Of a DNA stretch of 64,000 bases, positions 1 to 64,000 are shown piece after piece; positions within the stretch are counted from its first letter, which is position 1, and each line of letters opens with the position of its first letter. Source of the stretch: Craspedostauros australis (Eukaryota > Bacillariophyta > Bacillariophyceae > Mastogloiales > Achnanthaceae). A program made the position numbers and the translations under genes. The stretch lies in NCBI GenBank assembly GCA_026770025.1, contig JAMXDE010000007.1, forward strand, positions 1,426,001 through 1,490,000. The letters are read 5' to 3'. The notes under the pieces were generated by a model. The model searched no databases. It saw only the letters and a program-made list of their open reading frames with translations, and was not told where the DNA came from.

Positions 1-3000
1 ATGGAGTCCATCGATCAAGACAGGGCGAGAATCATGCTCCAAGCAGAGAAAGGAGCTCGTCCAATCTACACAGGAAGAGTTCCATTTTCACCGGAGATAA
101 AACGAAGAGCCATGGAGAAACAATTTTGGAATCTGGCATGGAAGAGGAGGAACGGCAAGAAAGTCAGTTCCAGATGGTACGAGCGAGCAAAAAAGCAGGC
201 GGGCATTGCCACGCGAACAGCAACTCTCAGCAAGGACGAATTGGAAGATAAGCGGAAGCGAGCGCACTCCCGTTGGAAGACTGCCAAGAAAAACGCCCTC
301 GAACACAGACAAACATTCCTACAATCCAGAGCGGCGGAGATGGCCAAAGACGGCAACACAACGTCAGAAGCAGCTCTGATCTCTATACAAAAGCGAGAGG
401 AGACAGTGGAGACGTTCAAGGCTATACGAGCGGCGGTCGGGGAATATGACTCGAGTGGCAAAGTGACGATGGTGATCGCGACCAATCCCGACGGAGAAGA
501 ACAGGTGTACGATCGAGAGCACGCAGTCATCGAGCAATGCATGCGAGCCAACGAAGCCAAGTACCGGCAGGCGTATGTAACTCCTCTCCAACAACCGGCA
601 GTCGCGCGAGACGTGCAAAAATACGGAGCGCAAGGAGCAAGTCGGCGGCACCAACGAAAGCTCGACCTACACACGACCAAACTGTTGGAAGCTCTCAGCC
701 AGACTGAAGTCATCCCATGGGAAGAGTCAGACCTAGCTGTCACGACGGAGAGTCATCAGCGGCTGTGGTCGAAGGCACGCGAAAGAACCACGTCAGGTCC
801 ATCAGGGCTTCACTTTGGTCTATGGAAAGCGAATGCTCGGTCCGACGAGCTCGCGCGTGTCGACGCTGTCATGAGGGAAATATCTCTGCGCACTGGATAC
901 AACCTTCAACGGTGGTTAGTGTGCACCAATGTCACCTTATTAAAGGAGCCAGGTAACTTTCAAGTCTCCAGGTTCCAAACGATAAGCCTTGTGGAGGGAG
1001 ATTTCAATGCCAATCTGAAATGGATAGGGAAAATAATGATGCGACACGCGGAAAAGCATCACCTACTGCCAGACGAACAATATGGAAGCCGGAAGCAACG
1101 CAGCGCAGCAGAGGTCAGTCTGAACAATCGAATGACGGACGACATCGTGCGGTTGACGGCATCCTCCAGCTGCATCTGCTCAAATGATGCGAAAAGCTGC
1201 TACGACAGAATGGCGCACGTACCTCTGGAGCTCAGCATGCAACAGATAGGGGTGCCAGAAGTGGTCGGTCGCAGCGTGACGGCAGCAGTACAGTCTATGC
1301 AACATCACGTGCTCACAGGGTTTGGCAAATCTACGCGCACATACCCTCACCGCGGGTCCAAGCTACAAGGATTGCTGCAGGGGCTCGGAATATCTCCCGC
1401 TGGATGGGTGGCAATGAGTTCCCCGATCATGAAGGCGATGTCGGCCCAAGGATACGGCTTCGCGTCGGTCAGCCCCACCCAATCGGTCAGCACCAAATTG
1501 GTATGCTTTTCCTTCGTGGACGACACGGATCTCATACACACAATCAAAGCGGACGTAAGCGACCCAGAAGCATGCATATCAGAAATTCAGCAAGTGGTTG
1601 ATTCATGGGAGGGAATGCTGCGAGCGACAGGAGGTGCACTCGAGCCCAGAAAAAGTTATTGGTACCTCATGGCGTTCAAGTGGGATGGCCAGGCGTGGCA
1701 GTATAAGAGTGTCGCCGAGCAGCCAGGTGACATCAGCATCCGACAACCGGACAGCCAGCAGCGGTCGACGCTTGTGAGACTCCACGTTGATCAAGCGCGC
1801 AAGGCGCTGGGGGTAATGGTGCGACACGATGGGATTCAGGATGACAACGAGCAGTACTACACAAAGAAGGCCAACCAATGGGCGGACAAAATGAGGCGAA
1901 GTCGCATGCTCCGAATACATGCTTGGATAGCAATGAAGGCGACCATCTGGAAGGCACTGGAATACCCGCTAATGAGCGCAACCTTCACGAACGAGGCATG
2001 TGAGCGAATCATGCGGCCGGTCCTGTTGGCGTCACTTCCAGCAGCAGGTCTGCAGCGTAACATGTCGAGAAAGATCATATTCGGGCCGTCAGAAGGGCTG
2101 GGCATGGAGGTGCATCACCTGTACTATGTGCAAGTAACAAAACATCTCGAAGCCCTGGCGCGGCATTGGATGCAGAGCACGCTGACAGGCAAGCTCATGC
2201 ACACTCTGGTGGGGTTGATGACTATTCAAGTCGGAGTACCAGATGTGATGCAAATGGAGCCTAGCGAATGGAGTCATCTTGCTTCGGAATCCTGGATGAA
2301 GGCTGTGTGGCTGGAAACAAAGAGGGTGGGCATTACAGTGCAGTGGGAGAACCGGATACTGCACGCCCCAAGAGAACGTGATGCGCCAATCATGGTGCGC
2401 ATCAAAGCCCTCAAGCTCGGGCAACAAGCGGAGCGAATTGTCAATCTATGCAGGATATCCAAGCAAGTCTTTTGGATGTCGGACATCGTCACGGCGGACG
2501 GTTGCAATCTTCACCCAGCGGCGGAACAGCCAGGTCACATCCCTCTTCGGCAATCTTGTATGCGGTGGCCGCCAGTGGGAAGCATTGGCAGCGCAAGTTG
2601 GCGCTTGTGGAGTCAAGCCATCCGAGGCCTATTCCAAGCGTCGCGCACCCAGTCGGCAAGGTTGGGGCAAGCGCTGGGAGATTGGAACGAGTACTCGTCG
2701 CAACGGCCGGAGGTGTTCTGGGACCCAGCCAGTGACAGAGTGAGCCTACCGCTATCACAGCAGCAGTTTCGACGGGTGCCACAGCGGGGCAGGCGACGGG
2801 CCTACGAACTCATGGAAGGGAACGCAGACGAGGCATCACATGTGGCCGACGGCTACTGGCAGGGAGCACAGCTCATCATCACGAATACAGCGCAAGGAAT
2901 CCAGCCCGACCGAGTGAGCTCGGCAGGCATGGACGAAGCGTTGGTGAGGCTGCCATCGTCGAAGAAATGGTCAGTTCGGCGATACGAAATTCAAGGCAGC

Positions 3001-4488
3001 TGGGACACAGTGGCCAAGGCAGCCCAGCGAGGTACGCTCGTGGCGTGCAGCGACGGGTCCGTGGCCAACGGTACAGGCGCGTCGGGCGCGGTACTCCTCG
3101 CAAAGTGCAATGGCGAAACGGCACAGCTTCTGATAACGAACTTGGCACCTGCTACGGACGGAACCATGCAGTCCCACCGAGCAGAGCTTGCGGGTATGTA
3201 TGGAGTTCTCGTGATAGTGGCTACGGTCTGTGAAGTCTACGGCATCACCGCTGGCGCAGTGGTGGTGGGCTGCGACAACGTCGGAGCTCTACATGCCTTG
3301 GACCCGGAATGGAGCCTGTCACCCACGTCAACCGACGCCGATATGCTGCGGGCGGTAAGAAATCTCCGCCATGAAATACCCATCCGAGTCAATGGGCGCC
3401 ATGTTAAGGGGCATCAGGACGATCAAGCCAGCTGGAATTCCCTCGACCAATGGGCGCACATGAACATCATCGCGGACAAGTTGGCAACAGCAGCGAGGCT
3501 TTCGTTGCCAGCCTCGGCGGTCTATGGTGGCCATATACATGGAGAAAGAGTCTCGTTCACGAACCAAAGGAAGTTGACACGGATAGCATACAGGACGGTG
3601 GCGCACACTCCAACATTCAGGGAGTCGGTGCAAGTGCTGGCATCCAGAAAGGTGGTGGATCAAGCCATACATGTGGCGTGGGACGCGGTAGGGACAGCTC
3701 TTCGGGAGCTCAGCTTCACCCGACGCCTGCTGACCGTCAAACTAATCACAGGAGAGGCTCCAATGGGGTCGCGAATGAAGAGGTGGGGTCTCAGGCAGTC
3801 AGATGCGTGTCCCAGCTGCGACGCACGAGAGGACGCGCAGCATTTCTGGCGATGCCCAGGAGAGGATCGCCGAGGAGTCGCACGTCGTCATCTGAAGGAC
3901 ATTGGCAGGTGGCTCAGGCGATATCCTACAGCGCCGGGGGTCACTACTGTCATTCTGGCCATCCTGCGCAGCCAGCTCGAAGGATCGGCGTATCTCTGGG
4001 CAACAAGTCAAGGCGGCCAGCTTCATGAAGCGGCACGCAGACAGAGATCGGTCGGCCCGGTCGCATTGCGGCAGGGGCTGCTAGTCCAAGACTGGATACC
4101 TCTCCAACAAGAATTCTTGCAGCAGCAAAAGTCGAGAAGATCAGCCTCAAAGTGGACACGGCAACTGGTGCGACGTATATGGCATATAGCGTGGGATCAG
4201 TGGGCGTCACGAAACGAGGCCCAATTCGAAAGTCCAACCTCGGCCGAAGCCGAAATGATTCAGTCCCTGCGAGATAGGGCGCAATCACTTCGGCTCCGCC
4301 TCGAGCAGGACCAGATACTTCATCAACGCCTTCTTCAAACGAAGCCGAGCGAAGATGCGGCGATACCTCTGATCGCGGTATGGGTAGAGCAAGCAGCGTT
4401 AGCGATCCACGAGCCGGCCGCCTCTGGCGCCCTGCTCAAGTGGCTCCAATGTCGCCGGCAAGCGCACCCCGACCTAGGTCAAGGTTGA
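1..4488 (+). mobile_element. LINE (non-LTR retrotransposon) pol ORF, 5' part outside window
   Basis: The 1495-codon open frame starts at the window edge, so its true start and any apurinic-type endonuclease would lie upstream. A reverse transcriptase is visible: a palm motif DAKSCYDRM at residue 396, a QGLLQG loop near 458 and the catalytic FVDD box at 505-508. An RNase H domain follows (CSDGS with D1018, HRAELAG with E1062, CDN with D1092, GHQDD near 1138-1141). A C-terminal CX2CX7HX3C zinc finger (C1270, C1273, H1281, C1285) matches the finger found after RNase H in many LINE and non-LTR RT proteins. The RT-RNase H order fits I/Ingi-like LINE clades; the exact clade is inference. The visible frame has no stop before position 4486, so the visible part of this copy may be intact. 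Confidence 0.9.
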
Positions 4489-5234
4489 TGCAGCTCCAGC
4501 GAACCGGACATGCATATTACACAAAATCACAACACACAGATTCCGTGCTCCCCTCGCGCCAGGCGCGAGGTTGAAAGGAGGCGGAGAAAAGCGCCACCGG
4601 CGCAGCCTCATAAGAGGGTTTAATCTTTGCGTTTTTATTTATAAGGCACTGCTATCGATGAAAAGATCGACCCAGAAAATTAAAATAGGATCTAACTAAA
4701 CATATTTATCGATTCAGTACTTATAATACAAGGAGATTCTATGGATTACGGACATGTGCTTGGTTTGGAAATCTCAGATGTAAAGGTAGAATGTCCATTG
4801 CAAACAGTTGGTCGACTCGCTATCCGGTACGATCGCATCCCACAATTGGTGGTTCTGAAGTGCGCGACTGAGACGAAGTCACGTGATTCGATGAAACGTC
4901 TGTCTTTCCATCCGGGTCGTGTGGCTTCTCCACCACCCGATCAGCACATTGCGCTTGCAACCACAAACGTCGAAGTCACCACCAAGAGCACGCTCAATTG
5001 CACGAGTAAATCCCACCAACCCATCAGAGTCATCATCGACATCCACATCTCGACACATCAAGCGAACACAAATCTGCAGACAGGATCTCAGCAAGCTCCT
5101 CTCTGTGGACATCATGCATTCGGTGCGCAACGCTTGCCCTGCCTGATGGCACACAATCTACTCTACCGTCGGTAGGAGCAATGGTAAACATCCGCCAGGG
5201 AGAGTAATGCCACACGCGCAACAAGAACAAGACC
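4489..5234. other. LINE 3' UTR with stem-loops, then spacer
   Basis: The first ~170 bases after the LINE stop are GC-rich and hold a near-perfect palindrome at 4552-4570 (9-base arms around a single A) and a smaller hairpin at 4591-4603. An AT-rich stretch starts near 4620. No poly(A) tail or clear element end could be fixed. An open frame at 4741-5175 (144 codons) shows no recognisable domain and is not called as a gene. The rest is upstream sequence of the RNase P subunit gene. Confidence 0.5.
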
Positions 5235-6026
5235 ATGTCGCTTCCGCAGCTGAACCAGCAGTTTCGACAGGACGCGGTGCGCATCGTCCAAGTCGAGTGT
5301 GACAGTGTATCAACGCACAGGGTGCAACATCAGCAACGAGGCCACAAGCCCAATCTTGGCGGTGTAGATGATGCAAGCATCTCATCGCAGATCGTCACGC
5401 GCGCGCTTCTGGATCGCTTGCCAACCTTCCATGATCTCGAATCGAACGTTTCTGCGACCACGTCCAACGCGCAGCACCAACCCATCGTTTGCGTATGCGA
5501 GAGATGTGGAAGCATCCTTCATCCAGGTTACCAAGGCACCTCGCTCACAGTCCAGCGAACCAAACGCGCCACCGCGTCCATGCGACGCAGGCGACTGCGA
5601 CAGCAGAAGCAAGCACGGTTGCGAGAACAGCGCACAATCAAGGGCTTTCGGAACAACCGCAGGCCTGACAGGACGCCGCCCACCAACGCACCGGCCATCG
5701 TCGTTGCGGTGCTGCGCGAGGATCCCGCTCACTGCTGGGCGCTGGAAAGGCACCATTTGAAGCTTGCGTGCGGCAGCTGCGCGCACAAGATCCGGCTGAT
5801 CGGATTGAAACGCCAACAAGCCCCCGTCGTGGCTGCATCCGCGCCACAAAAACGCAAGACCGCAGCAGTCGCTGCAGTGTCGGAGAGCTCGGAATTCGTT
5901 GCGCTGCCACCAGTCGCCCAACCCAACGCTGCGCTGACGGTGGATGCAGTCAAGAAAAGGAAGAAGAAAAAGAAGAAACTCCAAGGAGGAAAGCTGATGA
6001 GCTTCCTCTCCAAGCTTAACGACTGA
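5235..6026 (+). CDS. RNase P/MRP subunit of the Rpp21/Rpr2/Snm1 family
   Basis: The 263-residue protein carries the two CxxC pairs of the Rpr2 zinc ribbon: C88/C91 within CERCGSILHPG, and C179/C182 within LKLACGSC. The CxxCG-x-L-x-PG arrangement with a second CxxC shortly before a basic tail is the signature of Rpp21/Rpr2/Snm1, protein subunits of RNase P (tRNA 5' processing) and RNase MRP (rRNA processing) in the nucleus and nucleolus. Between the pairs is an Arg-rich stretch of about 85 residues, longer than in typical members. The C-terminus is a Lys run followed by a short FLSKL motif. The start at 5235 has a reasonable context (accATGt) and no intron is needed. Whether it serves RNase P, MRP or both cannot be decided from sequence. 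Confidence 0.62.
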   Translation: MSLPQLNQQFRQDAVRIVQVECDSVSTHRVQHQQRGHKPNLGGVDDASISSQIVTRALLDRLPTFHDLESNVSATTSNAQHQPIVCVCERCGSILHPGYQGTSLTVQRTKRATASMRRRRLRQQKQARLREQRTIKGFRNNRRPDRTPPTNAPAIVVAVLREDPAHCWALERHHLKLACGSCAHKIRLIGLKRQQAPVVAASAPQKRKTAAVAAVSESSEFVALPPVAQPNAALTVDAVKKRKKKKKKLQGGKLMSFLSKLND

Positions 6027-7250
6027 AGGCCTTAGACACGGTACGTCCGCACTGAACATGTTTGGTTGGTTGAAGACGCCCCACACATGCATTTACCGAA
6101 GTGATTGATCTCATTCTTTCCCCGTCTGACCGATACATGCAGACGCAGCGAAAGGCCCCGTCCCATAAGCCAGTGGACACTTGGGGTGAACTCTGATCGG
6201 TGCACATGCATCTTGGGTGTTGACTCTCCAATTCTTCTTCTTGCCGCATCATCAACTTGTATCTCACCGCTCGAAATCTTGCTCTGTCCCTTTCCTTTCT
6301 TCCACAATCAGAACCAGGAGCACTGTAGATAGAGATTCAAGGCAAAGCGTGAACTTGGACGGGGCGCCAGAGTACATGCATAGACGTGAAGGTATAGAGA
6401 GTGGAGTAATAGATAGAGCAGACACATCATAGACTAAACGTAGTGCGTGATAGCGTGTAGAGTAGTCCTTCGTTGAGAACCGACGCGTGGAGGCAACGCA
6501 GCCGCGACGATGCACGACTACCATCTCCGGCGATACGACTAGCTTCGCAAAGCACGTGATTGGAGTTTGATCTGCTGGCGCGTGTCATTGCGTCCGCAAT
6601 GCTGAATGCGACGTGATCACTTATGGGATGTGCCGTTGCGTATTTGTCACATGCGACAGCGCTGCACAAATTTGAATTAACTCATGGGGATGCCATGTCG
6701 GATGTGCCATTTGTTTTGTTTTCGTTGTGTTTGGATTCCTCCGCTGGCGTAATTTGTTGGTTGGTTGGTGTGCTTCTTGGCGCAAACTGGTTTCTGCGTC
6801 GTGTTGGTTTGCGCCGCTTTGGTTTGGCCCGGTTTGTTCGGACAGAAACGACAACCACAAACATCGATCCGTTGGTGTCTCTGCGTTCTGCACCATCAGG
6901 AAGACGAACAATTGGAGTAGACTGTGAGCAGAAGAGACGCAGCCGCACGACTACCCTGCTCTCTGTGGCTCCTTTGTCGTGGAAATACTCTCGATTGCAA
7001 GTGGAAGGCAGGCCAAGGACAGGTCTTGCATCCATTGAACGAAGAGGGTCACACCCGATTCGGAAGCAAAGCAAAGGCCCCAGAGCCGACTTCGCAACCA
7101 AGAAAGGCCGACAGGTGTTTCGCGCGCTCTCGCTCTGTTGGTTCGCAGTCCTGGGCTGCAACCGCCGCTCTGTCGCAAACTGTGGGCGCTCGACTCCAGC
7201 GAAACACAATCTGGCCTCGCCGCACGACTTGTCGAGACCAACCAACAGCC
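6027..7250. other. Intergenic region and probable 5' leader of the next gene
   Basis: Small open frames occur on both strands but none shows a domain or convincing protein composition. An open frame in phase with the downstream gene extends up to an ATG at 6924, but residues coded by 6924-7250 look random. This stretch is taken as promoter and 5' UTR. Confidence 0.4.
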
Positions 7251-10200
7251 ATGGTGCCTGGGATCAATGTGCCTGCAACGCAGCCGGTTGTTGCCATCGC
7301 CCACCCTCAGCCAGCGCAGACAGCCGCAACGCCAACGCAAGCTGCGGGTACGCAGACTCCCGTCATGGCGGCAAATTCAGACAGCAATGCGTCCAATGGA
7401 CAACCGCATTCCAGACGGCCCATGTCGTCGTCCACGGCGAAGCCTCCAAGCGATGGCAAGGAAAGGGATGTGCGCACAGCAGCGGATCAATGCAGCGCCG
7501 ACTCTGCCGACAATCATGCCCATGCGGGTGCTTCTGCTCCTCAAACGCCTGTGGACATGGATGTTTCGGAATCAACCGCGAGAAGGTCCGCCTGCACCTC
7601 CGCAGAGAGCAACAACGCCAATAACAGCGGCAACAATAGCAGCAGCAGCACTAGCAGCACTCGTCCAACTGGTCGGAGAGTGGAGGAAACGGAAGCACGG
7701 CTACAACCACAAACAACATCCAGCGCAACGGATGCAGCGATCGCAAATGGAAGAACAGGCTCAAATGCCAATGCGATCACACGATCGACCATAAATGCAA
7801 ATGGCAGTACCCACACAAACGCAGGTGCAGCGATTCGTCGCACGCGTGGATCGCAACAGCAGCGGCGCCCACGGCGACCGGCACTGCCGCATCCGCGGAT
7901 GAACGCCCTCCTGCTCGGCATCTCGTATCCATGCGTCAAGTCGCAGATGCAGGAACATGACTTCGATGCGGATATACTAGTGCACAAGCAGCACACGGTG
8001 GAACAGGCTGTGGAGTGCGTGCGAAGGGGGATATTCACGGAGATGGACGCTCGCGACCTGGCGCGCTGCATTGCCACGGAAATTGAAGGCGACCTCAATG
8101 TCTACACGGTCTCCAAGGAGGTCGGTGCCGTCTACCGATCCGACCGTCACATGCACGGAAATTTCAACGCTAGAAACTTCTGCAGGTCCCTCAAGAACGC
8201 ATTCGGATCCGGAATACAGTTCGATCAGGTCATATTAGACTACTACTGGATGCCGACGGGATGGCTCGTCACGCGATGGGCCAAAACCCTCTTTCAGCAA
8301 ACGCTGCCCGATCTTGTCAAGAGCAACGTGCTCAGGTATCCCACCGATCCCGCCACGCCAAAAATCGATGGCATGGAGATCGGCGTCGTCTACCTCCCCT
8401 TCTGCGCGCACGTTTGCAAGGAGCTCGTCGGCGGCATCAAGCTCCTCAAGCAGTACTACGAGATATCATTCATGAAGAAGGATGAGCTGCCGGCGCATTC
8501 GCTGTGGAAGGGCACCATGACGATCGACAGCCACACCATGCAAACGCGTCTGGGCAAGCGCCTGGATCAGGAGGAGATATACTGCACCTTCCGACCCAAG
8601 GACATCATGGAAAGCATGGAGGATGCTCACATCTCCAAGCCGGAGGTCATGAGGATCCTCAACGCCATTGAGGATTACGACAACATCCGCATGATCCGTC
8701 TGCGTCCATTGGCGCAGCACCGACCGGGGTACATCGGCAAGCCCGAGCAGGGCGGATTCATCGGCCTCAAATTCAAATCCGCCAAGGAAATCAAAAAGGC
8801 CAAGGCGCTGGCCGCCAAGCAAAAGAAGGACAAGAAGCTCGCCGAAGACGCCAAGGCTAAGGCGGATCGCGTCCTCAAACCAAAGCTCACAACTGACGCA
8901 ACAATGGATACTGGAAACAGCGACGCTGAAAATACCGACGGCGCAACTTCCGACACGGACGACGACGATGAGGACGACGATGACGATGACATCGATATGA
9001 TGGACGGCGCAGATGATACGGAGCTCATTCTGGAGACCGATTACTCCGACATGGAAGATGAGGATGATGCCGATCTCATGCAACTGTCGCATGCACCAGC
9101 CAAGCTCACGCTCTTCTACCCACGACCGGCGATGGACGTCAAATCCTACAACGATCCGGCCGTGCTGCAAAATCATGACATCTCGTGGCACCAATTCATC
9201 AAACAATTCCAATGCTATACCCACGCCGTGCAGTACAAACGACGCAGGACCAAGGTGTCGTCACGTCGGCAGATGGTGGAAGTCGATAAGATCGGCGTGC
9301 CCCTTGATCAGGTCGTCACCTACAGCAAGAAGAACAAGAACCGGAAGAACAAGCAGCTGACCTACCTCTCCACGAATCCGCGTTCCTTCAACTCCAACGC
9401 ATTCCGGTCCAACGCGTTGTCCGGGTACACGAACTCACCGACGCATCAAGATCACGAGTTGAAAGTTCAGCTCGGTTCGTGTCGTGATTACATGATGAGC
9501 GGCGCATTCATGCTGTTCCGCATGAAGAATCAGCGGTTGAAATCGTACGGGCGTGACAAGCTTGGCGAACGTGAATTGAGTAAGTTGGGTTTTGTGCAAT
9601 GCAAGACGCTCTGTCTGTGTCGATGATCCTCACGCATGTGACTCACTTGCATCTTGTGCTTGTATCACACTCTACGATACCACACCATACCACACCATAC
9701 ACACTCTACACTACAATCATGTGCAGCCTGCTTCGCGATACCGGATACGGAGGTCTGGAAGAAACGGACCACCTATCGGGCTGCGCGTGTCAAACAGCAG
9801 CAGGAGGCAGACGCGAATGGCATCGACGAAGATCCAACGACCATGAGCGCCTTCTCATCGTTCCGCCTCGCCATCAAGGCGTCGCGTGGTAATCACCACG
9901 TCTTTCTCGACAGCATGGAAGAACGCAATGCTATCGACGAAGCCAAGGAACGCATTCGCAAAAAGGAATTGGACCTGGCGCCACAGGGAGACGGGGAATC
10001 GGGGCCTCCAAAGGGAAAGAGCAAGAAGAAGCCACCACCGCTAAAGCAGAACACTGTGCCACGACCATTGGTTCGAGTTGCGCGATTTGAACAGATCGTC
10101 AAATGGATCGTCAACGGGTACCAGCAGGCAGACGATCCGGATGGCGCATTCATCTTTGCGCATGGCTTGGTTCTGGCAGAACACAAACGCACCATCGCCA

Positions 10201-11483
10201 TGACTGCCGAGAAGATGGAGGAGCAGCTTGAATTCGATCGCACCTCTGCCGAGGCTGCCGAAGTCATCACGTCGCCGCAGGACAACAGTGATGGATCTGG
10301 GTTGCACCTTCTGATGGATGTCATGGAATGCTACGAGATGGTGGAGCTGGCCAAAGGACGTGCCTCGCGAAAGACACAGCGGCAACAGCAACAGCAAAAG
10401 CGCAAGTTGGAAAAAGAGAAAGAAGAGCGAGACCGCAACCGTCAGCTACAGTCGTACGTGAAAGAACTGCACAACCTCACGGATCACGAACGCATCACGC
10501 CGCGCATGAAGAACGCCGCGATCGAAGCGCAGGGCAAACCGAAGCAAGCTGCGCGTCAAACGAATCGTGTGCGCAACTCCAAGAACAAGACCGTTGCTGC
10601 GAAGGCAGTACCAAAGGGTACCAATACCACTTCCGTCCCATCATCCAAGAAGAAGGCACACGGCAAGCCCAAGCAGTCTTCTCCACCGGATCGATCAAAG
10701 GAGCAGCAACAACAGCAGCAGCAGCTGAGAGACCTGTACAAATCGTCGAAGAAGAAAAAGTCGGCGCAGCATCCACCAAGTCCAGCCGGCAAGCGCCAAC
10801 GTGAGCCAATGTCGCCGAGCGCAAAGGGTCAAGCCAACGCCGATGGTGTCGTGAAGCACGCCAAGCGTCAACGAACGTCGCCATCGGGTTCGCGCAGTAG
10901 CGGCAGCCCGAATCAGGAACGTCGTTCGTCGCTGTCGCGATCCAACCAGACGACCGCCGCAGTCTCCACCAAAAGCCATAGCAGACACCGCGGCACGTCG
11001 CACGCGACCAACAGACATCAAGAGAAGGCGTTCTTGGGCGGCATGGCTGGCGTACCCACAGGCATCAACCTCCGTCTCCACCGCATCAACTCATTCGTTG
11101 ACTGGATCTCCAGCAAGGAAAAGTACGACCCCAGCGGCGAGATCCGTCTGCTGCACCATCTCATCCGTGCCGATTCTCGCGGACAGAGCGCCCGCGAGAA
11201 GGCCGACCGAATGGAAGCTGCCTTTCAAGAAGTGCATTCGAAACTCGGCGTGAATTGGGCCGGCGCCGTGCGTGCTCGCATCCACCGGCAGCAGCCACAG
11301 CAGCATGCTGGACAGATCCGTGTGCTGGATCCGGTCTGCGTGAGTCCGTCGCCGCCACCCAACACGATGGATGGGACGGCAACAGCCACGAAAACATCGT
11401 CTCCTGCAACCAAAGAGACCTTCGCGGCTCAACCATCCAAGTATCACAAATACTATGGTCATGCCGGCAACGGCGGATACTGA
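7251..11483 (+). CDS. Large two-exon protein of unknown function (about 1361 aa)
   Basis: Exon 1 is 7251-9579 and exon 2 is 9727-11483. The 147-bp intron 9580-9726 has a perfect GTAAGT donor and a GTGCAG acceptor, and joins the frames in phase 1. The start at 7251 has a strong context (agccATGg); an upstream in-frame ATG at 6924 is less likely. Residues 1-220 are low-complexity Ser/Asn/Thr/Ala. Residues ~220-490 form the only globular-looking domain, containing the motifs DYYWMPTGW and GVVYLPFCAH. A Lys/Ala-rich helix and a run of Asp/Glu (about nt 8955-9030) follow, then a moderately conserved-looking stretch around WHQFIKQFQCYTHAVQYKRR. Exon 2 gives a Gln/Lys-rich coiled region and a basic, Ser-rich tail. 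Basic and acidic tracts suggest a nuclear protein (inference). No family is recognised with confidence; a methyltransferase-like fold for the DYYW region is only a guess. Confidence 0.7.
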
Positions 11484-11893
11484 AGTGCGTTCCTCTTGAG
11501 CATCAACGACGAATCAAAACACTCTAATCCACTCTACCCTCTAGACTTTCTCCCTTACAAGCTACCACACACCTACGTGCATACTGCCGCTGTTGTGTCT
11601 TCCATTGTGTATTGCCTTCTCAAGGTTGTCCATTCCATGTATGGTACGTAGGTATCACAGAGAGATAACATCACTCGTACGGAATCTGCGCAGACGAACT
11701 GATTGGCGTGCGCATCTGCGACCGCCGCGCACCCACAGTCCCACAAAGCACTGTTGCACTCTGGAGAGAGTACTCATAGGCACATTAGATAACAAATGGG
11801 AATTTTACAAACACGTTATTGTAGAACAGTGTGGTATGGTGCGAACATGGTACTGTGTCGCAGAGTATGGTACGAGTAATGACACGTCCACGA
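11484..11893. other. Spacer between convergent genes
   Basis: This 410-bp stretch holds the 3' regions of the converging unknown gene (+) and APH-1 (-). Nothing further is recognised. Confidence 0.4.
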
Positions 11894-13024
11894 CTACGAA
11901 TGAACACCACGACGATTGGCCGACGAGGCCGCTCGGCTGCTGGGCAAGGTTCCCGTGATGGAACTGAAGTTGGTGTCATCGTCATCGTCATCGTCGCCAC
12001 CCTGCGTCGATGTCATTTGGGTATCATCCTGTCCCATGTCATCTTCATCCTCGTCGTCATCATCATCATCATCATCGCCGTCGCCGTTCAAGGCAGCTTC
12101 GGCGCGACTGCCGTAACTCATCGACGCCGGCAACGAAAGGCGCTGCGTCGAATTGGGTTCCTGTGGCAGGTAGATGCGCGACACGCCGCTCCAGTATCCG
12201 TAGACTGTGACGAGCGTGACGACAGGAAGGAGAGTGAGGGAGAAGGCGCATCCGTGCTGATACCGATTGAAGGTGGTCATGAAGGCGGCCGCGGTGTGCG
12301 ACAGGAGGACCCAGAAGAGGGCCGCGTTGCCGCCCGACCGAGTGTTCCCGAGGTATCCGCCAAAGGCGCGGCGTTCCGGGATCATCTCCGTGAGGGTGCC
12401 GCCGCCGCGCGGGAAGATGAGGCGCCTGCGGATGCCGAAGAAGGTGAAGAGCATCCAGAAGACGTCGAGGATGCAGAAGAGGAAGGACTGGATGGCGGAG
12501 ATGAACAGGCTGGGCACGGCGGGGCAGCTGGGCTGGTACAAGACGCCGATGTCACCCGATTCGCTGGCCAGGAGAGAGCCGAAGAAGAGGACGGCGTGCA
12601 TGCCACCGTATCCAGTGCCGGCCGCCAGTCCACACGCCATGTCGTTCAATTCCAACTTCAACTTGGCCACGCTCACTTCCGTGGCTTGGGATGGGTGGCT
12701 ATCGCCCTGCTCCGTCTGCCGGATGGATTGCTGGATGACGTGCTCGACCTTGTGATAGAGGTTGACGAAGGCGCAGCGGAAGAGGAACTGCGAGATCACG
12801 CCCGGGAGGATGGCGGCCCACGGTGCCTCGAATCCAATGAGAGGATCGAGGAGGAACCAGAGGATCGCGGAAGTGACGGTGGAGAGCAGGAAGAAGAATG
12901 CCGCCGTGATGAAGACGATGATGAGCTGCGCCTTGGGGAAGGTGATCTGGAAGAAGAGGCACAGGACGGGTGCGAAGCCCAGAAGGGCGGATCCCCACAC
13001 CAGTGCCTTGCTGTCGGCTGTCAT
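11894..13024 (-). CDS. APH1: APH-1, scaffold subunit of gamma-secretase
   Basis: The 376-residue protein has about seven hydrophobic segments and the order of motifs of Aph-1, the multi-pass ER/Golgi membrane subunit that holds presenilin, nicastrin and PEN-2 together. The family hallmark GxxxGxxxG helix motif is present (G132, G136, G140). The segment around QFLFRCAFVNLY matches the conserved third membrane helix. The later segment ending in LDVFW and the segment LLSHTAAAFMTTFN (H243) match helices 5 and 6. The position corresponding to the other conserved membrane histidine (H171 in human numbering, from memory) appears to be Asp187. There is an extra ~35-residue Arg/Gly loop between helices 5 and 6, and a ~70-residue Asp-rich tail after residue ~305 that animal homologues (about 260 residues) lack. 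Single exon; start ATG at 13022-13024. Confidence 0.8.
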   Translation of the reverse strand: MTADSKALVWGSALLGFAPVLCLFFQITFPKAQLIIVFITAAFFFLLSTVTSAILWFLLDPLIGFEAPWAAILPGVISQFLFRCAFVNLYHKVEHVIQQSIRQTEQGDSHPSQATEVSVAKLKLELNDMACGLAAGTGYGGMHAVLFFGSLLASESGDIGVLYQPSCPAVPSLFISAIQSFLFCILDVFWMLFTFFGIRRRLIFPRGGGTLTEMIPERRAFGGYLGNTRSGGNAALFWVLLSHTAAAFMTTFNRYQHGCAFSLTLLPVVTLVTVYGYWSGVSRIYLPQEPNSTQRLSLPASMSYGSRAEAALNGDGDDDDDDDDEDEDDMGQDDTQMTSTQGGDDDDDDDTNFSSITGTLPSSRAASSANRRGVHS

Positions 13025-14552
13025 GGCGGAGATGAATTCTCGTCGAGCGTTAGCAGAGTGTCGCGCTCTTAATCGTATATGGTATGCTCGTATTCAGGAG
13101 ATCAGCGACGATGGGTTGCCCTCAATGGTCTGTCGTCTGTTGTTGCCGTGCGACGTTGTGGTTGGTGCTGTTGTTGTTGATGGCAAAGGCGATTGAAATG
13201 GCGACTCTGTGGAAGCAGACGGTGGTGCCGAAGATGATCTGATCAATGCGGTCCTCCACAAGGCACGAGATGAGCAACTGTGTGCCCTGTCGACCATCAC
13301 GATTGTCATCATTGCTCGTTGTGTTTTGGCCATCTTTTCTTTCTCCTTGTTTTGACTTTTCGACAGATTTCCAATGTTAAACAGCGAACACCGACACTGA
13401 CAGGCGCGCAATTGAGCAACGGTCAATGTGGTGGGCAGTTGTAGTCGATGTAGTCAATGGCATGAAGGGATTGGAATGACCACGTTTGGAATGTACTCTG
13501 AATCATCAAACGTGGCTGCAGTTTTGGCCCACTTCTTGGGAACCAGCCCAAATCCATGATCGATCTATTCTCCGTCTCCTGATCATCATCCACCCATCTC
13601 ATGTTCTACTCTGGAATGTCTCGAGAGAGAGAGAGAGAGAGAGAGACAGTGGTTGGATGCGAGGATGGCAACGATAGCATCATCATTGTAATTCTCAGCG
13701 ACAGTGACAATCGCAGAGTAAGGAAGGTTGATCTGTGAGGATCTGAGGGATGATCCATGGTGGTGAAAGTGGACTTCATGATCATGTTCGGGCCGCCGAT
13801 CATCGTCGATTGCTGCCATACTTCTGATCCATTCCATGTCCATCCGATCTGTGCTTGATTGTCGTTCTTGCCGCATCAGAGTTCCTCCAGTATGCTCATC
13901 TGGAAACTCCAGTACAGCACCAACACTTGAATTTTCAGCAAAGCACAGAGTGTGCAAGAATATTGTTCCACACTCCAGGATGACACATGTACTCGTGCAT
14001 CATGGAAGTAGCAGCAACAGGATGTACCATATCATGTGTTGCTGTATATTCTATAAAATAATGTAATACTCGCATTGTATTGTACATAGCGCTCATCCAC
14101 AATGGATGGCCATCACCTCTCCGGAGAGAGAGAGTTTCGCGATTGTTCGTGGACATCCGTGCTTGTTTGCGAGATCCGCCAAATTCAATCACATAGCCAA
14201 CGGACACGACCCAACCAGGTGTCACGAACGCGGCCGTTTTGCTGCGCAACGCCCACTCTTATTTTGTGCCACAGCGAGCGGAATCCATTGATACCCACAC
14301 ACACACACGTGCACAACGCAGTATAGTAGCTCCTCTCGGACAGCATTGCTTTTCGTATCTTCAGTCCACTCCACAAACGAATAGTCGGAGTATGGGGAAA
14401 AGAGAGGGGACGCAACAGTGATAGTGACAGCGACAGCGACCATTGAATAGATGCACAACGCAATACTATCCTCTTCTATACAATAGAATACAGCGCAAAC
14501 GTAAACGCAACATCGGTAGTCGTACTCAACGACTGCTATACCAGAGCCCACC
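13025..14552. other. Divergent intergenic region
   Basis: This 1.5-kb region between the divergent APH-1 and coiled-coil genes holds a (GA)n microsatellite at about 13622-13646 and a CACACACA run near 14294-14310. Small open frames are present but none is convincing. It presumably contains both promoters; no sharp motif was identified. Confidence 0.4.
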
Positions 14553-16823
14553 ATGAGCAGAGCCATTCAGTCCATCCTGAAGCGCAGTCCGCTGAGACGA
14601 GCAGAACCAGAGCTGTCGACGGCCGTCTCCACAGAATCCAGGGAATCCACAGACAGCAAACATCAGGACCGGATGATGCTGCCGACGCAGAGCGTGCTGA
14701 TGGGCACAGTCACCACAGCGGATGCAGGTGACGCAGTCGATCGCTCGGACGACAAGATTCAGAAGCACATGCTCAAGATGAAGCTGCCGCAGACGCCGAA
14801 TGCTCAGGACGACGATGACAGCGACAGCAATGACAATGCGATTGACGCCAACGCTGGCGATCGCAGCCGAACGAACAGCGACAATGCGCAATCGCTGGAT
14901 GAACTGCGCCACCGCGAAAAGGCGATGCATCAGGCGCTCGAAGTCGTGTGCCGCGTGGCTGCGATGGACACGGACCAGTACCAGACCAAGCTCGTGGAGA
15001 ATGCGCTGCCGCAGATACCGGATCACGGCGCCAACCTCAACACTGCGCATGTGGCAAGGCTTTCGCAATCCGTGCACAAGTTCCATGCCTCCGTCACGAA
15101 TCTGCAGCATGAGAATGCGATGCAAACGACCGAAATCCAGGAACTGCAGGCAGAGCTGCGGCACGTGCGCGAGCATGAGAAGCAGCTCAACCGGGCATTG
15201 CACAAGCTGCACAGACGCAACCAGCGTCTCAAGGAGAAGCTCAAAGGCAAGGACACCATCGCGGCCAAGATCATGCATCAGGTGCAAAGCCGCGTCAACA
15301 ATCAGCAGCGCAAGCAGGACGAGGACTTTCTCAAGCTGGCAACGCAGGTGCAGCAGCATGAGCTCAACATGGTGCATCTGCAACGCGCGGCAAGGGAGCG
15401 CACCAGTTCCAACTTCTCCGACATGGACGGCCTGCAGGACTTTGACGGTGCCTCCAGCGTCGGCAGCGTCAACACATCGCAATCGCTCTTCACGGATGAC
15501 GGCATTGCCAGTTTGCGCATCGAGAGCGACAGGTCGCAGCAGTGGCCGCCCATGGTCGAAGTCTATCCCAACCAGCATGACCGCCACTCGCCGCTGCCGC
15601 CGGGATTGGAGTTGCCGTCCACGCCGCCGCCGGTGGTGGCACCAACGCATCCCAAGGAAACGACGGTTAACTCGCGCATTGGCAAGCAATTCTCGGCCTT
15701 CTTTTCGGGAAGCAAGGTCGCGCAGCTCTACACGCTGTCGGTCCTCGCACCTGCGGGCATGCAGTTCGTCAAATTGCGGTTAGATGACGAGCAGGTCAAG
15801 CAATCGCCCACGTTAAATGCCGCAGGCGTCAAGGCGAAAACGAAACGCAATACAATTCAAGGCGGTGCTGTGGATGCCAACGGCAACGGTATGCCGTTGA
15901 TGGATCAGGACCTTGACGGAATTCAGGGCGGCCCGTGTTACGCGTTCGCTGTGTGCGGATACAATGGATTTGACTCCGATACCAACGTCAAGCCGACCTT
16001 CGGAGCGCGTCTCGTTTCCATCGACAAGGAGGTCGTGCCCGGCGCCATCACCGAGCAAGAGTTGCAGCAATGGATCTCCGAGAAAGGTCGGACAGTCAAG
16101 CTCACATTCCGCAATGATACTTGGAATGCAGCGCAGCGGGAACATCTCGAACGTTCATCTCAGCAGATCTCCAATACATCGCCAGCAGCAGCAGATCTCA
16201 GCAACACGACCACGCCGAATGCTGGCAGCCAGACCAAGACCGAGATCAATAGGCCATCCTTCTTGCGTCAACGAGCGGCCAGTTCCGATGCTACAGTAGG
16301 AGCCGCAAAGGCGAACAAGGCCAAAGTTGGCTTTTGGGGATTTTCGCCCGTCTTGACTCCCACCGGCACAGGCAGAAAAGCAAAAGCGGGCATCACGCCT
16401 GCCATGGCCTTGCCTCCGACCAACTCGCCCAAGAAGCTTGCACCAAGGACTGTGGCCAACAGAGACGCATCCAGCAGCAGCAGCTTACCGGAATCCCCGC
16501 CACAGATCGCGCGCAACCGCATCAACACGTCCGAATCTGGCAGTAGCAACGGCTCGGTCTCTTCCATGCTGAACCGCGTGCGCACGAAATCCGGTGAGGC
16601 GCTGCATCACTTCTCCGGCGACATCAAGAAATCCATGAGGATGTCGCCTGCACCCAAGAAAGCGGAAGGACCTGAAGCGGACAGCTCGAATAAGAATCCG
16701 ATGCGCAGCATCGGCAAAATGTTCGCCAGCAGCACGAGTATCGAAGAAGAAGCGCCGCAACCGCAAAAAGCACCGCAGGAAGACACGACCGTCAAGTTGA
16801 AAAATATGTTTTCATTTCGGTGA
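14553..16823 (+). CDS. Coiled-coil protein with a PDZ-like domain
   Basis: The 756-residue single-exon protein starts in a good context (cccaccATGa). Residues ~110-300 are predicted coiled coil by eye: heptad-like helices rich in Gln, Glu, Leu and His, including a segment around ENAMQTTEIQELQAELRH. Residues ~390-530 look like one globular domain: YTLSVLAPAGMQFVKLRL, then FGARLVSIDKEVVPG and a helix followed by KGRTVKLTFRND. This strand-helix-strand pattern, with 'L-x-x-I-D/N...V' and 'R-x-V-x-L-x-F', resembles PDZ-like ligand-binding modules. Both flanks are Ser/Pro-rich and basic, probably disordered. A scaffold or adaptor role is inferred; the partner is unknown. The gene converges on the SUMO-like gene, with only 128 bp between stops. 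Confidence 0.72.
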   Translation: MSRAIQSILKRSPLRRAEPELSTAVSTESRESTDSKHQDRMMLPTQSVLMGTVTTADAGDAVDRSDDKIQKHMLKMKLPQTPNAQDDDDSDSNDNAIDANAGDRSRTNSDNAQSLDELRHREKAMHQALEVVCRVAAMDTDQYQTKLVENALPQIPDHGANLNTAHVARLSQSVHKFHASVTNLQHENAMQTTEIQELQAELRHVREHEKQLNRALHKLHRRNQRLKEKLKGKDTIAAKIMHQVQSRVNNQQRKQDEDFLKLATQVQQHELNMVHLQRAARERTSSNFSDMDGLQDFDGASSVGSVNTSQSLFTDDGIASLRIESDRSQQWPPMVEVYPNQHDRHSPLPPGLELPSTPPPVVAPTHPKETTVNSRIGKQFSAFFSGSKVAQLYTLSVLAPAGMQFVKLRLDDEQVKQSPTLNAAGVKAKTKRNTIQGGAVDANGNGMPLMDQDLDGIQGGPCYAFAVCGYNGFDSDTNVKPTFGARLVSIDKEVVPGAITEQELQQWISEKGRTVKLTFRNDTWNAAQREHLERSSQQISNTSPAAADLSNTTTPNAGSQTKTEINRPSFLRQRAASSDATVGAAKANKAKVGFWGFSPVLTPTGTGRKAKAGITPAMALPPTNSPKKLAPRTVANRDASSSSSLPESPPQIARNRINTSESGSSNGSVSSMLNRVRTKSGEALHHFSGDIKKSMRMSPAPKKAEGPEADSSNKNPMRSIGKMFASSTSIEEEAPQPQKAPQEDTTVKLKNMFSFR

Positions 16824-16951
16824 TGCGCGTGGATTTGGATGCTCCTTGTATTATACAACAACAATGGATGTATTACACTTATGAAATTTCCTAAACTATT
16901 ATAGAAAGATTTGAGACACAACTACATGACTCTACTGCGCGCTGTGCATCA

Positions 16952-17869
16952 TCATGCCGCTGATGCTGGAAACGGGGAAAAGCATTCAATGATGTCGCCC
17001 TCCTTCAATCCGATTTCGGCCGACGTGTGATGCTGCGTCAATGACTGTCCCTGAAATGAAAATTGAAAGGCGTGGGCTGGATACCGTACGAGCTTGGCGT
17101 AATGTTGAAACAGCAACCGCAATCGTTGTGTCGTGCGTATTTTGAACCAAATCTTGATGTTGTTCTGTGTCGTGGAATAGGTATCAATGGGGACGGACAG
17201 AGCGGGAGGAGAGGAGACGATAACATTATTGTGAGTAGACACATCGGCATCATGACCGCAAAAAAAGACACTCGCAATGAAATGAGATGCAATGCAATGC
17301 AATGGACTTACCTGGTCCCTCACCACAACTGTAATGGCTTCCTGCAGAACGGGTTGCACCTGCACACGAACGCATTCCATGACATCGCCATCTTTCATAT
17401 GCAACTGCTGCGGCGTATGCGTGGCTTCCAAATACAATCCTTTATAGACAAATTGGACATCCTGCTGCGCTGCGGACAGCATGCGCGCCTTGTACGAATC
17501 GAACAATCGTTTCAATTTCTGGGTCGTCTTGAGTTGGAACCATAGAACGGAACCGGTCTGCTTGGGTTGGGAGGACGTGAGAATGCAAGAGAATGTGAGG
17601 AAGGCAAAGTATCGCGGCGAGTGTACGTGCAGCCGTCGCGCATGCGCGGCGTGGAAGAACATCAGCCACTTTGAAAGCCTCTTCACGACTGAACATTGCA
17701 CTGCGCTGCGCAACACTTCAGGCACACCACGCTGCACATGCGGACTCCTTGTCATGGTATAGCCGGAACGTACTTCATCTCGAACTTGGATCTTCAACAC
17801 TTCACATGGCGGATGGCGTGATGTTGTGCTGCGGGTTGTGTGCTGGAATGATGGCTCTGCGTCCGTCAT
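16952..17869 (-). CDS. Tandem SUMO-like domain protein (Rad60/Esc2/NIP45-type SLDs), three exons
   Basis: Exons are 17869-17774, 17557-17312 and 17164-16952. The introns are 216 bp (GTACGT...CAG) and 147 bp (GTAAGT...CAG), both phase 0 and both multiples of three, so an open frame also runs through them. The 184-residue product is two ubiquitin-fold domains in tandem. Domain 1 has VLWFQLKTTQKLKRLFDSY, VQFVYKG and MKDGDVMEC; domain 2 has IKIWFKIRTTQRLRLLF, FQFSFQG and LKEGDIIECF. These match SUMO's beta-grasp landmarks ('F-x-I-K-x-T-T-x-L', 'F-x-F-x-G', 'DGD-x-I'). Neither domain ends in Gly-Gly, so conjugation is unlikely. Tandem SUMO-like domains end the Rad60/Esc2/NIP45 genome-stability proteins, but here almost nothing else is present. 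The start at 17869 (gccATGa) gives a compact protein; the open frame extends upstream to 17926 without plausible coding character. Confidence 0.8.
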   Translation of the reverse strand: MTDAEPSFQHTTRSTTSRHPPCEVLKIQVRDEVRSGYTMTRSPHVQRGVPEVLRSAVQCSVVKRLSKWLMFFHAAHARRLHVHSPRYFAFLTFSCILTSSQPKQTGSVLWFQLKTTQKLKRLFDSYKARMLSAAQQDVQFVYKGLYLEATHTPQQLHMKDGDVMECVRVQVQPVLQEAITVVVRDQVSPLHCIASHFIASVFFCGHDADVSTHNNVIVSSPPALSVPIDTYSTTQNNIKIWFKIRTTQRLRLLFQHYAKLVRYPAHAFQFSFQGQSLTQHHTSAEIGLKEGDIIECFSPFPASAA

Positions 17870-19030
17870 GGCTGCTGTTGTTGCGGTTGTTGCGACTATT
17901 GTGAATAAGTGCGACCCTCTCTGCAATGGACTGCGTGGTCAGGGTTGATGGCAAACGCGTTGCTGGTGTCTCTCTCTGTTATATTGTCCGAAGTTGGATG
18001 GACGATGACGGGAGGATGATGAACTTGGAGTTGTCGCCTTGGAGTGATGGATCAATGAATGAGCTCGCCTGGTGGGAGTTGGTCAGTGCCTCTGGAAACC
18101 CTTGCTGATCTCGCACGCGAACACACGTCGATCTCCGGAATGCAATACGAAGAATGGCCAGCGATGTGATGTGGTTACTCTTGGTATGATTGCTGTCTTT
18201 GTCGTTCGCTTCCGCTGAGCTCTCCGTTCTTGAACTTGCCAATGTACGATGGCTTGATGTGCTGTCCTCTCCGATTTACTTCACAAGGGATGGTATGCGA
18301 GCAGACGAAAGATGATGCGCTGCCTCTGCTGATGCCTGCGATGGATGCGATCAGCATCTGCCTTGTGCCTCGTTGTTATCCTCTTGTGTGTTCGCTCTGT
18401 GCTTGTTCTGTGACATGGCCATGCCCGTTCCGTCACGCTGTCACACGAGGCTGTTGGTGGTTGCTGTAGCCATTCTTCTTTCTTTGGCTGTTGGATGCAG
18501 AAAATGTCGATCAAACTTTCTGTTGTGACCACAAAACTGTGACAAATGTGGCAACCTAAAATTCTCGCAACGCCAAAAAATTGGTCACGGCCAACAAATT
18601 CGAAGGTCCCACCAAGAATCCGGGATTCGCGTTTGTTCCGTGCAACATCAATGCGAGAGTGTTTGAATCACGAGATCGTCGTGTTCGCATGAGTCGAACT
18701 TCGTGGGATTTCGCCAAGCGCGCGTAAATCACGAATCCAACCCACCAACTCGATCAACACAATCGTTTCGGGAACACAACACGACGGCGGTGACTGGCGC
18801 TGCTCTCGGGATGCACCACGGCATCATCAGATCACAGGCGAAGCGCACGTGATGTGGCTCTGCGTGCCTGCACTGTACCCTGTCCCGCTGTTCGTGGACA
18901 GTCACACATGTACTATACTTGCTCTGTTGCTGCAGCTCCATCGCACTGTCGCAGCGTCGAGGAGAGCAGAGTAGACTCCTCTATTGGCTTCTAGTATCAC
19001 ATTGGAGGCACTTATTTTGGAGCTATCCCT
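17870..19030. other. Intergenic region
   Basis: About 1.16 kb between the SUMO-like gene and the 3' end of the secreted Cys-rich gene, both on the minus strand. No domain-bearing frame, RNA gene or repeat was recognised. Confidence 0.4.
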
Positions 19031-21853
19031 TCACGAGCATGCCAACGGGTTCGGTTCGGGGCAGTCCAAGCCTGCATCGCTGATGGTGTACGTCTTTGTG
19101 CTGTCCCCGCCGCACATGTCTTCTTGGACACAATTCTGGCACTGACCCGGGTCATCCCGTCCAGGTCCTTCTTTGCAGACTCCCTCTTTGATGATGATAT
19201 CGTTGCTTGCTTGTGGGCTGCTGGCAGCGTTCGCGCATGCTGCGATTCCATCGCACGCACCCTTTTCGATGGTCACGCTTCCTTTGAAGTCCTTCGAGTT
19301 TCTATAAATGGAGTTGCAAGCAGATGGACCTTGGCACGCATTCTCCCCAACAAATACATTGGCCACAACAGGAGGGGTGCTCGCAGATGTGACTTGCCCA
19401 TTGCGCTTTGCCAAGTCGGCGCATGAACCAGCACCATTGCAAGCTCCATTCGCGACTCTCACATTGCCATATATTTTCAGACCGAAGCTTTGACAACTAC
19501 TGCCCCCGACACATGCCGCTGGTCCGATCACTCTGTAGCCAACCTCGTCGAGGTTAGGATTGTTGCCCATCCGACCAAAAGCATAGCATCCTGCATATCC
19601 CGTGCAGCTCTCGAGGATGATGGTATCAGGGGCCACGTATCGGCATGCATAAGTGTCTGTGCACGAATCTTCACTCACTGTCATGACCCCAACACCCTGT
19701 GTGATTGAACAAGAGAAACTTGTGTCCGTGCAGCACTTTCCATCGCATGCTGTCGTCACAGCGTTCCCATTGCCAGTGAACAGTTTCTTCTGTTTTGCAA
19801 CTGTTGCCAACAGAGCTTCGGTCACGCTCGCATCGTTCTTGATCTTGTTGAAACGTTTCTGGGCTTCCTCCAGTGTCACAACCTGAGGAGGCGTATTGTC
19901 TCCGCATCCAAAGATGCTCTTGATCATCCTATCTGTGCCATCAGTCAGGGCATTCACTGAAGCAATGAATTCGGCGCATGTGCCTGTATCATCGTCACAG
20001 CGGAGTCTATCATCGATGGTGTTGAAGGTGGAGTCGATATTGCCCGGACCTTCAAGGCATCCGACCTCAAGCAAACGATTGTCGACGGTTGGACCTGCCG
20101 ATGGAATGCTTGACGGGAGCTGAGAGGGAGCCATGGAAGGAAGTGAACTCGGAGCAGCAGATGGTAGAGCGGATGGGAGATCGGATGGCATGCTCGATGG
20201 TAGCTGAGACGGCCCAGCAGACGGAATACCCGTCGGACCAGCAGATGCGAGGCTGGTCGGATGTGCCGATGCAAGTGGGGTGGGGACGGGCGTGGGAAAG
20301 AATGTCGGACAATCCGTCGGCAATGTATCCTTCCCGATGCAGTACTCGGGAACCATATCGCCCGTCGGATTGTAATTGCTGTCTCTACCTCCCTTCGGAC
20401 ATGCTCCGTCCGCATCGTTGACAAGGTAATACTCGTCCCACTCACACTCCGACTCCGTCATACATCCCTTGCAACTGCTGTCACCGCCAATGCACCCACC
20501 AGGCGGAACAATGATGTCCGTTCTCATCCTGTCACTGAATCCCAGCTTCTCACATGAGCTGTTATGACCGGCGCAGCCACCATCGCCGATCGTCAGGCTT
20601 CCTTTGTACTTGCCACCAGGACCACGATTGACAGTGGAATGGGCATCCTTGCAGGCATGATCGCCAACACAAGCATCCGATCCAATGTGGATATGACATT
20701 GCATTCGAATGGATGATGATTCTTGTGCGATGCGTCGTCCAGCTGCATTGCATGCTTCTGATCCGAGACATGCACCGTTCTGGACGATCACGTCACCATA
20801 GGATCGATGTCCCACTCCCTCGCATGATCGTGCACTCGTGCATGCGACTTCGCCCACGAAAGTGATGCCAACGAGGATGGGATTAGGATTGGCGTCGTTC
20901 TGATTCATTGACTCACATGCACTGGTCCCAGTGCACGAAGAGTCCAGAATGAGAGGATTGGGTCCCATGTCCTTGCATGCCGAGTCCCCAGTGCACGCAG
21001 TGATGGCAACAGTCATGAATGGCAGTGTGGTGTGCATAGCAGAGGCGGGAGAATCTGCTGTGGAAGCACACCCGGACGATCCTTGGCAACATGGGTTGGT
21101 GACGGGTGGCGATTGGGCCATGCCGATGGCCATGCATGTTGCCTTCATCGCATCCGGCCGTTCGGTGACAAGGGCCATCCCGGTATCTGCCAGCAAGGTG
21201 AGCTGCTCAGCGAGCGCTGCGTTCATCGCATAGCGGTTGAATAGCTTGCGCGCCGCTCCCTCGCCCAAGTCTCCTGCGCATCCGAAGTAGTTCTGTAGGT
21301 CTTGGGACTTCTTGACAGCAAGGACGGCCTCACGGCATGATGCCTTGGAAGCGTTGCACATGATGAGCTTGGCTTCAGCTTCAGATGATGTGAGGGTGGT
21401 GGTACCTGTGGGCTTGCAGATGACGACGATGGTGGAATCGAAGTCAAGGTGCGTCTTTGGTGTATCCGTGATGGGAGTTGGTGCGGTTGTCGGTGCTGAT
21501 GTTGGTGGTGATGTTGCTTCAGATGGTGGCGAAGTCGGTTCAGGGGTCTCCTCCGTGGTTGGCTGCGATGTGGGGAATGTCGCAGAGGCGAAAGTCGGAG
21601 AAGCCGTTGGTTGTCGGGTACCGCCGGCAGACTTGTTCCTCTTGGCACCCGCCTTCGAGTTTCTCACTTCGCCGTCGCCATCGAGGGGATTGCCACCAAT
21701 GGTGACCTTCAACCGACGAGTGGCTTCCAAGGTGAGGAACATCTCATCGACCACATCTTTGGTCATGTCACGGCGGAGGTGAAGGCGAGACTTGGCTGTC
21801 ACGAACGAGGGAGCCAGGATGATGGTGAGAATGAATGCTTTGATGTTGATCAT
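19031..21853 (-). CDS. Secreted Cys-rich repeat protein with duplicated domain and Pro/Ser mucin-like linker
   Basis: The 940-residue single-exon protein starts with a clear signal peptide (MINIKAFILTIILAPSFVTA). Residues ~80-135 are a Thr/Ser/Pro linker. Two homologous halves follow (about 135-500 and 590-935), separated by a linker of repeated P-S-x-x-P-S units. Each half opens with a helical Cys-containing module (FGCAGD...ARKLFNRY in the first, IFGCGD...AQKRFNKI in the second). A run of ~25-residue repeats follows, with strand-like V-x-I, then GxCxGxxAC. That spacing suggests a right-handed beta-helix stabilised by Cys pairs, as seen in many large diatom surface proteins (from memory). 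No membrane anchor is seen at the C-terminus (PNPLACS). Likely cell-wall or extracellular; enzymatic function is not indicated. The two halves imply internal duplication. Confidence 0.8.
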   Translation of the reverse strand: MINIKAFILTIILAPSFVTAKSRLHLRRDMTKDVVDEMFLTLEATRRLKVTIGGNPLDGDGEVRNSKAGAKRNKSAGGTRQPTASPTFASATFPTSQPTTEETPEPTSPPSEATSPPTSAPTTAPTPITDTPKTHLDFDSTIVVICKPTGTTTLTSSEAEAKLIMCNASKASCREAVLAVKKSQDLQNYFGCAGDLGEGAARKLFNRYAMNAALAEQLTLLADTGMALVTERPDAMKATCMAIGMAQSPPVTNPCCQGSSGCASTADSPASAMHTTLPFMTVAITACTGDSACKDMGPNPLILDSSCTGTSACESMNQNDANPNPILVGITFVGEVACTSARSCEGVGHRSYGDVIVQNGACLGSEACNAAGRRIAQESSSIRMQCHIHIGSDACVGDHACKDAHSTVNRGPGGKYKGSLTIGDGGCAGHNSSCEKLGFSDRMRTDIIVPPGGCIGGDSSCKGCMTESECEWDEYYLVNDADGACPKGGRDSNYNPTGDMVPEYCIGKDTLPTDCPTFFPTPVPTPLASAHPTSLASAGPTGIPSAGPSQLPSSMPSDLPSALPSAAPSSLPSMAPSQLPSSIPSAGPTVDNRLLEVGCLEGPGNIDSTFNTIDDRLRCDDDTGTCAEFIASVNALTDGTDRMIKSIFGCGDNTPPQVVTLEEAQKRFNKIKNDASVTEALLATVAKQKKLFTGNGNAVTTACDGKCCTDTSFSCSITQGVGVMTVSEDSCTDTYACRYVAPDTIILESCTGYAGCYAFGRMGNNPNLDEVGYRVIGPAACVGGSSCQSFGLKIYGNVRVANGACNGAGSCADLAKRNGQVTSASTPPVVANVFVGENACQGPSACNSIYRNSKDFKGSVTIEKGACDGIAACANAASSPQASNDIIIKEGVCKEGPGRDDPGQCQNCVQEDMCGGDSTKTYTISDAGLDCPEPNPLACS

Positions 21854-22434
21854 GATTGATGGTTGGTGGTTGGTTGGTGGTTGATGCGATGGGTTTGACT
21901 GACGTTGGTCTCGGTTGGATTATTGATTATTGATTGTTGTAGTGTGTTAGGTTAGGTTGGATGGGGTTGAGTGGTGATAGACTTCCGATGGTTGAGATTG
22001 TGAGAAGAGTGGGTTGTATAATCCATCCGATTGATGTGTGGATGAATGGATGTATGGATGTATTATAGAATACCATGGAGCATGATACTCTAATCTGGCG
22101 TTTACTGCTCATTCGTACTCGTAGGTTGTTGGGAATGGTGCGCCGTATTGCACTCGATTGCACTCAATTGCATTGGATTGCAATGCATTGGGGTGTGCTG
22201 TGTTGTGTTGTGTTGCGCCATGCACAAGTGTACTCGTACCATCGTTCGTACTGCGTTGCCCAAGAGGAGGCGCTACAAGCGAACATCTTCATCGGCACTG
22301 AAAAGTGAGACTACTCTCTGTCCGCGTTCTCAATTTCTGTTCGATCTTGCTTGTTGGGACAGTCATAGGGAAGAGCCGCCTCCAACTTTATCCAAACTGC
22401 TTGATGACGAATGTCCAAGATCAAAGGAGTAGTG
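21854..22434. other. Upstream region of the secreted gene
   Basis: This holds the 5' flank of the minus-strand secreted gene, with GGTTGGT-type simple repeats just upstream of its start and a cluster of ATTGCA/TGCAAT-type repeats at about 22150-22195. No gene is recognised. Confidence 0.35.
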
Positions 22435-22438
22435 TTAT

Positions 22439-22596
22439 GACCCAGGTGAGCGAGTGGACCAACCTTTGGTAAAGTAGAGTGGCACTTTTTCTTCGATTTC
22501 AACACAACCAAGCATATAAACCAACTCATTATAGTCTCCATAGCAACAGGAAAATTACCCAGAGCCTTGAAGTCTGTAGTTTAGGTTTTATGGACC
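22439..22596 (+). repeat. Left terminal inverted repeat of the DNA transposon
   Basis: It is the reverse complement of 35549-35706 with about 11 mismatches. The outermost ~115 bases are the most alike (4 mismatches) and most differences lie at the inner end. It is flanked on the left by TTAT. Confidence 0.9.
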
Positions 22597-22722
22597 TGTC
22601 AATGTGCACATTTTTGGACTACTCCTAAACTGAGCGATAGACATCCGACAAGTTCGATCCAAAATAACGTGTTCGTGTTCTTGGTTTTGGCGAATTTGTT
22701 CACATTTTGAATTAATTAGTCC

Positions 22723-25472
22723 TTATTTTGTTCCTCCATTTTCGCCACCAGTCTGTCTCATCTTCGTGCGAATCGCATCCCTCACTTCTTGCGGGACCAT
22801 CTCTTCGTTCTCCGCGTGCCTCCTGGTGGTGTTGGCCTCACACCACATCCTATTCTCCCTTTCCTCTTCTTCCATCTCTTCCTCTTCTTGGCTCTTCTGC
22901 TTGTCTGATGGTTTCGTACCTGTTGGTTCCATAGCAGTTGCTGTTGCTGTTGCTGTTGGTGATGGTGGTGATGGTGATGATCCTGATGCCGTTTTTTTGG
23001 TGTTGTTGGTCGTACCTGCTGCCGTGGCTGTTTTCTTCGCGTCTCGTTGTGAGCTGTCGTACGCCGCGGTCAGGTGCGATTTCACGCGCATTGGACTTCC
23101 GTGCAATTGCGTGAACCAATCGGTCTCTGTTCCCTCCACCTCCATTAGTCGACGGTGCGCTTCGTGTTCTGTTGGTCGATTTTTCGGGTCGTTTTTGGCG
23201 GCCGTGCTCATTTCATCCAATTTCTGCAGTACGTACCGTGGTAACTCCGCGTTGCTGCGCGTTGTTTTCACTGCCCAGCCCTTCACCGCGAGTCGTGGGA
23301 TTTCGGCTTCCGCGGTCTGGTCTTTCAATTTTGCGGTGTGGTCGTGTGGTAGCTCTCCTTGCCCCATCTCCAATGCATCGCAAAACACGAGCGCCTTGCT
23401 CTCCACCGCGGTAGCACCCCACTTTCGCGTCTTCTTCTTCTTTGGTGATTCGGCGGTGAACGGTTCCTTTCCTGACATGTGCGTTGCGATCGTGCGGACA
23501 CCCAGCCGGTTGATTTCCCATCCCTCCCACTCCACACACGGGACAAGTACGTCATCTGTGATGCCAGATGCCGCCACCAAATTGGCCTCATCATCTCCGA
23601 ACTTGACCTCGTGCGTTTGGCGTACCTTTTGCCCTTTCGCACAGAAACGCTTCTTTGGCATGCCGGGGAAACTCAGGACATGCCCCTCGAGGCATTCTGC
23701 ATCCACCAAAACCGTGGTTGTTCCTGCGATGTTGCCAGCTTCCAATGCATCGAAAAGTTGGTGTTCCGTCTTGATGTCATTGTCCTCCAGCACGTACGCT
23801 CGCAACACAACAGTGATGTACGCAAAGTGCGTGTCAAGGCGACCTTTACCTGTTTGGGCTTCGGTGTAGATCCAGGCTGCAATCTTGGGGACATTTTGCG
23901 TTCCAAGGTTCTTGTTCAACACTGATGTGATCAGCGGGATGTGCTCGTGGCTCGCGAAACAAGACGCGTTATCGGATTGGATGACAATTTTGGTGACCGA
24001 TGGAAGCAGTTTTCTCACCTGTTGTTGCACAATTTCGAGAAGCCCGCCAACTTGGAGGGTGTCTTGAGTTGGCCTCCCCTTCACAATGATATTGATGAAG
24101 CGATAAGTGAATGTGTCATTGTGACATGTGATCACCATCGCACCCAACAGAGACATGCCCTTCTTGCCCCAGTATTCTTGTTGAGCTTCGCCTTGGCCAG
24201 TCGGAAGAATTTTCTGTTTGTGGTCCAGCACCACATGTGCGCGATTCTCTTGGTTGTTGATGTTTTTGAGGTACTGCTCAATTTGTCCGAATTGAACCTT
24301 GCTGTGCACTTTGTGTGCCATGTACCACAGTATTTCGTTGTTGAACCCCGGTGCGGCATTGAGCATCGACTCCAATTCTGTCGCGTGTTCCGCAAGGTGA
24401 TCTTCCATAAGCGATGTCACGAAAGGGACATATCGGTCGTCCACAAAATGCATCACCCCTGCACAACGGTTACATACTCCAGTGTGTTGTTTGTCTGTGG
24501 TGGTGCAAGGCTGTTCATTATTGTCAGTGGTGGTGTCATTGGCAGCAGCATGTGTCACACGAGTGATGTCAGGAATATCAATTGTGATGGTTGGAGTGTC
24601 GTTGGTGTCTGAAGGGATGTTGTTTGTTCGAGTGATCTTCTTCCTGAGCTTGTGCTTGTTGGTACGCGTTCTGGTTGATTGGGATTGTTTTGTCGTTGTC
24701 TTCTTCTGGTTGGGCGTGAGCGCGAATTGAGCTGAGTGCATTGGGTCATCACACTCCATCTGCATGTGAGAGGCAGTGAATTCCCATTTGACGAAGACAA
24801 CAAGAAGCTCCAATGAGTACAACAGAGACTCCGCTGTGCGCAGATGCCGGGAAATCACGTCATTCTCGTCCTCAGCGCCGTTTGTTGTGGGATACTTAGC
24901 CTTCAAAAGTGTGACGAGGCGCGAGATCGTGCGTTTGAGAGTTAGCATTGCCAACAAAAAGTGGCTTTCGAAGGAAGACAGCCCTGTGTTCACTTTGCCA
25001 CGTCGTGTTAGTAGCTTCGGCATCTCTTTGAATGCTGGTTCGCCTACTGGGTTGGTGGTGGTAGTCTTGTACATGTCGAATAGCGCCTTGATGCTTTTGC
25101 CTCCACGATCAAAGACCGGAACTTTCTCGAATACGACTCCTTCCCACTCAACTGCGTGGCACAAGCCAGCCTTGTACGTGGTCGTAGTGCAGAGAAACGA
25201 CACCATACCAGACAAAGCACATGCAGTCACACGGTATTGGAGAATTTTGGGCGGAATGGTTTCCCCATCACTCAACATGTCGTAGTAGCGCTGCAATGTC
25301 TTCTGTTGGCTTTTAGTGATGGTTTGTCGATTGCTATGTACATGCACGCGTTCTTCCTCCGGCAATCCATTGGCGTATCCAGTGAGAATATCTGTGCATG
25401 CTTTTGGAGATGCAGACTCTGCGAGAACGGCTCTCGCACAGAGGTGCATCAGTTTGCTCCCTCCAACACATA
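22723..25472 (-). pseudogene. Transposase of the DNA transposon, C-terminal portion
   Basis: This minus-strand open frame codes for roughly the last 915 residues of a transposase-like protein; its upstream part lies beyond the nested Copia element. Features in order: a helical region; a CNRCAG zinc-ligand pair; a probable RNase H-fold catalytic core with a strand TFTYRFINIIVKG; the acidic motif VIQSDNASCF (about 23955-23985); a helix-associated motif GKGRLDTHFAYI (about 23815-23855); and a Lys/Glu-rich tail. The spacing of SDNA...GKG-x-x-D-x-H-x-A resembles a group of eukaryotic DDE transposases that I recall from cnidarian and fish genomes. The catalytic assignment is inference. The open frame itself continues into the LTR sequence up to 25647, which is an insertion artefact. 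Confidence 0.7.
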
Positions 25473-25477
25473 TGCGG
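25473..25477. repeat. Target site duplication TGCGG, left
   Basis: TGCGG sits directly before the left LTR and recurs directly after the right LTR (34194-34198). This 5-bp duplication is typical of Copia integration. Confidence 0.9.
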
Positions 25478-26020
25478 AGTTGGGACAGACTAGCTCCGGG
25501 ACTGACTCGGGACTTGACTGTCCATTCCGCGTACACGGTATTCGGTACCCAAGACCGATACTGTGATGAAAGGCTACCACACACACGATGTGTAGTTGAA
25601 CTGCAATCCATGCGTTGCTCACCCTCCAGCTCATGCACCCCTGCCACCTGTCCAGCTCGTCACTCTGCCGAACATGCACCCATCTTGAAGCATATCCATG
25701 TGAATGGATCAGCTGCTGCTCTATGGGTGATGATACTGGAAGACTGTATGTGTGCAGGATCACCACGGCATGCTGCTGCGCAACAAAGAACGGCTGAAGT
25801 ACGACAGCACAAACCCCACCTTTTTACTCGATCGTCCTATCAATAGTTAGCTTAACACATAAAACAAGCAATCAGAAACAATCCTACCAGCTTACTTCCA
25901 AGTCTACTACAGTTACATCATCGTCTGATACAGCTTTGTTCTCAACATCAAACGGCGTCAAAACCGGTTGAAGGACAAACCATCCTCTTGACAACGTGCA
26001 AAAGACACGGAATACTAACT
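25478..26020 (+). repeat. 5' LTR of Copia A (543 bp)
   Basis: It appears identical to 33651-34193. It is followed directly by GGTAGCTGCGAG; together with the last T of the LTR this can pair with a tRNA 3' end in GCTACCA, a plausible initiator-Met primer site. Confidence 0.93.
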
Positions 26021-26374
26021 GGTAGCTGCGAGTGGTTCTCGCTTACATCCACCTTCCTCACTCTCAAAGAGACTTCCTCAAGCGCGCAGACCGCTGTGTC
26101 CAACGACACTGAGCCCAAAGGCTCCAAGCCTCTCAGGACCAACGATCCTGACTAGCAATCTATGAAGTTAGCCCAAAGGCAACTCATCAAATCAAGCCCT
26201 TGCTAAGCAAGCGCACCCACCAACACCTGCAAAACCAGGTGTACGTCTCAAGAGCACCCCTGCCAAGACCTCCGTGCACACCTTCGCCACCGAAGGGAGG
26301 AAGAGCAGCAAGGCCTGAGACAACCGTCGACACCAAGCGAAGCCCAACGACTTCGACACCTCCGCCGCCTCACC

Positions 26375-29300
26375 ATGAGCGTCCAAGGAGAAGACACGAG
26401 CATCAGCAGCGAAGAACGCAGGCTGGAGGCCTTCGTGGAGCGGCTTAACCAACAAGCCGCTCAAGCCCTTCGAGACCTCAACGAATCCCGAATCTCGCGA
26501 GGAGCTACACTCATCCCTGCTCAGCAAAGAGACCAAACGGCAGCCGGGCAAGGAGAGGGCGAAACCGCCCAAGACAACGATGGAGATGCCAACGACCAAC
26601 CGAACCCTGGTGAAACCGAGGGAACCGCAAGACGCGGAGGGAACGTAGGCAACCCAACCGAATCCACCGGGGGTGACTTCCCTTTTGCCGCCGACAAGGA
26701 CCCCATCGGACCCGAGACCACGTACGTGGCGTACGAAAGCGAAGACAAGCCAGAGAAACCCATCATGGGCGGCCTCACCAAGGCTGGTCGTCACTGGGTA
26801 CCATGGACGGGAGGGAAACCGAACGTCGAATGGACGGGCCTTGCGGAAGACGCAGCCACGTCCTACGACAGCTCCCAACAACAGCGCGTCCTCCACAACG
26901 GCTCGGACTCCAAGAACCAACCGGAGCGAGAGAAGGGCATCCGCCCACGCTTCCGAATCGGGGACAACCGCCAGCGCATGCTGCGCCTCCTCAAGGACCA
27001 CATGTCCACAGCAGGTCTCATCTCGATGACCTACATGAGGAGCAACGAACACCCCGATGAGATGGTGTGTGTCCTCGACGCCCCAGGCAGCACCACCATC
27101 AGCCAAGCCACTGACCACCATGACCTCTATCGCCACTTGTGGGATCGATACGACAAGCAGAACAACGCATCTGCCGCTCGATTCCTACGCGACAGCCTTG
27201 ACCCCGACCTCGAAGACCGCCTGATGAACCGCATCAAGCCGAAGTATCAACAAGACTTCAACATGATCTTCACTGAACTCATCAAGAGTATCACCTCGAG
27301 CTCGCTGGACAAGTACGCACGGCTCCAAGAGAAGGTCAGGAAGACCACGCCCCAGAAGTTCCAAGGAGAGAACATCCAAGCCATGGCTGACGCCCTTCGC
27401 ATCATGTGCAAGGAACTTCAAGACGCCGACCAGTTCGAGATTTCGCTTCTCCGTACCATGACAGACAACTTCTTCATGGCAGGAGGAAGAACCACGTCAG
27501 GAGAACGATACCGTCATCGAATCCTCAACATCAGCGATCGACTCAGACGACTGATCGAAGACAAGTCCCTCAAGACCTACGAGCGAGCGGAGCCTCACCT
27601 GCTCCGTGAGGACCTCACCTGGATGGACATCTGCAGCGTAGCTGAGAATGCCTATCTCGACGAGCTACAGGGAAACTCCTGGCACGCCAACAGGCACTCT
27701 CGTGATCGAAACACCCCTCGCATGCACGCAAACCACACCTCAACTACGAAGGAAGCCCGTCTTCTGGAACAGCACAGAGGAGGCAAGCGACAGGGTGCCA
27801 AGAACAAGTCAACCACGAAGAGAGCACAACCAAAGAAGGACCCCTGGATCACAACACCCCCAAGGAAGGGTGAGCCACAACAGAAGCTCATGAACGACAA
27901 GACCTTCCACTGGTGTGCGAAGTGCCGCCACTGGCGCATCTCCCACGGCACAGCTGGCCACATCGACGACTTCCAGCGAAAGCCCAAAAGCCCACAGCTC
28001 GAAATCGACCATGCTGCCTGGACCTGCCTGTCCGCGGAAGCACACGTGAGCGAACTTGCCTGGTGGACAGCCGTTTGGAAAGCCTTCACCTCCTTCGACA
28101 CCGTCAACATCTTGACCGGATCCTTCCTCGCCCTCTGTTCAGTGCAAATCGCCGTGCTCGGCATTGAGTGTGGCTGGTACGTGATGAGTACCATGATGTG
28201 GATGACAACAGCCATTGTGCTATTCGCCCTCCACGCCAGTGTTCCACGCCATTACCAACCCACTTCGGCCCGAACAAGCCATGCAACCAACGTCTGGAAG
28301 AAGAAACAACGAAAGCGTTTTAAAGCACACCAACGCTTCTACCACCATCCAGCCACGCCAGCAGACAGTCTGTACGACTCTGTGTTTGGCAACGACGACT
28401 TCAAACACTTCCTCCACGACAAACGCACCACCATCGCAAAATTCGACGCTCCACGTGCGAACCACCGAAACAAAACTCGACGGGTTCGCCGATGCAAAGG
28501 TACAAGCCAAAACTCCTGTCGCGCGAAGCATACGCCCAGTCCCGCTCGTCCACCCAACCAACGCTGCGAAGCACGATCAAGTGAACATGCAAACACCAAC
28601 GTATTTACCAATGCTTATTACACCCTCACGGCCATCTTCGGGTGTAAACACGCCTTCGCCGCGCCTCACAAGGTAGAGGAGGTCATCCCAAGCGGTGGCT
28701 CCTTCGATGTAGTGTGGGACACCGGTGCCTCCATCTGTGTCACCAATGACATGAACGATTTTGTGGGCCCCACCTCTGCACCAACAACACCGACCTTCCT
28801 TAACGGGTTCTTGCGTCGCACCAAAGTCAAGACGAAGGGTACAGTGGAGTGGTCGATCCTCGACACCAACGGCAAGCCACGATCCTTGCGTCTCCCGGCC
28901 TTCTACGTACCTGGATCATCCGTCAAACTCATCAGCACCACAAGCCTCCTTCATCAGTACAAAGGAGAGAACATCATCGTGGAAGCTACCAACATCAAGC
29001 TGAGCGGTATCCCAGGAAATGAAGAACGAGGATCCATCATCGCCCACAACCGGAAAACAAATCGTCTTCCCACATCACGTGCCTACCGCACAGGCGACCT
29101 CTCCGACGTGCCAGCCGCGCTCACAACAACCATCACTTCTGTGGCACAACACAACCAAAATCTGAGCCAACCACAGAAGGAACTCCTCAAGTGGCACTAC
29201 CAACTCGGGCACCTCTCCTTCCGACGCGTGCAATTTCTACTTCGATCAGGTGCACTCGTCAACACCGAGGCATCACGAAAAATGCAAACAGCAGCCGCCC

Positions 29301-32300
29301 GTGTGCAGGAGTGCCCGCTATGTGCGGCATGCCAATTCGGCAAACAACACCGCAGACCTACGCCAGGCACAACACAGCACGCAATACTGGACCGACAGGG
29401 TGTGATCAAAACTGATCATCTCTTCCCTGGCCAACAGGTCTCCGTGGATCACTTCGTGGGGCGCACGCTGGGCCGCCTGTTCACTGGAAGGGGCAAATCT
29501 GACGCCTCGGAAATGTACAAGGGCGGAGCGATGTTTGTGGACCATGCATCAGGGTACATTCACGTCGAACCTGTTGCGTCCCTCACCACTCATGCAACCC
29601 TCGAAGCCAAGACACGATTTGAGTCCATGTGCCGCGATGTGGGAGTGCCAGTGCGCTCCTATCTCTCGGATAATGCCACCACCTTCACATCTCCAGACTA
29701 CACCAAACACCTTGAGCGCTTCCATCAAGTGCATCGTTTCGCTGGAGTCGGTGCTCACCATCACAACGGAGTGGCTGAGCGGAGCATCCGTACCATCATT
29801 TCAATGGCACGCACAATGATGATGCATCAGAGCATTCACTGGCCGACAATGTTTGACGCACAGCATTGGCCCATGGCGGTCGTACATGCAGCGTACATTC
29901 ATAATCGGGTCCCCAACGCAGCCACCGGATTGACACCAATGGACATCCTGTCGCGTTCGCGCATTCCGTTGAAGCAACTCCACAACCTTCATGTGTGGGG
30001 CAGCCCAGTGTACGTGTTGAACAAAGCCCTTGGCGATGGCCGCAAGATCCCACGATGGGAACCACGCGGAGAACGGTATGTCAACATGGGCCTCTCCACC
30101 CGCCACGCATCAACAGTCCCCCTGGTGTTGTCACCACGGACAGGATCGATCACCCCGCAATTTCACGTCGTTTTTGACGATTGGTTCGCAACCATCGCAA
30201 CCAACCCAAGCGACCTTCCCGACTACAACACTAGCGAGTGGACCCACATGTTCGGCGATACAACCTACCAGATTCCTTTCGACGACGAAGACATCATCGC
30301 CATGGAAGAAAGAGACATCGAACGTGAAGACGCAAACGATCATCGACGGTTTCACTCAATCAACGATGTGCCGATGCCACCGCCGTCATCAGGCGCGCAA
30401 CAAGCACCCACGCGAACTCCGATCGACACGGATCCACCAGCTCACATTTTGAGGCAGCCATCGGAACCGGAAGTGAACAACGACGCAACACCGATCGATC
30501 AAGTGCAACCACCTCAACCAACCTCCCAACCAGCGGATACTGTTGAAGACCACACACGCACACCACCAGAGCCACCAACAGAGGGAGGCGAGGAGCCGAA
30601 AGAACGTGTCGTCACAACTTCGCCAAACCTGTTACCATCAACAGAGGGAGCGACAAACGACGACGAAAGTGGTGTCATGCCGATCTCAAGTGATTCCCCT
30701 CCAGCTTCGCCACCTCGTGAACCCATCCACGCGCCAACGAAAAGAGACAAGGCCAAACCAACAAGGCCGCCTCCGCTTCGCCGCTCGGAGCGTATCAACA
30801 AGCGAGAGCCAAGAGAACGCAAAACCGTCGAGCGGCTCACCTACGATAAGTTAGGGGGCAAAGTCGTGTGGGCAGATGACGACACGCTACCCATCGAAGC
30901 TAGCGCCAACGTGACAACTCAACACACAGGTAACCCCAGCAAGACCCAAGCGGTACAGAGCATGAAGAAGGTCCTACAGGAGTGCCGCCAGTCACTAATG
31001 GAGTTCACAGAGCACCCTGACGACCAGGTAACACAAAAAGCCAAGGTCCTGGTCCGTGACGCGGAATCCATGCTCCGAAATTTGAAGACCATCGATACCA
31101 AAGAGCTACAAAAGGACGAACGGCGTTGGGCGCAGGGCGACCTCGAGATGGAACGGATGCTACGTGCAAGACAGCTCGAGATCCGGGCCGAGATGCGCAG
31201 GGAACAAGAGGAGGCAGCGGCCGATGAAGCAACATCGCCGCATGAACACCACATCCTCATGATGAGCAACCAATCCGGCTCGTCCTCAGAGGATGACGAC
31301 TCATTCCCCGGTCACCCCATGGACCCCATCGACATCGGTCACCTGTGGCCACACCACGTCAACATCACTCGGCACATCCGCCACTACTTTGACCATGTGG
31401 TGCAGTTCCGATTCCCGACGGAGGCCGCAAGGAGCCAGTGCATCTACTACGCCATCCGTAGGTTCGTTGACGCCGTCGACGAAATGCTCGAAACAGGTGA
31501 GTATCACCTCCCCGTCTCGTACTTCGGATTCATACCACGAATACAAGGTCAACGGTATACCCTGGAACGAGCCATCGCGGCCATGGAGAACGGTCTACGA
31601 CCACCGGACGAAGACGAACGGGTACAGGATTTCATGCGACGAGCAGGCTTCGCATGGCATCTCATCACGCATGACGAGCGATTTGAGATCGGAGTACTTT
31701 ACCTGCACATCCAACTTGGAGTCGCACCCGAGGTACCACCAACAATCATGGCCCCACCGAGCGAATTCGAACCGGCCGAACAGCACGCTTCGGCATCAAC
31801 TCACTACGCCCACCAACCACCGCAGCATGACGATGAAACCGACGAACACTACGCGATGGCAGCAGCGGTCGAGCACGACGACAACGACAACCACAGTGCC
31901 CTCATCACATACGACCTGCTCAGCTTCTTCACCAGCGGCGGTGACCTCGATATCGCAGATCGTCACTACAGCTACAAGGCATCAAAAGCTGACCCTGACA
32001 CTCTTTCCTTCAACGAGGCCATGAATGACGACAACAAAAGCGAATGGATGGCCGCCGCGCACAAGGAAATTCACGACCTCACCAACAAAGGAACGTGGAT
32101 TGAGGTGCCGAAATCCTCCACCACCGATCGCATCTTCCCGGGCACATGGGTATTCCGACGCAAGCGAATGCCCGACGGGACGGTCAAGAAGTAAAAAGGC
32201 CGATGGTGCTGCAGAGGCGATATGATGACCGAAACGGAAGCAACCTACGCTCCGGTTGTCGCATGGTCATCTGTTCGCGTCTTTCTCATCCTTTCCATTT

Positions 32301-33568
32301 TGCTCCGCTGGGTTACGACATCGATCGATTTTTCGAACGCGTTCGTCCAAGCCGACATCCACCGACCTGTCTACTTACACCTCCCTCGCGGCTTTCGATC
32401 AACGAATGGACCTGACACATGCCTCAAGCTGATTAAAAGCCTTTACGGTCTCACTATAGCTCCCAAGCTATGGTATCAGCATCTCGTGCGCGCCCTCCTT
32501 GCGGAAGGGTTTCACGCGTGTGATCAAGAGAAGTGCCTGTTCATGTGCGACGGCATGATGATCGTTCTCTACGTGGACGACGCTGGCATCGCTTCGCGTA
32601 CGGAAGAAGAGGCAGACGCATTCATCGAGTCCATGCGCAAACGCGGATTTGATCTCACACGCGAGGGCACGTTCACGGAGTTCCTGGGAATATCACTGCA
32701 CCGAGACCCCAAAAACAACACCATCCACCTCAAGCAGACCGGGTTAATCAACAAGATCATCGAGGCCACCGGTATGCAGCACTGCAAACCAAATGTGACA
32801 CCGACAACACAACTCGCCCTCGGCGCCTCAACCGACCAACCGCCAATGAAGGAAGCATGGAACTACCGCTCCATCGTCGGCATGCTGCTCTACCTAACTA
32901 CGAACACACGCCCCGACTTGGCCTTCGCCGTCTCTCAAGTGGCCCGATTCAGCAACGATCCTCGCCAACCGCACGCAAAGGCTATCAAGATGATCGTGCG
33001 ATACCTCCGCCACACCAACACCATGGGCACCATCGTACGACCAACGGGCCAACTCAACCTGGAATGCTACGTCGATGCCGATTTTGCTGGTCTGTACAAG
33101 CGCGAGTCCGACGATTCCCCCAACGCAGTACGCTCACGTACCGGCTACGTCATCATCCTCGGTGGCTGCCCGCTCGTGTGGAAATCGAAGCTGCAGATGG
33201 AGATCGCCTTATCGACGATGGAGTCGGAATACGCCGCGCTGTCTCTTGCCATGCGCGCCCTCATCCCCATGCAACAACTCATCAACGAAGTGAATGCATC
33301 AATACACCTCAACCAACCACTGCAAACCAACATCCAATGCACCGTTTTTGAAGACAACGAGGCGTGCATCTCACTGGCAACAAACCACAAGGTCACGGCG
33401 CGAACCAAACACTTTCTCACCAAATGGCACTTCTTCTGGCACTGGGTCAAGGAAGGCTTCATCCGAATCCTACACGTACCGCCACCACATCAGGTCGCTG
33501 ACATCTTCACCAAGGGCCTTGCGCGGGATGCATTCGAGCACCTGCGACGAATGCTCATGGGATGGTGA
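26375..33568 (+). pseudogene. Copia A internal coding region: gag-protease-integrase-RT-RNase H
   Basis: Reading along the element: a hydrophilic gag (about 26.4-28.0 kb) with a CAKCRHW...H zinc-like motif; a stretch with two strongly hydrophobic segments (about 28.09-28.25 kb), which is unusual; an aspartic protease with VVWDTGAS (about 28.71 kb); the pre-integrase WHYQLGHLS motif (29.19 kb); an integrase core with its D, D and E residues (29.4-29.8 kb). Next come a long Pro/Ser/Thr-rich linker with a charged coiled coil and an extra globular-looking part (about 30.9-31.75 kb), an RT with LYVDDAG (32.57 kb), and an RNase H with YVDADFAG and STMESEYAAL (33.07-33.24 kb). The coding region has about one break and is otherwise well preserved, in keeping with the identical LTRs. 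Confidence 0.93.
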
Positions 33569-33637
33569 TGGCACCACAAATTGTGAACTGTTGATCGAAC
33601 GATGGAGGTTTTTACACCGGGGACATGCTTCGCACTA

Positions 33638-33650
33638 CGCCGAGAGGGAG
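33638..33650 (+). other. Polypurine tract of Copia A
   Basis: A purine-rich run GAGAGGGAG lies directly before the 3' LTR, where plus-strand priming is expected. Confidence 0.65.
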
Positions 33651-34193
33651 AGTTGGGACAGACTAGCTCCGGGACTGACTCGGGACTTGACTGTCCATTC
33701 CGCGTACACGGTATTCGGTACCCAAGACCGATACTGTGATGAAAGGCTACCACACACACGATGTGTAGTTGAACTGCAATCCATGCGTTGCTCACCCTCC
33801 AGCTCATGCACCCCTGCCACCTGTCCAGCTCGTCACTCTGCCGAACATGCACCCATCTTGAAGCATATCCATGTGAATGGATCAGCTGCTGCTCTATGGG
33901 TGATGATACTGGAAGACTGTATGTGTGCAGGATCACCACGGCATGCTGCTGCGCAACAAAGAACGGCTGAAGTACGACAGCACAAACCCCACCTTTTTAC
34001 TCGATCGTCCTATCAATAGTTAGCTTAACACATAAAACAAGCAATCAGAAACAATCCTACCAGCTTACTTCCAAGTCTACTACAGTTACATCATCGTCTG
34101 ATACAGCTTTGTTCTCAACATCAAACGGCGTCAAAACCGGTTGAAGGACAAACCATCCTCTTGACAACGTGCAAAAGACACGGAATACTAACT
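33651..34193 (+). repeat. 3' LTR of Copia A (543 bp)
   Basis: It appears identical to 25478-26020. It is followed by the TGCGG target duplication at 34194-34198. Confidence 0.93.
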
Positions 34194-34198
34194 TGCGG

Positions 34199-34935
34199 TA
34201 CAAATTTGGTGCAAGTGTCAGTGGTGGCAGTGCTTGCCCTGCCTGGACAAATTGCACCACCTCATGCATCTGGCCAGTTGGTGTCGCTTCTTTTGGGAGC
34301 AACACATCCCAGAGCGCAGAAGCAATTGGCGCCCACATCCGTTTGATGTTGCACCAGACTTGCTTGTTGTGGGATCCACCAAGTGTGAATCCCGTCTTCG
34401 GCATGGAGTTGAACACTTTTGGAGGTAGCCCAGACTTAACCAACCCTGCAACGCGGACCAACGCATCGCGACGCCATCCTCTCACCGTTTTCTGGATGAG
34501 TCTGTTACGGCCTGTTCGCTTCTTCCTGCGATCACGGCCATCCACGTAGTCGTCGTCGCTGTCAACATCAACTTGCTTGGAAGCGCCTCCAGCGACAGCG
34601 TTTGCGTGTCGTGCAGTGCTTGCGCGGGTAGTTGGTTTGGCAGGAGACTCAACAGGAGGTGGCACGTTCACACGGATGTCTACCACTGTGATAGCACCGA
34701 CACCTTGTCCAACCGTACGCAGTGTGACCGTTGGTGTATCAAAGATGACACCAGCCGCACTGGACAGGCGCACGTCAACGCGCAAGTTAGCGGCATCGAC
34801 ATGCGCCAAAGTTGGAACAAGGTTGCTGTCCACTGGAAGCATCGGCTTCACCTCGATCGCGTGAATGATGTCGGTGGGCTTCCGCAATCCAGTAGACAGC
34901 TTGTCAGGCAACAGCTGCTCACGAGTAGGTGCCAA
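34199..34935 (-). pseudogene. Transposase of the DNA transposon, N-terminal portion
   Basis: About 245 residues from an ATG at 34935 up to the Copia insertion point form the amino-terminal part of the transposase. Visible features are a basic patch DRRKKRTGRNRLIQKTVRGW after an acidic run (VDSDDDYVDG), probably DNA binding or nuclear targeting, and a Trp/Pro-containing segment that continues into the insertion site. A further ATG at 35045 opens a coding-like stretch (MSSIPAKATIKGENPSPRKK) in another frame, so the real start is uncertain: an intron or a frameshift may lie between. No domain is recognised in this part. Confidence 0.6.
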
Positions 34936-35548
34936 GTTGCCATCCGAATCAAAAGAGAATCGAGAGGGGCAGCACAGGAACGAGGCTTCTTACGAGGAGA
35001 TGGGTTTTCGCCCTTGATTGTTGCTTTGGCAGGGATGGAGGACATGGTGTTGATGGTAGCAAAGGAGGTTGATTGATTGATTGATTGATTGATCGATGAA
35101 TGGCACTGTAGAACGCGGAATCAAAGCGGGTGGAGGAGGTGATGCCGATAGAGGTGTTGGATGCAGCAGCGAGAACAACAACCGCCAATGTCACTAGTGC
35201 TCTCACTACTCATACTACAACCGCAGCACAACAGATACAACGAGCATCGCATCGGCGGAGGCACCTTTGGAATGAAGCAAAAAATGTGACTGTTTTTGTG
35301 TCGGCGTGGCGACGATGTGTGCGTGCGCATGTGATGATGTGTGTGATGTCCACAAGTGGAAAATGTCAATCGATTCCGGAGCAGCTAACGGTGTATAACG
35401 TGTTCCAAACGAACGAGGAGGAAGGAAAAAGCTGGAGACACCAACGTGAATGGGCACCAACCGTTATTAACTCGGAACACCAAAGAACCTTCGGAAAAAC
35501 TACCTCGTGGAAGGATACGTTTGACCCCTACGACTCCAAATATTTGAT
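34936..35548. other. Transposon leader region upstream of the transposase
   Basis: It lies between the transposase start and the right TIR. It holds a (GATT)n microsatellite at about 35069-35093. It presumably contains the transposase promoter and leader; no other gene is seen. Confidence 0.45.
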
Positions 35549-35706
35549 GGTCCATAAAACTTAAACTATGAACTTTAAGTTTCTGGGTAATTTTCCTGTT
35601 GCTATGGAGACTATAATGAGTTGGTTTATATGCTTGGTTGTGTTGAAATCGAAGAAAAATTGCCACTCTACTTTACCAAAGGTTGGTCGACTCACTCACC
35701 CGGGTC
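35549..35706 (-). repeat. Right terminal inverted repeat of the DNA transposon
   Basis: It is the inverse of 22439-22596 and is followed by TTAT at 35707-35710, matching the left flank. Confidence 0.9.
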
Positions 35707-35710
35707 TTAT

Positions 35711-38120
35711 GACGATGTCTCGAGGGAGCGTAGATTAGATGTGATCACGCCAGTGATAGCTGAAAGGCTCCCTTGCTTCAAACCGCGATAGTGAGACATG
35801 CATTTGCTTCTGACAGGAAGTGTCAAAGTGTTCGGACCATCTCATCCATGCAGGGATCATGGTCGTGAACAAAGCTCGCAGCGATGGTTTTGTTGCACCA
35901 CTCCGCGATAGTTTGCCTTCGTCATGTTCTTTGGTAAAATATCAAGTTCGGTGTTGATTCGTTGGTATTCTGGGCATGCGCGGGTGTGAATTCAGAGAAA
36001 GGCAGAGAGAGAGAGTGGAGGCGTGTTTGTGGAGCCGGCGGTGGTATCTCTCAGGGAGCCATGTTGTTTCCGGGTTGATGATGTCCCAAGAGTGCAGATG
36101 GGCGTTTGTCATCGTCGATGATCGTGTCAGAGCCTGCAGACGAGATTGTGTTGTTGCCGATGATCTGAATGATTGGGTGGAATGGACACACAGACAGACG
36201 GAAAGGCCAAACCGATACGCACACAAACATCCAAAAATGCAGACATATATTTAGGCCATTCAAACAGACGTATTGTTGATTTCGTGTCCACAGACGTTCG
36301 TGTTGTCAAACAGACATTCGGTGTCGGTACGAAATACTTTCCTAAAACAGACAGACACACTTGGCTGACCAAACGAAATGAAAGTTTCTGTACCAGGAGG
36401 TTCGCCCCCGTGTCGGTTGCGCCACCTGAACTCAGGAGGCAGATCGGAGGTACTGATACGTAGTTGTACGTGAGCGCATGGAGTGTAAATCAGAAGCACG
36501 CACGACGTGAGAGACACTTGGTGTGATCGTTTCTCTGCCTGCTCCTCACGTTGTTGAGTTGCAACGCGGCGCGGCCAGTTGGATCCAGGCCAGCAACTGC
36601 TTGCAAAGCATTCGTACGAACAGGCGGTGTCTGCGCCGCACTTCGTTCCCTTGCATTCGCTGCGATACGACAATGCTGGTGCAGCAACGACGGTGTGGAT
36701 GAAAAGCTTATGTCCTTGTATGGAGCCGTTCTTTTCCATTGTACGATCAATAGATGTGAGAGGAGAAACAGCACAAAGAGGAAAAATTCTTCCGACTGGT
36801 CGTTGCAATTTGCGATCAAGTGGTCCGTCACGAAGATCACCTCCCTTCTTGAGCTCTTGGCTTGACATGGTCACAAAGCAGAACGCAACATTGCATCCAT
36901 CCAATCCCGTTTTCGTTGCTTCGAAGGAGGATCCGATTCTTCCGTCAACGCTTCAGACCCACCATGTCTTGCGATACAACGGGGTCTGCTGTTACACAGT
37001 TTGTTGGAAGACGACTTTGTAGGCGATTCCAATCGATGGATGGATGGATGGATGAAGGGATGGTCTTGGTTGGATCCGCGTCGCCGTTTCATCTCTTGCC
37101 ATCACGTCGACTGATCTGCTCCAACCTTCTCCTGGACTCTTCAATCTCTTGCATACGAGGACGCACTCGATCTGTTGTTCTGCCATGGACACGGAAAGGA
37201 AAGGAGGTGTTGAAGAAACATGGCCCGCAGCGATTCGGTGCTGTGGCCATCATGTTCGTACCGACACTTGCACGAACGTTGAGTGTAACCGACGAACGTT
37301 GCCCAGGTTTCTCTCTCGTGATTGCATCAGTGATTGATTGGCCTTTGGTTGTGGCCAATTCCTAATCTCGGACAAAGTGCACGACTTCCACAGCCGCTGC
37401 GTGCTAAATACGCCTTTCTTCGTGGAAGGGAAGTATGTTCATTCGAAGGTGTTCGTCATGACATTCTGCCCAGGTTATTTGCGTTTCGCCATAAATTTTG
37501 AAAAACTAATCGATGTTGTTAACAATTAAGACTTTGTCATTGTCGTTTTGCTGTCGCCACCTTCTAAGTGTCTCGCCGTATTAATGACCGTTGGCATCAC
37601 GATCTGTTGGCAAGGAGATGCCCAACGCGGAAGGAGGCGCAGGTTTTCGCCTTGGTTGGTTGCGGGATCGGCCGAAATTTGGCAGCGTGTTGGGTGTGCG
37701 TCTTCTGCCAGTGTCGTGGTCGTGCTGTTTGCGTTCGGTGTGGACTCTGCGAATGGTTCACGCGTCCAACCGCGCTGTTTTGTTTGGTTGTTGCTGTTTC
37801 TTGGCCTTCTGCCTCTCTTGCTCTGCCTCATTCTTGGTCTGCTTTCCTCCCTCCATTCACTTGACTTCACCCACTCCGCAGCAAAGCAAAGCAAAGCACA
37901 GCGAGTAACATCCACTCCAGACCATCACGCCTCGACAGAAGACCGACCCTTGTCCTTTGACACAGAAAGTTCTTCAGACACCCAACATTGACACGGTACA
38001 AGCCCAAACGGGCCTATAGTGTCAATACAATTGCTGCTATTGCTACTCCACCACCAAGACCAACAAAACTAACAACAAGACCAAGAACAACACCAAGAAT
38101 AAGAAGAACACTGATCGACC
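35711..38120. other. Long intergenic region
   Basis: About 2.4 kb with no convincing gene. It holds GA-rich (about 36000-36020) and GATG (about 37035-37057) simple repeats. A minus-strand frame at 37089-37358 (89 codons, Arg/Glu-rich C-terminus RMQEIEESRRRLEQISRR) is the most protein-like of the small frames, but it has no recognised domain. The last ~150 bp is the A-rich leader of the gene that starts at 38121. Confidence 0.35.
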
Positions 38121-39584
38121 ATGACGGACGGCCAAGCAGACGTGTTCGGCTCTGACGTCCACGACGTCGATGTGTGGGGCGCAGACGACAGCCTGGATAA
38201 CTTCGGCGACTTCCCGCCCGTGAAGTTCGACGATGACGACTGGACGCAGGCCACGGAGCCGACGGTGCAGACCATGTCCACGGCCTCCACGCGCGGCACG
38301 ACCACGGAGGAGGTCTTCAAGACGCCCAAGATCACCATGCGGCGGCCGCTCACGCGCGGCAAGTCGCTGCGGGCCCTGTGCGTCAGCAGCGACGATGCGG
38401 ATGCGGCCGACGCGGCCAGGCTCAAGAATCCGTCGCTGTCCACCATCATCCGCTCGGCCAAGCCTGTCAAGCAGCCGCAGATGATGGTCATGCGGTGGCA
38501 GCGATCCGGCTCGTGCTCTGCCTCTGCAGCGACCTCCACGTCGGCGCCTGCCAAGCCCATGCACTCGGGTCAGGAGGCGTCCGGTCCCAGCCCCAGTGCC
38601 TCCACCGCAACCGCAGCCACAGCCTCCACCGAGTCAACCGCCAGCAGCGCAGGCAAGGACTCGCAACAGCCGAAGGTCCGCAGCGCCGCCAGAGCAAAGC
38701 CCGCATCCAGGACCCGGGCCTCGAGGAGCTCGTCCATGGACATGGGCACCAGACCGCAGGCGCCGCCCACCATGACGCCGCGCACGGACCATCTGCGCAC
38801 GCGCAAGCACCATCGCACGCCCAGCAGGAGCAAGAGCGACGACAACATCTGCCTCACCAAGCCGCGCAGCGAACGCACGTTGCGTCGCAAGCCATCGCGC
38901 AGCGCCAGCAAGTCGGATGTCAAGGCCAAGAGCGAGCGCATGCTGGTCGTGCCGCCTGACAGCGATGACAACCGAAGGCGACGCAACGACCGGTATCAGC
39001 ATCTCACGCGCCGCAAGAGCTCGAGGCGCAATATGAAGGGCCGTCGCGCCAACAGCTCGGCGGAGCTGCGGCACTCTCATTCCGACGACGATTACAGCAA
39101 CGATGAGACGGAAACGGCGTTGGGGGAACCCCTGCGGCGCCACCTCGGCAGGACCAGCTCGTACCGGCGGCACACGCAAGACGACACGCACCATCGATCG
39201 CAGTCGCCGGCACATCGGCGCCGCGAGTTGCTGAAAAAGAACCGCAGCAACCGATCGCTGACGCAGCAGAATCTGGCGCTGCTGCAGGATGAGAGGGAAC
39301 GCCACGAACCGCGTCCCCGACCAATCCGCAATGCCGCCAAGGGACGACCTCGCAGCAGGGACGTGCGGGCGCCATCGCTGGAACGCAACGTCTCAAGGCA
39401 TTCCAACAGCCGGCGCAGCGTGTTCCGCGAGTCGCGCGGCGATTCGATGGATACGTCCTTGACGACGGGACACATCTTTCAGCGCGGCGACATGGACGAT
39501 GGCGACGACGATTTGGAGCATTCCGATATGATCGACGGCGTCGAGTTTTATGCCACGTCGCCACATTATGCAACGGTTGCATGA
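38121..39584 (+). CDS. Arg/Ser-rich, largely disordered protein of unknown function
   Basis: The 487-residue single-exon frame starts in a good context (cgaccATGa) after an A-rich leader. Residues 1-50 are acidic and aromatic (DDSLDNFGDFPPVKFDDDDW), which looks like a short linear interaction motif. A Thr-rich patch with EEVFKTPKITMRRPLTRGKS follows. Residues ~150-450 are dominated by Ser, Arg, Lys and His, with many RxxS/RS motifs (RSKSDDN, RRKPSRSASKSD, RRKSSRRNMKGRR) that could be targets of basophilic kinases. No folded domain, signal peptide or membrane segment is visible. Strong codon bias toward GC-ending codons and the long open frame support a real gene. Nuclear or RNA-linked roles are possible from composition only. 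Confidence 0.65.
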   Translation: MTDGQADVFGSDVHDVDVWGADDSLDNFGDFPPVKFDDDDWTQATEPTVQTMSTASTRGTTTEEVFKTPKITMRRPLTRGKSLRALCVSSDDADAADAARLKNPSLSTIIRSAKPVKQPQMMVMRWQRSGSCSASAATSTSAPAKPMHSGQEASGPSPSASTATAATASTESTASSAGKDSQQPKVRSAARAKPASRTRASRSSSMDMGTRPQAPPTMTPRTDHLRTRKHHRTPSRSKSDDNICLTKPRSERTLRRKPSRSASKSDVKAKSERMLVVPPDSDDNRRRRNDRYQHLTRRKSSRRNMKGRRANSSAELRHSHSDDDYSNDETETALGEPLRRHLGRTSSYRRHTQDDTHHRSQSPAHRRRELLKKNRSNRSLTQQNLALLQDERERHEPRPRPIRNAAKGRPRSRDVRAPSLERNVSRHSNSRRSVFRESRGDSMDTSLTTGHIFQRGDMDDGDDDLEHSDMIDGVEFYATSPHYATVA

Positions 39585-39910
39585 TGATGCTCGTGCTGTT
39601 CTCGGAATGGGTGCAGCTTGCAGATAGATGGAGGTAGATGGGTATGGCACTCCTATCACATCACACCCACACGTCGTCGGCATGCATACCTATGTAGAGT
39701 AGTGGAATGCAACGCAATACCATACTCTGACTGCGATATTACAACAACTCCAGTTAGCCTACGTGTAATGATAGTGTAACATAACAGTAGAATAGTATGT
39801 TTAGAAGACCAACAATACCATCCTACACCATACTTATGAAGAGTGTCATACATCGACTGTTTGTGCTCGTACGACCATGATGACAGACCAATGCAAAGAC
39901 ATTCCTTGCG
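39585..39910. other. Spacer between convergent genes
   Basis: About 330 bp holding the 3' ends of the Arg/Ser-rich gene (+) and the HAD gene (-). It is AT-richer than the genes. Nothing else is seen. Confidence 0.4.
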
Positions 39911-41284
39911 CTACCATTTGAAGAACGGCATGACGACAGTTGGCATGAGCTGCCTTCCTTTCGCGTAGGTTTCATCGCTGCGCTGATTGAAAGCATCGAT
40001 GATCACATCGCAACCCTTCTCGAAGGAACCGTCGCCGGCAGCTTCCACCTCGAAGCTGTGAACCCCGTTGCCCACAACCCAAATGGTATCGATGCCTTCA
40101 CCCGATCCGCCCGCCACATCCGTCTCCAACGCGTCGCCCACCATGCAGGCACGCGCACGATCCTTGCCTCTCAGACCAATCTCGTAGACATCCGAAAAGG
40201 GCTTGCCGATGCGTTTGATCAAGGCCGCCGCATCGATGCCGTCGTCGTGCTGCAGCAAGGCCGCTGCGTAAGCATCGCCGATGGTCCCGGGCATGGGCGA
40301 CCGATCGGCGTCGGGACGCACCTTATCCGGATTGGCCACGATCATCGGAAGGCGTCGCGGCGCGGCCATGGCGAGGGCCTCGGCCATGCGTTGAGCGTAG
40401 ACGTCGTCCGTCTTGTGGATCACCGTCGCGTCATCGACGATGGTGAAGGTGCCGCGCGCCACGATGAGATCGGCCGTTGCCATCGACGTCGCCAGACGCA
40501 ATCCGCAGCTCTCGATGTACTCGCGATCGCCATCGCCGCTGCCGAAGCAGAACGCGCTTGCGTTGGGCGGCAACGTCAAGGCGTTCCATGGTTGCGGTGC
40601 CAATGAGGATTGCTGCGGTGACGTTTGGGAGAGCAAGTGGTACGCGACTTCGCCGGATGTGATGATCTCTGTGAAGTCGGCGGTGGGGCTGAAGCCGAGC
40701 TTGGTCAAGGACTTGATGCTCTTGCTTTTGCGTTTGGAGGAGTTGGAGAGGATGATCATGTCTTTGCCTTTGGATTGGAGCTGCTGAATGACATCCAGGA
40801 CGCCATCGTAGGGTGTGATGCCGTCGTGCATGACGCCCCTTTAAAGATAGTGATAGTAGTGGTGACAATGGTGGTTTTGTATCATAATCGTAACATTCAT
40901 GGCATTGCAGTATTCGTGATTGTACGGATAGAATGGTGAACGGTGAATGGTGAACGGTGAACGGTGAAGAAGGCAGAATGTGAGTGCTCACCTGCAGAAG
41001 GTTGAGGCAGGAAGAGAGGAGGAGTACCTTCATGTTTATATTCTCTAGAGAGAGTGCTGACGAACTCACCACATATCCAGCAGGAAGATGTCATAATCAT
41101 CGACGATATCTTTGATGCCTTCCACTAGTCGGAACTTCTTGGGCGACACAGCAGCGGCTGTTTGGCCATCGGAAGAATCTACCATCTGGAGCTGCCGTTG
41201 TTGTTGCGCTGGTGATGGGGTCTGAAAGGCAGTCGTAGAAAGGATGCGGAGCAATGGAAGGGCCCAACAACAGAGTAGCTTCAT
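39911..41284 (-). CDS. Plastid-targeted HAD-superfamily class IIA hydrolase (two exons)
   Basis: Exons are 41284-41070 and 40838-39911, with a 231-bp intron (GTGAGT...AAAG) that splits the Trp codon of the catalytic motif. The protein has 380 residues. Residues 1-20 form a hydrophobic leader ending in STTAF, followed by a Gln/Ser-rich stretch: a signal peptide plus transit peptide with a diatom ASAFAP-like site. Motif I is FLLDMWGVMHDG (nucleophile D70), motif II is ILSNSSKR, and GKPFSDVYEIG and MVGDALETDVAGG complete the class IIA pattern. Trp in place of the second Asp of DxD is, as far as I recall, normal for the HAD-IIA hypothetical subgroup close to TIGR01459. Substrate unknown; sugar- or nucleotide-phosphate phosphatase activity is typical of the superfamily. 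The intron contains tandem GGTGAACGGTGA-type repeats. Confidence 0.8.
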
Positions 41285-41684
41285 GGTGATCTCGCAAGTG
41301 ATGCACGAGTGTCGTGTTGGTACTCTCCTCGAGTGTTTTGTGAAGAATGATGGGTTTTGTTGGATGGAGGTGATGGGTTTGACTGACGTTTGTTCCACAC
41401 AAATGATCGGCAACGCGGCAAAAAATGGCATCAAACTGCAGCCAACCGTGACATCCAACGGCATGCACGAGCAGTCGCATAGTACCACAGGCATTCCTAC
41501 TGCGACGGATTGGTCGCTTGGGACAAGCATTCTCTAGAGAGAGAGAGACAGACTACGGTCCAGGGGCAACATGTAATTAAGAATACTACTCCTGTGAATA
41601 TGACGGAGTACTGCAGCGTACTCTATTACTCGTACAGTGCACCGTGCCATATCATAATGAAAAAGACAAGATATGCCGATGATC
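41285..41684. other. Spacer between two minus-strand genes
   Basis: About 400 bp: the 5' flank of the HAD gene and 3' flank of the LUC7-like gene. A short GA repeat lies at 41537-41547. No gene is seen. Confidence 0.4.
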
Positions 41685-43250
41685 CTATCGTCTACCCCAT
41701 CCACCGCCGCCGCCTCCACCGCCGCGACGACCTCGATCGTGTCCTCCTCCACCACTGCCTCCGCGGTTATTGTAGCCACGGTCGTATCCACCACCATCTC
41801 TGCCGCCGCCACCTCCTCCGCCACGTTCCCAATGACCTTCACTCCTTTGTCCACCGCGGTGGTATCCGCCATGATCTCCACCATCCCTGCCGCCGCCGCC
41901 GCCGCGACGATCATGTCGCCCATAACCGCCTCCGCCACGATCGCCGCCATCTCTGCCACTGCCGCGACGATCGTGCCGGCCATACCCGCCACCACCGCGC
42001 ATGGGCGGAGGCGCACGCTGTCCTCGTCCTCCCGGTGGCGGCGGTCCGTACTTGCCATACTTGCCGACCATCTGCTTCAGCTTTTCCCGCACCAGCTTCC
42101 AGCCGACATATTGCTTGCCGGCATAATGCGCGGCGATACGTTCATCGGCATCACGCGCGCTCATGAAGTTGCCCGACACCTCGCACACGGTCTTGTCGGT
42201 CGTCGTGTCGCTCTTGAGATGGTTGAGGTCGCGCATCTGGTTGTCGACGCTGGCATGCAGCGGTCGTAGCTCGTCCATCTTGCGGGCGATGTCGCAGAGC
42301 AGAACCTGCTTTTGCAATTTCAGTTTGCCGAGCTCCATGGACGGTGATGACGTCGCTTTCGTTTCGTCTGATTTGCCCTTGTCCTTGGCATGATCGTCGC
42401 CACCATCTTTATCGTCGTCCTTGTTGCCACCGTCTCCTTCGGTCTTCATTGCGGCATCGCCATCCTTGTCGCGATCTTCCTTTATCTTGGCATCCTTCGC
42501 TTTTTTCGCATCGTCCTCACTGCTATCATCGCTGCTGTCATCGCTGCTATCATCACTGCTATCATCACTGCTGTCGTCGTTAGCTTTCTCCTCCCCTTTG
42601 ACTTTGACTTTGGCCTTGCCACCTTCTGTGGCATCCGCAGATTTGGCACTCTCCTTCTGCATCTGCAGCTTGAGGTCCTCCTCCTTGGGCTCCATCTCCA
42701 CGATCTTCTCCAACGCTTCGTTGATCTGATCGGTGAGCTCGTCAATCCGTATCTGGCTGCGCAACACCTGATCCACGGCCGCCTCATCGATGGCATGCAC
42801 GTAATCCGTGTTGCCGCGCTTTTGCATTTGGCGTTGCAGCTCCTTGTTGAGCTTCTCCGTGTTGCGCTGCACCGTGCGATCGCACTGGTTGACGAGCTCC
42901 TGCAGCTTGCCGAACAGGAAGTGATCGAAGCCCAAGCGCTCCTTCTCATGCTCCGGCAAGCCCGTGAACTCCTTGCGCGCCGAATCGTCGGCCTTGTAGG
43001 GATTGGGGCCGATGTCGGACTTGGTGTTGACGAAGAGATCGTAGACGTCGACGCCCCACGCGCAGTACAGCGGGCAGATGTCGTTGTCGTAGCACGATTT
43101 GTGGCGCTTGCCGGGCAGCAGCAGGCCCGATCCGCCGTCGTCGTTGCCGCGTTTGCGGTTGGGCAGCGACATGCCGGGTGGCAGCGGGGCATCGCGGTCG
43201 CCGCCCATGAGCTGGTCCAGCATGGCGCGGGCTTCTGCGATGGCCGTCAT
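41685..43250 (-). CDS. LUC7-like U1 snRNP splicing factor with degenerate zinc fingers
   Basis: The 521-residue protein opens with ARAMLDQLMGGDRD, the family-typical LUC7 N-terminus, which sets the start at 43250; the open frame extends upstream to 43400 without homology. LUC7 proteins bind U1 snRNA/5' splice sites and help choose weak donors. The finger 1 region (residues ~53-90) keeps DLFVNTKSDIG but lacks most of the usual Cys/His ligands. Finger 2 (residues 354-390) aligns without gaps to KxxVCEVC...H...H, yet the second Cys is Ser359 and the last His is Tyr381, leaving C356 and H375. A helical region lies between (about 115-200), followed by an acidic (DDSS)n repeat at 226-245 and charged linkers. 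The C-terminus after residue ~403 is a long Gly/Arg/Asp-rich RGG-type tail, in the place where human LUC7L has its RS tail. Confidence 0.8.
   Translation of the reverse strand: MTAIAEARAMLDQLMGGDRDAPLPPGMSLPNRKRGNDDGGSGLLLPGKRHKSCYDNDICPLYCAWGVDVYDLFVNTKSDIGPNPYKADDSARKEFTGLPEHEKERLGFDHFLFGKLQELVNQCDRTVQRNTEKLNKELQRQMQKRGNTDYVHAIDEAAVDQVLRSQIRIDELTDQINEALEKIVEMEPKEEDLKLQMQKESAKSADATEGGKAKVKVKGEEKANDDSSDDSSDDSSDDSSDDSSEDDAKKAKDAKIKEDRDKDGDAAMKTEGDGGNKDDDKDGGDDHAKDKGKSDETKATSSPSMELGKLKLQKQVLLCDIARKMDELRPLHASVDNQMRDLNHLKSDTTTDKTVCEVSGNFMSARDADERIAAHYAGKQYVGWKLVREKLKQMVGKYGKYGPPPPGGRGQRAPPPMRGGGGYGRHDRRGSGRDGGDRGGGGYGRHDRRGGGGGRDGGDHGGYHRGGQRSEGHWERGGGGGGGRDGGGYDRGYNNRGGSGGGGHDRGRRGGGGGGGGWGRR
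42522..42578. repeat. Coding 12-bp tandem repeat in the LUC7-like gene
   Basis: About five units of TCATCRCTGCTR encode the (DDSS)n acidic run on the minus strand. The repeat is likely to vary in length between strains. Confidence 0.75.
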
Positions 43251-44132
43251 GGTTGCTGCGGCTGTTGCTCTTGTTCTTGTTGTTCTTTGGAGTGGTAGTG
43301 AGTTGGGTCCGGATTGGGATCTTTCTCTTCTGTCGATCGATCGATCGATCGATGGATGTTCTCTCACCGGTGGGAGTCTGCGAGCTACGAGTATTGCCAA
43401 TGGCTGATGTGTCTTTTCAAGATGCGGTGGGATGGAATGCCGTCATGGTGGGTGAAACGACAACCAAACTGAGACGGAGACACGGAGAACTCCACAACCT
43501 TCGAAACGCTCTCGTTTTGGTGCGTCGTTTGTTTGTTTGGTTTGATTTTGGGTTTGGTTGGTGGTTGGAGACGGACGGCGGCGCGACCCTAAGGTCATAC
43601 TAATCCATTATTGGACTCACACGAACAACAGAGCCAACCGAACGTTCATCCTTCTCTCTGTGTGTTCTCCACGTGGAAAATCTTTCAGATCACGAGTACT
43701 CTGGGTCCTGTTAAATAGGATGCTATCCTCAGCCTTTCCGACGAGTGCATTAGATTTGCATCACGTTTTCAACAAGATACGCACATGCACTGCTAGGGAT
43801 TGGATGATGCGTCAGTTCCCAAATGACTTCAACTTGGGGAAAGCAACACACAACAAACACCACACACCATCATCCGCAAGGAATCCACCACATCCAGAAA
43901 GCCAACGAAAAGATGGAAGACAGAGACACGGAATGCAAAGGATCCGATGGTCGGAAACGACTACGAAGACGTTCGCACCTCCATCAACATCAACATCAAC
44001 ATCGCCATCAACAACGACAACTGCCAAAACAAACCAACTGCCTCGTCTGCACACCACACACCACACAACACACACCACACAACACACACCACATAAACTT
44101 ACCAGAACACAAACAAATTCAAAATCATCACC
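43251..44132. other. Divergent promoter region
   Basis: About 880 bp between the divergent LUC7-like and GSA aminotransferase genes. It contains a (TCGA)n run at about 43333-43351 and CACACAA-rich sequence at 44047-44094 that is probably the GSA leader. No further gene was found. Confidence 0.45.
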
Positions 44133-45907
44133 ATGAAGTTCGCCGCCGGAATCACTGCTTTGCTCGCCACTGGCGCCACCGCCTTCTCCCCAGCCGTCGC
44201 TGGATCCAAGTCCACCGTCCTTGCCAGCAGCACGAGCGCCGATACGTTCACCTTCTCCAAGAGCGAGGAGATCTTCGAGGAGGCCAAGGACGTGAGTCAA
44301 TTGCCGGCGCCTTCGCTGCCAGTTGTGGTGTGCTGCATCAAACTGCCCCTCCTCCATCTGATGCAACGCGACATCATGCAGCGACGGGCAGGATCCTCCG
44401 TGTTTGCAGGACACTGACATCCAGCATGTACCGGATCACGAAATGCGCACGATTCAGCGGCATTCGGCGAGCGCCGGAATGGTTGCGACGCAATAGTTGT
44501 GTTGGAGATGGCGGATGGCGACGAGCATGACCGCACCCCATTCCCTTTGTCCACTTGCCTCAACACAAGCACAGACACTCACACGACGTTCCCATCGTTT
44601 GCGAACACTTCACGATTTGCGAAATCACGCTCACGTGTCCATGCACATCAAATCGCCTCAACCTGCAGCTCATGCCAGGTGGTGTTTCGTCCCCAGTCCG
44701 TGCCTTCAAGTCGGTCGGAGGAAACCCAGTTGTCTTCGACCGCGTCAAGGGTGCCTACGCCTACGATGTCGATGAGAACAAGTACATCGACTACGTCGGA
44801 ACCTGGGGACCAGCCATCCTCGGACACGCCGATGACGATGTCCTCGACGCCGTGAAGAAGACCATGGACAAGGGAACCTCCTTCGGTGCCCCATGCCCAC
44901 TCGAGAACGAACTCGCCAAGGCCGTCATCGATGCCGTTCCATCCGTCGAGATGGTCCGCTTCACCAACTCCGGAACCGAGGCCTGCATGGGAATGATCCG
45001 TCTCGTCCGCGCCTTCACCAGCCGCGAGAAGGTCATCAAGTTCGAGGGATGCTACCACGGACACGCCGACTCCTTCCTCGTCCAGGCAGGATCCGGTGTC
45101 GCCACCCTCGGTCTTCCAGACTCACCAGGTGTCCCAGCCGCCGCCACCCAGGCCACCTACTGCGCCGAGTACAACAACCTCGGATCCGTCAAGAAGATCT
45201 TCGAGGAGAACAAGGACGAGATCGCCGCCATCATCCTCGAGCCAGTCGTCGGAAACTCCGGCTTCATCAAGCCAGACAAGGAATTCCTCGAGGGTCTCCG
45301 TGAGATCGCCAACGACAACGGATCCCTTCTCGTCTTCGACGAGGTCATGACTGGATTCCGCGTGTCCTACGGAGGTGCCCAGCAGTACTTCGGAGTCACC
45401 CCAGATGTCACCACCATGGGAAAGGTCATCGGAGGAGGACTCCCAGTCGGTGCCTACGGTGGCCGCAAGGACATCATGGAGTGGGTTGCCCCAGCCGGAC
45501 CAATGTACCAGGCCGGAACCCTCAGCGGAAACCCGCTCGCCATGACCGCCGGTATCGAGACCCTCAAGAAGCTCAGCCAGCCAGGTGTGTACGACGAGCT
45601 CGAGCGCAAGGCTACCATGCTTGTTGATGGTATCGTCGCTGCCGGAAAGAAGCACGGACACTCCCTCCAGGGAGGTGTTGCCGGAGGTATGTTCGGATGG
45701 TTCTTCAACGAGAGCGAGGTCAAGAACTTCGCAGAGGCAGCCAAGAGTGATTCGGACAAGTTCGGAAAGTGGCACAGAATGATGCTGGAGAGAGGCGTGT
45801 ACTTGGCACCATCCATGTACGAGGCAGGATTCATGTCAATGGCACACACCGACGAGGACATCGAGAAGACCATCGCCATCGCCGACGAGGTCCTTTCCCA
45901 GCTGTAA
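44133..45907 (+). CDS. GSA1: Glutamate-1-semialdehyde 2,1-aminomutase, plastid precursor (two exons)
   Basis: Exons are 44133-44291 and 44669-45907, with a 377-bp phase-0 intron (GTGAGT...TGCAG). The 465-residue enzyme converts glutamate-1-semialdehyde to 5-aminolevulinate in the plastid, the committed entry to haem and chlorophyll. Residues 1-24 ([20 protein letters not shown]) are a signal peptide with an ATAF|SP cleavage motif, then a short transit peptide. The mature part starts near [12 protein letters not shown] and continues in exon 2 as [13 protein letters not shown]. Class III aminotransferase landmarks are [25 protein letters not shown], and the PLP-binding lysine K305 in [16 protein letters not shown]. 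Length and motifs are complete. Exon 2 uses a narrow codon set (GCC, CCA, GGA, ATC), a sign of high expression. The intron sits close to the junction between targeting sequence and enzyme. Confidence 0.96.
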
Positions 45908-48278
45908 ATACACAATACTATGTGACACCAATAATATTCCACCTCCTGACAAACATTAAGCAAAACAATTAGAGTGCTCCACTTGACTCTACTCACACAC
46001 AAATCAAACGCAAGACTTGGAGCAGAGTTACCAATCATCCATCTTTGAAATGATCAGAACCGTCCTGATCATCCAATGATCTCGTGATGCTCCTGAAACG
46101 GATTGTGCAAGACTCGACCAAACCTTTCGGACCGACGCGACGCAGCGTTTGTGTGGATGTTCTGGTTCATCCATGAGACTCCCACGCCTCGGACGCCACT
46201 GCCATCGAGAGGCGTTCGCCACCAAAGAAATACGACTGGGGGCGAGAAAGAGGAACGCTCTGCGCAGATCAACCTGCATGGTGACGCCAACCACCACCGT
46301 GACCAGGATCGGTTCGTTCTGTTTGTATGTATGTGTAGCCGTATTCTTCTTTTTCTGTCTGTCTGTCTGTTTGGGTGCTTGCCTGTTGCTGCTTACGAAC
46401 CCTTCCCCACAGGTCCAAACCAAGAGAAGACCAATCCTCACTGGTCAACACAAAACCGCACTTGCCTCGCCCATCTTTAGTTTCAGTTTCAGTTTCAGTT
46501 TCATTCCCCCTCCTCCCTCGCAATTGATGAAGATGGCGTTCAACCAAGAGTACCTTGGTACTCGCCCAATCGTACTTCCACATATGTACTGTGCATCCCT
46601 CGTACTCGTGGGCACATGTGGTACCACGCTCTTCTTCCTTTGCTCTCGCCATCAGTGCCAGCATGCGCTCGACTTAACGCGACAAGGCGACAGCGCCACA
46701 AACAGCCATTTGCCTCCCTGATCAAGGTCATTGTGCCAGTCTCCCATCGCTGGGGATACCATCCGCGTCCATCTGCACCCGCTCTTGTCATTTGTATCGT
46801 AATGAACAAGGTGCGAATTGGCGTGTGATCGCCAGTGAATAGTGTCATCCGCAAGAGGAAATGGATGTAGAACAGGACCCTTGGACAATCAGCAATGAGA
46901 TTTGGCACGATCCATTTCTCATCACTACTCGTTCGGTGCAGTGGTGTCTGCTGGTCAGGAACATCCCGGAATAGAATGACACGACATGGCAGGGTATGGA
47001 ATGGAAGACGATAGAATAGTAGCACCATGATGGCAAACGTGTTTGGCCAGATGTCTTCATCCCACAACTATACGTACTCATAATAGATACCATACGCGTA
47101 TATATTGAAGTACGCTTCTAGCAAACGCTGATTCGTCCGATTGCGAAGATACAAATCGCAAGACGTGAACCACATGCAACATTTCACTCCAGCGCCACCC
47201 TGCTGATATTCTGCTGCTCTCCTACGACTATCCTACTGCTACTCCGGTACCGTATGTAACATACGCTGAAGCCGATTCCATCCCTTGGATGACACCATAG
47301 GTAGTGCTACTCCGACCGGAAATGATTCAGCCCGAACACAGGCACGGCACGCTCTGTTTTTGTCGTTCAGCCACCCTCAGAAGCTGCGGGAGAAATATTA
47401 ATTTATAAAATTTATTTGAAGAAAAAAAAATAGAAGCACGCCCGACGGACCCTGATAGTGCGCGCATAGAGAGTGTCGAGTTAATGCGATACCATCGTAG
47501 TTGGTACCATGGTTGTGTCCAACCATCATTTCGTCGCTGTCTGTGTCGTCTCCTGGCATGTTCTCCTTCACTTGCATGATCTTGTTCTCTGGGTGAATCG
47601 GTTCACACACGGTCACGACCTGGGGTAACTCGGGTGAACTTCGTGCACAACACACGCATTCTAGTCCACTCAACTGACAAATTATTCACATGCTTCTCCG
47701 ACACTTCCGCCCACAGGTTGCTCATGGCATTTTGAAGCTTTCATCTCCATATCCATTGGCATTTTGTTGTGTCTGTGTCACTTCATCTCGTAGTTGCTGG
47801 TCGCTGTTCTTGCATCTTTTCCTGTGTGTCTGATTGGAATACTACTCGCGAGCTTGCTTGCCTGTTTCTTCCTCACTCTTCATTCCTCCATGATCCTCAT
47901 TCAGAGTTGCATTCAATCCAAGCCTCTCATAAGCCAGTCCATGCATGGATGTGTTGCTGTCTGTCTATGAAGTGCTTCCATTCATGAAATGCAATGATTC
48001 TGTGTTGGTTTCATCTGATTGTTGTATTTACTTGCTGTATGTCAATCCATGGACCTGACCTCATTGTCTTCATTTCTCATCATCATCACTATCACCATTG
48101 TTGCTGTTCTTGTCACTGGCATTGGCATTGGCGATGGCATTGGCGATGGCTTTGGCTGCGTATACGTGTACTTTTGCTGTCGATTGTCTGTGTGAGCTGG
48201 TCTCGATTTCATTTCTGGATCCTTGCTGTATCCACAATAGCCAAGTTTGACTGCTTCATTCGTTCTGCTGCTTCCACC
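45908..48278. other. Long intergenic region
   Basis: About 2.37 kb without a convincing gene. It holds four to five TTTCAG units at about 46480-46502 and TGGCATTGGCGATGGC-type repeats at about 48115-48155. A minus-strand frame at 47398-47673 (91 codons) has a Cys-containing but unrecognised sequence and is not called. Confidence 0.35.
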
Positions 48279-50123
48279 ATGTCCAAAACACAAGACCTGC
48301 CAAGTCACTCCTCCTGTCCCACAACAGATAGGTTGTTCCATGCAGTCATTGTGGGAGTTGTTCCATTGCTTGAGCAATGTCTGAAAGATGCAGGTGACCC
48401 TGATGTCAACAAACTTGTCGACAGCAGTAGCAGATCCTTGTTCCAGAAAGCATGCTGCTCTGGCATGCTCATTGTCATTCGATTCCTGGTTGAACAATGC
48501 GGTGTTGATGTTGATGCCCTTTCCAAAGATGGGATGAGCGCTCTCCACTTTGCCTGTCAACATGTGTTGGCAAGTTCCGTGGACAGATACCTTGCGATCG
48601 TGGAAGACAGTATTGTTGTTTGTTGCGATTCTCTCTGCTATTTCATTACGTTGCTACCCTGATCCTCTTTGTGCACTCTGTTGCTCTGCCCGATGCTCTC
48701 GGCGCATCTCTCCGACTATGAGTCAGTACGCAAGATGCTCTCTCGCTGTTGCTTGTATTCTCTTGTTGATATTGCGTGTTCACACCACGCGATATTCCGT
48801 ACTTGATGCGTACTCCGCATACAGTACATACTACGTCGTTTCGCTCTCTGCTGGCCCACTACTCCGTGAGGAATTGCCAATATCTTGTATCAACTCCTCC
48901 TTGTATATCCACAATCTCAATGTCCCTTGGTCATCGAATCTTTGCCTTCTTGATCTGATGTGGAGACAGATGCCAATGTGGTGACACGATGACATCTTGT
49001 CAATGTCAGCTGTTGGCTTTCACGGTCCTTCAGACTCCATGTTCCATCGATGATGTGATGGTCTGGCGAGGATGTCGTCATTTGAGGTTTAGTTGGGAAG
49101 TACATCGAGTTTCACTCGATGCCGTACGTTCCCTTTGGTTGATGGACGAACGATGTTCCTGATGCTCTCAGAAATCGTTGATTGCAGATTTCCTCCAGAA
49201 ATTCTGTTCATTTTCATGTGCTCGATTTGTGATGTGATTTTGACACATCACAGTTCACTATTGAAACGAATGTAGTTGTACCGTCCGTACATGTGTATAC
49301 AAGAATAGCAGGTGAACGATGCACATACACGCATGTACATCCCGACAAACGTAACAAGTTGGATATCGTCCAATACCTTGCACGTGACGCTGGCAGCAAT
49401 CTACTCCTGCCCTGTCATGATGGCCTCTTGCCCATCCACATCACATGCCGCAACAGATCCACCAAGGTTGCCTTGTACCTTGCATCAAATCATGACTGTG
49501 GCGTCAACCTCCCTGATACCAACGGCATGAATGCCCTGGTCCATGCGTGTATCTCAGGTAACATCACTATAGTCAACAGTCTGATACAGACCGCATGCAT
49601 TCATTTGTCCGCTTGCGATCATCTGGGGCGCTCTGCTCTCCATCCTGCATGTCTGCATGGCAACATAGCCGCTGTGAAGCATCTTGTCCTCGAGCACAGT
49701 GCGGACATCACAGCTCTAGGCCACAGCAAGGACTCTCCCCTCAGGTTGGTAAAATGGAGTGGGAAGCTGGACATTGTGCAGTTCTTTGCTGAACATGCTG
49801 TGTCTATCGCTTCATGTTGGAAGCTGACTATGCTGTCCACTGTCACCCACATAGCAGCATCTCCTCCACAGCCATTCCACAAGAATACCCACAATAGGGT
49901 GAGAGTCTTGATCCGCCATGGTCGCTCTTCGTGTTTCGTTGTTGTTTTGTTTTTTCCCGTCTCGTTTTTTGGCGTGTGTGCGACGCAACAAAACAGTCAA
50001 AGCGCGTGTTTTCACGTTGCACAGAGGAAGCGTGTGCAGGTTTATCACGTGACCGGAAGTGTGGGGGTGAAACCTGTCTGTTCTGAAAATTATGACTGTG
50101 TGGAGCGATCATTTGCTCGATGA
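48279..50123 (+). pseudogene. Ankyrin-repeat protein gene interrupted by a solo LTR
   Basis: The start at 48279 has a strong context (ccaccATGt). Ankyrin repeats are visible on both sides of an inserted LTR (48565-49347): DGMSALHFACQ before it, and KLDIVQYLARDAGSN, DGLLPIHITCRN, NGMNALVHACISGN, LGRSALHPACLHGN and GKLDIVQFFAEH after it. The reading frame is the same on both sides, and the insertion point lies inside the helical part of one repeat. AACAT before and AACGT after the LTR (one base from the LTR on the left) may be a decayed 5-bp target duplication. After position ~49860 the sequence no longer looks like ankyrin, and the frame ends at 50123. Large ankyrin families are common in diatoms. 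With a 783-bp insertion holding stops, the gene is very probably inactive unless the LTR is spliced out. Confidence 0.75.
48565..49347 (-). repeat. Solo LTR of the Copia B family, minus orientation
   Basis: It runs from TGTTGGCAAG to CATCCCGACA on the plus strand. It is the inverse of the LTR at 55964-56741 and is related to 63084-63876. The part next to 49347 is nearly identical to the other LTR (translated stretches differ by few residues), while the other half is more diverged. No internal element sequence adjoins it, so it is a solo LTR, probably left by recombination between two LTRs. Confidence 0.85.
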
Positions 50124-50599
50124 GGGTCCTACTCGTGGTTTGTGCGGTATCGTCTGTCCATCGACACTCCTTGTTCTGATTCGGCCAGATTCGGGAATTG
50201 GCACTATATCTGCACAAACCAGTGTCACATCTGTCGGAACGTGTGTGTACTCGGATGTGTATGCATCAGTCACACTTGCTTGCCGCTATCTAGACTATTT
50301 GGTGGCGGAATCACGACACAAAACTATGACGTCACAGCGATACCATCGCTGTACCACGAGGACACCGCGATACTACGACGCCAGGACACCGCGATACCAG
50401 CGAATACCACAGTATCCACCACACCTGACGTCACATCAAGGCCTTACCTACCAGGTCTACAGGAATGCAATATGTTTTAAACACTCCATCAGATTCGATC
50501 AATCATCAGATTCAACAAAACCCGAGAACGGAACAACGACGAGACAACGAGAGAAAGACAACAACGTTGATGATCAAGTCAACATCAACGAGCAACATG

Positions 50600-53500
50600 A
50601 GAGCAATGTGCATGGAGGTGCAAGAGGATTGCACCAAGCAATGAGAGCAAGGAAGAGATGGATCAAGAGAGCATCTTGATCATCTCATTCCCCACGCTCG
50701 CTCACCAACAATCAATAGCAACAACAGTAACAGTAACAGAAACACTTTCGACAAAGAGTGTGACTACTACCGATTCTCCGTGCGCGGAGTCTTCCAACAT
50801 CTGGACGTGGTCACCATCAACGCGATCAGAGGAGTACTCTGCACAGCACATGCCACTCATCAAGGAGGAAAGGGATACATGGACGACTTCCAAGACAGCA
50901 ACACGAAGAACAACGACACCGGTTTCACGAGCACTGGCAACTTCAAGGGGACCTGCCACAACTGTGGTGTGCACGGTCATAGATCTGCGGATTGTCCGGA
51001 GCGTAAGAAATCGAACAACAACAAAATGAACGGAAAGCGCAACAACAAGAACAAGGAAAGCGGCTTCAACAGGAAGTGCAACTACTGCGGCATCTTTGGG
51101 CATCGCGAGGCGGAGTGCCAAAAGAAGAAGTTCAACAAGAAGAAGAAGGCCAACGAGCAGGCCAACACAGCAATGGAAGGACACAACAAGAGCGGCCACG
51201 AGATGGTGCTCTCAGCAAGAGACATGCCGCTCTGCATGTTGGTCTCCGACGACTACATCGAAGACTCCTTCTTTGATAACTTTGAATACATTGGGAGTGA
51301 CGACGAAGTGGAGGACCATGAGATCGGCCCGGAGTAGCTCAGTGATGAGCCCATCATCCATGAAGTGGATCCGCGACGCGAAGTGAGCTACGAATGCTGC
51401 TTCAACGCGAACAACCTGATTGGTCCATACAGCGACGGAGCTGAGATGGGCAACGAGGCCATCGACAGCGATATCGAAGAGGCCATGAGTGAAGAGGATG
51501 ACGACGAGGTCAATGAGAACGACAGAGGTCGAGACGAGACGAACGGCGGCGTGGCGCCGCCCCCTCCAGCGGCGGGGAACAACAGATCGAGAATCTTCGA
51601 CGAAGATGACAGCGACGAAACAGAAACGCATCCAGATGACAGTTTCAATCCAAACGAGCGTGTCGTTTATCCAACGGGCATCCAATTCTCACCGGTCGGG
51701 AATCCCAACAGATCGGATCACATCCACTGACATGACACGATCCCCTACGGAACGGCAACAGCATTGACGATTCAGAAGCAACTCATCTTTGACACCGTGA
51801 TGGCAGCAGGAATGCAAATGTACCCAGGAACTCCCGAAGGGGCACTCATGCCAATATGGGTGAACATGGTGAGCACCATCCTGTCTGAGAACTTCAGATC
51901 AATCGAAGAGATTCTCGCCAACTCGGTCATCATCAACTGATTGTTGGAAGCAGCGAATACAGAAACGATCCCAGAGACGGATCTGCACTACATCCTCGGA
52001 GGGTGTATGCATGTGCTCTTGCGGGAGCGACCACGTGTCACACCATACGACACAGTCACCGGAACTCATCGGAACAGCACAGTTCCATCGGGCTTCGCAC
52101 AACTACCCGACGACATGGATGACAAGGAACATCACAATCCGTACAACAAAGACAGAGTCCACGAAGACGAAGGCGATGGCAGCTTTGACGACGAGATAGC
52201 TGCAGCCGCCATGGAGCAGCTCCACGAGCTGAGTACCAAATACAAGGACAAGGTCAACAAGGACAGCTGGCTCGCTGACAGCGGAGCTTCATGTCACATC
52301 GTGAATTCGGACGCCGCTCTCTTCAACATGCGGCACATCAAGTCCTTCGTCCAAGTGGGAGACAGCACGAAGCTGGACTCTCCCAAGATGGGATCCATTC
52401 GCTTGAAGGTCAAGCAACGAGACAACACCAGCCACATCATCCGGCTCGATGATGTGAAGTACACACCAAAAATGGCGGTGAACCTTTTCTCAACGAACAA
52501 GGCTCTGTACAACGGTTACCAGCTTGGTAACAACGGCATTCTGATGGACATCATCAATGGATCCGGAACGAAGATCGTGTTCGATCGAGTCTTCCCCACA
52601 TCCAACGGATTCATCACAGGAGTGCAGATGCATCCCATCATGCCAACGGATGACGACAAGGCTTGCACAGCCATCATCAAGAATTCATCCAAGGAGATCA
52701 GCGCAGTGAACTTGCATCGAATGCTTGGCCACGCGCCACTCGAAACCATGAAGCGGACAGCCGCCCAATACGGATGGAAGATTATCGGTGAGTTGCCGGT
52801 ATGTCGCGACTGCGCGGTCGCGAACGCAAGAGTGAAGAACATTCCGAAAGCAACCATTCCGAGAGCAACTCGCCGTGGCGAACGACTCTTCATTGACATT
52901 AGTTACACTAAACACATAAGCTTCGGAGATAAACGCTACTGGACCCTGATCGTGGACGACTGCATGGATCACTGCTGGAGTTTCTTTCTCAAGAACAAGA
53001 GTGACCAACCAGGGTACATCAAACGATTCATCCAAACAATCAAGTCACAGACTGGTGACCAACAGATCATCTTCCGAGGTGACAACAGCGGAGAGAACAA
53101 ATCCACGCAAGATATTCTCATCGATGCAGGACTGAACGTGAAATTCGAATTCATGGCATCGAACACGCCGCAACAGAACGGCAGAGTGGAACGCAAGTTC
53201 GCGTACCTCTACACCAAGATCCGCTCCATGCTCAACGGAGCACAACTCGACGAAGAGTATAGACATGGCCTGTGGGCAGCAGCTGCTAGCACTGCCACCG
53301 CCATCGCCAACATCACTGTAGCAAAGAATCAGAAGGAGTCACCACATTGACAATTCTTCGGAAGCGATCCACCATACGCGGATGCACTCCGCACTTTCAG
53401 AGAGGTGGGTGTTGTGAAGACTACCTACAGCGGGATTACCGCCAAACTCAAGAATAGAGGAGAAGAGATGGTGTTCATTGGATATGCACACCAACATGCA

Positions 53501-55943
53501 TCAGGGGTCTACAACATGTACAGACCATCAACCAAGTCACTGATCTGCTCACGTGATATCAAGTGGCTCAACCAATCATACGGACAGTTCCGTGGCTGGG
53601 CATCAGTACCGAACATATCCAACGAAGCAGAAACAACAGACGCAGACGGCTTCACAACCATCGGACGGAAGGGAGCAACGCCAAGGACGACAACGCGTCA
53701 AACATCGGAAGCGAAGAGAGTATCCTTCGCTGACAGCAACAGGTACTACATCCTATCGGACAGCGACGATGAGGATGATGAAGACGATGGAATAGTGACT
53801 CAACTGATCCATAACGACGAGGAAGATCGGAGCAAATCCAATCATGAGGATGACGAGATCCTACCATCCAGCAACGAAGCCAACGATGACACAGGCATTA
53901 CTCCTCCAAACACACCAGCGAGGTCTACACATGACACACCATCCAGACCTCCACCAAGCAAACCAAACAAGCGTGACGTAGCTAGAAAGGAGAGGATCCG
54001 ACGTCATGAAGCACGAGGCAGGAAGGGAGAAGCTAATCCCAAGCCGACTACAGGGAAGAGTGTTCCCAGAGCTCTGCGTGAGCTCGCAGACTTCAACGAA
54101 CGAGGTCGAAAGGAAGAAGGTTACGAGAGCGATCCATCATCCGATGAGGCGAGTGACGAGCTCAGCGACGAGATAACCGACGAATCCAACAACGAAACTA
54201 CAGATGACGAAGAAATCGTAGACGAGGAAGAAGAGATCGAGATCACTCATCACAGCACAACTGGACTGTACGGAATGAATGCAATCATCACCGAAGTACC
54301 AGCGATCGACATTGGACTGTCGATGCAGGACGAGAACAAGGAACAAGAGAAGCACATCGAACCAACAACATTCGATGGAGCCTTCAATCACCCAGATCCC
54401 ATCCATCGCAAGGGATATCGAGCAGCCATCAAGAAGGAGTTCGACTCCATGGATACACGCAAGGTGTACAGCAAGATCAAACGAGACGCCATTCCACACG
54501 GCCGCAGATGCTGCAAGTGCAAATGGGTCTTCAAGTTGAAACGCGACGGCACACATCGAGCGCGACTCGTTGCATGTGGCTATTCACAAATCGCAGGAGT
54601 AGACTTCCAAGAGCATTACTCACCCGTCATCCATGACGTAACATATCGGGTCATGATGGTGATCATGCTGATCAAGAAGATGGACTGCGCACTCGTCGAT
54701 GTCGTAACGGCATTCCTACATGGAGACCTCGACGAGGAGATCTACATGAACTGTCCCAACGGGATGGATCATCAACCAGACGAAGCCCTGACCCTACACA
54801 AGCCAATCTACGGACTTGTGCAGAGCGCCAGGCAATGGTTCAAGATGTTGGTGTTGACCCTCAAGAACATCAACTTTGAACAGAGCGCGGCAGACCCGTG
54901 CCTGTTCTACAGGAAGACGAACGAAGGAAGCATGATTGTGGCCATCTACGTGGACGATTGCTTCTGCTGCAGACTCCAAGGCACTGGAGACATTCCTGAA
55001 GGACATCCAAGGCAGCAAATTCAAGGTAACAATCGAGCGCGGACTCGGAGACTACCTCAGCTGCAACATCGAACTGAACCATGACAAGACTAGAGCGACA
55101 TTGCGTCAACCACACCTCATCCGACATCTCATCGAAGAGTTCGGAACCAAGGTTGAGAAGATGCAACGCTATGGGACACCGGGAACCCCGGGTCAAATCA
55201 TCGTACGACCATCCGAAGATAACGGACTACAGAAGGTCGGACCGGAGGAACATGCCGAATACCGCCGAGGCGTCGGTATGCTACTCTTCCTCATCAAGCA
55301 CTCGCGACCAGATATCGCGAACCCTGTGAGAGAACTCTCCAAGGTATTGATCGGGCCCACCAAGGCCACAATGAAGGAGATGTATTGGATCATCAAGTAT
55401 GTGATCGATACAAAGGACTATGGATTGAAGATCCATCCAGCACGTCCAGACGACGATGGCTGGGACATAGAGCTCTTCTGCGATAGCGAATATGCAGGAG
55501 ACAAGAACACGAGAATCAGTGTAGGAGGGTTCATCCTATACCTGTGCAAGGTTCCAATCCTTTGGCGGTCCAAGGCACAGAAGGCCGTCACACTCAGCTC
55601 ATCCGAAGCAGAATACATTGCCCTTTCCGAAGCGGCAAAGGAGATCTTCTTCGTCGTGCAGCTACTCGAAAGTGTGGGCGTCCCAGTGAAGACACCGATC
55701 AAGGTCCGTGTGGACAACATCGGAGCAATCTTCATTGCCAAGAACCCATCAACATCCCAACAATCGCGGCACATCGACGTGCGCCATCACTACGTAAGGA
55801 ATATGATAATCAACAAAACCATCGAAATCATTTTCGTCAAATCCAAGCAGAACACAAGCGACCGATTCACCAAGAACATCAAGGCCGACTTACAACGTGA
55901 GCACGAGAAGTCGTACCTTGACACATCAAGAACATTCGAATGA
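50600..55943 (+). pseudogene. Copia B copy 1 coding region: gag zinc knuckles, protease, integrase, RT, RNase H
   Basis: Two gag zinc knuckles of CX2CX4HX4C form (CHNCGVHGHRSADC and CNYCGIFGHREAEC, about 50.95-51.12 kb) are followed by an acidic region, a protease with WLADSGASCH (52.27 kb), a pre-integrase motif with LHRMLGHAP, and an integrase with a FIDISYTKHI strand and a GDNSGEN motif (52.9-53.2 kb). RT follows with ALVDVVTAFLHGDLDEEIYM and IYVDDCFCC (54.7-54.97 kb), then RNase H with CDSEYAGD and SSSEAEYIALSEA (55.47-55.64 kb). The order is Copia type. It is a degraded relic. Confidence 0.88.
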
Positions 55944-55963
55944 CGGAATGCACACAGGAAGGG

Positions 55964-56741
55964 TGTTGGGATGTACAAGCGTGTATGTGCATCGTTCACC
56001 CGCTATTCTTGTATACACATGTACGGACGGTACAACTACATTCGTTTCAATAGTGAACTGTGATGTGTCAAAATCACATCACAAATCGAGCACATGAAAA
56101 TGAACAGAATTTCTGGAGGAAATCTGCAATCAACGATTTCTGAGAGCATCAGGAACATCGTTCGTCCATCAACCAAAGGGAACGTACGGCATCGAGTGAA
56201 ACTCGATGTACTTCCCAACTAAACCTCAAATGACGACATCCTCGCCAGACCATCACATCATCGATGGAACATGGAGTCTGAAGGACTGTGAAAGCCAACA
56301 GCTGACATCGACAAGATGTCATCGTGTCACCACATTGGCATCTGTCTCCACATCAGATCAAGAAGGCAAAGATTCGATGACCAAGGGACATTGAGATTGT
56401 GGATATACAAGGAGGAGTTGATACAAGATATTGGAGATTACTCATGGAGTAGCGGGCCGATAGAGAACGAAATGACGGAGTATATACCAAGTACGGAGTA
56501 CGTATCGTATACAGAATATTGCGTAGTACCAACATGCAACATTGAGAGAGAGAGAGAGTACGAGCAACAGCGAGAGAGCATCTCGCGTGCCGGCTTATAG
56601 TCGGACCAACAGCAGATACCAGGAGCATTGGGAGACTCCAAGAGCATTGGACTAGCAACGTAATGAAATAGCAACAGAACTATAACAACCACTACCGTCA
56701 CCTACAGTTGCAAGAGTATCCGTGAGCGGAACTTGCCAACA
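55964..56741 (+). repeat. 3' LTR of Copia B copy 1 (778 bp)
   Basis: It begins TGTTGG directly after a GGAAGGG purine tract and ends CCAACA, giving TG...CA ends with a 6-bp inverted terminal match. It is inverse to the solo LTR at 48565-49347 and the LTR at 63084-63876. A (GA)n run lies at about 56543-56560. Confidence 0.88.
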
Positions 56742-57662
56742 TGCATTATGTGAGCTGTGCGCTGCGCACCCCGAAACCCACAGCCAACACATATTTGAGG
56801 ATCACATGGGCGTTGCATGAATCGCAATGGCGTCATAAGGTGAGAATGATGGTGCACCATGGCAAAGAGGAGCAATGATCCAATGGGTGTGAAGGAAGTT
56901 GAGTCACGCAGCAGAGAAGCATCTGCTCAATAGATGGCGAACAATGATGACACTATAGTAGAGTCTACAATAGTACTGCGTTGCACAATCGCACTCTACT
57001 GAAGTCAACGCTGTGCACTTCTCTCCCCCAAGATGAAGGAGCACTACCGCTTAGCAGACACACACACAAACTACCAGACAGACTAACAAGACAACACAAG
57101 ATGCTGACATGACGGTATACCCTACAAGACCGATAGAACTGAAACCGAAGTCGGGATTGATGCCACATGATGGGAAGAACCCGGATCTAGTTTTCCTGTT
57201 GGACAAAAGAGACATTAATACAGATGTTGGATTTTACCGCTGCTTCGTCCGTTGGGCATGGCCGGCGGACACATTTCCGCCTGGTCGGCGTGATGGCTGA
57301 ATCCTTTCCAGTACATATTCCGCGGCGATTCTCTGATTCCCACCAGGCTTCTCTCGTTGAATGATGACTGTCGATCGTGCGAAATTGGTTGAACGATCAG
57401 ACCGAGACATGGTGAGCAATCGAATGTATCACTTCGCTCACCCCTCTGTCTCAGTGGTATTATACTATTCACTCGTATTCTGTACTGCAACGTACCCTAC
57501 TCTATTGCGGCATGATGTCGGGTATTCGTAGGACGATGATTTCATGAAGTGTGCTGGACCTTCAACTTCTTTATCTCACAAATCTCAATCATTTCACAAA
57601 CCAAAAGCAAACCAACGCCACCAACCCACACTATCAACCGACACTACCAACAACATCCAACC
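56742..57662. other. Intergenic region upstream of the RRL-repeat gene
   Basis: About 920 bp. The last ~80 bp is a CA-rich leader (CCAACCCACACTATCAACCG) typical of the 5' UTR of a highly expressed gene. No domain-bearing frame is seen in the rest. Confidence 0.4.
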
Positions 57663-58472
57663 ATGAAGATCACCTCAGTCGCAACCCTTTTCATCGCCGC
57701 CGCCATGGCCACCAACTTCCACCTCGTGGCTGCCAGTGGAACCAAACAAGGCACCATCCGTGGCCGTCGCTTGAGCTCCAGCGCATCCTCTGGCTCTGGC
57801 TCTGCCTCTGGCTCTGCCTCCGGCTCAATCTTTTCTGCCTCCAAGGACACTTCCACCAGCAAATCCAGCTCTGATGGCCGTCGCTTGAGCTCCAGCACTT
57901 CTGCTGGCTCCGGATCTGTCTCTTCTGCAGATTCGCCAGACTCTCCTGGCGCTTCTGCCAGCAAGTCCGGCTCCCACAGCCGCCGCTTGAGCTCCAGCGC
58001 ATCCTCTGGATCTGGCTCTGCCTCTGCCTCCGGCTCAATCTTTTCTGCCTCCAAGGACACTTCCACCAGCAAATCCAGCTCTGATGGCCGTCGCTTGAGC
58101 TCCAGCACTTCTGCTGGCTCCGGATCTGTCTCTTCTGCAGATTCGCCAGACTCTCCTGGCGCTTCTGCCAGCAAGTCCGGCTCCCACAGCCGCCGCTTGA
58201 GCTCCAGCGCATCCTCTGGCTCTGCCTCTGCCTCTGCCTCCGGCTCAATCTTTTCTGCCTCCAAGGACACTTCCACCAGCAAATCCAGCTCTGATGGCCG
58301 TCGCTTGAGCTCCAGCACTTCTGCTGGCTCCGGATCTGTCTCTTCTGCAGATTCGCCAGACTCTCCTGGCGCTTCTGCCAGCAAGTCCGGCTCCCACAGC
58401 CGCCGCTTGAGCTCCAGCGCATCCTCTGGATCTGGCTCTGTGTCTTCTGCGTCCTCCAGTTCATCGGAGTAA
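57663..58472 (+). CDS. Secreted Ser-rich precursor with RRL-spaced tandem repeats (silacidin-like candidate)
   Basis: The 269-residue protein starts at 57663 (tccaaccATGa) with a signal peptide (MKITSVATLFIAAAMATNFH...VAA). The rest is about 45% Ser, with Gly, Ala, Lys and Asp. Seven RRLSSS motifs divide it into alternating peptides of ~30-35 residues: type A (SSSASSGSGSASASGSIFS, then KDTSTSKSSSDG) and type B (SSSTSAGSGSVSSADSPDS, then PGASASKSGSHS). A pair of A and B makes a unit of 70-72 residues, present three times with near-identical DNA, followed by a final partial unit. RRL/RXL is the processing site reported for silacidins and other diatom biosilica proteins, and Ser runs there are phosphorylated. 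Unlike silacidins, this protein is only mildly acidic. Function is therefore an inference: precursor of Ser-rich silica- or wall-associated peptides. It could also be another secreted Ser-rich protein. Confidence 0.75.
   Translation: MKITSVATLFIAAAMATNFHLVAASGTKQGTIRGRRLSSSASSGSGSASGSASGSIFSASKDTSTSKSSSDGRRLSSSTSAGSGSVSSADSPDSPGASASKSGSHSRRLSSSASSGSGSASASGSIFSASKDTSTSKSSSDGRRLSSSTSAGSGSVSSADSPDSPGASASKSGSHSRRLSSSASSGSASASASGSIFSASKDTSTSKSSSDGRRLSSSTSAGSGSVSSADSPDSPGASASKSGSHSRRLSSSASSGSGSVSSASSSSSE
57765..58406 (+). repeat. Three in-frame tandem repeats of 216/210/210 bp
   Basis: Units start at about 57765, 57981 and 58191, and a partial fourth starts at about 58401. Differences are mostly in the length of the (GSA) stretch. 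The high DNA identity indicates recent expansion or gene conversion. Confidence 0.85.
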
Positions 58473-60180
58473 ATAGGCTCCCCAGGTTCCCCGACTCTGC
58501 AGACATTCCAGACGTCCCAAGTCGTCCCTCTCTTGAGTGATCTCGTCGGACTCCGGCATCTAAAGAGACGTAATCAGCGCACTCTACTTTACACATCATG
58601 CATTTAACTTGCCAAGTTGCCTCACATTTCGGCCATCAGACGGACCAAGCAGCCCCACACGACCAATCGCGAACCGGAAACCTTGGTCAGTCAACAGACG
58701 GAAAAGGCAATAGCAATGGCAGAATAATCAATAGGAATGCACTGCTTTACCAACAAAAACCCTATCCTGCTTCCAAAACATTGTGTTGTCGTGCCTGCTC
58801 GAGATTCCATATCCATAGTGATTTTTTGTGTGTGCCTCCGAAGGCACTTTCTCTAGTGGCTAGTGGCTAATTTCCGGTTTTTTGGCACTTTTTGGTAATT
58901 ATTGGTAACCATTGGCCTACCGCCGACGGCACAAGCAACCATTCGATGAGCTGATGGCCGTTGGCCAACATCTTTGCACCATTAGAAAGAGGAGAGTGAG
59001 AGCTCTCTGTTGATGTGTTCATTGTAGGCAAACGGTCTCCGCTTGCTGTTCATCTTGATGCCTGTTTTAACCCTTTATCGGCCTTTTTCGTACGGACGAC
59101 GTACGGACGTAGCTTCGGAATTTCATCGTTGGTAACCATTGGTAACCGCGTAGAGTCTACGACATTCTGGTACAGAAACTTGTTGCTTCTTCGTCCAATC
59201 TCGACCGACTGCCTTCCAAAGACCCGCATCCAATTCTGTTTCGTCTGTTGCACAAGTGAATGGCATGGCTGTATTCGTCGCTTCATCCTGCTTCGGGTGG
59301 TGTGCTGGTCAGCGGTCCAGAATGCTTTTGTGTGTTGCTTTGGGTGTTTGAAGTCAGTCACTAATTCTCGTGACAGCCATGATCATCGATCCGTGAACGC
59401 ACAAAAGCTCGCGCCAAAAATTATCGTGCGTTTTTACGTGTTGTAGATTCGTACTGTGCTGCTCACCTGAGTCTCTCTACTTGATGCAAGGTTGTGCCTC
59501 GCGCTGATGTCGGATCATCGTGCCGTTGCTTTCAATAGACGCATTACCCTCTCCTGCACCTGCCCATGTAGTCTTGGTCTTCGAACCTCAGTTCCTCCAA
59601 AGATATATCAATTGCAAGCTATTTTCGTCACTTTACCACGTCCTATCCTCGCGAGGAAACATCGCTTCCTGATCACGCGCCACAGCTGTCTTCATTGACG
59701 CCGGTTGTTACACCCTCTCAAAGAGTAGCTACATATCTCACGCTCATGCGATGGGTGGGGTCGTCGACACAGTCGCCGCTCGAGCTCTATCAAACCGCGT
59801 TCGAATCGTTCTGTGGAGGTAGCCTGATGTTCTACACTGGTCTTGAGCGCCGCTAAGGCCAATCGAACACTGGCATCTACATTTCGCACGCGATACATGC
59901 CAAAATGCGCGCACATTGCATGGAAATTATGCGCGGCGCAGTTGCACATGCTCAGTGATGCGGAAGATCCAAAGAAGAGCGGTCAGAGCATGGCGAGATT
60001 CGACTCCTCAGTGCGAAACAGTCGACTCTACTATATTCTGGACTGCTATTGTGTGCTGCTGATATCCAAGGGATCATTGCTCTCCCAAGCAGGATGGATA
60101 CAATGATACACATGCATCCAAGTTGCTTTTGCCAAGATGGTTGCTGGTGTACGGAATTTCGGAGTAGAACTGAAACGCTA
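58473..60180. other. Long intergenic region
   Basis: About 1.7 kb. It holds a short tandem GTACGGACG pair at about 59091-59111 and repeats of TTGGTAACCATTGG near 58900 and 59133. No gene, tRNA or rRNA was recognised. Confidence 0.4.
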
Positions 60181-63083
60181 TGTCGAAATGTGTGTACTCG
60201 GATGTGTATGCATCAGTCACACTTGCTTGCCGCCATCTAGACTATTTGGTGGCGGAATCACGACACAAAACTATGACGTCACAGCGATACCATCGCTGTA
60301 CCACGAGGACACCGCGATACTACGACGCCAGGATACCGCGATACCAGCGAATACCACAGTATCCACCACACCTGACGTCACATCAAGGCCTTACCTACCA
60401 GGTCTACAGGAATGCAATATGTTTTAAACACTCCATCAGATTCGATCAATCATCAGATTCAACAAAACCCGAGAACGGAACAACGACGAGACAACGAGAG
60501 AAAGACGACAACGTTGATGATCAAGTCAACATCAACGAGCAACATGAGAGCAATGTGCATGGAGGTGCAAGAGGATTGCACCAAGCAATGAGAGCAAGGA
60601 AGAGATGGATCAAGAGAGCATCTTGATCATCTCATTCCCCACGCTCGCTCACCAACAATCAATAGCAACAACAGTAACAGTAACAGAAACACTTTCGACA
60701 AAGAGTGTGACTACTACCGATTCTCCGTGCGCGGAGTCTTCCAACATCTGGACGTGGTCACCATCAACGCGATCAGAGGAGTACTCTGCACAGCACATGC
60801 CACTCATCAAGGAGGAAAGGGATACATGGACGACTTCCAAGACAGCAACACGAAGAACAACGACACCGGTTTCACGAGCACTGGCAACTTCAAGGGGACC
60901 TGCCACAACTGTGGTGTGCACGGTCATAGATCTGCGGATTGTCCGGAGCGTAAGAAATCGAACAACAACAAAATGAACGGAAAGCGCAACAACAAGAACA
61001 AGGAAAGCGGCTTCAACAGGAAGTGCAACTACTGCGGCATCTTTGGGCATCGCGAGGCGGAGTGCCAAAAGAAGAAGTTCAACAAGAAGAAGAAGGCCAA
61101 CGAGCAGGCCAACACAGCAATGGAAGGACACAACAAGAGCGGCCACGAGATGGTGCTCTCAGCAAGAGACATGCCGCTCTGCATGTTGGTCTCCGACGAC
61201 TACATCGAAGACTCCTTCTTTGATAACTTTGAATACATTGGGAGTGACGACGAAGTGGAGGACCATGAGATCGGCCCGGAGTAGCTCAGTGATGAGCCCA
61301 TCATCCATGAAGTGGATCCGCGACGCGAAGTGAGCTACGAATGCTGCTTCAACGCGAACAACCTGATTGGTCCATACAGCGACGGAGCTGAGATGGGCAA
61401 CGAGGCCATCGACAGCGATATCGAAGAGGCCATGAGTGAAGAGGATGACGACGAGGTCAATGAGAACGACAGAGGTCGAGACGAGACGAACGGCGGCGTG
61501 GCGCCGCCCCCTCCAGCGGCGGGGAACAACAGATCGAGAATCTTCGACGAAGATGACAGCGACGAAACAGAAACGCATCCAGATGACAGTTTCAATCCAA
61601 ACGAGCGTGTCGTTTATCCAACGGGCATCCAATTCTCACCGGTCGGGAATTCCAACAGATCGGATCACATCCACTGACATGACACGATCCCCTACGGAAC
61701 GGCAACAGCATTGACGATTCAGAAGCAACTCATCTTTGACACCGTGATGGCAGCAGGAATGCAAATGTACCCAGGAACTCCCGAAGGGGCACTCATGCCA
61801 ATATGGGTGAACATGGTGAGCACCATCCTGTCTGAGAACTTCAGATCAATCGAAGAGATTCTCGCCAACTCGGTCATCATCAACTGATTGTTGGAAGCAG
61901 CGAATACAGAAACGATCCCAGAGACGGATCTGCACTACATCCTCGGAGGGTGTATGCATGTGCTCTTGCGGGAGCGACCACGTGTCACACCATACGACAC
62001 AGTCACCGGAACTCATCGGAACAGCACAGTTCCATCGGGCTTCGCACAACTACCCGACGACATGGATGACAAGGAACATCACAATCCGTACAACAAAGAC
62101 AGAGTCCACGAAGACGAAGGCGATGGCAGCTTTGACGACGAGATAGCTGCAGCCGCCATGGAGCAGCTCCACGAGCTGAGTACCAAATACAAGGACAAGG
62201 TCAACAAGGACAGCTGGCTCGCTGACAGCGGAGCTTCATGTCACATCGTGAATTCGGACGCCGCTCTCTTCAACATGCGGCACATCAAGTCCTTCGTCCA
62301 AGTGGGAGACAGCACGAAGCTGGACTCTCCCAAGATGGGATCCATTCGCTTGAAGGTCAAGCAACGAGACAACACCAGCCACATCATCCGGCTCGATGAT
62401 GTGAAGTACACACCAAAAATGGCGGTGAACCTTTTCTCAACGAACAAGGCTCTGTACAACGGTTACCAGCTTGGTAACAACGGCATTCTGATGGACATCA
62501 TCAATGGATCCGGAACGAAGATCGTGTTCGATCGAGTCTTCCCCACATCCAACGGATTCATCACAGGAGTGCAGATGCATCCCATCATGCCAACGGATGA
62601 CGACAAGGCTTGCACAGCCATCATCAAGAATTCATCCAAGGAGATCAGCGCAGTGAACTTGCATCGAATGCTTGGCCACGCGCCACTCGAAACCATGAAG
62701 CGGACAGCCGCCCAATACGGATGGAAGATTATCGGTGAGTTGCCGGTATGTCGCGACTGCGCGGTCGCGAACGCAAGAGTGAAGAACATTCCGAAAGCAA
62801 CCATTCCGAGAGCAACTCGCCGTGGCGAACGACTCTTCATTGACATTAGTTACACTAAACACATAAGCTTCGGAGATAAACGCTACTGGACCCTGATCGT
62901 GGACGACTGCATGGATCACTGCTGGAGTTTCTTTCTCAAGAACAAGAGTGACCAACCAGGGTACATCAAACGATTCATCCAAACAATCAAGTCACAGACT
63001 GGTGACCAACAGATCATCTTCCGAGGTGACAACAGCGGAGAGAACAAATCCACGCAAGATATTCTCATCGATGCAGGACTGAA
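60181..63083 (+). mobile_element. Copia B retrotransposon, copy 2 (5' part, cut by copy 3)
   Basis: It is collinear with 50232-53129 (offset 9947 bases after the first few), with about four substitutions seen by eye over 2.85 kb. The flanks upstream are unrelated, so this is a separate insertion and not a simple duplication of the locus. It holds gag knuckles, protease and part of the integrase, and ends where the inverted copy 3 begins. It is broken like copy 1, with about three or four breaks in the part present. Confidence 0.88.
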
Positions 63084-63876
63084 TGTTGGCAAGTTCCGCG
63101 CACGGTAACCTACGATCGTGGAAGATGGTGTTGGTTGATAGTCGTTCGTTTGCTATTTCATTACTTGGCTACTCCGATGCTCTCGGTGTACGCCCGTTCT
63201 CTTGCCCGATGCTCTCGGCGCTTCAATCTGTTTCGTAGATTCGGTCTCCGACTATGAGTCGGTACGCGAGATGCTCTCTCGCTCCTCTTTGTATTCTCTC
63301 TCTCTCAACATCGTGTACTCGTCGCACACGATACTCCGTGTTCGATACGTACTCCGTATTCGACACTCCGTTCATTCAGTACTGGCTCCTACTCCATGAG
63401 TACTCACCATTTGAAGTTCACCTTTCGTATCCATGATGCTGATGCCCTTCGGTCATCGGATCTTCACCTTCTGCTCTGACTTGGAGACAGATGTCGACGT
63501 GGTGACATGATGACATCCTGTCGACGTCAGTAGGCGTCCTTCTGCTCTCCAGATGTCACGTTCCATTGGTGATGCAGCAGCCTGTCAGATGATATCGTCA
63601 TCTGAGGTTTAGTTGGGAAGTACCTCGAGATTCTCTTGGTACCATTGATGGATGGACGGACGATCTTCCAATTCTCTCAGAAATCGTCATTTGCAAATTT
63701 CCTCCAGAAATCTTGCCCCTTTTCGTGTGTTCCATTTCCCCTGTAATTCTGACGAATCACAGTATACTATCGACACGAATGTAGTTATACCGTCCAAGTG
63801 CGTATGAGAGAATAGCGGGTGAGCGATGCACATATACTCGTACATCTCGACATATACTCACATGTACATCTCGACA
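63084..63876 (-). repeat. LTR of Copia B copy 3, inverted
   Basis: It runs from TGTTGGCAAG to TCTCGACA on the plus strand, so it is the 3' LTR of a minus-strand element. It is related to 55964-56741 but clearly diverged, including a small duplication at the end near 63840-63870. Confidence 0.85.
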
Positions 63877-64000
63877 CCCTTCCTATGTGCATTCGGTCAC
63901 TCGAATGTTCTCGATGTGTCAAGGTACGACTTCTCGTGTTCACGTTGTAAGTCGGCCTTGATGTTCTTGGTGAATCCGTCGCTTGTGTTTTGCTCGGATT
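63877..64000 (-). mobile_element. Copia B copy 3, 3' end of internal region (runs off window)
   Basis: The reverse complement matches the end of the RNase H region and 3' leader of copy 1 (about 55844-55963), with some differences. The element continues beyond position 64000, so its size, condition and target duplication cannot be seen. Confidence 0.85.

What the first reader, a model, noticed from the sequence alone, without database searches (positions are those of the whole stretch)
57663..58472. Candidate silacidin-like polyprotein: secreted, seven RRL sites releasing two alternating Ser-rich peptides
A signal peptide followed by strict RRLSSS spacing looks like a precursor cut into about seven peptides of two kinds. 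Silacidins are acidic phosphopeptides cut from such a precursor at RRL; here the peptides are Ser/Gly/Ala-rich with Lys and few acids, so this would be a variant class. The near-identical DNA of the units suggests ongoing expansion and perhaps strain-to-strain differences in peptide number.
Basis: partly seen in the sequence, partly recalled or inferred. Interest (0 to 1): 0.78.

Follow-up and report, generated by a model that had tools for sequence, protein, structure and literature searches.

The report
Polyprotein gene linked to matching proteases
A silica-making alga carries a gene for a secreted protein that looks built to be cut into seven serine-rich peptides, and its sister genes sit beside genes for plasmepsin V-like enzymes, the kind that in malaria and Toxoplasma parasites cuts at almost the same signal, which suggests a testable identity for the unknown protease that prepares diatom cell-wall peptides.

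Summary
In detail: window 57663-58472 is one open 269-aa frame with an N-terminal hydrophobic signal, a short pro-part and seven RRL sites 34-38 residues apart. They bound three copies each of two Ser-rich peptides plus a 20-aa tail. The host has at least 28 intact-looking silicon-transporter genes. The gene has a second copy with identical coding sequence, and two paralogs on the same contig with one and three RXL sites and more acidic (SPD)n peptides.

The proteases keep the residues that bind the Arg and Leu of that signal. One of the three on this contig, P3, lacks a catalytic Asp.

Best reading: a silacidin/silaffin-like, RXL-processed peptide precursor, probably cut by these proteases. 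By composition it is neither a true silacidin nor a silaffin. Cleavage, expression and silica location are not shown. New variant of a known kind; the protease link is the interesting part.

The parts
57663..58472 (+). Gene A: single open frame of 269 aa, secreted Ser-rich polyprotein with seven RRL sites; 45.5% Ser after residue 25
57663..57734 (+). N-terminal hydrophobic segment read as signal peptide (residues 1-24)
   Evidence: hydropathy 2.37 over 10 residues; conserved in paralogs B and C; exact cut site is inference
57735..57773 (+). Pro-part SGTKQGTIRGRRL ending in RRL site 1 (57765-57773)
   Evidence: conserved in paralogs; B has RLL here, which still fits RXL
57774..57887 (+). Peptide 1 (35 aa, first kind) and RRL site 2 (57879-57887)
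57888..57989 (+). Peptide 2 (31 aa, second kind, with SPDSP) and RRL site 3 (57981-57989)
57990..58097 (+). Peptide 3 (33 aa, first kind) and RRL site 4 (58089-58097)
58098..58199 (+). Peptide 4 (31 aa, second kind, DNA identical to peptide 2 unit) and RRL site 5 (58191-58199)
58200..58307 (+). Peptide 5 (33 aa, first kind) and RRL site 6 (58299-58307)
58308..58409 (+). Peptide 6 (31 aa, second kind, DNA identical to peptides 2 and 4) and RRL site 7 (58401-58409)
58410..58472 (+). C-terminal tail peptide SSSASSGSGSVSSASSSSSE and stop
57310..57662 (+). Upstream region shared with paralog C (88.7% over 506 aligned positions that also include the first 152 coding bases): shared promoter and leader
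   Evidence: alignment
50232..60691 (+). Copia-type retroelement plus gene A; part of a tandem duplication with an offset of 9,947 bp. 53131-60691 matches C5:1497024-1504584 at 99.97% over 7,561 bp; 50232-53139 matches 60181-63086 at 99.7%
   Evidence: the second copy of gene A lies outside the window at C5:1501556-1502365

Best explanation
Gene A encodes a secreted polyprotein. After entry into the ER its pro-part is cut off and its chain is cut C-terminal to each RRL, giving three copies each of two Ser-rich peptides and a tail. The cutting enzyme is most likely a plasmepsin V/ASP5-type membrane aspartyl protease, such as P1 or P2 encoded on the same stretch of chromosome (C5:1524747-1526966 and C5:1555879-1557762). 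The released peptides are probably Ser-phosphorylated and delivered to the forming silica wall, working like silacidins or silaffins (polyanions that help polyamines precipitate silica). Shown: the frame, the sites, the paralogs, the duplication, the protease genes, their Arg/Leu pocket residues, and the proximity. Inferred: cleavage, phosphorylation, destination.
For: Seven RRL with regular spacing. Paralogs on the same contig keep the signal, pro-part and RXL with 1 and 3 sites; the one change in a site is at the X of RXL. RXL is the described processing mark of silica-protein precursors (PMC4557024 passages; Sin1, PMC5525289 passages, where the protease is 'yet unknown'). Silicon transporters: 88 stretches, 32 spanning at least 480 of 513 positions, 28 of these without a stop; of 14 control genomes 1 rings, below the cut-off. 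Proteases: 6 plasmepsin V-like genes by the P2 query plus one weak cathepsin D-like match, three of the six on C5 within 33 kb; P3, B, C and P2 follow one another on the minus strand with 713 bp between P3 and B and 1,456 bp between C and P2 (coordinates). Best PDB match of P2 is plasmepsin V (2.5e-18; next beta-secretase 2, 9.1e-11); P1 likewise (5e-13 against 5.5e-7); a 5-sequence profile gives 1.8e-24 against 4.7e-17. Plasmepsin V binds P3 Arg by Glu179 and Gln222 and P1 Leu by Ile116, Tyr177, Phe219, Val227, with Ala224 making room; pepsin, plasmepsin II and BACE-1 differ (PMC4987639 passages). All five aligned proteins (P1, P2, P3, C60, C18) keep Ile, Tyr, Glu, Phe, Gln and Ala there, with Ile for Val (pairing with plasmepsin V). 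The cathepsin D-like enzyme of the same genome has YGSG at the flap. Plasmepsin V cuts C-terminal to RxL and ASP5 cuts RRL (PMC9478907 passages). The pro-parts of the proteases hold RXL (P2 and P3 RRL, P1 RSL, C18 RHL; C60 RGL/RTL).
Against: No expression, proteomic or enzyme data. P3, the protease nearest to B, has Ser for the first catalytic Asp, so it is probably inactive. Gene A itself lies about 40 kb (its second copy about 22 kb) from the nearest protease gene, P1, in retroelement-rich DNA. Of four plasmepsin V-like loci only C5 has RRL Ser-rich genes beside it; none was seen in the stretches held at C60 (7.0 kb), C18 (4.1 kb) and C16 (3.2 kb), so linkage is not shown to be the rule. The cathepsin D-like control also has an RXL (RKL) in its pro-part. 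Related oomycete proteases showed no or weak cleavage of RXLR effectors (PMC11754927 passage). RXL is common in proteins: in a small control RRL followed a putative signal in 2 of 21 frames against 3 of 84 without one, and one of the 2 is protease P2 itself; any RXL 14 of 21 against 34 of 84; LRR or RLR 2 of 21 against 7 of 84. Selection on the first 40 codons looks weak between A and C (5 silent, 4 replacing).
Confidence: 0.5

Rival explanations
1. The precursor is cut at RRL and its peptides go to silica, but by another secretory protease; the plasmepsin V-like genes are neighbours by chance.
For: Only 1 of 4 plasmepsin V-like loci has such neighbours in the stretches held; P3 is probably inactive. 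Si-responsive secreted proteases, of kinds not stated in the passages seen, were put forward as RXL enzymes in T. pseudonana (PMC5501833 passages).
Against: A rough uniform-placement estimate gives 0.0003-0.0008 for one of four loci falling within 0.7-5 kb of the B-C block. The Arg- and Leu-pocket residues match the RXL signal.
Confidence: 0.2
2. The precursor is cut by plasmepsin V-like proteases, but the peptides act outside the silica: mucilage, adhesion, signalling or defence peptides.
For: Composition is neither silacidin- nor silaffin-like: no KXXK, few acids. Plasmepsin V-like enzymes occur in oomycetes, which make no silica wall (PMC3116508 passages; the absence of silica is recalled).
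Against: The host has very many silicon transporters, and the RXL repeats described in the passages seen are in silica-associated proteins.
Confidence: 0.17
3. An uncleaved, Ser/Gly-rich disordered wall or surface protein; RRL repeats only because the DNA unit was tandemly duplicated.
For: Units are near-identical recent copies, so seven sites are not seven independent observations.
Against: RXL is kept in three diverged genes and at the ends of two diverged unit types, while the stretches between vary in length and kind; 14 of 15 Arg after residue 25 sit in the sites.
Confidence: 0.08
4. Processing between or after the two Arg by a furin/kexin-type convertase (dibasic site), as in animal and fungal hormone precursors.
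For: RR is a classic dibasic site, and polyproteins of this layout are common for kexin substrates (recalled). Kexin-type genes were not searched for.
Against: B has RLL in place of the first RRL and would lose a dibasic site but not an RXL site; Leu is kept in all 11 sites of A, B and C; mature silaffin peptides lack the whole RRIL/RRNL motif.
Confidence: 0.05

Closest known systems
Silacidin precursor of Thalassiosira pseudonana
   Different: A is poor in Asp and Glu (5.3%); no sequence comparison was possible; no proof of place in silica.
Silaffin Sil1p of Cylindrotheca fusiformis
   Same: Signal, RXL behind it, then tandem units each ending in RRIL or RRNL that is removed (PMC4557024 passages).
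   Different: Only 1-2 Lys per unit, none in KXXK; no long acidic pro-part.
Plasmepsin V (Plasmodium) and ASP5 (Toxoplasma) with PEXEL/TEXEL substrates
   Same: P1, P2, P3 and C60: aspartyl protease with a Cys-rich insert (by inspection), C-terminal membrane segment (C60 by eye), same Arg/Leu pocket residues; signal RXL or RRL.
   Different: Substrates here would be repetitive wall-type peptides with up to seven sites, not exported effectors; 53-62% identity to P2 among the other C5 and C60 members but distant from plasmepsin V.
Clade 5 aspartic proteases PxAP10-12 of Phytophthora
   Same: Stramenopile plasmepsin V-like membrane proteases proposed for RXLR effector processing; a Phaeodactylum relative was used in that tree (PMC3116508 passages).
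   Different: No link to RXL wall precursors in the passages seen; RXLR cleavage was nil or weak (PMC11754927 passage).

Membership tests
Silacidins | N-terminal signal for the secretory path | tested here: met
   Hydropathy 2.37 over 10 residues, conserved in paralogs; no SignalP run
Silacidins | Repeated units ended by RXL cut sites | tested here: met
   Seven RRL at 34-38 residue spacing
Silacidins | Peptides rich in Asp and Glu as well as Ser | tested here: not met
   Gene A: D 4.9%, E 0.4% after residue 25; B 10.1% and C 9.6% Asp
Silacidins | Sequence homology to T. pseudonana silacidin | not testable with these tools
   No silacidin sequence was in hand; the passages seen of PMC5649158 give none
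Silacidins | Phosphopeptides present in cleaned biosilica | not testable with these tools
   Needs proteomics
Silaffins | Lys clusters (KXXK, pentalysine) tied to polyamines and silica targeting | tested here: not met
   1-2 Lys per unit, no KXXK by inspection of the sequence; criteria from PMC5501833 and PMC9650480 passages
Silaffins | Signal, RXL behind it, repeat units ending in an RXL-like motif | tested here: met
Plasmepsin V/ASP5-type aspartyl proteases (P1, P2) | Two catalytic Asp motifs | tested here: met
   DTGSS and DSGTT in P1 and P2; P3 has Ser for the first Asp
Plasmepsin V/ASP5-type aspartyl proteases (P1, P2) | Closer to plasmepsin V than to other solved aspartyl proteases | tested here: met
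   P2 2.5e-18 against 9.1e-11 for BACE2; P1 5e-13 against 5.5e-7; profile 1.8e-24 against 4.7e-17. No tree was built
Plasmepsin V/ASP5-type aspartyl proteases (P1, P2) | P3-Arg and P1-Leu pocket residues | tested here: met
   Ile, Tyr, Glu, Phe, Gln, Ala kept in 5 of 5 aligned, Ile for Val; the C16 member was not aligned
Plasmepsin V/ASP5-type aspartyl proteases (P1, P2) | C-terminal membrane anchor | tested here: met
   Best 19-residue windows 2.31-2.43 near the C-terminus of P1, P2, P3; none in C18
Plasmepsin V/ASP5-type aspartyl proteases (P1, P2) | Cuts after RXL | not testable with these tools
   Needs enzyme assay

The most novel reading that the evidence does not exclude
Plasmepsin V/ASP5-type membrane aspartyl proteases are the long-sought RXL proteases of diatoms: one ancient secretory machine reads RXL in malaria export, Toxoplasma secretion and diatom silica-peptide release, and here a substrate polyprotein family and its proteases have come to lie, or been kept, in one gene cluster.
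Probability: 0.45. Interest if true: 0.88.

Novelty: new variant of a known kind. Interest (0 to 1): 0.72.

Why it matters
[quoted passage not shown] A concrete candidate family with matching pocket residues, coded next to RRL precursors, makes that question directly testable and would join diatom wall formation to the PEXEL/TEXEL systems of parasites. The gene set with 1, 3 and 7 sites, one member freshly duplicated, also shows how peptide dose and kind can change by unit duplication. No held paper contains both 'plasmepsin' and 'silaffin' (0 papers; the library lacks most subscription journals and all bioRxiv preprints).

Tried and rejected
True silacidin or silaffin: rejected by composition. 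Dibasic convertase: disfavoured by RLL in paralog B. Other family members elsewhere in the genome: an N-terminal query at E up to 10 (4 hits) and a 21-base unit pattern with up to 3 mismatches (18 hits against 2 for the reversed control) found only the four gene copies on C5; members too diverged for these would be missed. Relatives in viral contigs: none confirmed for A or for the protease profile. Pfam, NCBIfam and PDB gave nothing for protein A; Rfam gave nothing in the window. Secretome control: too small to decide, and both A copies, B and C were left out of it because longer antisense frames overlap them or they fall under 100 aa. Species naming: an exact 18S pattern had 0 hits, and the Rfam 18S search failed twice; I therefore say only 'a silicifying alga, most likely a diatom'. 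A structure prediction of P2 was not sent, because that tool's list of admitted loci does not name fetch from genomes.

Full report
Observation. The frame at 57663-58472 is exact and open over 269 aa. After a hydrophobic N-terminus and a short pro-part come seven RRL sites at 34-38 residue spacing. They bound three copies of SSSASSGS...SSSDG (33-35 aa), three of SSSTSAGSGSVSSADSPDSPGASASKSGSHS (31 aa) and a 20-aa tail. Ser is 45.5% after residue 25. Shuffles never gave more than 2 RRL (20,000 tried), but the repeat is a recent 210-bp tandem unit, so the sites are not independent.

Host and copies. The window is C5:1426001-1490000 of a 74.8-Mb genome in 90 contigs. Pfam Silic_transp rings in 88 stretches; 32 span at least 480 of 513 positions and 28 of these have no stop; of 14 control genomes one rings, below the cut-off. 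This makes a silicifier very likely and a diatom the best guess; the species was not identified. Gene A has a second copy with identical coding sequence at C5:1501556-1502365, inside a 7,561-bp segment that is 99.97% identical. Together with 50232-53139 matching 60181-63086 at 99.7%, this is a tandem duplication with an offset of 9,947 bp that includes a copia-type element. The duplicate is split by a nested LTR element whose two 793-bp ends are identical. A false duplication made by the assembly cannot be excluded without reads.

Paralogs. Two more genes lie on the minus strand of C5. B (1551878-1552402, 174 aa) has RLL then two RRL, and SPDSPD runs. C (1554189-1554422, 77 aa) has one RRL and one acidic peptide. 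Searches found no others in the genome at their sensitivity. A shares 88.7% of 506 aligned positions with C upstream and into the coding start, and shares about 300 bp of 3' flank with B, so A may be a recombinant of the two. The series of 1, 3 and 7 sites, and the one site change falling on the X of RXL, fit selection for RXL but are few observations.

Proteases. I looked for pepsin-like proteases because plasmepsin V and ASP5 cut RXL and RRL (recalled at that point, noted just after the search; later supported by PMC9478907 passages). Pfam Asp gave nine stretches, four of them pieces of one C37 gene. With the protease P2 (C5:1555879-1557762, 627 aa) as query there are six plasmepsin V-like genes: P2, P3 (C5:1549233-1551164), P1 (C5:1524747-1526966), and one each on C60, C16 and C18; a seventh, weak match is the cathepsin D-like gene on C15. 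P3, B, C and P2 follow one another on one strand, with 713 bp between P3 and B, 1,786 bp between B and C, and 1,456 bp between C and P2 (coordinates). The best solved relative is plasmepsin V for P2, P1, the C18 protein and the 5-sequence profile; P3 and C60 were not searched alone and C16 not at all. In Pfam, P1, P2 and C18 match TAXi_N and Asp. A 256-aa piece of the C15 enzyme, as control, is cathepsin-like.

Specificity residues. PMC4987639 (passages) assigns Arg binding at P3 to Glu179 and Gln222, with Ala224 making room, and Leu at P1 to Ile116, Tyr177, Phe219 and Val227, and names different residues in pepsin, plasmepsin II and BACE-1. In the alignment of P1, P2, P3, C60 and C18 the partners are invariant (I121, Y187, E189, F245, Q248, A250 in P2 numbering), with Ile (I253) for Val227. 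The pairing with plasmepsin V is seen in the HMMER alignments to the solved plasmepsin V chains; the step from P. falciparum numbers to those chains is mine, by motif spacing. The C15 enzyme has YGSG at the flap. P1 and P2 have both catalytic motifs; P3 has VSTNSG in place of VDTGSS and is probably inactive. P1, P2 and P3 have a C-terminal hydrophobic anchor; C18 has none. RXL occurs in the pro-parts of P1, P2, P3, C18 and C60, which might mean self-maturation; this is inference, and the C15 pro-part also holds an RKL.

How strong is the linkage? A uniform-placement estimate gives 0.0003-0.0008 that one of four plasmepsin V-like loci lies within 0.7-5 kb of the B-C block. This is rough, treats the C5 array as one locus and ignores gene clustering. 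Against it, the other three loci show no RRL Ser-rich neighbour in the short stretches held (7.0, 4.1 and 3.2 kb), and gene A is about 40 kb from P1 (its second copy about 22 kb).

Control on RRL. In the 174 kb held, RRL stood in the 80 residues behind a putative signal in 2 of 21 frames and in 3 of 84 frames without one; one of the two is P2 itself, the other the DUF7640 protein at 19031-21853. Any RXL: 14 of 21 against 34 of 84; LRR or RLR: 2 of 21 against 7 of 84. Genes A, B and C were not in this count. It neither supports nor excludes RRL as a general mark of this secretome.

Literature. RXL is proposed as the general recognition site of a diatom endopeptidase (PMC4557024 passages) and its protease called unknown (PMC5525289 passages). 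Secreted proteases of Si-responsive clusters were suggested (PMC5501833 passages). Phytophthora PxAP10-12 were called plasmepsin V-like, with a Phaeodactylum relative in the tree (PMC3116508 passages); tests on RXLR effectors gave no or weak cleavage (PMC11754927 passage). No held paper has both 'plasmepsin' and 'silaffin'. Wider searches (15 of 41 listed; 12 of 351 listed; 10 of 36 listed) listed none whose title or abstract start joins aspartyl proteases to RXL cleavage in diatoms. Most subscription journals and all preprints are outside the library.

Verdict. The interpretation as a silacidin-like precursor holds for layout and likely mechanism, not for membership by composition. The new and most valuable point is the linked plasmepsin V-type protease family with a fitting Arg/Leu pocket. 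Function in silica, cleavage and expression remain to be shown.

Noticed in passing
Genome G000: Very large silicon transporter family: 88 PF03842 stretches, 32 near full length, 28 of these without a stop; [quoted passage not shown]
   Followed up: partly
window 19031-21853 (-): 940-aa secreted-looking protein with PT-like stretches and DUF7640, and RRL at residues 46-48 (ATRRLKV); a second DUF7640 gene with a PT repeat lies at C5:1540769-1543825, between P1 and P3.
   Followed up: partly
C5:1549233-1551164 (L014-L015): Plasmepsin V-like paralog P3 with Ser in place of the first catalytic Asp but an intact long frame, a likely pseudoprotease next to paralog B.
   Followed up: partly
C5:1489084-1497023 (from window 63084 on): Nested LTR element with two identical 793-bp ends, inserted into the duplicated copia element.
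   Followed up: no
window 48565-49347 and 55964-56741: About 780-bp repeats in inverted orientation (87% identical) around the copia-type frames, odd for LTRs, which are normally direct.
   Followed up: no
C16:255629-256945: Plasmepsin V-like match inside an open frame of 1,412 residues, a possible fusion protein.
   Followed up: no
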